This document shows, piece by piece, positions 1-41,909 of a DNA stretch of 41,909 nt. Under the pieces are notes generated by a model, which searched no databases, was not told the origin of the DNA, and saw only the letters and a list, made by a program, of their open reading frames with translations. The position numbers and the translations under genes are program-made. The stretch comes from an uncultured Flavonifractor sp. (lineage in GTDB: Bacteria; Bacillota; Clostridia; Oscillospirales; Oscillospiraceae). Each line of letters opens with the position of its first letter. The first letter of the stretch is position 1. The stretch is from contig CALWXT010000009.1 in assembly GCA_944385575.1 (NCBI GenBank), forward strand, positions 1-41,909, written 5' to 3'.

Positions 1-90
1 TATTACGGGCTGTACAGCGAGCAGAAAATCGTATATAGTAAGCTGCGGCCTGAATTTATTGACAAAAAGGCCAACGACGAACATCACTGA
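1..90 (+). CDS. C-terminal 29 residues of an unidentified protein
   Basis: Frame 1 is open from the window edge to a TGA at 88-90 and gives a 29-residue tail ending in KANDEHH. The tail is rich in tyrosine and charged residues (for example KLRPEFIDKK). The gene starts outside the window. The stop lies 23 bases before the sdaAB start, so the two genes may be co-transcribed. The fragment is too short to identify a family. Confidence 0.6.
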   Translation, partial: YYGLYSEQKIVYSKLRPEFIDKKANDEHH

Positions 91-113
91 CCGGCAAGAG
101 GACGTGGAAAAGC

Positions 114-779
114 ATGAACATCTTTGATATCATGGGCCCCATTATGGTGGGGCCCAGTTCCTCTCACACAGCGGGAGCTGCCCGGATCGGCTATATGACC
201 CGGCGCCTGCTGGGGAGCCAGCCGGTGAAGGCGGAGCTGCTGCTCCACGGTTCTTTTGCCGCCACCGGCGCGGGACACGGCACCGACAAGGCCCTGGCCG
301 CCGGCCTGCTGGGTATGCGGCCCGACGATCCCAGACTGCCCCGGTCCTTTGAACTGGCGGCCCAGGCGGGTATGGAACTGACTTTGGGCAAAACCGTGCT
401 CCGGGGCGCCCATCCCAACACTGTGCTGCTGCGGGTGGAGGACGGAAAGGGCAAGCGTCTGGAGGTGGTGGCGTCCTCCCTGGGCGGCGGCCGGGTGAAG
501 GTGTGCTCCATCGACGGACTGGACGCCAGCTTCACCGGGGAGCTGCCCACCCTTATTATCCGCAACGAGGACCGGCCCGGCATGGTGGCGGAGGTGTCCG
601 CCATCCTGTCCAGGCGCCGGGTGAACATCGCCGCCATGCAGCTCTACCGCAATACCCGGGGCGGCCTGGCCGTCATGGTCATTGAGAGCGACCAGCCTGT
701 GTGGGAGGCGGCGGTGGAGGAGCTGCGGGCCTGCCCGGGCATCCAGCGGGTCACCTGTCTGACACCGGAGGAGGAATAA
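114..779 (+). CDS. sdaAB: L-serine dehydratase, iron-sulfur-dependent, beta subunit
   Basis: This 221-residue protein is the beta subunit of the two-subunit [4Fe-4S] L-serine dehydratase, which deaminates L-serine to pyruvate and ammonia in the cytoplasm. The N-terminus carries the family motif GPSSSHTAGAARIG (about residues 12-25). The C-terminal third is an ACT domain (about 145-215, starting LIIRNEDRPGMVAEVSA), typical of clostridial beta subunits and a likely serine-binding or regulatory site. The alpha subunit starts 2 bases after its stop, so the two are translationally linked. The ribosome binding site is weak (AGAGGA or GGAAA upstream). Split subunits are usual for Firmicutes, in contrast to the fused enterobacterial SdaA. 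Confidence 0.95.
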   Translation: MNIFDIMGPIMVGPSSSHTAGAARIGYMTRRLLGSQPVKAELLLHGSFAATGAGHGTDKALAAGLLGMRPDDPRLPRSFELAAQAGMELTLGKTVLRGAHPNTVLLRVEDGKGKRLEVVASSLGGGRVKVCSIDGLDASFTGELPTLIIRNEDRPGMVAEVSAILSRRRVNIAAMQLYRNTRGGLAVMVIESDQPVWEAAVEELRACPGIQRVTCLTPEEE

Positions 780-781
780 CC

Positions 782-1630
782 ATGGCATTTTCATCTGTTG
801 AAGGGCTGCTGGCCGCAGCCCGTACCCGCCCGATATGGGAGGCGGTGCTGGAAGACGATTGTACAGACCGGGGCGTGGACCGTAAGCGGTCCCTGGCCCA
901 GATGTCCGCCCTGTGGGCGGCCATGGCGCCCCCGGTGGCGGAATATGACCCTGCCGCCCGCTCCCATAGCGGGCTGATCGGCGGGGCAGGGGCATTGCTG
1001 GAGGGAGAAGGCCCCGGCCTGTGTCCGCCTTTCCTGCGGCAGGTGATGGCCGCGGCTTTGAAGACGGGGGAGTGCAATGCCTGCATGAAGCGCATCGTGG
1101 CCGCCCCCACCGCCGGCTCCAGCGGCGTACTCCCCGCGGTGCTCATCCCCCTCCAGGCCCGGGACAGTCTGAAGGACGAGCAGATGGTGGAGGCCCTCTA
1201 TGTGGCCGCTGGTTTTGGCCAGGTCATCGCCACCCGGGCCTCCATCTCAGGGGCGGAGGGAGGCTGTCAGGCTGAGGTGGGCTCCGCTTCCGCCATGGCC
1301 GCCGCCGCGCTGGTTCACCTGATGGGGGGCACAGGGGAGCAGATGGCCCACGCCTGTGCCCTGGCCCTGGCCAATACCCTGGGCCTGGTGTGTGACCCGG
1401 TGGCCGGGCTGGTGGAGGTGCCCTGCGTCACCCGCAATGTGATGGGGGCCATGAATGCCCTCTCCTGCGCCGAACTGGCTCTGTCCGGAGTGCAGAGCGC
1501 CATCCCCTGCGACGAAGTCATCGACGCCATGCGCTCGGTGGGGGAGGCCCTGCCCGCATCCCTGCGGGAGACCGGCGGCGGCGGTTTGGCGGCGACGCCC
1601 ACCGGCCGAAGGATCGCCGAGGGCATGTAA
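782..1630 (+). CDS. sdaAA: L-serine dehydratase, iron-sulfur-dependent, alpha subunit
   Basis: The 282-residue alpha subunit holds the catalytic [4Fe-4S] cluster. The segment CNACMKRIVAAPTAGSSG is the family's hallmark, and further cysteines of the SDH alpha domain lie in VCDPVAGLVEVPCVTRN. The ATG at 782 is chosen over an in-frame start at 701 because GGAGGAGG at the end of sdaAB lies at the right distance and the upstream extension is low-complexity glycine-rich readthrough of sdaAB in another frame. Together with sdaAB it feeds serine carbon into pyruvate; pyk lies 4.3 kb downstream but is separately promoted. Identification is secure. Confidence 0.95.
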   Translation: MAFSSVEGLLAAARTRPIWEAVLEDDCTDRGVDRKRSLAQMSALWAAMAPPVAEYDPAARSHSGLIGGAGALLEGEGPGLCPPFLRQVMAAALKTGECNACMKRIVAAPTAGSSGVLPAVLIPLQARDSLKDEQMVEALYVAAGFGQVIATRASISGAEGGCQAEVGSASAMAAAALVHLMGGTGEQMAHACALALANTLGLVCDPVAGLVEVPCVTRNVMGAMNALSCAELALSGVQSAIPCDEVIDAMRSVGEALPASLRETGGGGLAATPTGRRIAEGM

Positions 1631-1653
1631 TCAATCAGTAAGGAGAAATAACG

Positions 1654-2022
1654 ATGCTGCGATTTGATCATTTCAATTTTAACGTCCTGGATCTGGAACG
1701 CTCCCTGGCCTTTTACAGGGAAGCCCTGGAGCTGGTACCGGTAGAGGAGAAAAACGCCGCCGACGGCTCTTTCAAGCTGGTCTACCTGGGAGACGGAGAG
1801 ACCGGATTCCGGCTGGAGCTGACCTGGCTGCGGGATCGAACCGAGCCCTATGACCTGGGAGAGCAGGAGTTCCATCTGGCCTTCCGCACAGACCGGTTTG
1901 ACGAATTGCTGGAACGGCATAAGGCCATGGGCTGCGTCTGCTTTGAGAACCCGGAGATGGGCGTTTACTTCATAGAAGATCCGGACGGCTACTGGATCGA
2001 AATGGTCTCACTCAAAGGTTAA
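1654..2022 (+). CDS. VOC-family glyoxalase I-like protein
   Basis: The 122-residue protein has the paired beta-alpha-beta-beta-beta modules of the vicinal oxygen chelate fold. All four metal ligands expected of glyoxalase I are visible: His6 (RFDHFNFNV), Glu55 (FRLELTW), His74 (EFHLAFRTD) and Glu116 (GYWIEMV). This supports a metal-dependent lactoylglutathione-lyase type enzyme removing methylglyoxal or a related 2-oxoaldehyde, although the physiological thiol in Clostridia is uncertain. AAGGAG lies just ahead of the ATG. The stop overlaps the ribosome binding site of the next gene, so it is probably translated from a common message with the MBOAT gene or with sdaAA upstream. Confidence 0.85.
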   Translation: MLRFDHFNFNVLDLERSLAFYREALELVPVEEKNAADGSFKLVYLGDGETGFRLELTWLRDRTEPYDLGEQEFHLAFRTDRFDELLERHKAMGCVCFENPEMGVYFIEDPDGYWIEMVSLKG

Positions 2023-2034
2023 GGAGGCGGCCGC

Positions 2035-3438
2035 GTGCTTTTTTCCAGTTCTGTATTCCTGTTTTTGTTTTTACCCGGAGTACTCATCGTCTATTACCTG
2101 TTCCTGCGCCGCTGGCGGCAGGCCCAGAATATCTTTCTGTTGGCGGCCTCCCTGGTATTTTACGCCTGGGGGGAGCCCTGGTTCGTGCTGGTGATGATGC
2201 TCTCTATCGTAGTCAATTACGGCTTCGGACTGTGGGTGGCCCGTGGACAGTCCACGGGCACGAAAGTGCCCGTGCTGATGGCCGTCTTGTTCAATTTGAG
2301 TATCCTATTCGTATTTAAGTATCTGACTTTTACGCTGGGTATTCTGAACCGCCTGGGCGGGAGCTTTGTGATCCCCGGTATTGAGCTGCCCATCGGCATT
2401 TCCTTCTTCACCTTCCAGGCTCTCAGCTACGTGCTGGATGTCCAGCGGGGCAGAGGACTGGTGCAGCGTTCCCCCCTGAAGGTGGGTCTGTACATCTCTT
2501 TCTTTCCCCAGCTTATTGCCGGCCCCATCGTCAAGTATGAGACGGTGGCCGACCAGATCGACAACCGGAAGGAGACCTGGGCGGACTTTTCCGCCGGGTG
2601 CAGCCGGTTCATCGTGGGCCTGGGGAAGAAGGTGCTGCTGTCCAATCAGCTGGCCTTGGTGGCTGACCGGGCCTTTGCTCTGGAGAGCGCGGACAAGCTG
2701 ACCCTCTCCTTCGCCTGGCTGGGCGCCCTGTGTTATACCTTCCAGATCTACTATGATTTCTCCGGCTATTCCGACATGGCCATCGGCCTGGGTAAAATGT
2801 TTGGCTTCCACTTTTTGGAGAACTTTAACTATCCCTATATTTCCAAATCCATCACCGAATTCTGGCGGCGGTGGCACATTTCTCTGTCCACCTGGTTCCG
2901 GGATTATGTCTACTTCCCGCTGGGAGGCAGCCGGGTATCCTCCAAGGCAAAGCATATTCGCAACCTGTTTGTGGTATGGCTGCTAACTGGTATCTGGCAC
3001 GGTGCCAACTGGACCTTTATCGCCTGGGGCCTGTTCTATTTCGTCCTGCTGGTGCTGGAGAAGTACGGACATCTGGGCCGGGGCTGGCCGGCGGTGTGCC
3101 AGTGGCTGTTTACCTTCCTGATGGTCAACTTTGCCTGGGTACTGTTCCGGGCGGAGGGGCTGGGTCAGGCAGCTGGCTATCTGGCGGCTATGTTCGGCCA
3201 GGGCGCCGGGCTGTGGAGCGCTGAGACCGGCCTATTCCTCCGGGAGAACTGGACGGTGCTGCTGGCCGGTGCGATCTTTGCCGCGCCTGTAGCACCCACC
3301 CTGCGGGACTGGGCGGCCAAGCGCAGCAGCGCTCTGCTGGATGTGGGTTACGCCCTGCTGGCGGCCTGCGTATTCCTGGTGTCGGCCAGCTTCATCATCA
3401 AGGGGACCTACAATCCCTTCATCTATTTCAATTTTTAA
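2035..3438 (+). CDS. MBOAT-family membrane O-acyltransferase (AlgI/DltB-like)
   Basis: This 467-residue polytopic membrane protein belongs to the MBOAT family. The two signature regions are WRRWHISLSTWFRDYVYFP with His281 and GIWHGANWTFIAWG with His322, the presumed catalytic histidine. AlgI, DltB and PatA-type homologues pass an acyl group across the membrane onto alginate, teichoic acid or peptidoglycan. The start is GTG at 2035, with TAAGGAGG overlapping the stop of the preceding gene. The next gene is a DHHW (AlgJ/AlgX-related) protein, the usual partner of AlgI-like acyltransferases, so acetylation of an exported or cell-surface polysaccharide is the most likely role. The acceptor cannot be told from the sequence. 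There is no dltA/C/D nearby, which argues against D-alanylation. Confidence 0.92.
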   Translation: MLFSSSVFLFLFLPGVLIVYYLFLRRWRQAQNIFLLAASLVFYAWGEPWFVLVMMLSIVVNYGFGLWVARGQSTGTKVPVLMAVLFNLSILFVFKYLTFTLGILNRLGGSFVIPGIELPIGISFFTFQALSYVLDVQRGRGLVQRSPLKVGLYISFFPQLIAGPIVKYETVADQIDNRKETWADFSAGCSRFIVGLGKKVLLSNQLALVADRAFALESADKLTLSFAWLGALCYTFQIYYDFSGYSDMAIGLGKMFGFHFLENFNYPYISKSITEFWRRWHISLSTWFRDYVYFPLGGSRVSSKAKHIRNLFVVWLLTGIWHGANWTFIAWGLFYFVLLVLEKYGHLGRGWPAVCQWLFTFLMVNFAWVLFRAEGLGQAAGYLAAMFGQGAGLWSAETGLFLRENWTVLLAGAIFAAPVAPTLRDWAAKRSSALLDVGYALLAACVFLVSASFIIKGTYNPFIYFNF

Positions 3439-3450
3439 CAGGAGGGACCT

Positions 3451-4662
3451 ATGAAACGACGTGATACCATAACTGCCCTCCTGTTCCTGCTGCTGACGGC
3501 AGGCGGGCTGCTGCTGACCGCCACCGCCTTCCTGGGCGGCGAAGGCAAGCTGGAGACGCTGCTCAAGACCACGGTGCGGGAGCGTGACCCGATGGTCCTG
3601 CTGGAGGGGGCGGAGAGCGCGGTGAACAGCGACCTGGACCGGGACCATCTGTTTATCCAGCTTTACGGCGGCGTGCAGAACCTTTCCGGACGGCGTGTCA
3701 TTCAGGATATGGTAGCGGGCAATACGGTGGCCAAGCTGACTACCGGGGCGCTGAACTTTGTGAATCTGGGAGCTGCTGCCCAGCCGGATCAGGCGGCGGT
3801 GGACACCCGGGCGGAGGCCACGGCGGAGCTTGCCGAAGCGCTGGAGGAGCTGGGCGTTCCCTACCTCTATGTGGCCGCACCCCAGAAGATCCAGCGGGGA
3901 GGCGATACCTTGCCCAAGGGGCTGGAGGAAAACGGAAACGCCACCTGCGACGCCTATCTGGAGGGCCTGGACCGGCTGGGGGTAGACTATATCGACCTGC
4001 GGCCGCTGTTTGAGAGCAACGGCATCTACTCCAACTGGTTTTTCTATACCGACCACCACTGGAAACCGGAGGCGGCCTTCTTTGCCTGGCAGTATCTAGC
4101 CGGCGAGCTGGATGTGCGCTATGGCATCGAGACCTCTGCTGTTCTGACCGACCCCAACAACTGGCAGACCACCGTGCTGGAGGACTTCTTCCTGGGCAGC
4201 CAGGGCAAGCGGGTGGGCACCCTGTACGCCGGGACGGATGATTTCACCATCTATACCCCGAAATTTGATACCAGCCTCACCTATACCAACAGCGACGGCA
4301 GCTTTACCCGCACCGGCCCCTTCAACCAGTCGGTGTGCTTCCCCGAGCGGGTAGCCCAGCGGGACTGGTTCAACGGCAACCCCTACACTTACTACTCCGG
4401 CGGGGACTACGGCATGGCCGCCATGGTCAACCACAACAATCCGGACGGTCCCAGGGTGGTGCTGCTGCGGGAGTCCTTCGGCTGCGCCCTGGCCCCCTTC
4501 CTGTCCCTGTCCTGCTCGGAGCTGACCACCATCGACCTGCGGCATTTTACCGGGGACCTGATGGAGACCTTAGAGGAGCTGGAGCCCGACCTGGTGCTCA
4601 CCCTCTATACCGCCAGCACCGCAGGGCTGGACAATATGTTTGAATTTTTCAAGACGGAGTGA
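3451..4662 (+). CDS. DHHW-family protein (AlgX/AlgJ-like SGNH-type acetylation partner)
   Basis: The 403-residue protein starts with a basic N-terminus and one hydrophobic segment (about residues 7-28), a signal anchor placing the rest outside the cell. The family motif DHHW is at residues 201-204 (FYTDHHWKPEAAF), and RESFGCALAPFLS (about 347-359) fits the serine-containing loop of AlgX/AlgJ SGNH-like domains. In characterised systems such proteins move acetyl groups from an MBOAT carrier to a polysaccharide. It starts 12 bases after the MBOAT stop with AGGAGG upstream. Its stop overlaps the GTG start of the following MFS gene by 4 bases. Function is inferred from the motif and the pairing. 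Confidence 0.88.
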   Translation: MKRRDTITALLFLLLTAGGLLLTATAFLGGEGKLETLLKTTVRERDPMVLLEGAESAVNSDLDRDHLFIQLYGGVQNLSGRRVIQDMVAGNTVAKLTTGALNFVNLGAAAQPDQAAVDTRAEATAELAEALEELGVPYLYVAAPQKIQRGGDTLPKGLEENGNATCDAYLEGLDRLGVDYIDLRPLFESNGIYSNWFFYTDHHWKPEAAFFAWQYLAGELDVRYGIETSAVLTDPNNWQTTVLEDFFLGSQGKRVGTLYAGTDDFTIYTPKFDTSLTYTNSDGSFTRTGPFNQSVCFPERVAQRDWFNGNPYTYYSGGDYGMAAMVNHNNPDGPRVVLLRESFGCALAPFLSLSCSELTTIDLRHFTGDLMETLEELEPDLVLTLYTASTAGLDNMFEFFKTE

Positions 4663-5900
4663 ACGGATTGGACGCACAACACAAGCAGCCCTCCTTCCGG
4701 CGGCTGGATCTCCACTATATCGTGATGCAGGCGGGATTCTGGGCCATGTTTGCCGCCGTGGTGGCCTACCAGACCGCCCTGCTGCTGGATCGGGGCTTTT
4801 CCAACGGGGAGGCGGGGCTGATGACAGCAGTGCGCTGCCTGGCGGGCATTATCTGCCAGCCCCTGCTGGGCGGCTTTGCCGACCGGCATCCAGAGCTGCC
4901 CCTGAAGCACATCGTCACCCTCTCCCTGGTGCTCTCCCTGGGTGCGGGCGCCTGGTACTGGCTCGCCCCGGGCATGGGCCTGTGGGAGACTACCCTGGTG
5001 TGGGCGGTGATCGGCGGATTGGAGGTATCCTCCTATCCCCTGATGGACGCCATGGCCATTCAGTTCATCAATGACGGCGTGCCCATCCGGTACAGCCTGG
5101 GCCGGGGCATTGGCTCTATGGCCTACGCCCTGGTGTGCGTGCTGCTGGGTGCCCAGGTGAAGCGCTTCGGCCTGGAGAGCACCTTACTCACCCACCTGCT
5201 CCTGGTGGTGGGCGAGGCTGTGCTGGTGGCCACCTACCCGGCTTACCGGGGTGCCAGACGCACCCCGGAGCAGACGGGACCCAAGCCCCAGTCGGCCCTG
5301 TCCCTGCTGAAAAGCAATCCCCGGTTCACCCTGATGCTGGCGGGTGTGCTGCTGGGCCTGACGGGAATCATGCCCCTGTCCAATTTCCTGGTGAACATTG
5401 TGACCAGCAGGGGAGGCAGCGAGTCCGACCTGGGCCTGGCGCTGTTCCTCATGGGAGCGGCGGAGCTGCCCACCGCCTGGTTCTTCGGCAGGCTGCTGCG
5501 GCGGCTGGGCAGCGGGAAACTGGTGATGCTCAGCATGCTGTTCGGTACCCTGAAGGGCGTATTGCTGCTGCTCACCACCGGCTTCCTGGGCGTGCTGCTG
5601 GTGCAGCCCATTCAGGTGCTGGGCTACGGCCTGTTTACCCCGGCGTCGGTATATTTTGTCAATGAATCGGTGCCGGAGGCCGACCGTGTCCGGGGCCAGA
5701 CGGTGATGATGGTGGCTTCCAACGGCCTGGGCGGCATGCTCGGCGGCCTGCTGGCCGGATGGACGCTGGACCTGGGAGGCGCAAACCTGATGCTGGCCGG
5801 TTGTATTGCCTGTGGCTGCGTGGGTACCATGCTCTGCTTATTGGCATTAAGAAAAAACACTTCGATTTCCTCTTTCCAAAATGGGTCAAATGGTGTATGA
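4659..5900 (+). CDS. MFS transporter (MFS_1-like)
   Basis: A 413-residue protein with about 12 hydrophobic segments and a basic loop in the middle (around residues 195-215, RRTPEQTGPKPQ), the usual layout of major facilitator superfamily carriers. It resembles the LacY/nucleoside-symporter-like branch (MFS_1_like) more than drug exporters; FADRHPE near residue 75 matches the loop between helices 2 and 3. The GTG start at 4659 overlaps the stop of the DHHW gene (GTGA), so coupling is likely; the TTG at 4668 is an alternative. The substrate is unknown. Position suggests it may serve the same cell-envelope pathway as the acyltransferase pair. The promoter proposed for pyk overlaps its last codons. 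Confidence 0.85.
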   Translation: MNGLDAQHKQPSFRRLDLHYIVMQAGFWAMFAAVVAYQTALLLDRGFSNGEAGLMTAVRCLAGIICQPLLGGFADRHPELPLKHIVTLSLVLSLGAGAWYWLAPGMGLWETTLVWAVIGGLEVSSYPLMDAMAIQFINDGVPIRYSLGRGIGSMAYALVCVLLGAQVKRFGLESTLLTHLLLVVGEAVLVATYPAYRGARRTPEQTGPKPQSALSLLKSNPRFTLMLAGVLLGLTGIMPLSNFLVNIVTSRGGSESDLGLALFLMGAAELPTAWFFGRLLRRLGSGKLVMLSMLFGTLKGVLLLLTTGFLGVLLVQPIQVLGYGLFTPASVYFVNESVPEADRVRGQTVMMVASNGLGGMLGGLLAGWTLDLGGANLMLAGCIACGCVGTMLCLLALRKNTSISSFQNGSNGV

Positions 5901-5901
5901 T
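5873..5901 (+). promoter_or_regulatory. Candidate sigma-A promoter for pyk
   Basis: TTTCCA (5873-5878), a 17-base spacer and TATGAT (5896-5901), preceded by GGTG. It lies across the MFS stop codon, about 60 bases before pyk. The same arrangement with identical GGTGTATGAT occurs in front of pgi. Confidence 0.55.
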
Positions 5902-5958
5902 GTTTCCGTATTTTTGATAATTCAAACATGAGAACGGATACCCAATGGAGGTACGATA

Positions 5959-7389
5959 ATGAGAAAGACGAAAATCATCTGCACCCTGGGCCCTGCTGTG
6001 GACAACGAGGAGACCATTGAGAAGCTGATCCGTACCGGCATGAACGCAGCCCGGTTCAACTTTTCCCATGGCAGCCATGCTGAGCAGCTGGCCCGGCTGA
6101 ATATGTTCAAGAAGGTGCGGGACACCCTGGGCGCCCCCGTGGCTACCATCCTGGACACCAAGGGTCCGGAAATCCGCATCAAGACCTTTGCCAACGGCCC
6201 GGTCACGCTGAACCAGGGTCAGACCTTTACCCTGACCACCGACGACGTGCCCGGGGACGAGACTCAGGTGTCCGTGACCTATGAGAACCTGCACAAGGAA
6301 GTGGGTCCCGGCTGCCGCATTCTGGTGGACGACGGCCTGATCGAGCTGCGGGTCCAGAGCGTGGAGGGTCACGCCATCCACTGCGAGGTGGAAAACGGTG
6401 GCCCCCTGTCCAGCAACAAGTCCATCAATATCCCCGATGTACACATCCTGCTGCCCTCCCTTACCGACAAGGACCGGGAGGACCTGAAGTTTGCTGCTGA
6501 GCACGACTTTGATTTCATCGCCGCCTCCTTCGTCCGTAAGGCCAGCGATGTGGAGGATATCCGGGCCGAGCTGCATAAGCACGGCGGGGACCGCATCCGC
6601 ATCATTGCCAAGATCGAGAACCGGGAAGGCGTGGAGAACATTGACGCCATCATTGCCGCCGCTGACGGCATCATGGTGGCCCGTGGCGACCTGGGCGTGG
6701 AGATCCCCGCCCATGAGGTGCCCATCCTCCAGAAGCGGATGATCAAGGCCACCATCCGTGCGGGCCTGCCGGTCATCACTGCCACTCAGATGCTGGACTC
6801 CATGATCCGCAATCCCCGTCCCACCCGGGCTGAGGTGTCCGACGTGGCCAACGCCGTGTTTGACGGTACGTCCTGCGTGATGCTCTCCGGCGAGACCGCC
6901 TCCGGCAAGTACCCCATCGAGGCTCTGGCCACCATGGTGAATACTGTTACCGCTGCGGAGGAGGCCATCGACTACTGGGGCCGCTTCCGGGAGCGCAGCT
7001 TGCTGCCTGTGGTGTCCGGCATCAGCGACGCCATTACCCATTCCTGCTGCCTGACCGCCATGGATCTGAACGCCTCTGCCATCCTGGCGGCCACCAAGTC
7101 CGGTTATACCGCCAAGGTCATTTCCCGGTTCCGGCCCGCCTGCCCCATTGTGGCGTTGTGCCAGAACGAGTCCACCCGGCGGCAGCTGGCCATCTCCTGG
7201 GGTGTGCACGCCTATCTGTCCGGTGAGGTGGATTCCACCGACCGGATGTTCTCCCTGGCGGTGGATGTGGCCCGAAAGGAAGGGGCCGTGAAGCCGGGCG
7301 AGACGGTGGTCATCACCGCCGGCGTGCCTCTGGGCAAGTCCGGCACCACCAACCTCATCAAGGCCCAGGTCGTGGGCGAAGGTTTCTGA
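5959..7389 (+). CDS. pyk: Pyruvate kinase
   Basis: The 476-residue cytoplasmic enzyme converts phosphoenolpyruvate and ADP to pyruvate and ATP, the last step of glycolysis. Diagnostic segments are KTKIICTLGPA at the start, NAARFNFSHGSH, DTKGPEIRI, the active-site signature IAKIENREGV (catalytic lysine) with MVARGDLGVEIP, and TATQMLDSMIRNPRPTRAE. It ends after the C-terminal allosteric domain and lacks the extra PEP-utiliser-like domain that lengthens many Bacillus and clostridial enzymes to about 580 residues. GGAGG lies 8-10 bases before the ATG. It has its own promoter candidate and terminator, so it is probably monocistronic. Confidence 0.98.
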   Translation: MRKTKIICTLGPAVDNEETIEKLIRTGMNAARFNFSHGSHAEQLARLNMFKKVRDTLGAPVATILDTKGPEIRIKTFANGPVTLNQGQTFTLTTDDVPGDETQVSVTYENLHKEVGPGCRILVDDGLIELRVQSVEGHAIHCEVENGGPLSSNKSINIPDVHILLPSLTDKDREDLKFAAEHDFDFIAASFVRKASDVEDIRAELHKHGGDRIRIIAKIENREGVENIDAIIAAADGIMVARGDLGVEIPAHEVPILQKRMIKATIRAGLPVITATQMLDSMIRNPRPTRAEVSDVANAVFDGTSCVMLSGETASGKYPIEALATMVNTVTAAEEAIDYWGRFRERSLLPVVSGISDAITHSCCLTAMDLNASAILAATKSGYTAKVISRFRPACPIVALCQNESTRRQLAISWGVHAYLSGEVDSTDRMFSLAVDVARKEGAVKPGETVVITAGVPLGKSGTTNLIKAQVVGEGF

Positions 7390-7398
7390 TTCCATCTG

Positions 7399-7432
7399 AT
7401 ACCCTCCGGGTGATGCCCGGAGGGTATTTTTT
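7399..7432 (+). terminator. Rho-independent terminator of pyk
   Basis: Inverted repeat ATACCCTCCGGG / CCCGGAGGGTAT with a short TGATG loop, followed by a run of Ts (7427-7432), ten bases after the pyk stop. Confidence 0.92.
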
Positions 7433-7467
7433 GCGGCTTTTTCCAGATGAAACCACCCCGCCGCCCT

Positions 7468-7496
7468 GCATAGGTAAAAGAAACCTGCGGATAATA
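7468..7496 (+). promoter_or_regulatory. Candidate sigma-G-type promoter of spoVT
   Basis: GCATA (7468-7472), 17 bases, then GATAATA (7490-7496). This resembles the forespore sigma-G pattern (GHATR ... CATWHTA) with one mismatch in the -10. spoVT is a sigma-G-dependent gene in Bacillus. The call rests on sequence resemblance only. Confidence 0.45.
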
Positions 7497-7531
7497 AGGG
7501 CTGTAACCACAACCGCAGGAGGAGTTTGGAT

Positions 7532-8074
7532 ATGAAAGCGACTGGCATCGTACGCCGCATCGACGATCTGGGACGGGTGGTGATCCCCAAGGAGATCCGC
7601 CGCACCATGCGCATCAGGGAAGGCGACCCCCTGGAGATCTATACCGACAAGGACGGCGGCGTCATTTTTAAAAAGTACTCCCTGATGGGTGGCCTGGGCG
7701 ACTTCGCCGGGCAGATGTGCGAAACGCTGAACAAGACCACCGGTAAGATCGCGGTCATCACCGACCGGGACGCCTGTATCGCCGTAGCGGGTACACCCCG
7801 CCGGGAGCTGGCGGACAAGCGGATTTCCTCTGAGCTGGAGCAGATCATGGAGGGCCGCCAGATCTACCAGGCGTCGTCCGGCAGCAGTCCTGTCCCGGTG
7901 TGTGAGGACAGCGACAAATATGTGGCCACCTGTGCGGCCCCCATCCTGTCCGAGGGCGACGTGCTTGGCTGTGTGCTCTTTGTCAGCAGCGATCCCGAGC
8001 AGGCCAGCGACGAGACAGACTATAAGCTGGCTCAGACTATCGCCGGCTTTCTGGGCCGCCACATGGAATCCTGA
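7532..8074 (+). CDS. spoVT: Stage V sporulation protein T, forespore transcription regulator
   Basis: The 180-residue protein has an AbrB-type swapped-hairpin DNA-binding domain at the N-terminus (KATGIVRRIDDLGRVVIP, residues 2-19, with PKEIRRTMRIREGDPLEI following) and a GAF-like domain in the remainder (about 55-178). The N-terminal half is nearly superimposable on Bacillus SpoVT as known from the family. SpoVT tunes the forespore sigma-G regulon, including SASP and germination genes, examples of which lie nearby. The ATG at 7532 is preferred to a TTG two codons upstream because AGGAGGAG at 7517-7524 is 7 bases away and the family begins MKATG. Confidence 0.96.
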   Translation: MKATGIVRRIDDLGRVVIPKEIRRTMRIREGDPLEIYTDKDGGVIFKKYSLMGGLGDFAGQMCETLNKTTGKIAVITDRDACIAVAGTPRRELADKRISSELEQIMEGRQIYQASSGSSPVPVCEDSDKYVATCAAPILSEGDVLGCVLFVSSDPEQASDETDYKLAQTIAGFLGRHMES

Positions 8075-8080
8075 ACAGGA

Positions 8081-8110
8081 ACGCCCCCTTTGCCTTGGCA
8101 AAGGGGGCGT
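8081..8110. terminator. Perfect 14-bp inverted repeat between convergent spoVT and sleB
   Basis: ACGCCCCCTTTGCC (8081-8094) is complementary to 8097-8110 with two bases between, so about 13 pairs can form around a tetraloop. It lies between the converging stops. No strong T-run follows on either side, so termination is likely but not textbook. Confidence 0.6.
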
Positions 8111-8127
8111 GTCCTTATCTGCGGTGC

Positions 8128-8796
8128 TCAGGAGCAGAACCGATGGTTGCCGATCACCTTAATCAGCGGCCGGCTCCAGATCCAGGCACTGGTGGCGGTG
8201 TTGGGGTTGAAATAGTAGATGGCTCCGCCGCTGGGGTCGGCGCCGTTGAGGGCTTCCTGCGCAGCACGCACCGCCGACTGGGCTACCGGCTGGTCGATCT
8301 GCCCGTCCACCATACAGGTAAAAGCGCCGGGCTGATACACCACGCCGGCAATGGTGTTGGGGAAGGAGGGGTGCTCCACCCGGTTGAGGATTACCGCTCC
8401 CACCGCCACCTGACCGCTGTACGGCTCACCCCGGGCCTCCGCCGAGATGACCCGGGCCAGCAGGTCTACGCTCTCCCACTGGCTGGTGCTGCTTCCGCCG
8501 TCCTGCATGCCCAATGCCCGCAGGGTGGCGGGGCCCACGATTCCGTCCGGTGTCAGACCGTTTTTCCGCTGAAAGTACTTTACCGCCTGGGTGGTCTGGC
8601 TGCCGAAGACGCCGTCCACTGAGCCGTCGTAATAGCCCCAGTTTTTCAGCTTGCTCTGGATGACCCGGACCTGTTCTCCGGTGGAGCCCTGCCGGTAGGT
8701 GGCCGCCTGGGCCTGCTGGGCCAGCACGATGACCGCGATATTCAGGATAAAAAGCAGGGCCAGGGCCCCGGCTAATCTGCGTTTATTGACACGCAT
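8128..8796 (-). CDS. sleB: Spore cortex-lytic enzyme SleB
   Basis: This 222-residue protein has a signal peptide (hydrophobic segment ending AQQAQAA), a peptidoglycan-binding domain (about residues 34-95, VRVIQSKLKNWGYYDGSVDG) and a C-terminal SleB/CwlJ hydrolase domain (about 110-222). The motif VISAEARGEPYSGQVAVG carries the catalytic glutamate of this lytic transglycosylase family. SleB degrades muramic-lactam cortex during germination. The ATG at 8796 is chosen over an in-frame GTG at 8817 because AAGGGAGG lies 7 bases before it. No ypeB is seen beside it, although SleB and YpeB are often paired in Bacillus. Confidence 0.95.
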   Translation of the reverse strand: MRVNKRRLAGALALLFILNIAVIVLAQQAQAATYRQGSTGEQVRVIQSKLKNWGYYDGSVDGVFGSQTTQAVKYFQRKNGLTPDGIVGPATLRALGMQDGGSSTSQWESVDLLARVISAEARGEPYSGQVAVGAVILNRVEHPSFPNTIAGVVYQPGAFTCMVDGQIDQPVAQSAVRAAQEALNGADPSGGAIYYFNPNTATSAWIWSRPLIKVIGNHRFCS

Positions 8797-8823
8797 CCTT
8801 CCGCCTCCCTTTCTCACTGAAGC

Positions 8824-8853
8824 TAGTGTACGGAGCCGGCGGAGCGGTTATGA
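8824..8853 (-). promoter_or_regulatory. Candidate sigma-G-type promoter of sleB
   Basis: Read on the minus strand: TCATA (8853-8849), 18 bases, TACACTA (8830-8824), similar to the sigma-G pattern and 28 bases before the sleB start. sleB is a forespore gene in Bacillus. The match is partial. Confidence 0.38.
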
Positions 8854-8931
8854 GCGCCAATCTATTCCACGGTGGGAATAAGCGCCGCCCGCATGGGACA
8901 TACTGGAATAAAGATGGAAAGGATGTGGGTC

Positions 8932-9204
8932 ATGATGGTACAGGGTGTGTCCCGGCAGGTCATTGTGGTGCGGTCTCCCGACCCCCGATTTTTTGAGCAG
9001 GCGATCTTTATTGTCAAGGAGGATGCCTTTAAAAAAGGTGTCACCGCCGACGAGGTGCTTCAGGAGGCACGTCGGGCGGCGGACGGCTATCTGCGGAAAA
9101 ATACCCGCTGGAACAAGCTGTGGCGGCGGGTGCCGGGGCCGGTCTACGCCGCGGCGGGAGCGGTAGCCGCCACCCTGTGCTGGTGCATGGCGCTGGCGCT
9201 GTAA
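8932..9204 (+). CDS. Small protein of unknown function with a C-terminal membrane segment
   Basis: The 90-residue product begins MMVQGVSRQVIVVRSPDPRF and carries a charged, helical middle part (KKGVTADEVLQEARRAADG) and one hydrophobic segment at the very end (about residues 68-88, YAAAGAVAATLCWCMALAL). This suggests a tail-anchored protein with its main part in the cytoplasm. The start at 8932 is supported by GGAAAGGA 8 bases upstream; longer in-frame starts at 8872 and 8893 have no ribosome binding site. It is divergent from sleB and followed by a strong terminator. I cannot name the family. A sporulation role is possible from context but unproven. Confidence 0.7.
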   Translation: MMVQGVSRQVIVVRSPDPRFFEQAIFIVKEDAFKKGVTADEVLQEARRAADGYLRKNTRWNKLWRRVPGPVYAAAGAVAATLCWCMALAL

Positions 9205-9210
9205 GGTGCA

Positions 9211-9246
9211 AAAAGGGAAGGGTCTGCGGACCCTTCCCTTTTTTAT
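9211..9246. terminator. Bidirectional terminator
   Basis: A perfect 14-bp stem (9211-9224 with 9229-9242, AAAAGGGAAGGGTC arm) with loop TGCG. T-runs are present in both readings, so it can serve the small plus-strand gene and the large minus-strand gene that ends at 9248. Confidence 0.92.
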
Positions 9247-9247
9247 G

Positions 9248-12200
9248 TTATTTGCTCCAAGGATAGCAGAGGGGCTCCAGAGTGTCGGGATCCAGAAGGA
9301 ATACCTTGATGTGCTTGGCGGTATTGATGGGAAGGGAATAGGTCACTCTGCCCTCCTCGGGTGTGAGGAATACGCTGCGGCGCTCCATCAGCTTGCCGCC
9401 GTCATAGCTGGCAGCACAGAGGAGGACCGGCCCCATATCTTCGCTGACCTGGAGGGTCACGGCAGCGCGGTCGTAGCACAGGATGGAGATGGGCGCTTTG
9501 GCCTCCCAGACGAACCAGGGCAGGTCTCCGCTCTGCTGGTTGAGCTCCCAGACGCCGGTGAGATCCCAGCCCATGCCGGTATAGGTGTCGGCGCTGGCGA
9601 GGGCGGCGGAGGTGAGGGAGGTGGCGCCGCTGGTGGAGACCCTAATGTCGTAGCCCCGGTTGGCCACGCCGGTGAGGTACCGGTTGCCGCTGGCGCTGTT
9701 GTAGCGGTAGGCCACCGCATAGGAGTTGAACGCAACGCCGCCCTGGGAGCCGACAAAATAATTGTAATAGGAATCCACATACCGGCAGGCCACCAGGCAG
9801 TTTTTGATGGAGCCGGAGTAGTTGCAGTGCCCGGCGATGCCGCCGGCGTATGCGGCATTGCAGGCGCCGGCGGACACGTCACCGGAGTTGTAGCAGGACT
9901 GGATGGTGGTGCCGCTGCGGTAAAACTGCCCCACAATGCCCCCCGCGTAGCACTGGTAACACTCCAGCTCGCCGCCCACTACGTCGCCCTGGTTGTAGCA
10001 GTTGGACAGGCTGGAGTCGCTGGCGCCGGCGATGCCGCCCAGGACGAAGGTGCCGCCGGTGCGGCCGTAACACAGCATCCCCTCCACCTGGGCCAGGTTG
10101 CGGCACTGGCTGACGGTGAGACCGCTGCTCAGCCGGCCGAACACGCCGCCGCAGTAGGCGTTGGTGGTGGTGTCGTCGGTGGTGATCTCCCCGTCATTGC
10201 TGCAGCGGGTCAGGGTATAGCTGCCCGACTCAACGTAGCCCGCCACGCCGCCTATGCAGATCGTGGGGGCGTCACAGACGTAAATGCTGGCCCGGTTGGA
10301 GCAGTCGGTCAGGGAGGCGGCGGCATAGCCCGCCAGGCCGCCCACATGGAGCTGCATACTGCTGTAGCTGCTGCCCACCACGAACAGCGAGCCGGTGACA
10401 TAGCAGTTGGAGAGGGTGGTGCCGCCGTCCAGCCGGCCGGCCACGACGCCCGCGTTGATCGTTCCCGAGGCGGCAAAGGAAAGGGAGACCTGCTCCAGCC
10501 CCACGTTCTTGATGTCCGCGCCGTATGTCACCCCGAACAGGCCGGCGTAGCTGCCGGCGGGGGAGGTGATGGTCAGGCCCCGGATCACCCGTCCGCAGCC
10601 GTCGAAGGTGCCGGTAAAGGGGGCCGACTCCGTGCCGATGGGGGTCCAGTTTGTATAGCCGGACAGGTCCAGGTCGGCGGTAAGGGCGTAGGAGCCGTCC
10701 AGAGGGTAGTCCGGATCGGTTCCGATGCGGGCAAGGGCATCCGGGCTGTCGATGGGGGTGGCGGTGAGGTCGGGGTCCCCCACCTCACCCGGGAAAGGGC
10801 CGCCGGGCTCTTCCGGGACCTGGATGGGAGACACCTTGAAATGGGCGGTGAGGGTGACGGCGCAGTCAGGCAGGGTGAAAGCCACGGAACTGTTCGACGG
10901 ATAGGCCAGGTTCACACCCTCGCAGCTCCAGTGGTCGAAGAGCCAGTTCCGATCCGGAACCGCGTTCACTGTAATATACTCGCCGGGGGCGAAGAAACTG
11001 ATCGCCTCGGTGGCTGGTTCCTTGGAGCCCTGGAGCCAGTCGGAGGAGCTGCTGCCCCGGGCGGTGATTTTGCCGCCGGTTCCGGCCTGGATGGTGACCG
11101 ACCGGGCGTACAGCGTATAGTCCCGTTCATTGCACTGGACGCTTTTGAAACCGGCGCAATAATTGCTGCTGGTGGTATAGCCCAGCTGCTTGTCGGAGTT
11201 GGAGCCGCAGGCCAGCACGGAGTAGTCCTCCTTGACGATCAGGGTAAAGTCATCACCTGCCTCTGCCAGCAGCACGTCCTCCGCCATTTTGACAGGGACC
11301 GAACTGTCGGTGCGTGTGCCGTTGCCCAGCTGGCCATACATGTTGCGCCCCCAGCCCCAGAGGGTGCCGCTGCTGTCCAGGGCCACGATGTGCATAGATC
11401 TCGTGGAGATGGCGGTGATGTTTTCCAGACCCGACACCTGGACAGGCACTTCGCTGCCCCGGTTTTCCGTGCCGTTACCCAGCTGGCCCTCCCAGTTGCG
11501 GCCGCAGGCCCATACGGTGCCGTCCTCTGCCAGGGCGGCGCAGAAATAATCGCCGATGGCAAAGGAGCGGATCTTCCCGCAGGGCCAGTCCAGCTTGGTG
11601 GGGGTGGTGAGGGAGGTATCGCTGGTGCCGCTCTCCAGAGTGCCGAACCGGCCAAAGTAGTCGTCATAGCCCCACACATAGACCGAGCCGTCGGCAGCTT
11701 TGGCCGCTGAGCCGTTAGGGCCGGCCCAGATGGCTGTCACTGTCGGCAGTCCTGCGATTTGGACGGGCTGAGTCAGGACTGTCCCGGCTGCAGTGGCGAG
11801 ACAGCCGTCCCGGTCAAAACCGAATCCCCACACGACGCCATCCTTGTCCAGGGCCAGCAGATGGTTGTCGCCGGCGGCGATGGCGGTGATGTCCGTAAGG
11901 CGCTCAATGGGGGTGAGTGTATAATTGCTTAGCCCGGTGGCGATCTGTCCGGCATACCAGACAGTCCCGTCCCGCATCAGAAAGATGGAGGCGTAATAAG
12001 AGCAGACCACGTCGGCCACGTTCTGGAGCAACGGGACCCTGCCGGGGACGCAGTCGGCATAACCGTAGCGGTCGCCCAGTTGTTTATAGTTGTTGCTGCC
12101 CCAGCCGTAGACCGTGCCGCCGTCGTTCAGTGCCAGGGCGTGGATGCTGCCGGCGGCAATGGCAACCTGGGGGATCGAGCCTTCTTCGGAAGTAAAAGAA

Positions 12201-14884
12201 GGGGTGAGTACCACTTTGTTGTCCGGCATGGTGAAGACTGCCGGATTGGCCTGAGGATCAGCCAGCTCCACACCCTCTGCAGACCACGCCTGGAAGATAC
12301 TGCCCACGTTGGGCAGGGCGTCCACCGTGACCTGGGCGCCCTTGGGGAAATAGGTCTGTCCGGTGCGGCTGGCACCGCCGCCCCCCACGGCGGTGCCCAG
12401 CTCCAGGGGATAGACCAGCAGGGAGAAGGGCTGGTCGGAGTCCTGCTCCACCACAGGTACGAACTCAGAGGTGTCCCGATAGGTGCCGCAGCCCAGCTCG
12501 CCGTTGCCGTTGTAGCCGCAGGCGTACAGATAGCCGTCCTGATCCGCCGCGAAGGTCTGGGAATTGCCTGCCCGGACAAAGGAGACCGACTGGCGGACCT
12601 TCACGGGAACGGAACGGTCCTCCGTGGTGCCGTCCCCCAGCTGGCCGCTGGTGTTGACGCCCCAGGTCCACAGATTGCCTTCGGCGTCAATGGCGGCGGC
12701 GTGGCTGTACCCGGCGGAGATGGCGGTCACGTTGCTGAGGCCGGGGACCTTCACGGGGACATCACTGCTCTGGCCCACAAGGCCGGAGCCCCAGGTCCAC
12801 ACCGTGCCGTCCTGGCCCAGGGCCAGGAAATAGCCGCTGCCCACAGAGATGGCGGAGATGTGCTCCAGCTCCTCCACCTGCCTGGGCAGACGGTCTTCAG
12901 TAGAGCTGCCCCAGCCCACCGTCCAGACGGTACCGTCCCGGCACAGCAGCAGGGCCGCCGTGCCGCCCGCGGCGATGTCAATGATATTGGTGGGTATATA
13001 GTGAGTGGCGGGATAGGATGTGTCCGGAATGGTGAGCTTGGTGGGGGTGAGTACGCTTTCCATTCCGTTTATGATGTCCAAGCCCCAGTAATAGATAGAG
13101 GATTTGCCGTTCGGGTCGTGGTACAGACTCATGCTGAAGCACTCACCAGCGGCCAGGACAGAGCCGTAAAGGCCGGAGACGTAAGCGGGTTCCGCCGCGT
13201 TTTCCGTTTTGCCGTTGCCTAGCTGACCGGCGCTGTTGTCGCCCCAGGCGGAGTTCCGTTCTCCGATCACCAGGGTGTGCATCCCGCCGGCGGCCATGGC
13301 GGTGGCCTTCAGGGGGGCTCCGGAAGAGCCGGGGACGGTTGCCGCCGCCGGGCGGAATTCTTCTCCGCTCTCCTCCGGCCCGCCGTTGCCCAACTGACCG
13401 TAAAGATTGTTGCCCCAGGTCCACACGGTGCCGTCGCTGCGCAGGGCGGTGACGGTGGCGTAGCTCCCGGCCAGGTCGGGAGTCACCGACAGGCAGTCCG
13501 TCAGCTGGAACTGGGCGGTCAGGGAGGCGGGGCCGTTGGGCATGGTAAAGCTCTGGACGGTGTCCTGGGGTTCGGCAAGGGCAAGCCCCTCCCCGGACCA
13601 CCCCGCCCAGGAGCTTCCCAGCTCCGGGACGGCGTATACCGTCAGCTCCTCACCCGCCTGATAGAGGCCGGTGGAGAGCCCGGTGGTATTGCCCCCGGGC
13701 TGGGCCGTGATCCGCAGGGGATAGCGGTCGGCGTAAAAGGGCAGCCCGTCCTCATATTCCATGGGGCGGAAGTAGTCTGGGATGTCGGAGCTGCTGCCTC
13801 CGGGGCTCTGGATGGTGCCGTCTTCCATCAGCAGGATGGACCGGGAGCCGATGGCCACGCCCACGGCCGGCTGGGACACGTCGTCGATGTGGATTGCGGG
13901 AGAGATGCCGTTTGAGTTATAGAGCGGCGGCTTGTTGCCGAAATCTCCGTAGTAATTCAGGCCACAGGCCCACAATGCTCCGTCCTTGTCCAGGGCCAGG
14001 GTGTAATCGCTGCCGCAGGCCAGCGTGGTAATGTCAGTAAGCCCCACCATCTTCTGAGGCTTGTATGAGCTGCTGCTGGCTCCACTTGTAACGCTTATGT
14101 TCTTGGTATATCCCAACTGCCCGTCGGAGTTGTGTCCCCAGGACCAGACGGTGCCGTCCCCGCACAGGGCAAAGCAGGAGCCGCCGCCGGAGAGAACGGC
14201 GGTGATATTCTCCAGCCCCTCAATCTGGAGGGGTTCGATGGCAACCTGGTAGGGGTTCTGGCCGCCCCCCAGCCCACCGAATCGGTTGGAGCCCAAGGCC
14301 CATACCGTGCCGTCCGTCAGCAGTGCCAGGACATAGGTTTCATAGGAAAGATAACCCAGGGCTACGGAACGGACAGAGTTCAGCCTCTCTATTTTTACCG
14401 GCGAGGGGTGGGGGTTGTTGTCGTTAGTCAGCCCCAGCTGACCGCTTTTGTTGCCGCCCCAGATGTACAGAGCACCGTCCGACGTCACCGCCGCTTTGTT
14501 GGTGAGGCAGGAGGAGATGGCGACCACATCCTCCAGCCCCTCCACCATGGCGGGGGTGCCGCGGGTGGTGGTGGTGCCGTCCCCCAGCTGCCCTTTGTCG
14601 TTGGCGCCCCAGGTCCAGACGTGGCCGTCGGCGTCCAGGGCCATGCCGGGGGCGATGTCCACAATGCGCTCCAGCCCGTCCAGCAGGACCGGGTATCTGG
14701 AATTTACATTGGCGGGATCGTTGCTGCCCCACACATACACCGTGCCGTTGGACAGCAGGGCCATATCGCTGTCTATCTTGGGCTGGGTGGTAAAGGGCGC
14801 CTCCTCCGGCTCCGCTGCCAGGGATGCGGGAAGCAGGGACAGCAGCAGGGCTGCGGTCAGAAGAAATGATAAAAACCGCCTCAT
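9248..14884 (-). CDS. Giant secreted RCC1-repeat / InlB B-repeat / GLUG-repeat protein
   Basis: The 1878-residue protein has a cleavable signal peptide (residues 1-23, LLSLLPASLAAEP) and is probably exported. Three similar modules follow. Each has seven RCC1-type repeats of the form DGTVWTWGxNxxGQLG (about residues 40-385, 465-815 and 900-1255), enough for one seven-bladed propeller. Each block is followed by an InlB B-repeat-like stretch (about 386-458, 821-897 and 1259-1348; WAGWSGEG, FQAWSAEG and FDHWSCEG). A region with GLUG repeats follows (about 1446-1700; VGGLAGYAAASLTDC and similar), then a C-terminal beta-rich domain ending in KVFLLDPDTLEPLC. I see no LPXTG signal, SLH domain or long membrane anchor, so retention at the surface is unclear. 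It is likely an adhesin or other extracellular binding protein; no catalytic motif is visible. It stands alone between two terminators. A promoter with operator-like repeats lies upstream. Confidence 0.9.
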   Translation of the reverse strand: MRRFLSFLLTAALLLSLLPASLAAEPEEAPFTTQPKIDSDMALLSNGTVYVWGSNDPANVNSRYPVLLDGLERIVDIAPGMALDADGHVWTWGANDKGQLGDGTTTTRGTPAMVEGLEDVVAISSCLTNKAAVTSDGALYIWGGNKSGQLGLTNDNNPHPSPVKIERLNSVRSVALGYLSYETYVLALLTDGTVWALGSNRFGGLGGGQNPYQVAIEPLQIEGLENITAVLSGGGSCFALCGDGTVWSWGHNSDGQLGYTKNISVTSGASSSSYKPQKMVGLTDITTLACGSDYTLALDKDGALWACGLNYYGDFGNKPPLYNSNGISPAIHIDDVSQPAVGVAIGSRSILLMEDGTIQSPGGSSSDIPDYFRPMEYEDGLPFYADRYPLRITAQPGGNTTGLSTGLYQAGEELTVYAVPELGSSWAGWSGEGLALAEPQDTVQSFTMPNGPASLTAQFQLTDCLSVTPDLAGSYATVTALRSDGTVWTWGNNLYGQLGNGGPEESGEEFRPAAATVPGSSGAPLKATAMAAGGMHTLVIGERNSAWGDNSAGQLGNGKTENAAEPAYVSGLYGSVLAAGECFSMSLYHDPNGKSSIYYWGLDIINGMESVLTPTKLTIPDTSYPATHYIPTNIIDIAAGGTAALLLCRDGTVWTVGWGSSTEDRLPRQVEELEHISAISVGSGYFLALGQDGTVWTWGSGLVGQSSDVPVKVPGLSNVTAISAGYSHAAAIDAEGNLWTWGVNTSGQLGDGTTEDRSVPVKVRQSVSFVRAGNSQTFAADQDGYLYACGYNGNGELGCGTYRDTSEFVPVVEQDSDQPFSLLVYPLELGTAVGGGGASRTGQTYFPKGAQVTVDALPNVGSIFQAWSAEGVELADPQANPAVFTMPDNKVVLTPSFTSEEGSIPQVAIAAGSIHALALNDGGTVYGWGSNNYKQLGDRYGYADCVPGRVPLLQNVADVVCSYYASIFLMRDGTVWYAGQIATGLSNYTLTPIERLTDITAIAAGDNHLLALDKDGVVWGFGFDRDGCLATAAGTVLTQPVQIAGLPTVTAIWAGPNGSAAKAADGSVYVWGYDDYFGRFGTLESGTSDTSLTTPTKLDWPCGKIRSFAIGDYFCAALAEDGTVWACGRNWEGQLGNGTENRGSEVPVQVSGLENITAISTRSMHIVALDSSGTLWGWGRNMYGQLGNGTRTDSSVPVKMAEDVLLAEAGDDFTLIVKEDYSVLACGSNSDKQLGYTTSSNYCAGFKSVQCNERDYTLYARSVTIQAGTGGKITARGSSSSDWLQGSKEPATEAISFFAPGEYITVNAVPDRNWLFDHWSCEGVNLAYPSNSSVAFTLPDCAVTLTAHFKVSPIQVPEEPGGPFPGEVGDPDLTATPIDSPDALARIGTDPDYPLDGSYALTADLDLSGYTNWTPIGTESAPFTGTFDGCGRVIRGLTITSPAGSYAGLFGVTYGADIKNVGLEQVSLSFAASGTINAGVVAGRLDGGTTLSNCYVTGSLFVVGSSYSSMQLHVGGLAGYAAASLTDCSNRASIYVCDAPTICIGGVAGYVESGSYTLTRCSNDGEITTDDTTTNAYCGGVFGRLSSGLTVSQCRNLAQVEGMLCYGRTGGTFVLGGIAGASDSSLSNCYNQGDVVGGELECYQCYAGGIVGQFYRSGTTIQSCYNSGDVSAGACNAAYAGGIAGHCNYSGSIKNCLVACRYVDSYYNYFVGSQGGVAFNSYAVAYRYNSASGNRYLTGVANRGYDIRVSTSGATSLTSAALASADTYTGMGWDLTGVWELNQQSGDLPWFVWEAKAPISILCYDRAAVTLQVSEDMGPVLLCAASYDGGKLMERRSVFLTPEEGRVTYSLPINTAKHIKVFLLDPDTLEPLCYPWSK

Positions 14885-14900
14885 AAGACCCTTCCTTTCC

Positions 14901-14971
14901 TTAGGATAACGTAGGATAATTTTATGATAGCATACATTACCATACGGGAAAATAACATAGGATAATTTTAT
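14901..14971. repeat. TAGGATAA direct repeats upstream of the RCC1 gene
   Basis: AACRTAGGATAATTTTAT occurs at 14908-14925 and again at 14954-14971 (one difference, 46 bases apart), and TAGGATAA also at 14902-14909. The copies lie in the leader/promoter region of the RCC1-repeat gene in otherwise AT-rich DNA that contrasts with the GC-rich surroundings. They could be regulator binding sites. Confidence 0.6.
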
Positions 14972-14986
14972 ATATTACATATCAAA

Positions 14987-15017
14987 ATTATAAATACTAT
15001 GCAGCTAGCATAGTATT
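14987..15017 (-). promoter_or_regulatory. Candidate -10 box and palindromic operator of the RCC1 gene
   Basis: AATACTATGC (14993-15002) and GCATAGTATT (15008-15017) form a perfect 10-bp inverted repeat with 5 bases between. Directly downstream on the minus strand is TATAAT (14992-14987). The palindrome would cover the -35 position, as a repressor or activator site often does. No convincing -35 hexamer is seen. Confidence 0.45.
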
Positions 15018-15031
15018 CTTGCTTTATAGCG

Positions 15032-15069
15032 CAAAAAAATACCGGAACCAGCTCATAACTGGTTCCGGT
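15032..15069 (-). terminator. Terminator of the degV-family gene
   Basis: Inverted repeat ACCGGAACCAG / CTGGTTCCGGT (15041-15051 and 15059-15069), followed on the minus strand by ATTTTTTTGC. Confidence 0.92.
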
Positions 15070-15082
15070 GTTGTGAATATGC

Positions 15083-15958
15083 TCAATCCAAATACTGAAT
15101 ACCGGCGCCGATGACGCCGTCGCCGATATAGACGCTGAGGGTGGCGTCCATGGGGCCCTCCCAGCAGTGCTCGTAGTCGGGGAAAGCGGCCCGAACCTTG
15201 GCGGACAGCTCCGCCATCTCCTCCGGTGCGCCGCCGTTGGCCACGCCCAGATTGTAGCGCCGGCCGGGCTGGAAGCTCTGGCGCATCAGGTCCAGGATCT
15301 TGTCCTGCACCTGGCGGCGGCCCCGCACCTTGGCCACGCTTTGCAGCTGGCCGTCGCTGGCAAAGGTGATGATGGGCTTGATGCTCAGCATGGTGCCCGC
15401 CATGGCAGCCACCTTTCCGATGCGTCCGCCCTTGTAGAGATATTCCAGCGTGTCCACGGAGAAGAACGCGTGGGTGTTGGCTACCAGGTGAGGTACCCGC
15501 TGGGAGATCAGGGTGTCCCAGTCCGTTCCGGCCTTGATCTCCTCCCACAGCTGGAGCACCATAATGCCAAGGCCGAGAGAGCCGCTTTTGGAGTCAAAGG
15601 CCACTACCTCCAGATCCTCCCGCTGGGCGGCCTGCAGGCGCACCATGTTGTAGGTGCCGGAAAGGCCGCCGGACAGCATCAGGGCGATGACCTTTTCATA
15701 GCCGTCGGCCTTGATCTGATCCAGGGTATCGCTGACCGCGCCGCCCTCCGGCAGAGAGGTGCGGGGCAGCTCTCCACGGTGGAGCCGCTGGTAGATATCC
15801 TCTGCAAAAATGTCCACGCCATCGGAGAATTCTCCGTCCTCACAGATGATCTTCAGCGGCACGGTGTAGATGGGCGTATCAGCCCGCATCTCAGCCGACA
15901 GGTCGGCGGTAGAGTCGGTGAGCAGTGCAATCTTTTCCCGATTTGACAAGACGATCAT
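15083..15958 (-). CDS. DegV-family fatty-acid-binding protein
   Basis: This 291-residue protein matches the DegV fold: IALLTDSTADLSAEM at the N-terminus, YTVPLKI, RTSLPEGG (the usual TSQPS-like loop), LSGGLSGTYN and a C-terminal VGPGVIG-like region read here as IGDGVIGAGI. Members bind a fatty acid, and FakB proteins of this family hand it to the kinase FakA. No FakA is seen nearby, so a FakB role is possible but not shown. The N-terminal six residues before KIALLTD are unusual and the ATG at 15958 has a poor ribosome binding site, so the true start may be the in-frame TTG at 15949. It is divergent from a TetR regulator with palindromes in between. Confidence 0.9.
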   Translation of the reverse strand: MIVLSNREKIALLTDSTADLSAEMRADTPIYTVPLKIICEDGEFSDGVDIFAEDIYQRLHRGELPRTSLPEGGAVSDTLDQIKADGYEKVIALMLSGGLSGTYNMVRLQAAQREDLEVVAFDSKSGSLGLGIMVLQLWEEIKAGTDWDTLISQRVPHLVANTHAFFSVDTLEYLYKGGRIGKVAAMAGTMLSIKPIITFASDGQLQSVAKVRGRRQVQDKILDLMRQSFQPGRRYNLGVANGGAPEEMAELSAKVRAAFPDYEHCWEGPMDATLSVYIGDGVIGAGIQYLD

Positions 15959-15962
15959 CCTA

Positions 15963-15999
15963 TTCTATAATAGAAATACAGTCGCATAACATTGTTATG
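15963..15999. promoter_or_regulatory. Two palindromes in the degV-tetR intergenic region (putative TetR operators)
   Basis: TTCTATAATAGAA (15963-15975) and CATAACATTGTTATG (15985-15999) are perfect inverted repeats around a single central base, 9 bases apart, between the divergent genes. The first overlaps TATAAT/TATTAT-like -10 sequences. Autoregulation by the adjacent TetR protein is the simplest reading. Confidence 0.55.
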
Positions 16000-16051
16000 T
16001 TACTATTATAAATGGTTCATCATGGAAATGTCAAGGGGGAGTCAAGCGGAT

Positions 16052-16648
16052 ATGGACTATCACCAGCGCCGCAAGATGCAGGCCAAGCAGACCGAACAGG
16101 CCATCCTGGAAGCCGCTATGGTTCTGGCCCGGGAGCACAGTTTTGACAAGGTATCCGTCCGGGACATCTGTCAGCGGGCGGGGATCACCACCGGGGCCTT
16201 TTACCACCATTTTCGATCGAAGGAAGACCTGCTTTCCCGGGGCTTTTCCCCGCTGGATCAGCATATGGAGGAGGCTCTGGCGGGACATGAGGGTGACCCT
16301 CCGGTCCAGCGGCTGTGGTTGATCCTCTCCACCTACGCCCGTTTTACTGAGGAACAGGGGTGGGAACTGGTGGCCCGCTACTACCAGCGGCGGCTGGATT
16401 CTCCCGACGACGCCGCCTCCATGGACCCCACGCGGTTTACCCTCCGGGCGGTACTGGAGTGCTTGCAGCAGATGGAGGCGGAGGGTGTGCCCATGCCGGG
16501 CTGTACGCCGGAGTGGCTGGCGGACTTCCTCTTCCGGCACTTCCGGGGCGTGGTGGTGGACTGGATCCTCCACCGGGGAAGGTATCCCTTATTATCCCGC
16601 CTGGAGCAGGATTATACCCTGTTCAGCCATACCTTCCAAAGCAATTGA
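16052..16648 (+). CDS. TetR/AcrR-family transcriptional regulator
   Basis: This 198-residue protein has a TetR N-terminal helix-turn-helix (about residues 12-58: ILEAAMVLAREHSFDKVSVR, then ICQRAGITTGAFYHHF with the recognition helix) and a divergent all-helical ligand-binding domain. The ATG at 16052 is chosen because AAGGGGGAG (16033-16041) lies 10 bases upstream; earlier in-frame ATGs (15992, 16022, 16028) have no ribosome binding site and add a sequence atypical of the family. It is divergent from the degV-family gene and upstream of ylbJ. It most likely represses itself and perhaps the degV gene. The ligand is unknown. Confidence 0.9.
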   Translation: MDYHQRRKMQAKQTEQAILEAAMVLAREHSFDKVSVRDICQRAGITTGAFYHHFRSKEDLLSRGFSPLDQHMEEALAGHEGDPPVQRLWLILSTYARFTEEQGWELVARYYQRRLDSPDDAASMDPTRFTLRAVLECLQQMEAEGVPMPGCTPEWLADFLFRHFRGVVVDWILHRGRYPLLSRLEQDYTLFSHTFQSN

Positions 16649-16660
16649 ATAGAACAAAAC

Positions 16661-16736
16661 ACAGCCTGGACAGGCAATTTTTCACTCCGGGACGCATATG
16701 CATCCTTGGCGGAGGTGAGGGCCATGTCCAGGCTGT
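16661..16736 (+). promoter_or_regulatory. Inverted repeat spanning the ylbJ ribosome binding site and start codon
   Basis: ACAGCCTGGACA (16661-16672) is the exact reverse complement of 16725-16736, which begins at the second base of the ylbJ start codon. The 52-base loop contains the GGAGGTGAG ribosome binding site. The left arm can also form a small hairpin (GCC..GGC, 16664-16675) ahead of AATTTTT (16676-16682), a weak terminator-like structure. Confidence 0.5.
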
Positions 16737-17911
16737 TTTCCAAGCAAGGGGTACGGGATCTTTTTCTGGGGCTGGGGCTGCTGGGCGCCACGCTGGCGCT
16801 GCTGCTCTATCCCCAGGCATCCATGGAGGCGGCCCGCACCGGGCTGCAGCTGTGCGGCAACGTGATTATCCCGTCTCTGTTTCCCTTTTTTGTACTGTCA
16901 TCGCTGGTGGTGGAACTGGGGCTGGCAGGATATCTGGGGCGGCTGCTGGAGGGGATCATGCGGCCATTGTTCCGCGTGAACGGAGCCTGCGCCTCCGCCT
17001 TTGCCCTGGGTTTCATCGGCGGGTATCCGGTAGGGGCCAAGACCGCCATCAGTCTGTACCAGAACGGCATGTGCACCAAGACGGAGGCCGAGCGGCTGCT
17101 GGCCTTCTGCAACAACTCCGGCCCGGCCTTCATTCTGGGCGTGGTGGGCGCCGGAGTGTTTGCCAGCAGCCGGGTGGGTGTGCTGCTCTGTTTGGCTCAC
17201 GCCCTGGCGTCTATCTGTATCGGGGTGCTGTTCCGGTTTTACGGCGCCGGCGCGGAAAAACGCGGCGGCGGAAGGAGTGCGGCGCCCCGCTTCCAGGCCC
17301 GGCGGTTTACCACCGCGTTTACCGGCGCAATCAAGAACTCCTTCCTCTCCACCCTGAATATCTGTGCGTTTGTGATCTTCTTTACGGTGGTGATCCAGAT
17401 GCTGGTCACCTCCGGCTTTTTGCCCGGCCTGGCTCAAGTGCTGGGTACGGTGCTGGCTCCCTTCGGCATGACTCCGGAGTGGGCTACACGGCTGCTGACC
17501 GGCCTGGTGGAGGTTTCCTCCGGCGTGTGGACCCTGTCGGGGGAGGGCACCCTCAGCGGCCGGCTGACCATGGCGGCCTTTATCCTGGGCTGGGCGGGGA
17601 TCTCCGTCCACTGTCAGGTGCTCTCCTTCTTGGGGGACAGCGGCCTGTCGGCCCGCACCTATCTGCTGGGCAAGCTGCTCCACGGGGGACTGGCCGCCCT
17701 GTTTACCGCCGGCCTGGTGCGGGTGGTGCCTCTGGAAGCGCCGGTGTCCGACTACCTGATCCAGCAGGTGGCAGATATTGCCGGCACTGATTTTTCCAGC
17801 ACACTGCTGCTCTCGGTGGTGTGCGCGTGGCTGGCCTTCCTGCTGTTTTTCCTGGCTGCCGCCGCCGGTTCCAGAAAAAAACTTGGCAAGGGCAGAAGGG
17901 CCATGCTATAA
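16724..17911 (+). CDS. ylbJ: Sporulation integral membrane protein YlbJ
   Basis: The 395-residue polytopic membrane protein has about 8-10 hydrophobic segments and the nucleoside-recognition/Gate-type repeats of YlbJ. The conserved segments IPSLFPFFVLSSL, GFIGGYPVGAKT and LLAFCNNSGPAFILGVVG are characteristic. YlbJ is made in the mother cell under sigma-E in Bacillus and is needed for normal spore maturation; its transported ligand is not established. The ATG at 16724 is chosen over a TTG at 16706 because GGAGGTGAG lies just before it. An inverted repeat covers the start codon. A promoter for the next gene is embedded in its last codons. Confidence 0.92.
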   Translation: MSRLFSKQGVRDLFLGLGLLGATLALLLYPQASMEAARTGLQLCGNVIIPSLFPFFVLSSLVVELGLAGYLGRLLEGIMRPLFRVNGACASAFALGFIGGYPVGAKTAISLYQNGMCTKTEAERLLAFCNNSGPAFILGVVGAGVFASSRVGVLLCLAHALASICIGVLFRFYGAGAEKRGGGRSAAPRFQARRFTTAFTGAIKNSFLSTLNICAFVIFFTVVIQMLVTSGFLPGLAQVLGTVLAPFGMTPEWATRLLTGLVEVSSGVWTLSGEGTLSGRLTMAAFILGWAGISVHCQVLSFLGDSGLSARTYLLGKLLHGGLAALFTAGLVRVVPLEAPVSDYLIQQVADIAGTDFSSTLLLSVVCAWLAFLLFFLAAAAGSRKKLGKGRRAML

Positions 17912-17912
17912 T
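17883..17912 (+). promoter_or_regulatory. Sigma-A promoter for the 69-residue cysteine protein
   Basis: TTGGCA (17883-17888), 18 bases, TATAAT (17907-17912) with an extended TGC before the -10. It overlaps the end of ylbJ, 42 bases before the next start codon. Confidence 0.72.
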
Positions 17913-17953
17913 AAGGCAAATCAACAGATAGACTGACGAGAGAGGCGAGTCCC

Positions 17954-18163
17954 ATGCTGTTCCAAAAGAAAATCGAGCCCCGCTGTGCCTACTGTGAACG
18001 GGGGACCCAACTGGATGAGGAGAAGATCCTCTGCGCTAAAAAGGGGGTAGTGTCTCCCGCCGGGAGCTGCCGTGCCTTTAAATACGACCCGCTGAAGCGG
18101 GTGCCGCCTCTGCCCAAGGCCCCGGATTTCAGCGGGCTGAAGGATGAGGATTTCAAGCTGTAA
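17954..18163 (+). CDS. Small four-cysteine protein of unknown function
   Basis: The 69-residue soluble protein contains four cysteines: Cys11 and Cys14 (CAYC), Cys27 and Cys39. This pattern could hold a zinc ion or a small iron-sulfur cluster. The surrounding sequence RCAYCERGTQLDEEKILCAK resembles short clostridial proteins annotated only as hypothetical. The C-terminal half is rich in proline and lysine and ends in an acidic tail. It has its own promoter inside ylbJ and a strong terminator, so it is expressed alone. The upstream GAGAGGCGAG serves as ribosome binding site. No function is assigned. Confidence 0.8.
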   Translation: MLFQKKIEPRCAYCERGTQLDEEKILCAKKGVVSPAGSCRAFKYDPLKRVPPLPKAPDFSGLKDEDFKL

Positions 18164-18171
18164 AGAGAATG

Positions 18172-18210
18172 AAAATGCCTCCGCCGGATCTCCGGCGGAG
18201 GCATTTTTTT
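18172..18210. terminator. Bidirectional terminator
   Basis: Perfect 13-bp stem ATGCCTCCGCCGG / CCGGCGGAGGCAT (18175-18187 and 18192-18204), loop ATCT, with a T-run (18204-18210) for the plus strand and AAAA on the other side for the converging glycosyltransferase gene. Confidence 0.93.
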
Positions 18211-18211
18211 G

Positions 18212-19489
18212 TTATCCCATACCGCCCACTTTTTTGGTGGCGGTGTGATAGATGGGTTTCCACTCCACCTTGCGCACCAGCGCGGCGATGGAGATGGGGA
18301 TGTATGTAAGCATAAAGATGGGGAAGGTGAGGATATAGCCCAGCTTTTTGGCGGCAGGAGCCTGGATGTGCTTCCATTCGCTCAGGACGGTGCACAGACC
18401 GTAGAGCAGCAGACCCAGATAGAAGTTGCCCACGGCGGAGAGAATAAAGCGGGTAGTCTCGTGAATCACACGGGCGGCCAGATAGGCGGGCTGCGTGATG
18501 CAGGCGGCCAGCACCACCGCGTTGAAGAGAATCATAGCCAGGGTGAGCAGCATACCGGGGGCTACGGTGACGAACATGTCGTAGCAGGAGGTGCCCAGCC
18601 GGCCGGGGCGGAAAAAGCCCTTCACCAGAGGAACGGTGTACTCGCGGTCCACCTGGTAAAAGCCCTTGGACCAGCGCAGTCGCTGATCCCAGGACTGGCG
18701 GAAGGTCACGGGCTGCTCGTCATAGATCACTGCGGTGTCGCAGTAGCCGATTTTGCGGCCCTGGATGGCGCAGTCCACAGAGAACTGGATATCCTCCGTC
18801 AGCAGATGGAAGGGCCAGCCGCCGTTTTCCTCAATGACCTTGGAGGACACTAGGAACCCGGTGCCCGATACATGGCAGTTGGTGCCCAGCAGTGTGCGGG
18901 GGAAGTTGAGGAAGCGGGCCTCCCGCAAAAACCAGATGGAATAACCGGCGGAAATCCAGTTGTCGCCAAAATTTTTGGAGTTGCGGTAGCAGGTGACGGC
19001 GTCATAACCCCGGTCAAAGGTGCGGTTCATCTCCCGCACGAAGTTGGGGTCCACCAGGTTGTCGGCGTCAAAGACGAAATAGCCGTCGTAAACGTTTTTG
19101 CCCTCCTCCTTCAGGCGGCGGAACAGGTAATCCATGGCGTAGCCCTTGCCCTTATGGATCTGATCCATCCGCTCATAGACAAAGGCGCCCGCCTTTCGGG
19201 CGGCGCCGGCGGTATCGTCGGTGCAGTTGTCCGCCACCACATAGAGGTCCAGCAGCTCTTTGGGATAATTCTGTTTTTTCAGACTGTCCAATAGTTCTCC
19301 GATCACATGTTCCTCATTGCGGGCGGAGATGACTACCGCGAACCGGTGCAGCTTGCTGGGTTCATGGCGATCCCTGTGCTTGCGGAAAATCAGGCCGATG
19401 ATCAGGTACAGCCCCTGATACAGGTACAGCAGTGTGAACAGAAGCACGATGCCCCAGTTCAGCGCTTTGACAAATTCCAGGATTGACAT
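18212..19489 (-). CDS. Membrane-bound family 2 glycosyltransferase
   Basis: This 425-residue protein has an N-terminal membrane segment (about residues 10-38), a GT-A catalytic domain and several C-terminal membrane segments (about 300-410). The metal-binding motif is in YFVFDADNLVDP, the first aspartate in VVADNCTDDT, the catalytic ED in LLTEDIQFS and the processive-enzyme signature in QRLRWSKG (QxxRW). These features match cellulose, chitin or hyaluronan synthase-like and NodC-like enzymes that polymerise and extrude a polysaccharide. The start at 19489 is supported by GGAGGAA 9 bases upstream; the in-frame ATG at 19612 precedes the promoter's -10 and is rejected. It is single, with no cognate export genes next to it. 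Confidence 0.9.
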   Translation of the reverse strand: MSILEFVKALNWGIVLLFTLLYLYQGLYLIIGLIFRKHRDRHEPSKLHRFAVVISARNEEHVIGELLDSLKKQNYPKELLDLYVVADNCTDDTAGAARKAGAFVYERMDQIHKGKGYAMDYLFRRLKEEGKNVYDGYFVFDADNLVDPNFVREMNRTFDRGYDAVTCYRNSKNFGDNWISAGYSIWFLREARFLNFPRTLLGTNCHVSGTGFLVSSKVIEENGGWPFHLLTEDIQFSVDCAIQGRKIGYCDTAVIYDEQPVTFRQSWDQRLRWSKGFYQVDREYTVPLVKGFFRPGRLGTSCYDMFVTVAPGMLLTLAMILFNAVVLAACITQPAYLAARVIHETTRFILSAVGNFYLGLLLYGLCTVLSEWKHIQAPAAKKLGYILTFPIFMLTYIPISIAALVRKVEWKPIYHTATKKVGGMG

Positions 19490-19530
19490 AGTATACAGTT
19501 CCTCCAAAAAGACCGTGAAAATGAAGGGAG

Positions 19531-19560
19531 CCGGAGCGGAGGGCGTGCCCTCTGTTCCGG
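19531..19560 (-). promoter_or_regulatory. Hairpin in the leader of the glycosyltransferase gene
   Basis: On the minus strand CCGGA and GAGGGC pair with GCCCTC and TCCGG around a two-base AC turn, with a small internal loop, filling 19531-19560. It lies about 40 bases before the start codon, in the transcribed leader. No T-run follows directly. Confidence 0.45.
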
Positions 19561-19568
19561 TGCAGCCT

Positions 19569-19596
19569 ATCATAGCACGTTCTGAAGATATTACAA
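19569..19596 (-). promoter_or_regulatory. Promoter of the glycosyltransferase gene
   Basis: Minus strand TTGTAA (19596-19591), 16 bases, TATGAT (19574-19569) with extended TGC before the -10. The leader would be about 75 bases. The remaining part of 19597-19711 is AT-rich with no gene recognised. Confidence 0.62.
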
Positions 19597-19711
19597 GAGT
19601 GTTACATACCAATTAACAGAACGTTAAGAGAAAGTTTTTATTTCATTTATACAAATGTAAGAAAAGTTCCAGCGGGTATCAGCTTGTCCATGGATTGGCA
19701 GAGAATCCCCC

Positions 19712-19759
19712 GCATAGAAAATCCGGTTGAGGCAAAGCTATGTTCGGATCGTTGATCCG
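19712..19759 (+). promoter_or_regulatory. Candidate sigma-G-type -35 and leader hairpin of the SASP gene
   Basis: GCATA (19712-19716) fits the sigma-G -35, but the sequence 17 bases on (AAAGCTA) is a poor -10. A small hairpin CGGATC-GTT-GATCCG (19745-19759) follows in the leader. Forespore expression is expected for this gene class. The site itself is tentative. Confidence 0.35.
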
Positions 19760-19789
19760 CAACAAAACACGTAAGGAGATGCAAAGCGT

Positions 19790-19990
19790 ATGTCTAACAC
19801 TAACAGCAATCAGCCCGTGGTTTCCAGCGCTCGTGAGGCCCTGAACAAGTTCAAGATGGAGGCCGCTCAGGAAGTGGGCGTCAACCTGAAGCAGGGTTAC
19901 AACGGCGACCTGACCAGCCGTGAGGCCGGCTCCGTGGGCGGCCAGATGGTCAAGAAGATGATCCAGGCCTATGAGAACGGCATGAAGTAA
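19790..19990 (+). CDS. Alpha/beta-type small acid-soluble spore protein
   Basis: The 66-residue protein belongs to the alpha/beta SASPs, which coat and protect spore DNA and are degraded by the GPR protease at germination. Both family motifs are present: KFKMEAAQEVGV (residues 20-31), covering the GPR cleavage site, and GDLTSREAGSVGGQMVKKMI (about 39-58), the DNA-contacting helix region. At the cleavage position it has Glu-Ala rather than the commoner Glu-Ile or Glu-Leu. AAGGAG lies 11 bases before the ATG. It is monocistronic with a strong terminator. It confirms that the organism forms endospores. Confidence 0.96.
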   Translation: MSNTNSNQPVVSSAREALNKFKMEAAQEVGVNLKQGYNGDLTSREAGSVGGQMVKKMIQAYENGMK

Positions 19991-20011
19991 GGCATACCCT
20001 CAAGGAACTCA

Positions 20012-20050
20012 GACGCGGGGCGGAGGTTTTCCTCCGCCCCGCGTCCTTTT
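20012..20050 (+). terminator. Terminator of the SASP gene
   Basis: Perfect 15-bp stem (20012-20026 with 20031-20045, arm GACGCGGGGCGGAGG), TTTT loop and a trailing CTTTT. Confidence 0.9.
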
Positions 20051-20061
20051 GCGGCCCGTAC

Positions 20062-20090
20062 TTGTATTTTGCCTTTGGGGCAGATATAAT
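20062..20090 (+). promoter_or_regulatory. Sigma-A promoter of the pyrophosphatase gene
   Basis: TTGTAT (20062-20067), 17 bases, perfect TATAAT (20085-20090), about 73 bases before the start codon. Confidence 0.78.
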
Positions 20091-20162
20091 ATAACATGAG
20101 CAAATCTCGCGGGCCGGCAGAGGAAAGCCTGCGGCATCAATTTGCAAAGGAGACGCTTTGAT

Positions 20163-20735
20163 ATGTCGAATATTTGGCATGATATCAACCCTGCCCGCAT
20201 CCAGCCGGAGGATTTTATTGCCGTTATCGAGATCCCCAAGGGCAGCAAGAAAAAGTATGAGCTGGACAAGGAGACCGGCCTCATCATCCTGGACCGCGTG
20301 CTCCACACTTCCACCCACTATCCCGCCAATTATGGCTTTATTCCCCGTACCTACGGCGACGACGGTGACCCGCTGGACGTGCTGGTGCTCTGCTCGGAGG
20401 CCATGGACCCCCTGACCCTGGTGCGCTGCTATCCGGTGGGCTATATTTCCATGCTGGACGGCGGGAAAAACGACGAGAAGATTATTGCCATCCCCTTCTC
20501 CGATCCCACTTACAATACCTATCAGGACCTGATGGACCTGCCCGGCCATATTTTTGATGAGATGGCCCACTTCTTTACCGTGTATAAGGCCCTGGAGGGG
20601 AAGGAGGCTGTGGCCGGCGATGTGAATGACCGGCAGGCCGCCATCCGGGTCATCCGCCAGGCCATGGACCACTATGCCGAGTGCTTCCTGGGTGGTCCGG
20701 TGCGTCAGGAGAGCCAGCCCAGTTCGGACCGGTAA
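20163..20735 (+). CDS. ppa: Inorganic pyrophosphatase, family I
   Basis: This 190-residue cytoplasmic enzyme hydrolyses pyrophosphate to phosphate, pulling biosynthetic reactions forward. The family I signature DGDPLDVLV with its metal-binding aspartates is at about residues 71-79, and EIPKGSKKKYELDKETG (about 23-39) supplies the conserved substrate-binding lysines. The ATG at 20163 follows AAAGGAGA by 10 bases; an in-frame start at 20142 lies ahead of that site and is rejected. The C-terminal extension after residue 160 is a little longer than in E. coli Ppa. Many Firmicutes use the unrelated manganese family II enzyme (PpaC), so a family I enzyme is a useful trait of this lineage. Confidence 0.94.
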   Translation: MSNIWHDINPARIQPEDFIAVIEIPKGSKKKYELDKETGLIILDRVLHTSTHYPANYGFIPRTYGDDGDPLDVLVLCSEAMDPLTLVRCYPVGYISMLDGGKNDEKIIAIPFSDPTYNTYQDLMDLPGHIFDEMAHFFTVYKALEGKEAVAGDVNDRQAAIRVIRQAMDHYAECFLGGPVRQESQPSSDR

Positions 20736-20847
20736 CCTGAGCAAATATTAAGGGAAATTTAATGGCTTTTTACAACCATTTCTTCTTGTGGTGTGATAAA
20801 ATAAGCCCGTTGAACTGAAAATCCGTTTATAGAGAGGGAAGATCCCA

Positions 20848-22017
20848 ATGGATCAACGATATGATTGTCTGGTCATCGGTGCGGGCATGGCCGGCGCCGT
20901 GGCCGCCCGGGAGCTGGCTGAGCGCGGCGGCAAGCGCGTGCTGGTGCTGGAGCGGCGGGACCATGTGGGCGGCAACGCCTACGACTGCTTTGACAAGGCC
21001 GGCGTGCTCATTCATCAGTACGGCCCCCACATTTTCCATACCAACAACAAGCGGGTGTTTGACTACCTGTCCCGGTTCACCGCCTGGCGCAATTACCAGC
21101 ACAAGGTGGTGGCCAACATTCCCGACGGCGAGGGCCGCCTGGAAATGCCGGTGCCCTTCAACCTGATCTCTCTGCGGGCCGCCTTCCCCAGGGAGCAGGC
21201 CGAGGCGCTGGAGGAGAAGCTGCTGGCCGCCTACGGGCCGGAGCGGAAGGTGACCATTCTGGAGCTGCGGGAGAATGAAGACCCGACCATCCGCGCCCTG
21301 GCCGACTACGTATACGATCACGTCTTTGTCCGATATACCATGAAGCAGTGGGGACAGAAGCCGGAGGAGATTGATCCCGCCACCACTGCCCGGGTGCCGG
21401 TGTTCCTGTCTGAGGACTGCCGCTATTTCCAGGACGAGCATCAGGGCATGCCGCTGGAGGGCTATACCCCCATGTTCCAGCGGTTGCTGGACCACCCGGA
21501 CATCACGGTGGAGACCGGGGTGGACGCGGTGGCTCGGATGGAGCTGGGCGAGAACGGAATCCTGCTGGACGGTGCCCCCTTCGACGGACTGGTGATCTAC
21601 ACCGGTGCGGCGGATGAGCTGTTCGGCTGCAAATACGGCCGCCTGCCCTATCGCACCCTGGACTTTGCCTTTGAGACCTATCCGGTAGATTTCTGGCAGA
21701 GCCACGGCACGGTGAACTATACGGTGGATCAGGACTATACCCGCATTACGGAGTTCAAGCATCTTACCGGGCAGGAGCTGCCCGGGGTCACCACCGTGAT
21801 GAAGGAGTACTCCCGCGCCTACACCGGCGAGCCGGGTGAGATCCCCTACTATGCCATCATCAACGGGGAGAATAACGCCCTCTACGCCCGCTATCAGGCG
21901 GAGGCCGGGCGGTACGCCAACCTCCATCTGCTGGGCCGGCTGGCGGAGTATAAGTACTACAACATGGACGCCATCGCCGCCCGGGCGCTGGAGCTGTGTG
22001 ACGAACTGCTGAAGTGA
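20848..22017 (+). CDS. glf: UDP-galactopyranose mutase
   Basis: The 389-residue flavoenzyme interconverts UDP-galactopyranose and UDP-galactofuranose, the donor for galactofuranose-containing glycans. The FAD-binding Rossmann motif is near the N-terminus (VIGAGMAGAVAARELAERG, about residues 10-28), followed by RRDHVGGNAYD and QYGPHIFHTNN, which are diagnostic for Glf. The ribosome binding site GAGGGA is 8 bases upstream. The next gene, a family 2 glycosyltransferase, starts 12 bases after the stop, so the pair may build a Galf-containing surface glycan. A TTTACA / TGTGATAAAAT promoter-like stretch lies at 20769-20802 but its spacing is poor. Confidence 0.95.
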   Translation: MDQRYDCLVIGAGMAGAVAARELAERGGKRVLVLERRDHVGGNAYDCFDKAGVLIHQYGPHIFHTNNKRVFDYLSRFTAWRNYQHKVVANIPDGEGRLEMPVPFNLISLRAAFPREQAEALEEKLLAAYGPERKVTILELRENEDPTIRALADYVYDHVFVRYTMKQWGQKPEEIDPATTARVPVFLSEDCRYFQDEHQGMPLEGYTPMFQRLLDHPDITVETGVDAVARMELGENGILLDGAPFDGLVIYTGAADELFGCKYGRLPYRTLDFAFETYPVDFWQSHGTVNYTVDQDYTRITEFKHLTGQELPGVTTVMKEYSRAYTGEPGEIPYYAIINGENNALYARYQAEAGRYANLHLLGRLAEYKYYNMDAIAARALELCDELLK

Positions 22018-22028
22018 GGAACAGATAC

Positions 22029-23057
22029 ATGTCGAAGCTCATCACATTTGCCGTACCCTGCTACAACTCCGCAGCCTATATGGATCACTGTGTTCAGACC
22101 CTGCTGGCCGGCGGCGAGGATGTGGAGATCATTCTGGTGGACGACGGGTCCACCAAGGACGATACTCCTGCCATCTGCGACAAATACGCCGCGGAATACC
22201 CCACCATTGTCAAGGCGATCCATCAGGAGAACGGCGGCCATGGCGAGGGTGTCAACCAGGGCCTGCGCAATGCCTCTGGTCTGTATTACAAGGTAGTGGA
22301 TTCCGACGACTGGCTGGACGAGAAGGCGCTGTCTGCCGCTATGGATAAGTTGCGGGAGTTTGCCGCTATGGAGCAGCCGGTGGATATGCTCATTGCCAAC
22401 TACGTCTATGAGCACGTGGAGGACAACACCCAGAAGGTCATGCGCTACACCAACGTGTTCCCCCAGAACCGCATCTTCAACTGGAGCGAAATTGGCCGGT
22501 TCCGTCCCTCCCAGTACCTGCTGATGCACTCGGTGATCTACCGCACCCAGCTGCTGCGGGACTGCGGGTTGGAGCTGCCCAAGCACACCTTCTATGTGGA
22601 CAATATTTTTGTCTATCAGCCCTTGCCCGCTGTCAAGAGCATGTACTACATGGACATTGACCTGTACCGTTACTTTATTGGCCGTTCGGACCAGAGTGTC
22701 AACGAGAAGGTGATGGTCACCCGGGTGGACCAGCAGGTGCGTGTCACCAAGCTGATGATCGAGAGCCACGCTCTCAACGGCCTGTACTACACCCAGCGGA
22801 AGCTGGCCCAGTACATGGTCAACTACCTGTCCATGATGATGACCATTTCCTCCATTTTCCTCATCATCGACGGCTCTCCTGCCGCCCTGGGCAAGAAGAC
22901 CGAGCTGTGGGAGTTCCTGCGGGCCAACAACCCCAAGCTCTACCACAAGCTGAAATACCGCTCCCTGTCCATGGTGACCAATATCCCCGGCTATCAGGGC
23001 CGGAAGCTGTCGGTGCGGCTGTACCGGCTGGCCCGGAAGATCTACAAATTCAACTGA
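22029..23057 (+). CDS. Family 2 glycosyltransferase
   Basis: This 342-residue protein has a GT-A fold with LITFAVPCYNSAAYMDHCV at the N-terminus, the nucleotide-binding EIILVDDGSTKDDT and the metal-binding KVVDSDDWLDE (DxD type). It lacks clear membrane segments, so it is probably cytoplasmic or peripheral, and differs from the polymerase-like enzyme at 18212. The start at 22029 has GAGGAA 7 bases upstream; a GTG at 22014 overlapping the glf stop is less well placed. Following glf with a strong terminator after it, it may use UDP-Galf or extend a glycan containing it. Donor and acceptor are inferred from context only. Confidence 0.9.
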   Translation: MSKLITFAVPCYNSAAYMDHCVQTLLAGGEDVEIILVDDGSTKDDTPAICDKYAAEYPTIVKAIHQENGGHGEGVNQGLRNASGLYYKVVDSDDWLDEKALSAAMDKLREFAAMEQPVDMLIANYVYEHVEDNTQKVMRYTNVFPQNRIFNWSEIGRFRPSQYLLMHSVIYRTQLLRDCGLELPKHTFYVDNIFVYQPLPAVKSMYYMDIDLYRYFIGRSDQSVNEKVMVTRVDQQVRVTKLMIESHALNGLYYTQRKLAQYMVNYLSMMMTISSIFLIIDGSPAALGKKTELWEFLRANNPKLYHKLKYRSLSMVTNIPGYQGRKLSVRLYRLARKIYKFN

Positions 23058-23062
23058 AAAGT

Positions 23063-23101
23063 AAAAAAGGAACTGCCGCATTTTGCGGCAGTTCCTTTTT
23101 T
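23063..23101. terminator. Bidirectional terminator
   Basis: Perfect 18-bp stem (23063-23080 with 23084-23101), AAAAAAGGAACTGCCGCA arm, TTT loop. T-runs face both the glf-glycosyltransferase pair and the converging thyA-folA-nudix operon. Confidence 0.95.
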
Positions 23102-23102
23102 G

Positions 23103-23663
23103 TCAGAGCAGAGCCCGGGCCCGCTCCAGCAGCTTGGTGTATACCTCGTCCATTTCCCACTCGTTGGTGTATTCCAGCAGTCGGTCCGCCGGCAGCCAGC
23201 CCACCCGGGTGTTCTCTCCCTCTCGGATGTGGAGGGCGTCCCCCTCTTCGGCCGTCAGCAGGTAGGTCACATTCAGGTGCTGGTGGGAGGACACCCACTG
23301 TCCCCGCTTTACATGGCCCCATACCGGCAAGATATCCAGGGAAGCGATGGCGGTGCTCAGGGGCCTGATGTGAGCCGCGCCTGTCTCCTCCCTTGCCTCC
23401 CGCAGGGCCACTGCCAGCAGGTCGGCATCCCCGTCGGCGTGGCCGCCGGTCCAGGCCCACACCTTATAGATGTTGTGGTGGGCCATCAATACCTTGGAGC
23501 AGTCGGCATTCACCACAAAGCCGGAGCTGGTGAGGTGAGCGATCCTGTTCTCCCGGGTGAGGATGCTGTCCGGGAACCGGCGGATGTAGTCCAGCATCAG
23601 CTCCTTGTCCGCCGCCTCCTGTTCCGTCTGAGGCACGTAGGCGGCAATGTCATCTATATACAT
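23103..23663 (-). CDS. NUDIX hydrolase
   Basis: The 186-residue protein has a NUDIX domain in which GGHADGDADLLAVALREA is followed by REETGA. It preserves the REXXEE core (REAREE) that binds the metal, while the first glutamate of the canonical box is alanine. The N-terminal part (about residues 1-45) precedes the domain and is helical. It is the last gene of thyA-folA-nudix: its ATG lies 3 bases after the folA stop, with GAGAGGG in the end of folA. Context hints at hydrolysis of a nucleotide or pterin precursor such as dihydroneopterin triphosphate, but substrates in this family cannot be read from the sequence. Confidence 0.88.
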   Translation of the reverse strand: MYIDDIAAYVPQTEQEAADKELMLDYIRRFPDSILTRENRIAHLTSSGFVVNADCSKVLMAHHNIYKVWAWTGGHADGDADLLAVALREAREETGAAHIRPLSTAIASLDILPVWGHVKRGQWVSSHQHLNVTYLLTAEEGDALHIREGENTRVGWLPADRLLEYTNEWEMDEVYTKLLERARALL

Positions 23664-23666
23664 TAG

Positions 23667-24143
23667 TTACACCCTCTCGTAGGTCACATAGCGGAAAGAA
23701 AGCCCCTCGTGCTCCATAGCTTCGCTCTCCTCCGTGATCCGCCAGGCCGGGTCGGCGTCCAAATCGGGGAAAAACACGTCGGCGGGCCAGGCGTGGTCGA
23801 TTTTGGTGATATAGGCCTTGTCACACCAGGGCAGCAGGGCCTGGTATACGCTTGCCCCACCGATGACAAAGGCATCCGCCGGGGCGGCAGCACGCAGGCT
23901 GTCCAGATCCCGGAAAACCTCAGCCCCCTCCGGAGCGAAGGAGAGATCCCGGGACAGGATCAGGTTCCGCCGGTTCTTCAGCGGCCGTCCGCCGGGAAAG
24001 GTGGCCAGGGTTTTTCGGCCCAGAAGGACGGCGTGGCCGGAGGTGAGGGCCTGGAACCGCTTCAAGTCAGCGGGAATGTAACACAGCTGGTCGCCATCCT
24101 TGCCGATGGCCCAGTTTTGATCGACTGCCGCAATGACATTCAT
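23667..24143 (-). CDS. folA: Dihydrofolate reductase
   Basis: The 158-residue enzyme reduces dihydrofolate to tetrahydrofolate with NADPH, regenerating the cofactor oxidised by ThyA. The N-terminus (IAAVDQNWAIGKDG), Asp26 in IPADLKRF (equivalent to the catalytic acid), GRKTLATFPGGRPLKNR and FVIGGASVYQALLP are family hallmarks. The usual tryptophan in the L-P-W loop is replaced (LCYIP). It starts 12 bases after thyA with AAGGGGG overlapping the thyA stop, and is followed within 3 bases by the NUDIX gene. Identification is secure. Confidence 0.95.
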   Translation of the reverse strand: MNVIAAVDQNWAIGKDGDQLCYIPADLKRFQALTSGHAVLLGRKTLATFPGGRPLKNRRNLILSRDLSFAPEGAEVFRDLDSLRAAAPADAFVIGGASVYQALLPWCDKAYITKIDHAWPADVFFPDLDADPAWRITEESEAMEHEGLSFRYVTYERV

Positions 24144-24155
24144 GGCACAGCCCCC

Positions 24156-24986
24156 TTACACCGCCACCGGGATGGGCTGGTCCAGGGTGTGGGATTGATA
24201 GCCCTCCAGCTTGACGCTGTCCTTGGTGAAGGCGTAGAAGTCGGTGACCGCCGGGTCGATCCACAGCCTGGGGGCTTCGTAGGGAGCGCGGGCAATGATC
24301 TCCTCCACCACCGGCACATGGCGGTCGTAGATGTGGGCGTCGGCAATGACGTGGACCAGCTCCCCGGCCTCCAGCCCGGACACCTGAGCCAGCATGTGGA
24401 CCAGGGCGGCGTACTGCATCACGTTCCAGCCGTTGGCGGTAAGCATGTCCTGGGACCGCTGGTTCAGGATGGCGTTGAGGGTCTTTCCGCTGACGTTGAA
24501 GGTCATGGAATAGGCGCAGGGGTAGAGGGCCATCTCGTGGAGGTCGTGGTGATTGTAGAGGTTGGTCATGATCCGCCGGGAGGCGGGGTTGTGCTTCAGA
24601 TCGTAGAGCACCCGGTCCACCTGGTCAAATTCCCCCTCGGGGTAGATGTGCTTTACGCCAAGCTGATAACCGTAGGCCTTGCCGATGGAGCCGCTCTCAT
24701 CGGCCCAGGCATCCCAGATGTGGCTGTTCAGATCGTGGATGTTGTTGGACTTTTTCTGCCAGATCCACAAAAGTTCATCCACCGCACTCTTGAAGGCCAT
24801 TTTCCGGATGGTCTGGACAGGGAATTCCTCCCGCAGGTCGTAGCGGTTGATGATGCCGAATTTCTTCACCGTGTGGGCGGGAGCACCGTCGTCCCAGCGG
24901 GGACGCACCTGCTGGTCGGTGTCCCACACCCCGTGGGCCAGGATCTCTTTACAGTTTTGAATGAACAGTTCGTCGGCGCGGCTCAT
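24156..24986 (-). CDS. thyA: Thymidylate synthase (ThyA type, divergent active-site loop)
   Basis: The 276-residue enzyme methylates dUMP to dTMP using methylene-tetrahydrofolate. The nucleophile is Cys157 in LYPCAYSMTFNV. Typical ThyA proteins have PCH and QF in this loop; here the His is Ala and the Gln is Thr. Other key residues are kept: the RSxD motif at 177-180, Asn188 (GWNVMQYA) and His218/Tyr220 (DAHIYDRH). WDDGAPAHTVKKFGIINRYD near the N-terminus corresponds to the dUMP phosphate-binding arginine loop but is altered. AGGAGG lies before the ATG. It heads an operon with folA, as expected because ThyA produces dihydrofolate. Likely active, but belongs to a divergent ThyA group. Confidence 0.93.
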   Translation of the reverse strand: MSRADELFIQNCKEILAHGVWDTDQQVRPRWDDGAPAHTVKKFGIINRYDLREEFPVQTIRKMAFKSAVDELLWIWQKKSNNIHDLNSHIWDAWADESGSIGKAYGYQLGVKHIYPEGEFDQVDRVLYDLKHNPASRRIMTNLYNHHDLHEMALYPCAYSMTFNVSGKTLNAILNQRSQDMLTANGWNVMQYAALVHMLAQVSGLEAGELVHVIADAHIYDRHVPVVEEIIARAPYEAPRLWIDPAVTDFYAFTKDSVKLEGYQSHTLDQPIPVAV

Positions 24987-25070
24987 GTCAGTCCTCCTGT
25001 TTTTCTGATCTGCCTTTCTGTTTTTCGAACTGGAAACGGCAGGAATTTTATGCTATCCTATCCTTAACAG

Positions 25071-25076
25071 TATAAT
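25071..25076 (+). promoter_or_regulatory. TATAAT -10 box ahead of the FUSC-like gene
   Basis: Perfect TATAAT 24 bases before the chosen GTG start in the thyA intergenic region. The -35 (TTTATG at 25047-25052, 18-base spacing) is weak. Confidence 0.45.
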
Positions 25077-25099
25077 AAACGCTCAGGAGCGTGATCGAA

Positions 25100-25636
25100 G
25101 TGAAAGAAGCCGACAAGAAGCCCACCATCCATATAGGACTGCGTAACCTCAAGACTGCCCTTTCCGCCTCTCTCTGCGCCCTCATCTACTATTTTTTGGG
25201 CCGGAATCCGGCCTTTGCCTGTATCGGCGCCATTTTCGGCATGGGCGCCAACATGGATCACTCCAAGCTCCATGGCGGCAACCGCCTGTTTGGCACCATC
25301 ATCGGCGGCTTTCTGGGCATCGCCCTCTACCGCATTTACCTGATCTTCTACCCCGAGGGGAATAATCACCTGATGCTGGTGCCCCTTCTGTTCATAGGCG
25401 TGGTCATTCTCATCATCCTGGCCCAGGTCTTCTGGGTGGGAGCGGTGCAGCCCGGCGGCGTGGTGCTCTGTCTGCTGCTGTTCTCCATCGGCCCGGACGA
25501 TTATATCTCCTACTCCCTCAACCGCATGCTGGACACCGGCGTGGGTGTGGTCATGTCCCTGTGCATCAACTGGCTGCTTCCCCGGGAGCGGCTGGATGCC
25601 TGGCAGGAGGCCATCAAAGCCAAATTTCAGCGGTAA
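25100..25636 (+). CDS. FUSC-family / aromatic acid exporter-like membrane protein
   Basis: The 178-residue protein has four to five hydrophobic segments beginning LKTALSASLCALIYYFLG, with ACIGAIFGMGANMDHSK and NRLFGTIIGGFLGIALYR matching the N-terminal membrane domain of the ArAE/FUSC families. Those proteins export aromatic acids or have unknown roles. It is only the membrane half; the cytoplasmic C-terminal domain of longer relatives is missing. GTG at 25100 is preferred because AGGAG (25085-25089) is 10 bases away; the in-frame GTG at 25091 is only one base from it. It is divergent from thyA and ends at a shared terminator. Confidence 0.83.
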   Translation: MKEADKKPTIHIGLRNLKTALSASLCALIYYFLGRNPAFACIGAIFGMGANMDHSKLHGGNRLFGTIIGGFLGIALYRIYLIFYPEGNNHLMLVPLLFIGVVILIILAQVFWVGAVQPGGVVLCLLLFSIGPDDYISYSLNRMLDTGVGVVMSLCINWLLPRERLDAWQEAIKAKFQR

Positions 25637-25667
25637 AGCGGGCGGCCCTTGGGCCGCCTGCTTTTTT
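25636..25667. terminator. Bidirectional terminator
   Basis: GGCGGCCC / GGGCCGCC (25641-25648 and 25651-25658), extended by AAGC/GCTT through a G-T pair, with TTTTTT at 25662-25667. It serves the FUSC-like gene, and the stop codon of the S41 gene overlaps the T-run. Confidence 0.87.
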
Positions 25668-27084
25668 ATATATCTTCCGTTAAGCTGTAATAATTGCACA
25701 GTCGGGCGGCCGCGTCCAGGGCGCCCCACGGATCTACCCACAGGTCGGGCAGATAGCCTCTGCCATCCACGAGCTCCGATGTTTCGCAGATGGTCAGGCC
25801 GGTGCCGAAGTAGACCTGGAGCCCGGTGTGCGGAAGGTAAAAGGTGCAATTGTTGGGTACCAGGGCGCAGCCGCTGGTGGGCCCGCCGATGGCCAGCACA
25901 TTTTCCATGGAGTGGAAGAACTCCACCACCGTCTCCCCGGAGGAGGCGGTGCCCTTATCGATCAGCAGAAGGGTCACACTTTCGCTGGGTGCCCATGCCC
26001 CCCGGTCCTCTGATACCGACCAGGTACCCATCTCATCCTCCGGGTAGAAGGAAAAGGCCCGGCAGGAAAGCTGGCTGTACCGATGTCCGCCGGTACGCTT
26101 GGGCTCGGCGGGCTGGCCGGTAAAGCCCTCAAACCAGTTCATGATCCGGATGTCACTGCCGCCGGGATTGGCCCGCACGTCAAAAATCAGTACCGGCTCA
26201 TCGGCGTACTCCCCACCGCAGGAGGCAAACCGCTCCAGCTGCGCTTCCTGCCCCGGCGCAGCAGCAGACATTTGAGTGGACTGCAGCACGGGGATGCCCT
26301 GATAGGAATACTCTGTAAAGGCGTCCCTTCCCTGGGCACCTCTGCCGGCCTGAACCCAGTGCAGGTCATAGTCCCCCAGTGTATCGGGCAGATCGGTGCT
26401 GTCATGGCTTAGTGTATAGAAGCCATAGCAGATCTGTCCCTCCGGGCCGATGGTGGGCTTCACATAGTCCGGGTCCAGCCCATCCGCATTGGAGAGGTAC
26501 AGGTTGGGCACATAGTACATGTATTTCTGATACGGCTCCAGCGGATGCTGGTCTCCAATACGGAAATGCCCATCCCGGAGGACAGGGGAAAGGGTGTCCA
26601 ACAGTACGTCCTGAATGGTTTGGCTGATAAGAGGCTGCCCGCCTGCCGCTTCTTTTTCCAGCTGTGCCAGGGCCTGCTCCTCCAGCGGGCCGAACACCTC
26701 ATCGCCGCCGAAATACTCGTAAGCCCCGTAGGTGGTGCGCAGCAGGGTGAAGAAGGCCTCCACGTCCTCCCGGGCGGTCTCCGCCGTCAGCGGCTCCGCC
26801 AGGTCGTGGGGCGTCAGGAAAAGGTCCATTTCCTCCTCGGTATAGGTGCCGTTCTGCTCGGTAAAGTCATGGGTCCAGGCGCTGACGTCCAGTGAGGCTT
26901 CCGTCTCGATAACCGCCCGGCGGCGGGCGTTGATTTCCGCCAAAAAAGCGTCCAGATCCATTCCGGCCACCGGGGTTGGCTGGGGCTCCGGTGCAGGGGA
27001 GGATGACGGAGTGGGCTCCGGCGGAGGTGTGCAGCCGGCCAGAAGAAGCAGAGACAGAACCAGAGGGAGCAGGCGCACGTTCAT
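25666..27084 (-). CDS. S41-family peptidase-like lipoprotein
   Basis: The 472-residue protein has a lipoprotein signal (LLLLAGC, lipobox Cys at about 18), then a proline/serine-rich linker and a C-terminal S41 (tail-specific protease) domain. LIFDVRANPGGSD is the conserved strand-loop, and DKGTASSGETVVEFF (Ser381/382) is the catalytic serine region, with GGPTSGCAL following. No PDZ domain is clear. It is expected to be anchored outside the membrane and to cleave or bind peptides or wall components; the lysine of the usual Ser-Lys dyad was not located with confidence. It starts 1 base after the mtaB stop, in an operon with an otherwise unrelated tRNA-modification gene. Confidence 0.85.
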   Translation of the reverse strand: MNVRLLPLVLSLLLLAGCTPPPEPTPSSSPAPEPQPTPVAGMDLDAFLAEINARRRAVIETEASLDVSAWTHDFTEQNGTYTEEEMDLFLTPHDLAEPLTAETAREDVEAFFTLLRTTYGAYEYFGGDEVFGPLEEQALAQLEKEAAGGQPLISQTIQDVLLDTLSPVLRDGHFRIGDQHPLEPYQKYMYYVPNLYLSNADGLDPDYVKPTIGPEGQICYGFYTLSHDSTDLPDTLGDYDLHWVQAGRGAQGRDAFTEYSYQGIPVLQSTQMSAAAPGQEAQLERFASCGGEYADEPVLIFDVRANPGGSDIRIMNWFEGFTGQPAEPKRTGGHRYSQLSCRAFSFYPEDEMGTWSVSEDRGAWAPSESVTLLLIDKGTASSGETVVEFFHSMENVLAIGGPTSGCALVPNNCTFYLPHTGLQVYFGTGLTICETSELVDGRGYLPDLWVDPWGALDAAARLCNYYSLTEDI

Positions 27085-27085
27085 C

Positions 27086-28369
27086 TTACACCTTTCCTTT
27101 CAGACTATCCTGATAGACCTCCGTAATCATGACGTCCCGGATCACATTGTGTAATCCCTCACCGGGGACAAATACCTCGGTGTAGTTGGGGGCGTGGCCC
27201 CGCCACAGGCCGCCCTTTTCCTCCTCAAACAGCACCGGCAGGGTCTTACCTACCCAGCTTTCCAACCAGGCCTGATGCATCTCACGGGCGACGGCGCCCG
27301 CCCGGTGGGCCCGGTCCTCCTTCACCGTATTGGGTACCTGGTCCGGCATGGCGGCGGCGGGGGTACCGGAGCGGCGGGAGTAGGGGAAGATGTGCATGGC
27401 GGAGAAGGCGCATTTCCGGATGAAGTCCAGCGTCTGAGCAAACTCCTCCTCGGTCTCCCCAGGGAAGCCCACGATGAGGTCGGTGGTGATTCCCGGCCGG
27501 TCAAAGTATTCTCTCAGTAATCTGACGCTCTCATAATACCGCTCGGCATCATATTTCCGGTTCATCCGCTTTAAAACACTGTCGCAGCCCGACTGCATGG
27601 ACAGGTGGAAGTGGGGGCACAGGTTGGGCAGGGCGGCCCCCCGACGGCAGAATTCCTCAGTGATGGTGCGGGGCTCCAGAGAGCCCAGCCGAACCCGGCA
27701 GCCAGGGGCGGCTTTGCATACCGCCTCGATGAGCTCGATGGGATGGGGTTTGCCATCCAGATCCCGGCCCCAGGAGGAAATTTCTATGCCGGTGAGTACC
27801 AGTTCCTTGTAGCCCTCCGCCGCCAGCCGGGCGGCCTCGGCGGCGGCCTGTTCCAGGGGCAGGGAGCGGATGGGGCCCCGGGCGTAGGGGATGATGCAGT
27901 AGGAGCAGAAGTTGACACAGCCGTCCTCCACCTTCAACATAGCCCGGGTGCGGCCCTCCAGCCCGCCGGCGGGCAGGTGCTCGTAGGTACGGCGGCGGAG
28001 GGCGTCATCCACGTCCACCACCTGGCCCCCGTCGGGGCTCAGGGCCTCCAGCCGGTCCAGAAACTCCATCCGGTGGGCCGAACCCATGACCAGATCCACC
28101 TCCAGAGCCTCCACCGCCTGGGGATCGGTCTGGGCATAGCAGCCGCACACCGCCACAATGGCGTGGGGGGAGCGCTTTCTGGCCTGCCGGATGGTCTGGC
28201 GGGACTTTTTGTCGCTCACCGCCGTGACGGTACAGGTGTTGATGATATAGGCCTCCGCCTCACCGTCAAAAGGCACCAGGGTGTGGCCCCGGCGGGTGAG
28301 TTCGGCCTCCATGGCCTGGGTCTCATACTGGTTGACCTTGCAGCCCAGAGTGTAAATGGCAACTCGCAT
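27086..28369 (-). CDS. mtaB: tRNA ms2t6A37 methylthiotransferase MtaB
   Basis: This 427-residue radical-SAM enzyme adds a methylthio group to t6A37 of ANN-decoding tRNAs. The N-terminal UPF0004 domain carries its cluster cysteines at TLGCKVNQYET, INTCTVTAVSDKKSR and CGCYAQ. The radical-SAM motif is CVNFCSYCIIPYARG (CxxxCxxC), and the C-terminus holds a TRAM-like region. GCKVNQYE rather than GCQMN marks MtaB rather than MiaB. The ATG at 28369 follows AAAGGA by about 6 bases; the in-frame start at 28384 is less likely. The S41 lipoprotein gene is immediately downstream. Confidence 0.95.
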   Translation of the reverse strand: MRVAIYTLGCKVNQYETQAMEAELTRRGHTLVPFDGEAEAYIINTCTVTAVSDKKSRQTIRQARKRSPHAIVAVCGCYAQTDPQAVEALEVDLVMGSAHRMEFLDRLEALSPDGGQVVDVDDALRRRTYEHLPAGGLEGRTRAMLKVEDGCVNFCSYCIIPYARGPIRSLPLEQAAAEAARLAAEGYKELVLTGIEISSWGRDLDGKPHPIELIEAVCKAAPGCRVRLGSLEPRTITEEFCRRGAALPNLCPHFHLSMQSGCDSVLKRMNRKYDAERYYESVRLLREYFDRPGITTDLIVGFPGETEEEFAQTLDFIRKCAFSAMHIFPYSRRSGTPAAAMPDQVPNTVKEDRAHRAGAVAREMHQAWLESWVGKTLPVLFEEEKGGLWRGHAPNYTEVFVPGEGLHNVIRDVMITEVYQDSLKGKV

Positions 28370-28399
28370 GGTGATTCCTTTCATCCCCGTCCGGCCCTT

Positions 28400-28422
28400 T
28401 GTGAAAATGACAGAATTTCACA
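28400..28422. promoter_or_regulatory. Palindrome between mtaB and the HPr-like gene
   Basis: TGTGAAA (28400-28406) and TTTCACA (28416-28422), 9 bases apart, upstream of mtaB and of the divergent HPr-like gene's promoter. It could be an operator or a hairpin in the mtaB leader. Confidence 0.35.
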
Positions 28423-28440
28423 CCATGGGGGACATTTCCA

Positions 28441-28470
28441 TTGAAATTTTTCCCTCCATAAGTCTATAAT
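28441..28470 (+). promoter_or_regulatory. Sigma-A promoter of the HPr-like gene
   Basis: TTGAAA (28441-28446), 18 bases, perfect TATAAT (28465-28470). The transcribed leader contains a hairpin ACAAGGG-TGGGG-CCCTTGT (28491-28509). Confidence 0.8.
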
Positions 28471-28538
28471 GAAGGTAATCCCTATTATAAACAAGGGTGG
28501 GGCCCTTGTACAGAGAGGATTTCAGGAGGTGCTCCGCA

Positions 28539-28784
28539 ATGAGTGCATTTTATGTGTCTCTGTCCTCCATTGAGGATGTACGGCTGTTCGTCAACGCCGC
28601 CACCCGCTGCCCCTGTGAGGTGGATGTGCGCTCCGGCCGGTATGTGATCGACGCGAAATCCATTATGGGGTTGTTTTCCCTGGACCTGTCCCAGCCGGTG
28701 CAGGTGGAAGTCCACGGCTCCGACAGTGAACGGGCGGAGTTTGAGCAGAGCGTGGCCGCCTTTGAAGTCAAGATGCCGGAATAA
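28539..28784 (+). CDS. HPr-like protein lacking the phosphoryl-accepting histidine
   Basis: The 81-residue protein has the HPr fold length and its second conserved segment: DAKSIMGLFSLDLSQPVQVEV (residues 38-58) matches the Ser46 region of HPr, with Ser41 in the position of the regulatory serine. The first segment, where HPr has the GLHARPA loop with His15, reads EDVRLFVNAATRCPCEV and contains no histidine. It therefore cannot carry phosphate from enzyme I in the usual way. It may act like Crh, the Bacillus regulatory paralogue that also lacks His15. The ATG at 28539 follows AGGAGGTG. It has its own promoter and terminator. Confidence 0.85.
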   Translation: MSAFYVSLSSIEDVRLFVNAATRCPCEVDVRSGRYVIDAKSIMGLFSLDLSQPVQVEVHGSDSERAEFEQSVAAFEVKMPE

Positions 28785-28799
28785 GCTGACCCGGCTTTG

Positions 28800-28827
28800 A
28801 AAAGCGCCCCGGCCGGGGCGCTTTTTT
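28800..28827 (+). terminator. Terminator of the HPr-like gene
   Basis: AAAAGCGCCCCGG / CCGGGGCGCTTTT inverted repeat with a T-run (28822-28827), 15 bases after the stop. Confidence 0.92.
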
Positions 28828-28837
28828 GTCATGCGGG

Positions 28838-28867
28838 TTTACAAGCCGCGGCAGGATGTGGTAAAAT
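28838..28867 (+). promoter_or_regulatory. Promoter of the yfbR-ACT-DUF711 operon
   Basis: TTTACA (28838-28843), 18 bases, TAAAAT (28862-28867) with an extended TGG before the -10, 26 bases before yfbR. Confidence 0.65.
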
Positions 28868-28893
28868 AACGTGTTTTTTAAGGGAGGCGCGGT

Positions 28894-29478
28894 ATGGAGC
28901 GGCAGTTTTCGTTTTTTGCCTATCTCTCCCGCATGCGGTATATCAACCGCTGGGGGCTGATGCGCAACACCTTTCAGGAGAATGTGCAGGAGCATTCCCA
29001 CATGGTGGCGGTGCTGGCCCACACCCTGGCGGTGATCCGGCGGGACGTACTGGGCAGACCGGCGGACCCGGGCCTGGCGGCGGCTGCGGCTTTGTACCAC
29101 GACGCGCCGGAGATCCTCACCGGAGACCTGCCCACCCCCATCAAGTACTACAGCCCAGACATCCGTGACGCCTATAAGCAGGTGGAGCAGGTGTCCGCCG
29201 GCAAGCTGCTGGACATGCTGCCGCCGGAGCTGCGTGGCGCCTATGAGCCCCTGGTGCGGGAGGACTACGACCCGGACACCCGGGCCCTTGTAAAGGCAGC
29301 CGACAAGCTCTCCGCCTACATCAAGTGCGTGGAGGAGCTGAAGGCGGGCAACGGCGAGTTCCGCCAGGCTGCCGAGCAGACTCTGGAGGCCCTGAAGGCT
29401 TACGGCCTGCCGGAGGTGGACTACTTCATGGAGCATTTCCTCCCGGCCTTCGGCCTGACGCTGGATGAATTGGGATGA
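28894..29478 (+). CDS. yfbR: HD-domain 5'-deoxynucleotidase, YfbR type
   Basis: The 194-residue protein belongs to the HD phosphohydrolases of the YfbR group, which remove the 5'-phosphate from deoxynucleoside monophosphates. Metal-ligand residues are all present: His34 (VQEHSHM), His69-Asp70 (LYHDAPEILTGDLPTPIKY) and Asp137 (KAADKLSAY), at nearly the same positions as in the E. coli enzyme. AGGGAGG precedes the ATG. It is first in a run with an ACT protein and a DUF711 protein. Whether the three share a pathway is unknown. Confidence 0.92.
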   Translation: MERQFSFFAYLSRMRYINRWGLMRNTFQENVQEHSHMVAVLAHTLAVIRRDVLGRPADPGLAAAAALYHDAPEILTGDLPTPIKYYSPDIRDAYKQVEQVSAGKLLDMLPPELRGAYEPLVREDYDPDTRALVKAADKLSAYIKCVEELKAGNGEFRQAAEQTLEALKAYGLPEVDYFMEHFLPAFGLTLDELG

Positions 29479-29504
29479 ACCGCAGAGAGAAAGGAAGTTT
29501 TTGT

Positions 29505-29774
29505 ATGAGAGCCATCGTTACCGTTCTGGGCAAGGATCGGGTAGGCATCATGTCTATGGTGTGCGCCCTGCTGGCCCAGCACAACGTCAATATCCTGGAT
29601 ATCAGCCAGACCATTCTGCAGGACTACTTCACCATGGTCATGCTGGTGGACGCCGCCCAGTGCGATCTGCCCTTCGGGGACCTGGCCGCCCTGCTGGAGC
29701 AGGAGGGCAAGGAGCGGGACCTGTCCATCCGCGCCCAGCGGGAGGATATTTTCAACGCCATGCACCGGATCTGA
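29505..29774 (+). CDS. ACT-domain protein (UPF0237 type)
   Basis: The 89-residue protein is essentially one ACT domain: MRAIVTVLGKDRVGIMSMVC, then LLAQHNVNILDISQTILQDY, matching small stand-alone ACT proteins. Such domains bind amino acids or other small ligands. The ATG at 29505 is preferred because GAGAAAGGAAG lies 8 bases before it; an ATG at 29475 overlaps the yfbR stop but has no ribosome binding site. It is followed 12 bases later by the DUF711 gene; the two are a conserved pair in many Firmicutes, where the ACT protein probably senses a ligand for its partner. Confidence 0.92.
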   Translation: MRAIVTVLGKDRVGIMSMVCALLAQHNVNILDISQTILQDYFTMVMLVDAAQCDLPFGDLAALLEQEGKERDLSIRAQREDIFNAMHRI

Positions 29775-29786
29775 GGGTGAGCTGCC

Positions 29787-31145
29787 ATGATTAACACAAA
29801 TGAGATCTTAGATACCATCCACATGATCGACCAGCAGCATCTGGACGTGCGTACCATTACCATGGGCATCTCCCTGCTGGACTGTGCTGACTCCGATCCC
29901 AACGCGGCCTGCCGCAAGATCTATGACAAGATCACCCGCCGGGCGGAGCGCCTGGTGGCCACCGGTGAGGCTATCGAGCGGGAGTTCGGCATTCCCATCG
30001 TCAACAAGCGGATCTCGGTGACCCCCATCGCCCTGGTGGCCGGAGCCTCCGAGACCAATAGCTATGTGCCCTTTGCTGTGGCCATGGACAACGCCGCCAA
30101 GGCGGTGGGCGTCAACTTCATCGGCGGCTTCTCCGCCCTGGTGCAGAAGGGCGCCACCCAGGCCGACCGGAAGCTCATCGCCTCCATTCCCGAGGCCCTG
30201 GCCCGTACCGAGCTGGTGTGCTCCTCCGTCAATGTGGGCTCCACCCGGGCGGGCATCAACATGAACGCCGTGGGCGTCATGGGCCGCATCATCAAGGACT
30301 GTGCTGAGCTGACCGCTGAGCAGGGCGGCTTCGGCTGTGCCAAGCTGGTGGTCTTCTGCAACGCGGTGGAGGACAACCCTTTCATGGCCGGTGCCTTCCA
30401 CGGCCCCGGTGAGGGCGACTGTGTCATCAACGTGGGCGTCTCCGGCCCCGGTGTGGTGCACCACGCCCTGAAGGAGGTCAAGGGCATGCCGTTCGACGTG
30501 GTGGCCGAGACCATCAAGAAGACCGCCTTCCGGGTGACCCGTATGGGCCAGCTGGTGGCTCAGGAGGCCAGCCGCCGTCTGGGCGTCCCCTTCGGCATTG
30601 TGGACCTGTCCCTGGCTCCCACTCCCGCCATCGGGGATTCCGTGGCTCGCATCCTGGAGGAGATGGGCCTGGAGACCTGCGGCACCCACGGCACTACCGC
30701 CGCTCTGGCCCTGCTCAACGACGCGGTGAAGAAGGGCGGCGTCATGGCGTCCTCCCACGTGGGCGGCCTGTCCGGCGCCTTCATCCCTGTCAGTGAGGAC
30801 GAGGGTATGATCGCCGCCGCCCGCTCCGGCGTGCTCCACCTGGACAAGCTGGAGGCCATGACCTGCGTGTGTTCCGTGGGCCTGGACATGATTGCCGTTC
30901 CCGGCGATACCTCCGCCGCCACCATTTCCGCCATCATCGCCGACGAGGCCGCCATCGGCATGGTCAACTCCAAGACCACTGCCGTGCGCATCATCCCCGC
31001 CCCCGGCAAGGTGGTGGGTGACACTGTGGAGTTCGGCGGCCTGCTGGGCTCCGCTCCCGTCATGCCTGTACACTCCCAGAGTGCCGAGGCGTTCATCGCC
31101 CGGGGCGGTCGCATCCCCGCGCCGCTGCAGAGCTTGAAGAACTGA
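29787..31145 (+). CDS. PFL-family protein, DUF711 (UPF0210)
   Basis: The 452-residue cytoplasmic protein is a member of DUF711. Recognisable conserved segments are [52 protein letters not shown] and [14 protein letters not shown]. The family is distantly related to the glycyl radical (PFL-like) fold, but I see no C-terminal glycyl-radical motif and no activase nearby, so it is unlikely to be a radical enzyme. The reaction is unknown. It is the third gene of the yfbR operon and ends at a strong terminator. The pairing with an ACT protein suggests amino-acid-related metabolism. Confidence 0.93.
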
Positions 31146-31148
31146 TAT

Positions 31149-31177
31149 AAAAAGGCCGCCGACTGGCGGCCTTTTTT
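31149..31177 (+). terminator. Terminator after the DUF711 gene
   Basis: AAAAGGCCGCC-GACT-GGCGGCC with six Ts (31150-31177). Only 17 bases separate it from the next start codon, so it may act as an attenuator for the molybdopterin enzyme gene. Confidence 0.9.
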
Positions 31178-31194
31178 CAAAAGGAGGGTTTCTT

Positions 31195-33159
31195 ATGCCT
31201 ACCTATCGCTCCGCCTGCCCCTATGACTGCCCTGAGGGCTGCTCCCTGCTGGTGGAGACCGACGGAAACCGGATCACCGCTATTACTGGCGATCCGGCCA
31301 ACCCCTACACCGGCGGCTGGGTGTGTGCCAAGCTGCGCAACCTGCCCCAGGCCATCCACAGCCCGGACCGCATCCTCACCCCTCTCCGCCGGACGGGAAA
31401 GAAGGGAGAGGGGAAATTTGCCCCCATCACCTGGGAAGAAGCGGCGGACGAGATCGCCGGCCGCTGGAAGGAACTCATCGCTCAATATGGGGCGGAGACC
31501 GTCCTGCCCTACTCCTATGCCGGTACCATGGGGGCGGTCCATCGCAACTGCGGGGAGGGCTTTTTCCACGCCCTGGGGGCCAGCGAGCTGGTGCGCACCC
31601 TGTGCAGCTCGGGCAAGTCCGCCGGCTGGGAAAGCGTGATGGGGAAGTCCTGCGACCTGTCTCCCTGGGACGTGGCGGAGAGCGACCTGATCCTGCTGTG
31701 GTCCGCCAACGTGCCCGCCACCCGAATTCACCTGGCCCCCATCATCCGGCAGGCAAAGGCCAAAGGGGCCAAAGTCATGCTTATCGACGTGTATGAAACA
31801 CCCTCTGCCGTCCTGGCCGATGAAACCATCCTGGTGCGGCCGGGGAGCGACGGGGCCCTGGCCCTGTCCATCCTGCAGGTGTTGGTGGAGGAGGGGCTCA
31901 CCGACGAGGACTATCTGGCCGCCCACACCACCGGCTGGGCTGAGCTGAGGGCCACTCTGGGTCGCTGGACGCCGGAGGCTACCCAGGCCATTACCGGCTT
32001 GGAGCCGGAGACAGTACAGACCCTTGCCAGGGCTTACGGAAGGGCGAAGTCCCCCTGCATTGTGCTGGGCAGCGGATTCTCCCGCAGCGGCAACGGCGGC
32101 GAGGCCACTCGGGCCATCGCGGCCCTCCCTGCCGCGGTGGGGGCATGGGCCAAGAAGGGCGGCGGCACCTACGGGGTTTGTTCCGCACCCAGCCTGGTGG
32201 ACAAGTCCCTGGTGAAGCTGCCTGGACTGGCCAAGCCGGGGGTCCAGCGGGTGAACATCAACCAGCTGGGCCCCGCTCTGGCGGGGGAGGGGGTCAGGAC
32301 CCCCATCCACAGCCTGTACGTCTACCACTCCAACCCGGCGGCGGTGACCTCCGACCAGAACGCTGTCCTCCGGGGCCTGGAGCGGGAGGACCTGTTTACC
32401 ATCGTCCATGAACGGTATATGACTGATACGGCGAAATACGCAGACATCATCCTGCCCGCCCCCTACATGGTGGAGACGGAGGATGTGTACACCCCTTACG
32501 GCTATCGGCAGATCCAGTACGTGAAGCCGGTGATCGACCCGCCGGGGGAGGTAAAGGGCAACTGGCAGGTGTTCTCCCTGCTGGCCCGGGCCATGGGCCT
32601 GGACGATCCCCATTTTGACCGCGGCGTGGGGGAGCTGTGCCAGGAGATGGTGGAAGGCAGCCCGTACCTGACCGGAGAGCAGAAGGTGCGGGTGCTGGCG
32701 GGGGAGCCGGTGGTGCTGGATGCTCCCTTCCCGCTGCCGGCGGAGACGGCGGACGGAAAGATCCATTTGGCCGATCCCGCGCCCATCACCTGGTATCCAC
32801 CCCACGGCGGGGAGGAGCCCTTCCGGCTGGTGTGTGCCCCGGCGGCCCATACCCTCAACTCCTCCTTCAATGAGTGCCAGACCCTGACCACTCTGCGGGG
32901 GGAGATGGCGGTGCGGATGAATGGGGCGGACGCCGCCGCCCTGGGCCTGAAGCACGGGGACCGGGCGATACTGTCCAATGAACTGGGGGAGATGCTCTGC
33001 CCTGTGTATCTGGACCGGGCCGTGGCCCCCGGCACAGTGGTGGCCGAGGGAGTTTATCCCGGCAAAAATACTGTCAACTGCCTGACCCACCCCCGGCTTT
33101 CGGACCTGGGGGAGGCCACCACTATGAACGACAACACCGTGCGGATTCGTCGGGCATGA
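31195..33159 (+). CDS. Molybdopterin-dependent oxidoreductase, DMSO reductase superfamily
   Basis: The 654-residue enzyme has an N-terminal [4Fe-4S] site (Cys8, Cys12, Cys16 and Cys44: CPYDCPEGC ... GGWVC), three molybdopterin-binding regions and a C-terminal dinucleotide-binding domain (LGLKHGDRAILSNELG, then TTMNDNTVRI near the end). Cys137 in RTLCSSGKSAGW lies where formate dehydrogenases and nitrate reductases place the Cys or selenocysteine that binds the metal. There is no Tat signal peptide, so the enzyme is cytoplasmic. No electron-transfer subunit, membrane anchor or cofactor gene accompanies it. The substrate cannot be inferred. AAGGAGG precedes the ATG. Confidence 0.9.
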   Translation: MPTYRSACPYDCPEGCSLLVETDGNRITAITGDPANPYTGGWVCAKLRNLPQAIHSPDRILTPLRRTGKKGEGKFAPITWEEAADEIAGRWKELIAQYGAETVLPYSYAGTMGAVHRNCGEGFFHALGASELVRTLCSSGKSAGWESVMGKSCDLSPWDVAESDLILLWSANVPATRIHLAPIIRQAKAKGAKVMLIDVYETPSAVLADETILVRPGSDGALALSILQVLVEEGLTDEDYLAAHTTGWAELRATLGRWTPEATQAITGLEPETVQTLARAYGRAKSPCIVLGSGFSRSGNGGEATRAIAALPAAVGAWAKKGGGTYGVCSAPSLVDKSLVKLPGLAKPGVQRVNINQLGPALAGEGVRTPIHSLYVYHSNPAAVTSDQNAVLRGLEREDLFTIVHERYMTDTAKYADIILPAPYMVETEDVYTPYGYRQIQYVKPVIDPPGEVKGNWQVFSLLARAMGLDDPHFDRGVGELCQEMVEGSPYLTGEQKVRVLAGEPVVLDAPFPLPAETADGKIHLADPAPITWYPPHGGEEPFRLVCAPAAHTLNSSFNECQTLTTLRGEMAVRMNGADAAALGLKHGDRAILSNELGEMLCPVYLDRAVAPGTVVAEGVYPGKNTVNCLTHPRLSDLGEATTMNDNTVRIRRA

Positions 33160-33195
33160 CTTGAAAATTTTTCCGTTAGACACGCCTTTTTTCTC

Positions 33196-33247
33196 TGGCC
33201 AAATCCGCCGGAGCGGTGTATGATAGGCATGTACAATTCCTATTGTA
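33196..33247 (+). promoter_or_regulatory. Candidate sigma-A promoter and inverted repeat of pgi
   Basis: TGGCCA (33196-33201), 17 bases, TATGAT (33219-33224) preceded by GGTG, as for pyk. Just downstream is a 6-bp inverted repeat TACAAT-TCCT-ATTGTA (33232-33247) in the early leader, a possible operator. Confidence 0.5.
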
Positions 33248-33270
33248 AAAAGATAAGGAGTGACGTCACT

Positions 33271-34605
33271 ATGATGATCAAATTTGACACCTCCAACGCG
33301 ACCCCGTTTTTGCCCCAGGACTGGCTGACCAGCCGGATGGATGCCCTGGAGAGCGGCCGGGCCAAGCTGGAAAACGGCAGTGGCCTGGGCGGCGAGTATA
33401 CCGGCTGGGTGCACCTGCCCCGGGATTATGATAAAGAAGAATTCGCCCGCATTCAGGCGGCGGCTGAGCGCATCCGCAAGGATTCCCAGGCCCTGGTGGT
33501 CATTGGCATCGGCGGCTCCTACCTGGGCGCCCGGGCCGTGGTGGAGCTGGTCAATTCCCCCAACTTCAACCTGACCCACAAGGACGGCCCCGACATCTAT
33601 TTTGCCGGCAACGGCCTGTCTGCTGACGCCATGCTGGAGGTTATCGACCTTATCAAGGACAAGGACTGGTCCATCAATGTGATCTCCAAGTCGGGCACTA
33701 CTACCGAGCCCGCCGTGGCCTTCCGCATTTTCAAGAATCTGCTGGAGGAGAAGTACGGCAAGGAGGAAGCCCGCAAGCGTATCTATGCCACTACCGATGC
33801 CAAGAAGGGCGCCCTGAAGGGCCTGGCCGACGCCGAGGGCTATGAGGAATTCGTGGTGCCCGACGCTGTGGGCGGCCGCTATTCCGTGCTTACCGCCGTG
33901 GGTCTGCTGCCCATTGCCTGCGCCGGCGTGGATATTGTGGAGCTGATGGCCGGTGCCCGGGAGGCCATGGACGCCCTGTCTGTGCCCGGCGCGGAAAACC
34001 CCGCCTGGCAGTATGCCGCCGCCCGCCACGCCCTGTACACCGCCGGCAAGAAGGTGGAGATCCTGGTGGGATATGAGCCCTCCTTCCGCTTCTTCGGCGA
34101 GTGGTGGAAGCAGCTGTTCGGCGAGACCGAGGGCAAGGACGGCAAGGCGCTGTTCCCCGCCAGCGTGGAATTCACCGCCGACCTGCACTCCATGGGCCAG
34201 TACATCCAGCAGGGTGAGCGCCTCATGCTGGAGACTGTGGTGCGCTTTGAAAAGAGCCGGGGCTCTATCGCCATCCCCCACGACCCGGATAACGTGGACG
34301 GCCTGAACTTCCTGGCGGGCAAGGACCTGTCCTTCGTGGCCGAGCAGGCCATGCGCGGCACCCTTCTGGCCCATGTGGACGGCGGCGTGCCCAACCTGAT
34401 GGTCACCGCCCCCGGCCGGGATGCCAGAAGCGTGGGCGCGCTGATCTACTTCTTTGAGTATGCCTGCGGCCTGTCCGGCTATCTGCTGGAGATCAACCCC
34501 TTTGACCAGCCCGGCGTGGAGGCTTACAAGAATAACATGTACGCTCTGCTGGGCAAGCCGGGCTACGAGGACAAGAAGGCTGAACTGGAGGCCCGCCTGA
34601 GCTGA
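33271..34605 (+). CDS. pgi: Glucose-6-phosphate isomerase
   Basis: The 444-residue enzyme interconverts glucose 6-phosphate and fructose 6-phosphate. Substrate-binding and catalytic segments are [63 protein letters not shown] and a C-terminal lysine region ([20 protein letters not shown]). Its length is typical of Firmicutes. The ATG at 33271 follows AAGGAG by 10 bases; an in-frame start at 33220 lies inside the promoter and is rejected. The last codons (from 34571) are repeated downstream around a structured insert. No conventional terminator directly follows the stop. Confidence 0.97.
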
Positions 34606-34606
34606 G
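34571..34606 (+). repeat. 36-bp direct repeat, copy 1 (end of pgi)
   Basis: The segment covers the last 11 or so pgi codons, the stop and one further base. It recurs at 34746-34781 with a single change (C at 34602, T at 34777), which would leave the serine codon silent (AGC/AGT). Confidence 0.9.
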
Positions 34607-34745
34607 ACCTGGGAAAGCCGTCTTGTCCTCGGGGACCCGTCGCAGGCGGGACGGCGCTTATGCGCCGAAGGGCGGCGGAATTCACTTTCGCCGCCCACAG
34701 ATGAAAGACTGGGGGTCCCCATGGGAGCAAGCTCCCATGGGGCGA
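34607..34745. mobile_element. Structured 139-bp insert between the pgi repeats (possible mobile or remnant element)
   Basis: The insert has no ORF of note but is packed with perfect inverted repeats: GGCGC-TTAT-GCGCC (34653-34666), GGGCGGCG / CGCCGCCC (34670-34677 and 34689-34696), CCCCATGGGAGC / GCTCCCATGGGG (34717-34728 and 34731-34742), and a long-range pair GGGGACCC / GGGTCCCC (34631-34638 and 34713-34720) enclosing the first two. The last two pairings exclude each other in part. Flanking 36-bp direct repeats suggest integration at the 3' end of pgi. It could equally be a mobile non-coding RNA, a MITE-like element or what remains after a larger element was lost. No transposase is visible. 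Confidence 0.5.
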
Positions 34746-34781
34746 ACAAGAAGGCTGAACTGGAGGCCCGCCTGAGTTGAG
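34746..34781 (+). repeat. 36-bp direct repeat, copy 2
   Basis: Second copy of the pgi 3' end, no longer attached to a reading frame. One mismatch to copy 1. It is followed by GCGGTTTGCTTGGGAATTTT, which may be the original sequence after pgi. Confidence 0.9.
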
Positions 34782-34821
34782 CGGTTTGCTTGGGAATTTT
34801 TTGTGAACTTTAGCAAATCAG

Positions 34822-34880
34822 TTGCAATCCAACGGTAAAAATGGTAACATAAATGCACCAGGCCGGGGGTTCGTCCCGGC
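34822..34880 (+). promoter_or_regulatory. Promoter and leader hairpin of the small P-loop gene
   Basis: TTGCAA (34822-34827), 17 bases, TAACAT (34845-34850) with extended TGG before the -10. A hairpin GCCGGG / CCCGGC (about 34862-34880) follows in the leader. Confidence 0.65.
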
Positions 34881-34902
34881 GTACTAAGAAGGAGTGATAA
34901 CT

Positions 34903-35316
34903 ATGGTGAGAGTGATCATGGGCGTCAAGGGCACCGGCAAGACCAAGCAAATGATCGAGCTCATTAATTCCGCTGTGCACAGCGAGAACGGAAATGTCGT
35001 CTGCATTGAGCGCGGGCCCAAGATGACTTACGATATTCATTATAAAATCCGTCTGGTCGAGGCCAGCCACTATGACATGAGCAGCTATGATTTCCTGAAG
35101 GGGTTCATCAGCGGCCTGTATGCTGGCAACTACGACATTACCCATATCTTCATCGACAGCCTGACCAAGATCGTGGCCTCCGAGGCTACCGACCACGCTG
35201 TGGAGGATTTCCTGGACTGGCTGAACAGCTTCTCCGAGAAGAACAACATCAAGTTCACCGTCACCATCAGTGCCGACGCTTCTCTGGCCACCGACGGTGT
35301 GAAGAAGTATTTCTAA
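34903..35316 (+). CDS. Small P-loop protein of unknown function
   Basis: The 137-residue soluble protein starts with a Walker A motif (residues 7-14, GVKGTGKT) and has a plausible Walker B strand (THIFIDSLTKI, about residues 84-94). It is too short for a complete kinase or AAA+ domain, and probably binds ATP or GTP. The closest general resemblance is to small clostridial proteins sometimes labelled PilT-like, a name without support here because no pilus genes are near. ATG at 34903 follows AAGGAG by 8 bases; a GTG at 34894 overlaps that site. It has its own promoter and a strong terminator. Confidence 0.82.
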   Translation: MVRVIMGVKGTGKTKQMIELINSAVHSENGNVVCIERGPKMTYDIHYKIRLVEASHYDMSSYDFLKGFISGLYAGNYDITHIFIDSLTKIVASEATDHAVEDFLDWLNSFSEKNNIKFTVTISADASLATDGVKKYF

Positions 35317-35326
35317 TTCAAGCATC

Positions 35327-35366
35327 AAAAAGCCGTGCTTTCCATTTGGAAAGCACGGCTTTTTTC
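35327..35366. terminator. Bidirectional terminator
   Basis: Perfect 18-bp stem AAAAAGCCGTGCTTTCCA (35327-35344) with its complement from 35347, loop TT, T-runs in both readings. It separates the P-loop gene from the converging pncB. Confidence 0.94.
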
Positions 35367-35368
35367 TG

Positions 35369-36814
35369 TTATCCCTGCTGCTTGAGCAGCGACTGCTTGA
35401 TATCCCACAGCTTCTGAGACAGGTCCACATAGTAGTTGTGGGGATTCTCGAACCGCTTGACCTCGTCCCACAAGAGGTCGATCTGCCCGGCGCACCAGGC
35501 CCGCATCTCGGCGATGGGAGGGGACTGGTAGACCCGCTGGCCGTTTCGGAAGACAGGCACCAGCAGCCCCTTGGCGGTAAAGTTGGTGAACACGCTCCGC
35601 TTCCAGGTGGCCTCCGGATCGAACAGCTCCAGAGGCCGGGTGTCATCCACCGTCTCGTCGTGGAGCGTGATGAGATCGGCGAAGGCCTTCCCCGTTTCAT
35701 TGTCAAACAGGCGGTACACCTTCTTGAAATGGGGGTTGGTGATCTTGTCGGCATTGGCGCTGATCTTGATCTTGGGGATGATGTTCCCCTCCTTATCCTC
35801 CACCGCCGCCAGCTTGTACACACCACCGAAAACAGGCTCACTCTTGGAGGTGATAAGCCGCTCGCCCACGCCGAAGGAGTCGATCTTGGCGCCCTGAAGC
35901 AGCAGGTCCCGGATGATATACTCATCCAGAGAGTTGGAGGCCACGATCTTGCACTCGGTCAGTCCCGCCGCGTCCAGCATTTTTCTGGCCTTCCGGGACA
36001 GGTAGGTGAGGTCGCCGCTGTCCAGACGGATGGCGCAGTTGGTGATGCCCTGCGGCAGCAGAACCTCCTTGAAGGCCTTGATGGCGTTGGGCACGCCCGA
36101 CTTGAGCACGTTGTAGGTGTCCACCAGCAGGGTGGCAGAGTGGGGATAGAGCTGACAGTAGGTTTTGAAGGCGGTGTACTCGTCGGGGAACATCTGCACC
36201 CAGGAGTGGGCCATGGTGCCTCCGGCGGGGGAACCGTAGATTTCGTCAGCCAGGGTGCAGGCAGTACCGGCGCACCCGGCGATATAGGAGGCACGGGCGC
36301 CCAGCAGAGCCGCGTCCGGGCCCTGGGCCCGGCGGGAGCCAAACTCGCTTACCGGCCGTCCCTCTGCCGCCCGCACGATGCGGTTGGTCTTGGTGGCGAT
36401 GAGGGACTGGTGGTTCAAGGTGAGCAGCAGGAAGGTTTCGATAAACTGAGCCTCAATGGCGGGTGCCCGGACGGTGAGGATAGGCTCCCGGGGGAAGATG
36501 GGGGTGCCTTCGGGTACCGCCCAAATATCGCCGGTAAACTTGAAGTCCTTCAGGTACTCCAAAAAGCCCTCGCAGAAGCAGCCCTTGCCCCGCAGGTAGC
36601 TGATGTCTTCCTCGGTAAAGTGCAGGTGCTCAATGTAGTCAATGACCTGCTCCAGACCGGCGGCGATGGCGAAGCCGCCCCCATCGGGAACATTGCGGAA
36701 GAAAATGTCGAAATAGCAGATCTGATCCACATATCCCTCGGTCTGGAAGTAGCCGTTGCCCATGGTGAGTTCGTAAAAATCACACAGCAGTGTGTAGTTC
36801 ATGTGTTCCTTCAT
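35369..36814 (-). CDS. pncB: Nicotinate phosphoribosyltransferase
   Basis: The 481-residue enzyme makes nicotinate mononucleotide from nicotinate and PRPP, the Preiss-Handler step of NAD salvage. Family segments are LLCDFYELTMGNGYF at the start, EFGSRRAQGPDAALLGARAS (substrate loop), GTMAHSWVQMF and RLDSGDLTYLSRKARKML. Length fits the bacterial type. GGGAGG lies 10 bases before the ATG; the second ATG four codons in (AAGGA upstream) is also usable. It follows pncA by 5 bases, so nicotinamide is deaminated and activated by the two products in sequence. Confidence 0.95.
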   Translation of the reverse strand: MKEHMNYTLLCDFYELTMGNGYFQTEGYVDQICYFDIFFRNVPDGGGFAIAAGLEQVIDYIEHLHFTEEDISYLRGKGCFCEGFLEYLKDFKFTGDIWAVPEGTPIFPREPILTVRAPAIEAQFIETFLLLTLNHQSLIATKTNRIVRAAEGRPVSEFGSRRAQGPDAALLGARASYIAGCAGTACTLADEIYGSPAGGTMAHSWVQMFPDEYTAFKTYCQLYPHSATLLVDTYNVLKSGVPNAIKAFKEVLLPQGITNCAIRLDSGDLTYLSRKARKMLDAAGLTECKIVASNSLDEYIIRDLLLQGAKIDSFGVGERLITSKSEPVFGGVYKLAAVEDKEGNIIPKIKISANADKITNPHFKKVYRLFDNETGKAFADLITLHDETVDDTRPLELFDPEATWKRSVFTNFTAKGLLVPVFRNGQRVYQSPPIAEMRAWCAGQIDLLWDEVKRFENPHNYYVDLSQKLWDIKQSLLKQQG

Positions 36815-36819
36815 GGCGT

Positions 36820-37356
36820 TTAAACCTCCCGGTTGATCACGGTGATCTGGAGCGTCTCCATCAGCTCCAGGGCGTTGGCGTGGAGCCTGGGGTCAGGCCC
36901 GGCGGTGCAGGCGGCGTCCACCACCAGTTCCGCCTCCGGCAATGCCGCCTTGGCCACCACGGCGTTGGACAGCACGCACATGTAGGAGACCAGCCCCACC
37001 AGCTCGATCCGGTCATAGCCCTGCTCCTTCAGCCAGGTTCCCAGCCAGAGGGAGGGGAAGGTGGGCTTGCAGACCACCATGTCCCTGCTCTTGTCCAGTG
37101 CCTGTCCGGTTTTTCCGTAGAGCTGCCAACCCTCAGTGTTCATCAGGCAGTGGGCCACCGGCAGCTTTCTGCCCTCCTGGGTGTCCAGATAATTTTCCTG
37201 GTGGGTGTCCATGGTAAAGGCTACATCATATCCGGCGGCGCGGCAGGCGGCAATTTTTTCCGCGACAGGCCCGTCCAGCCGTTCCGCGCCGGGAAAACCC
37301 AGGGCCCCATCCACAAAATCCTTCTGGTAGTCCACCACCAGCAGCAGCTGTTTCAT
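36820..37356 (-). CDS. pncA: Nicotinamidase (isochorismatase-like hydrolase)
   Basis: The 178-residue enzyme converts nicotinamide to nicotinate and ammonia. The catalytic triad is visible as Asp9 (VVDYQKDF), Lys97 (VCKPTF) and Cys127 (GLVSYMCVLS). Metal ligands match Asp50 and His52 (MDTHQENY) and His69 (VAHC). Together with pncB directly downstream this strongly favours nicotinamidase over other isochorismatase-family hydrolases. AAAGGA upstream is at a slightly long distance from the ATG. Confidence 0.92.
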   Translation of the reverse strand: MKQLLLVVDYQKDFVDGALGFPGAERLDGPVAEKIAACRAAGYDVAFTMDTHQENYLDTQEGRKLPVAHCLMNTEGWQLYGKTGQALDKSRDMVVCKPTFPSLWLGTWLKEQGYDRIELVGLVSYMCVLSNAVVAKAALPEAELVVDAACTAGPDPRLHANALELMETLQITVINREV

Positions 37357-37392
37357 CGGCAGGCACCGTCCTTTCTGTCAAGACACCTGTCT

Positions 37393-37421
37393 ATTCTATT
37401 CTCTCGCGTCTCCAATTGCAA
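37393..37421 (-). promoter_or_regulatory. Candidate promoter of pncA-pncB
   Basis: Minus strand TTGCAA (37421-37416), 17 bases, TAGAAT (37398-37393). It overlaps the end of the GNAT gene, whose stop TAG is part of the -10. Confidence 0.5.
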
Positions 37422-37923
37422 GGCTTTTCTCAAAACAGGGGTAGGGCAGGGGCCGGCCGTGGAGGCGGATGGTGCCCACCTGGGTGAAGCCCATCTTTCG
37501 GATCAGCCCCTGCATCCGGTCGTTGAGGGAATAGGTGTCGATGCGCATGGCCTTCAGTCCCTGCCGGACAGCCAGCTCCTGGGCAAAGCGGAACAGAGCC
37601 GCGCCAATGCCGCTTCTCTGGCAGGTCGGGTCCACCGCCATGCGGTGGATGACCATAGCCGGACGGGGTGTGGTCCAGGGCAGAGGGTCGTATTCGGGGG
37701 ATTCATTGGTATTGATGCAGGCCACGCCGGCCAGCTCGCCGTCCACCAGGGCGGCGTACAGCTCGCCCCGGCTGATGTCGCCGGCGTAGAAATCACGGGT
37801 GGGGTAGTCCTCGCCCCACTGGGGGTTGCCCAACTGGTTCATGTGGACCACCGCACGGCGCACCATGGCCCAGATGGCATCCAGCTCCTCCGTACGGGCA
37901 GGGCGGATCACAATGTCACTCAT
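37396..37923 (-). CDS. GNAT-family N-acetyltransferase
   Basis: The 175-residue protein has a GNAT acetyltransferase domain. The acetyl-CoA motif A is HRMAVDPTCQRSGIGAALF (about residues 98-116, QxxGxG type), followed by AMRIDTYSLNDRMQGLIRKM and GFTQVGTIR, the usual C-terminal strands. The acceptor is unknown. The start at 37923 is chosen because the longer in-frame start at 37998 lies inside the preceding gene; the ribosome binding site (GAGTGAG) is weak, so translation may depend on coupling. It begins 5 bases after the stop of the TIGR04255-like gene and shares its promoter. Confidence 0.9.
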   Translation of the reverse strand: MSDIVIRPARTEELDAIWAMVRRAVVHMNQLGNPQWGEDYPTRDFYAGDISRGELYAALVDGELAGVACINTNESPEYDPLPWTTPRPAMVIHRMAVDPTCQRSGIGAALFRFAQELAVRQGLKAMRIDTYSLNDRMQGLIRKMGFTQVGTIRLHGRPLPYPCFEKSLAIGDARE

Positions 37924-37928
37924 GGCGC

Positions 37929-38720
37929 TCACTCTGCCAGAGGGGTGGGACCCATGGCCTGGTGGAGCTCGTCGGTGATGGCACCCCGGAAGAAGCACAG
38001 GGCAAAGCGGTGCATGTCCTCCAGCTTGGCAGGCACCGAGTCGGCGGTCAGCTGACCGGCGGCGGAGAAGTCACTGTCCAGAATGAACTTGACTTCCTTG
38101 TCGCCCTGGTTTCCGCCCACCAGGCCGGGGCCTGCGTGGAGCTTCATCTTATAGCCGCCAACCAGCGGGGTCTCCACGTCCAGGGAGCACTTGGCGATCT
38201 CGCTCTCCTCCACGTCGGGCTGGCCCAGGATGCCCAGATACTGGTCCCGGATCAGGTCGTCCCACAGCTGATCCTCCAGGCCCAGCCGCTTGCGGGAGAC
38301 GGCGTTGACATACCGCAGGCCGATGCGCTCAAAGAAGGCGGGCTGGTAGATCTGGATGAACTGGGCCAGGGGCTGGTCCAGCCGGGCGGCGAAGTCCTCC
38401 CACCGCTGATAGCTCAGGGTGGACAGGGCGATGAAGTTCTGGGTCAGGTTGAGCTTCCAACGGCCGTCCTCCGAAATGAAGTGATAGTTGGTGATAGGCT
38501 TCTGAGCCTCCAGGGCGGTGGTGTTCCCTTTCTTTACCACCTTGGGGGGAAGCTGCTCCTGCCGGGCCATATACCGGGGGAAATCCCGGCGTACCGCCTC
38601 CTGGAAGGCGGCGGGCTCGTTGGCGCCAATGGACAGGATGGTGGGGAAACGCAGCTGGCAGATGACTTCCACCAGGGGCGAGCGGGCGTACTGGATTCGC
38701 TCATATGGGGCAAACAGCAT
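37929..38720 (-). CDS. TIGR04255-like protein of unknown function
   Basis: The 263-residue soluble protein begins with a tyrosine/arginine-rich stretch and PLVEVICQLRFP (residues 15-26), the N-terminal hallmark of the sporadically distributed TIGR04255 family. The rest alternates beta strands and helices (FIALSTLSYQRWEDFAARL, FERIGLRYVNAV). No catalytic motif is obvious. Genes of this family occur scattered in diverse bacteria without a firm function. It has a near-consensus promoter, AAGGAG ahead of the ATG, and is followed by a GNAT acetyltransferase that may act with it. Confidence 0.75.
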   Translation of the reverse strand: MLFAPYERIQYARSPLVEVICQLRFPTILSIGANEPAAFQEAVRRDFPRYMARQEQLPPKVVKKGNTTALEAQKPITNYHFISEDGRWKLNLTQNFIALSTLSYQRWEDFAARLDQPLAQFIQIYQPAFFERIGLRYVNAVSRKRLGLEDQLWDDLIRDQYLGILGQPDVEESEIAKCSLDVETPLVGGYKMKLHAGPGLVGGNQGDKEVKFILDSDFSAAGQLTADSVPAKLEDMHRFALCFFRGAITDELHQAMGPTPLAE

Positions 38721-38754
38721 AATAGGCTGCTCCTTCCTCTATCAGAATGGTTCT

Positions 38755-38783
38755 ATTTTATCCCGGAACGCCAAGGATGTCAA
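38755..38783 (-). promoter_or_regulatory. Promoter of the TIGR04255-GNAT pair
   Basis: Minus strand TTGACA (38783-38778), 17 bases, TAAAAT (38760-38755), about 35 bases before the start codon. Confidence 0.82.
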
Positions 38784-38795
38784 ACGCTTCCCGCC

Positions 38796-38824
38796 TTGCA
38801 AAGACTGGTACGGGCGGCTATAAT
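38796..38824 (+). promoter_or_regulatory. Promoter of the aldose epimerase gene
   Basis: TTGCAA (38796-38801), 17 bases, perfect TATAAT (38819-38824), 30 bases before the start codon. It is back to back with the divergent promoter of the TIGR04255-like gene. Confidence 0.85.
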
Positions 38825-38853
38825 GCAGACAGGAACAAAAGGAGGGGTACAGC

Positions 38854-39732
38854 ATGGAGCTGGAACTGAAGCGCGGTTCGCGTACCGCACGGGTGGAAAC
38901 CCTGGGCGGCGAGCTGGTATCTTATCGGGATGAGACGGGCCGGGAGTACATCTGGTCGGGAGACCCGGCGTATTGGTCCGGGCGGAACCCGCTGCTCTTT
39001 CCCATCGTGGGTGGCCTGAAAGACGGCAAAGTATGTGTCAACGGGAAGGAAGTGTCCATGGCCCGCCACGGATTTGCCCGCCGCCGGGAATTTACCGTGG
39101 CTGACCGGGGGGAGGACTGGGTAGAACTCGCTCTGGAGCAGGATGAGGAGACTTTGTCGGTCTACCCCTGGTCCTTCAGGCTGACGGTGCGTCAGCAGCT
39201 CACTGACGACGGCTTTGTGACCAGCGTGACGGTGGCCAACACCGGCGATGCCCCCATGCCCTTCTGCCTGGGGGCCCATACCGCTTTCCGTTGTCCCCTG
39301 GACAGCGGAGAAGGGTTTACCGACTATGATATTGTCTTCCCTCAAAAGGAGAGCTGTCCCACCCTGGTGCCCGACGCCGGCTGCCTGGACTGGAACCGCA
39401 CCCTGCCCTGCCTGGAGGATGCCGATATCCTGCCTCTTGACTACCACTGGTTTGACGAGCTGGACACCCTGATTTTCCACGGGCTCAAGTCCCAGTCGGT
39501 ACGCTTGGTGAGCCGGAAAAGCGGCCGGGGCGTGGAGATGTCCTTCCCCGGCTGGCCCATGCTGGCCTTCTGGACCATGCCCCATAAAAAAGCACCCTAC
39601 CTGTGTATCGAGCCCTGGCGCGGCTGTGCCGCCGTGACGGGGGAGGGGCCGGAGCTGGCGGACAAGGCCTTCTGCATCACCCTGGCTCCCGGAGAGAGCC
39701 GCACCCTGGGCTATCAGGTCCGCACTCTGTAA
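38854..39732 (+). CDS. Aldose 1-epimerase family protein (LacX-like)
   Basis: The 292-residue protein has the galactose mutarotase-like beta-sandwich fold. RNPLLFPIVGGLKDG and SMARHGFARRREF (His near 73) are conserved parts of the active site, with a second His in CLGAHTAFRCPL and a C-terminal glutamate in YLCIEPWRG. These match the LacX/YeaD-like branch that interconverts sugar anomers or sugar phosphates. GAGGGG lies ahead of the ATG. It is monocistronic with its own promoter and terminator. The physiological sugar is unknown. Confidence 0.92.
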   Translation: MELELKRGSRTARVETLGGELVSYRDETGREYIWSGDPAYWSGRNPLLFPIVGGLKDGKVCVNGKEVSMARHGFARRREFTVADRGEDWVELALEQDEETLSVYPWSFRLTVRQQLTDDGFVTSVTVANTGDAPMPFCLGAHTAFRCPLDSGEGFTDYDIVFPQKESCPTLVPDAGCLDWNRTLPCLEDADILPLDYHWFDELDTLIFHGLKSQSVRLVSRKSGRGVEMSFPGWPMLAFWTMPHKKAPYLCIEPWRGCAAVTGEGPELADKAFCITLAPGESRTLGYQVRTL

Positions 39733-39738
39733 CAAGCA

Positions 39739-39770
39739 AAAAAGTGTGCCGCAAATGCGGCACACTTTTT
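39739..39770. terminator. Bidirectional terminator
   Basis: Perfect 15-bp stem AAAAAGTGTGCCGCA (39739-39753) with 39756-39770, loop AA, T-runs on both strands, between the aldose epimerase and the AI-2E family gene. Confidence 0.93.
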
Positions 39771-39773
39771 GTT

Positions 39774-40898
39774 TTACCCATTTTTCTGCCTATCCAGCCG
39801 TTTGCGCACATCCCGGCGCAGCAGGGTGTAAAGCACCGAAGCCAAAGGGACACTGAGCAGCACGCCTTCCAGTCCCAGCAGTCCGCCGCCTACCGTAACA
39901 GCGGCCAGTACCCAGATACCGGGCAGGCCGATGGAGGAGCCCACGACCTTGGGGTAGATCACATTGCCTTCGATCTGCTGGAGAATCACCAGGAAGATCA
40001 GGAAAATAAACGCCTTCAAAGGTGAGACCATCAGCAGCAGCACAGCCGAGAGAATGGCCCCGATATAGGCACCCGCCACCGGGATAATGGCGGAGGCACC
40101 TACGGTAACACCGATTAGGGGGGCGTAGTCCGCCTGGATAAACAGCATCCCGATGGCGCACAGGCTGCCCAGGATGCAGGCCTCCACAAACTGGCCGGTG
40201 ACGAAGCGGGTAAAGGTCTCAGAGGTAAGGTGAATCACATCGGTGATGGGGTCGGCAAATTTGGGGGGCACATAGGCCCGCAGCACCCGGCGGCATTGGG
40301 ACAGCAGCTTCTCCTTGCCGGAGAGCATATAGATGGAGAAGACCAGAGCCAGCACACCGGTCACCACCAGAGAGACAATACCGGCAGTGAATTGCAGCAG
40401 CTGGGTACCCAGGCCGGACAAAAAGCCCAGAGCCTGCCGGAACAGATTTTCCAGAGTCTTATTCAGGTTGGACAGATCCAGCTCCGCAATGTCCAGATGG
40501 AAATAGTCCGCCAGCTGATTGATCCAGCCCTGGACGTTGGCAATATAGGTGCTCAGATTCAGCACGAAGGTTTGGATACTCTCTGCCAGTTTGGGCAGCA
40601 CAAAGGAGAAAATGCCGGCGACCACGATGATCAGGGCCAGGTAGGAAGTGACTACCGCCAGCGGCCGGGCGGCGCCCGCCGCCCTGGTCTTTCCCAGACC
40701 GTGGCTGTACATCCGGAAGAAAAAGTGGCAGGGCCGGTTGAGAATAAAGGCCAGGGCAAAGCCGATGATCAGGGGGCGGAACAGGCCCAGCAGCTGGGTC
40801 AGGGCAAAGCCGATGACATCCAGCCGGACCAGTACCATCACCAGGACCACCGCATAGGTGATGATGAGCAGAATGCTCCGGAACAGACGCTTATCCAT
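39774..40898 (-). CDS. AI-2E family transporter
   Basis: The 374-residue membrane protein has about eight hydrophobic segments separated by a long amphipathic stretch (about residues 115-155) and conserved GASAIIPVAGAYIGAILS, EGNVIYPKVVGSSIGLP and GGLLGLEGVLLSVPLA, all typical of the AI-2E (TqsA/YtvI/PerM) family. Characterised members export autoinducer-2 or move sodium/protons; Firmicute YtvI-like members have unknown substrates. CAGGAGA precedes the ATG. It has a near-consensus promoter and a bidirectional terminator, so it is expressed alone. Confidence 0.93.
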   Translation of the reverse strand: MDKRLFRSILLIITYAVVLVMVLVRLDVIGFALTQLLGLFRPLIIGFALAFILNRPCHFFFRMYSHGLGKTRAAGAARPLAVVTSYLALIIVVAGIFSFVLPKLAESIQTFVLNLSTYIANVQGWINQLADYFHLDIAELDLSNLNKTLENLFRQALGFLSGLGTQLLQFTAGIVSLVVTGVLALVFSIYMLSGKEKLLSQCRRVLRAYVPPKFADPITDVIHLTSETFTRFVTGQFVEACILGSLCAIGMLFIQADYAPLIGVTVGASAIIPVAGAYIGAILSAVLLLMVSPLKAFIFLIFLVILQQIEGNVIYPKVVGSSIGLPGIWVLAAVTVGGGLLGLEGVLLSVPLASVLYTLLRRDVRKRLDRQKNG

Positions 40899-40941
40899 AA
40901 CAAGTCTCCTGTTTTACTCCGTATGATAAATGCTTACGCAC

Positions 40942-40970
40942 ACTATATCATCCCCATCTTTTTCCGTCAA
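40942..40970 (-). promoter_or_regulatory. Promoter of the AI-2E family gene
   Basis: Minus strand TTGACG (40970-40965), 17 bases, TATAGT (40947-40942), 43 bases before the start codon. Confidence 0.8.
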
Positions 40971-40997
40971 CGGGAAATCGGCGGCGGAAAGTTTTTC

Positions 40998-41026
40998 TTG
41001 ACAAACAGAATTTGTGTGGTTATAAT
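40998..41026 (+). promoter_or_regulatory. Consensus sigma-A promoter of the cysteine desulfurase gene
   Basis: TTGACA (40998-41003), 17 bases, TATAAT (41021-41026): both hexamers match the consensus exactly, suggesting strong basal expression unless repressed. The start codon is 46 bases downstream. Confidence 0.92.
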
Positions 41027-41072
41027 CATAGTAAACATATAGGAATTAAGTAAATTGAAAGGAGCTCGCTCC

Positions 41073-41909
41073 ATGAAACATACCATGATCTATGCCGACC
41101 ACGCCTCCACCACCGCGCTCTCACCCAAGGCACTGGAGGCTATGCTTCCCTATTTTACCCAGAACTACGGCAATCCCTCCAGCCTGTACGCCTTCGGCCA
41201 GCAGGCTAAGAGCGACCTGGAGGAGGCCCGGGCCGCCGTGGCCCGCTGTCTGAACGCCAAGCCGGAGGAGATCTATTTCACCTCCGGAGGCACCGAGGCG
41301 GACAACTGGGCCCTGCGGGGTGTAGCCGAGCTGATGGCCCTCAAGGGCAGAAAGACCGGCCACATCATTACCACCGCCATTGAGCACCACGCCATCCTCC
41401 ACACCGCCCAGTACCTGGAGAAGAACGGGTACGACGTGACTTATCTGCCGGTGGATGGGGACGGCATGGTGGACCCGGCCGCGGTGGAAGCGGCCATCCG
41501 CCCCGATACTATTCTGATTTCTGTCATGGCTGCCAACAATGAGATTGGCACCATCGAGCCCATTGCCGAGATCGGCGCCATTGCCAAGGCTCACAAAGTC
41601 CTGTTCCACACCGACGCGGTCCAGGCGGTTGGCCACATCCCGGTGGATGTGGAGGCCTGGAATGTGGATCTGCTCTCCCTGTCCGGCCACAAGTTCGGCG
41701 GTCCCAAGGGGGTAGGGGTGCTGTATATGCGCAAGCCCCTGCGGCTGCCGCCTCTCATCCACGGCGGCGGGCAGGAGAAGGGGCGCCGCTCCGGCACCGA
41801 GAACGTGCCCGGGGCCGTGGGCCTGGCCGCCGCCCTTACTGAGGCGGTGGAGAACCTGCCTGCCGAGTCCGTCCGGCTGGCCGCTCTGCGGGACAAGCTG
41901 ATGGCGGGG
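41073..41909 (+). CDS. nifS: Cysteine desulfurase, NifS/IscS type (3' end outside the window)
   Basis: The first 279 residues are visible. The PLP enzyme takes sulfur from cysteine for iron-sulfur clusters. IYADHASTTALSPKALEAM at the start, TSGGTEADNWALRG, AIEHHAIL (histidine stacking on PLP) and Lys207 in LSLSGHKFGGPKG (the PLP-binding lysine) identify it, followed by HGGGQEKGRRSGTENVPG. AAAGGAG lies 8 bases before the ATG. The reading frame is open to the window edge. It probably heads an operon, commonly with a scaffold (nifU) and thiI or mnmA in Clostridia, which cannot be checked here. Confidence 0.95.
   Translation, partial: MKHTMIYADHASTTALSPKALEAMLPYFTQNYGNPSSLYAFGQQAKSDLEEARAAVARCLNAKPEEIYFTSGGTEADNWALRGVAELMALKGRKTGHIITTAIEHHAILHTAQYLEKNGYDVTYLPVDGDGMVDPAAVEAAIRPDTILISVMAANNEIGTIEPIAEIGAIAKAHKVLFHTDAVQAVGHIPVDVEAWNVDLLSLSGHKFGGPKGVGVLYMRKPLRLPPLIHGGGQEKGRRSGTENVPGAVGLAAALTEAVENLPAESVRLAALRDKLMAG

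What the first reader, a model, noticed from the sequence alone, without database searches (positions are those of the whole stretch)
34571..34781. 36-bp duplication of the pgi 3' end around a highly structured 139-bp insert
The end of pgi is repeated 175 bases downstream (36 bases, one change that is silent in the codon). The 139 bases between consist largely of perfect inverted repeats, including a 12-bp hairpin, an 8-bp hairpin, a 5-bp hairpin with a TTAT loop and a long-range 8-bp pair that competes with one of them. An integrase-type event that rebuilds the end of the target gene would give this picture, with the silent difference reflecting a carried-in gene end. The insert could be a mobile non-coding RNA, a MITE-like element or the scar of a larger island. 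No transposase or integrase is present.
Basis: partly seen in the sequence, partly recalled or inferred. Interest (0 to 1): 0.75.

Follow-up and report, generated by a model that had tools for sequence, protein, structure and literature searches.

The report
Guide-bearing homing element at gene ends
A short structured DNA element, common in the gut bacterium Flavonifractor and its relatives, sits behind many housekeeping genes, carries a spare copy of the gene's own end plus a short stretch complementary to its insertion point, and appears to have spread between species at the same sites, which would be an undescribed way for a tiny element without genes to move.

Summary
The 139-bp insert behind pgi (34607-34745) belongs to a structured element family ("E") found in 20 of 20 genomes of the genus (Flavonifractor, own genome included). 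In 136 of 160 copies examined, E stands between two copies of the edge of a host gene, at 78 site clusters in many genes. Just 5' of the E core lies a guide, the reverse complement of the target across the point where the second gene end begins (58 of 78 sites; 115 of 6006 swapped controls). The fold is backed by covariation in 24 of 29 pairs. Six of 18 pgi loci are empty; three insertion points in pgi carry different, fitting guides. Site states are scattered on the pgi tree; copy 2 runs on into species-specific DNA. Best reading: an ORF-less homing unit guided by base pairing that enters with its own gene end and displaces the native end downstream. The enzyme is unknown: no one of five candidate families was seen in every genome. 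No Rfam match and no description in the searches made.

The parts
33220..34605 (+). host gene pgi (glucose-6-phosphate isomerase), ending inside copy 1
   Evidence: ORF; PF00342
34566..34581 (+). target stretch a|b, paired by the guide; the boundary lies at about 34568-34571 (exact base ambiguous)
   Evidence: inverted repeat I1, 15 of 16
34571..34606 (+). copy 1: end of pgi with its stop codon
   Evidence: direct repeat D1
34607..34615 (+). linker between copy 1 and guide
   Evidence: by position
34616..34631 (+). guide: reverse complement of the target across the boundary
   Evidence: statistics over 78 sites
34630..34745 (+). E core, whole-length match to covariance model R1 (123.4 bits; this sequence is one of the 20 used to build the model)
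34636..34650 (+). hairpin 1
   Evidence: covariation
34652..34667 (+). hairpin 2 (TTAT loop)
   Evidence: covariation
34670..34696 (+). hairpin 3 with conserved ATTCA..TT loop region
34717..34742 (+). hairpin 4, 12-bp perfect, next to the right junction
34746..34781 (+). copy 2: displaced gene end, by analogy with relatives the native one
   Evidence: comparison of 18 pgi loci

Best explanation
E is an ORF-less homing unit: [host-gene end (copy 1) - linker - guide - E core]. It enters an E-free allele at a point a|b inside the gene, usually near its 3' end, chosen by pairing of the guide, rc(b)rc(a), with the target. The unit's copy 1 becomes the working gene end; the native end is displaced behind E as copy 2. 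Because a|b stays intact at the left junction, an occupied site can be hit again, which would give the tandem units. Shown: the anatomy, the guide-target match, covariation of the fold, guides that follow their own target, empty sites, patchy distribution, decay of copy 2. Inferred: that the guide acts during insertion, most likely as sense-strand RNA serving a trans-acting nuclease or recombinase, with copying or strand transfer joining the 3' end of E to b. Unknown: the enzyme, and how a new guide arises at a new site.
For: Duplicated gene edge at E's 3' end in 136 of 160 copies; guide score >=9 at 58 of 78 sites versus 115 of 6006 swapped pairs. pgi used at three points with three fitting guides, 6 empty loci, one locus (G006) with two different units in a row, tandem units in G014 and G019. 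E of pgi sites A and B are 88-91% alike yet have different guides and boundaries. Site states scattered on the pgi tree: 10 changes, no better than shuffles. Linker-guide-E 94-95% alike among G006, G011, G015 against 53-66% for the 32-38 nt behind copy 2 and 88-93% for the gene body. 327 synonymous to 97 non-synonymous differences between the two ends, 97.9 synonymous expected at random, as if both ends had worked in separate lineages. Where the target differs between same-site pairs, both still pair in 62 of 153 cells. Fold: 24 of 29 pairs with two-sided changes, G-U 46 to A-C 9.
Against: No partner enzyme found. 24 of 160 copies lack the duplication at E's end and 20 of 78 sites have guide scores below 9; in other families of the order several E copies stand without a gene-edge duplication. 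In 57 of 153 cells one partner no longer pairs and in 34 neither does. The window's own unit is not closer to the other site A units (81-82%) than the gene body is (85-87%). In the window the two ends are almost identical, and 12 of 136 copies have ends of rounded identity 1.00, which would also fit a duplication made on the spot. Near the boundary the test for a foreign copy 1 was clear in one case only (G019: gene body 90-95% to its neighbour, copy 1 75%), and that copy 1 is no closer to other site B units (67-75%); G003, G011, G014 and G015 were not decisive. No transcript data.
Confidence: 0.6

Rival explanations
1. Single-strand DNA transposition of IS200/IS605 type in trans: the start of copy 1 is the left cleavage site, the guide an extended left guide beside the left hairpins, hairpin 4 the right end; insertion is precise and without target duplication.
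For: Same order of cleavage site, guide and hairpin; IS608 picks a tetranucleotide target by pairing and was engineered to 12- and 17-nt targets (PMC5934647, passages). Y1_Tnp matches in 7 of the 13 genus genomes tested; one Y1 gene lies downstream of an E copy in L069.
Against: No Y1 match in 6 of those 13, among them G011 (92% complete) and the own genome (82% complete). The guide pairs on both sides of the boundary and is far longer than the natural 4 nt. G-U excess suits RNA better, though it does not exclude DNA.
Confidence: 0.2
2. Passive spread: the gene-edge duplication and the inverted guide are scars of template switching or snap-back synthesis when E first entered, and later spread is ordinary homologous recombination that uses gene body and copy 2 as arms; the guide has no function.
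For: Needs no enzyme; copy 2 supplies a right arm of tens of bases; would explain how a guide is copied from each new target. E subtypes are gene-specific (all 43 pairs above 86% lie in one gene each).
Against: Guides that changed with the target at the same site (62 of 153 cells); the conserved core next to every guide; reuse of one gene at three points.
Confidence: 0.13
3. Intron-like RNA element: copy1+E is spliced out so that copy 2 is translated.
For: The guide pairs with both sides of the junction like an internal guide sequence; silent differences between the ends.
Against: Copy 2 is truncated or nearly lost in G014 and G019 and altered in G015; antisense copies at gene starts (12 of 136 by a crude test); E lies in an open frame in three recG loci, so splicing is not needed there; E is about 115 nt and has no match to intron families in Rfam.
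Confidence: 0.03
4. Integrase-type insertion at gene 3' ends, with E as the remnant of an island.
For: Rebuilding of the gene end resembles such integration (general knowledge).
Against: No island in the 16 pgi loci read through; no shared core sequence at 61 sites; the guide is unexplained.
Confidence: 0.03

Closest known systems
Mobile endonuclease ORFs (mORFs) of fungal mitochondria (Glomus atp6, atp9, cox2, nad3; Allomyces atp6), PMC3630166, passages seen
   Same: Insertion at a gene's 3' end brings a foreign C-terminus, the native one is left downstream, and the differences are largely silent; interpreted there as homing and horizontal transfer.
   Different: mORFs encode a LAGLIDADG or GIY-YIG endonuclease; E has no room for one, has a conserved fold and a guide to the target, and is bacterial.
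IS608 (IS200/IS605 family) and its palindromic derivatives, PMC5934647, passages seen
   Same: Hairpin ends; target chosen by base pairing with a guide beside the hairpin.
   Different: IS608 pairs 4 nt on one side and carries tnpA/tnpB; E pairs about 9-17 nt on both sides and carries a host gene end.
Palindromic GC clusters of yeast mitochondria, PMC4478555, abstract and introduction seen
   Same: Small GC-rich palindromic elements without genes, patchy, exchanged between species.
   Different: No host-gene end and no guide are described in the part seen.
IscB/TnpB-type RNA-guided systems (OMEGA) and HEARO RNA (recalled)
   Same: A structured RNA with a guide; the 5'-guide, 3'-scaffold order resembles IscB.
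   Different: No Rfam match, no RRXRR protein found (without a positive control), no PAM/TAM-like motif, and the guide is an internal inverted copy rather than flanking DNA.
REP elements (recalled)
   Same: Repeated palindromic DNA at gene ends.
   Different: E has four hairpins, a guide and a gene-edge duplication at most copies examined.

Membership tests
Mitochondrial-type mORF (homing endonuclease with a gene C-terminus) | foreign gene end inserted, native end left downstream | tested here: met
   (in relatives; the window alone is not informative)
Mitochondrial-type mORF (homing endonuclease with a gene C-terminus) | endonuclease ORF inside the insert | tested here: not met
   the 139-bp insert is too short for an endonuclease ORF; E matches in the copies examined are about 90-150 nt
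IS200/IS605 non-autonomous element | hairpin ends with a guide beside the hairpin that pairs with the cleavage site | tested here: met
   in outline only; pairing is longer and two-sided
IS200/IS605 non-autonomous element | Y1 transposase present in the host | tested here: inconclusive
   7 of 13 genus genomes tested; draft genomes
IS200/IS605 non-autonomous element | movement through single-stranded DNA by TnpA | not testable with these tools
   needs an experiment
RNA-guided nuclease system (IscB, TnpB) | PAM/TAM-like motif beside the target | tested here: not met
   61 boundaries, highest information 0.55 bit
RNA-guided nuclease system (IscB, TnpB) | cognate nuclease in E-bearing genomes | tested here: inconclusive
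   TnpB over cut-off in 6 of 20; RRXRR in 0 of 20 genomes, 13 of them of the genus, no positive control
Rfam families (HEARO and others) | match to a covariance model | tested here: not met
   no match near a gathering score
IS110 with bridge RNA | DEDD transposase in E-bearing genomes | tested here: inconclusive
   over cut-off in 9 of 20
Retroelement or group II intron derivative | reverse transcriptase in E-bearing genomes | tested here: inconclusive
   7 of 20, and 7 of 9 near-complete; absent in G005 and G011
Integrase island remnant | larger island or fixed att core at the site | tested here: not met

The most novel reading that the evidence does not exclude
A family of RNA-guided homing elements without genes: a structured RNA of about 115 nt with a 5' guide directs an unknown enzyme to a matching site in conserved genes and enters with its own replacement gene end, so that the host gene is not broken; the guide is renewed to fit each new allele.
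Probability: 0.4. Interest if true: 0.95.

Novelty: categorically new. Interest (0 to 1): 0.88.

Why it matters
If true, base-pairing guides can drive the homing of elements of roughly 200 bp with no ORF, at many housekeeping genes of a common gut genus. It offers a large natural set of guide-target pairs, a direct test of what sets insertion specificity, and it implies an unidentified enzyme that may need no evident PAM. It also means that the C-termini of housekeeping genes can be swapped between species, which affects gene trees and annotation. As a bacterial counterpart of mitochondrial mORFs that carry C-termini it links two separate literatures.

Tried and rejected
Rfam: only three weak hits far below gathering scores on the window locus, none on 20 other loci at E<=0.05. 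Phage and plasmid collections by blastn with the window insert: no match. Partner enzyme: RT, Y1 (21), RRXRR (43), TnpB (77), IS110 (78): none in every genome searched; G011 (92% complete) has no RT, Y1 or IS110 match and only a TnpB hit below cut-off. Motif search at 61 boundaries: no PAM/TAM. Splicing to copy 2: rejected because copy 2 decays. Recent jumps between genes: none among the 43 pairs above 86% identity. An autonomous version with an ORF was not searched for systematically. The E-bearing viral contigs L272 and L273 were scanned for ORFs without pointing to a partner; only one L273 protein was run against Pfam. Literature: searches gave no description of this element in what I saw (listings; 4 papers opened); the library lacks most subscription journals and holds no preprints.

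Limits of the counts. The 160 copies are the better-scoring ones, not a random sample: 65 from the list (60 regions fetched), 27, and 73 of the 90 rows (17 dropped as repeats of loci, cut or weak); 165 in all, 160 after removing identical ones. Site clusters are made by similarity of 34 bases and can merge different genes (seen). Guide statistics were run twice: the first version (30-nt window, duplication score >=40) gave 67 of 97 sites at >=9 and 139 of 9312 controls; I widened the window to 60 nt and relaxed the score to 26 after seeing short E forms with an extra hairpin. ORF calls are crude: at least one copy (G019:C168) was probably read in a wrong frame and stays in the 327:97 count; 5 of 98 copies have an indel. 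One search was replaced, whose cells are pairwise comparisons, not independent events. In one search windows more than about 200 nt upstream are off register for some pairs, and the neighbours used were not all supported sisters. Alignment A3 was fitted to the structure that one search counts. R1 E-values are rough (short calibration).

Full report
OBSERVATION. The window holds pgi (33220-34605), whose last 36 bases recur 175 bases downstream with one silent change. Between the copies lie 139 bases made largely of hairpins.

COPIES. BLAST with the locus found three further places in the same genome. Among 40 genomes searched with the insert, 20 matched, all 20 of the genus (own genome included) and none of the 20 of other genera. 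Covariance model R1 (20 rows) matched 20 of 20 genus genomes, 8 to 49 hits each at E<=0.01 with only the best 150 candidates per genome scored; 24 of 295 genomes across the order at E<=0.001; and 2 of 398 across the phylum at E<=1e-4, the own genome and one of its family. The window has one E; other R1 hits there are at 16 bits or less. The genus is Flavonifractor by inference: contig G013:C171 (7541 bases, E at 3067-3168) agrees in length and E position with NZ_JH417787.1 of F. plautii ATCC 29863. Of 7 viral contigs that hold the hairpin 3 pattern, two have R1 hits (L272, L273); in L273 E follows the end of a phage gene that I take for a terminase (recall; no Pfam hit) with that end duplicated.

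ANATOMY. Each typical copy reads: gene - edge of the gene (copy 1) - short linker - guide - E core (hairpins 1 to 4) - second copy of the gene edge (copy 2). Of 160 distinct copies 136 have the duplication directly at the 3' end of E; they fall into 78 site clusters. With one random copy per cluster the guide scores 9 or more at 58 of 78, against 115 of 6006 swapped guide-target pairs; at 10 or more 52 of 78 against 45 of 6006. Pairing mostly runs from 2-7 bases before the boundary to 5-13 after it. Best family models for the genes include deoC, groES, mgsA, asnS, a pyruvate carboxylase-like gene, an M42 peptidase, rubrerythrin, nusA, lepA and efp (10 proteins) and ychF, RNase H, an ABC permease, infB, pgi, a DUF554 gene, argininosuccinate lyase, D-Tyr-tRNA deacylase and a response regulator (9 of 10 proteins); many were given as C-terminal parts and score below the cut-offs for whole proteins. 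By a crude ORF test 98 of 136 copies have the gene's stop codon inside copy 1, 12 lie antisense over a gene start, and 26 were other or unclear.

FOLD. On 50 distinct sequences 24 of 29 pairs show changes on both sides, 96.3% of cells pair, and none of 500 shuffles reached any of five measures (the alignment was fitted to this structure). G-U pairs number 46 and A-C 9, so the sense strand is probably the one that folds, which suits RNA; single-stranded DNA is not excluded.

PGI ACROSS THE GENUS. A pgi search matched 19 of 20 genomes; 18 loci were laid out, of which G012 ends before the site can be typed and G005 ends inside E. Six are empty (G001, G004, G008, G013, G017, G018). Site A is used in G000, G006, G011 and G015, site B in G005, G007, G010 and G019, site C in G003, G006 and G014, each with a guide that fits its own boundary. 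G006 carries a site C unit followed by a site A unit; G014 and G019 carry tandem units; G002 has a tandem gene end without E, possibly a scar. Copy 2 is followed by species-specific DNA as in empty relatives, while copy 1 has endings that travel with the unit, such as a final Ser codon at site A. E of sites A and B are 88-91% alike (G006, G011, G015 against G007, G019) with different guides. Site states on the pgi tree need 10 changes, no better than shuffled labels. Among G006, G011 and G015 the linker-guide-E part is 94-95% identical, the last 300 bases of gene body 88-93%, copy 1 86-89%, copy 2 73-86% and the 32-38 bases behind copy 2 53-66%; for G000 against these three the module is 81-82% and the body 85-87%, so the window's own unit shows no recent exchange with them. 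Windows near the boundary gave one clear case, G019, where the body is 90-95% and copy 1 75% identical to its nearest empty relative; four others were undecided.

TWO GENE ENDS. In 98 sense copies the two ends differ by 327 synonymous and 97 non-synonymous base changes; 97.9 synonymous would be expected for random change. The simplest reading is that the two ends evolved as working gene ends in different lineages and then met. In the window they are nearly identical, so the window alone cannot show this, and 12 of 136 copies have ends of rounded identity 1.00.

GUIDE. In 96 same-site pairs from different loci the target differs in 153 compared cells: in 62 both partners still pair, in 57 only one, in 34 neither. 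So guides tend to follow their own target, imperfectly. The surroundings of 61 boundaries show no motif above 0.55 bit, so recognition seems to rest on pairing.

MECHANISM. The unit copy1+guide+E behaves as one mobile piece inserted at a|b. Opening of a|b in an empty allele under the guide, followed by copying or strand transfer from the occupied allele, would give a donor copy 1 and a native copy 2; since a|b is kept on the left, repeat events would give tandem units (13 neighbouring same-strand pairs among the 160 copies; a few of these, in L137, L153 and L272, lack a clear duplication). These steps are inferred. Over-cut-off RT matches occur in 7 of 20 genus genomes, TnpB in 6 of 20, IS110 in 9 of 20, Y1 matches in 7 of 13 tested and RRXRR in none, without a positive control; the genomes are drafts, so this excludes nothing firmly. 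All 43 E pairs above 86% identity lie within one gene each, so moves to new genes must be rare, and how a new guide arises is open.

COMPARISON. It works like the mORFs of fungal mitochondria, which bring a foreign C-terminus and displace the native one with largely silent differences (PMC3630166, passages), but E encodes no endonuclease. It resembles IS608 in choosing targets by pairing (PMC5934647, passages), but the guide is longer and two-sided. Small palindromic elements that pass between species are known in yeast mitochondria (PMC4478555, abstract). No Rfam family matches. Searches showed no description of it; the library is limited.

VERDICT. Observation confirmed; interpretation partly supported; a new, widespread mobile element that bears a guide and carries a gene end, with an unknown enzyme.

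Noticed in passing
L073:581-699 (+), L129:1501-1619 (+), L130:1501-1616 (-): E lies in mid-gene in a helicase gene that I take for recG (named by recall), at the same place in three genera, and in all three the frame stays open through E, so the protein may hold a translated E segment between two copies of QRAALAAK.
   Followed up: partly
L151-L269: The hairpin 3 sequence GGCGGAATTCACTTYCGCC occurs 88 times in loci without an R1 hit, in other repeats and other taxa (for example Saccharibacteria, Mailhella and many unnamed Clostridia). It may be a hairpin shared by several repeat families.
   Followed up: no
L272 and L273 (IMG/VR contigs): E copies on viral contigs: in tandem between phage genes in L272, behind a duplicated gene end in L273.
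   Followed up: partly
L279 (G002): pgi with a tandem duplication of its last codons and no E, possibly a scar after loss of a unit.
   Followed up: no
L023, L024, L069: Copy 1 runs through a terminator-like hairpin and T-run, and the guide follows at once or nearly so; transcript 3' ends might play a part in forming new units (inference).
   Followed up: no
window 34790-34902: The 112-113 bases before the next gene are 90-95% identical across four species although the DNA between them and pgi is not; a conserved leader or promoter. The gene behind (140 aa from 34894, P-loop-like GVKGTGKT) had no Pfam hit at 1e-5.
   Followed up: no
window 9248-14884 (-): ORF of 1878 aa with RCC1-like and InlB B-type repeats, unusual in a bacterium.
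   Followed up: no
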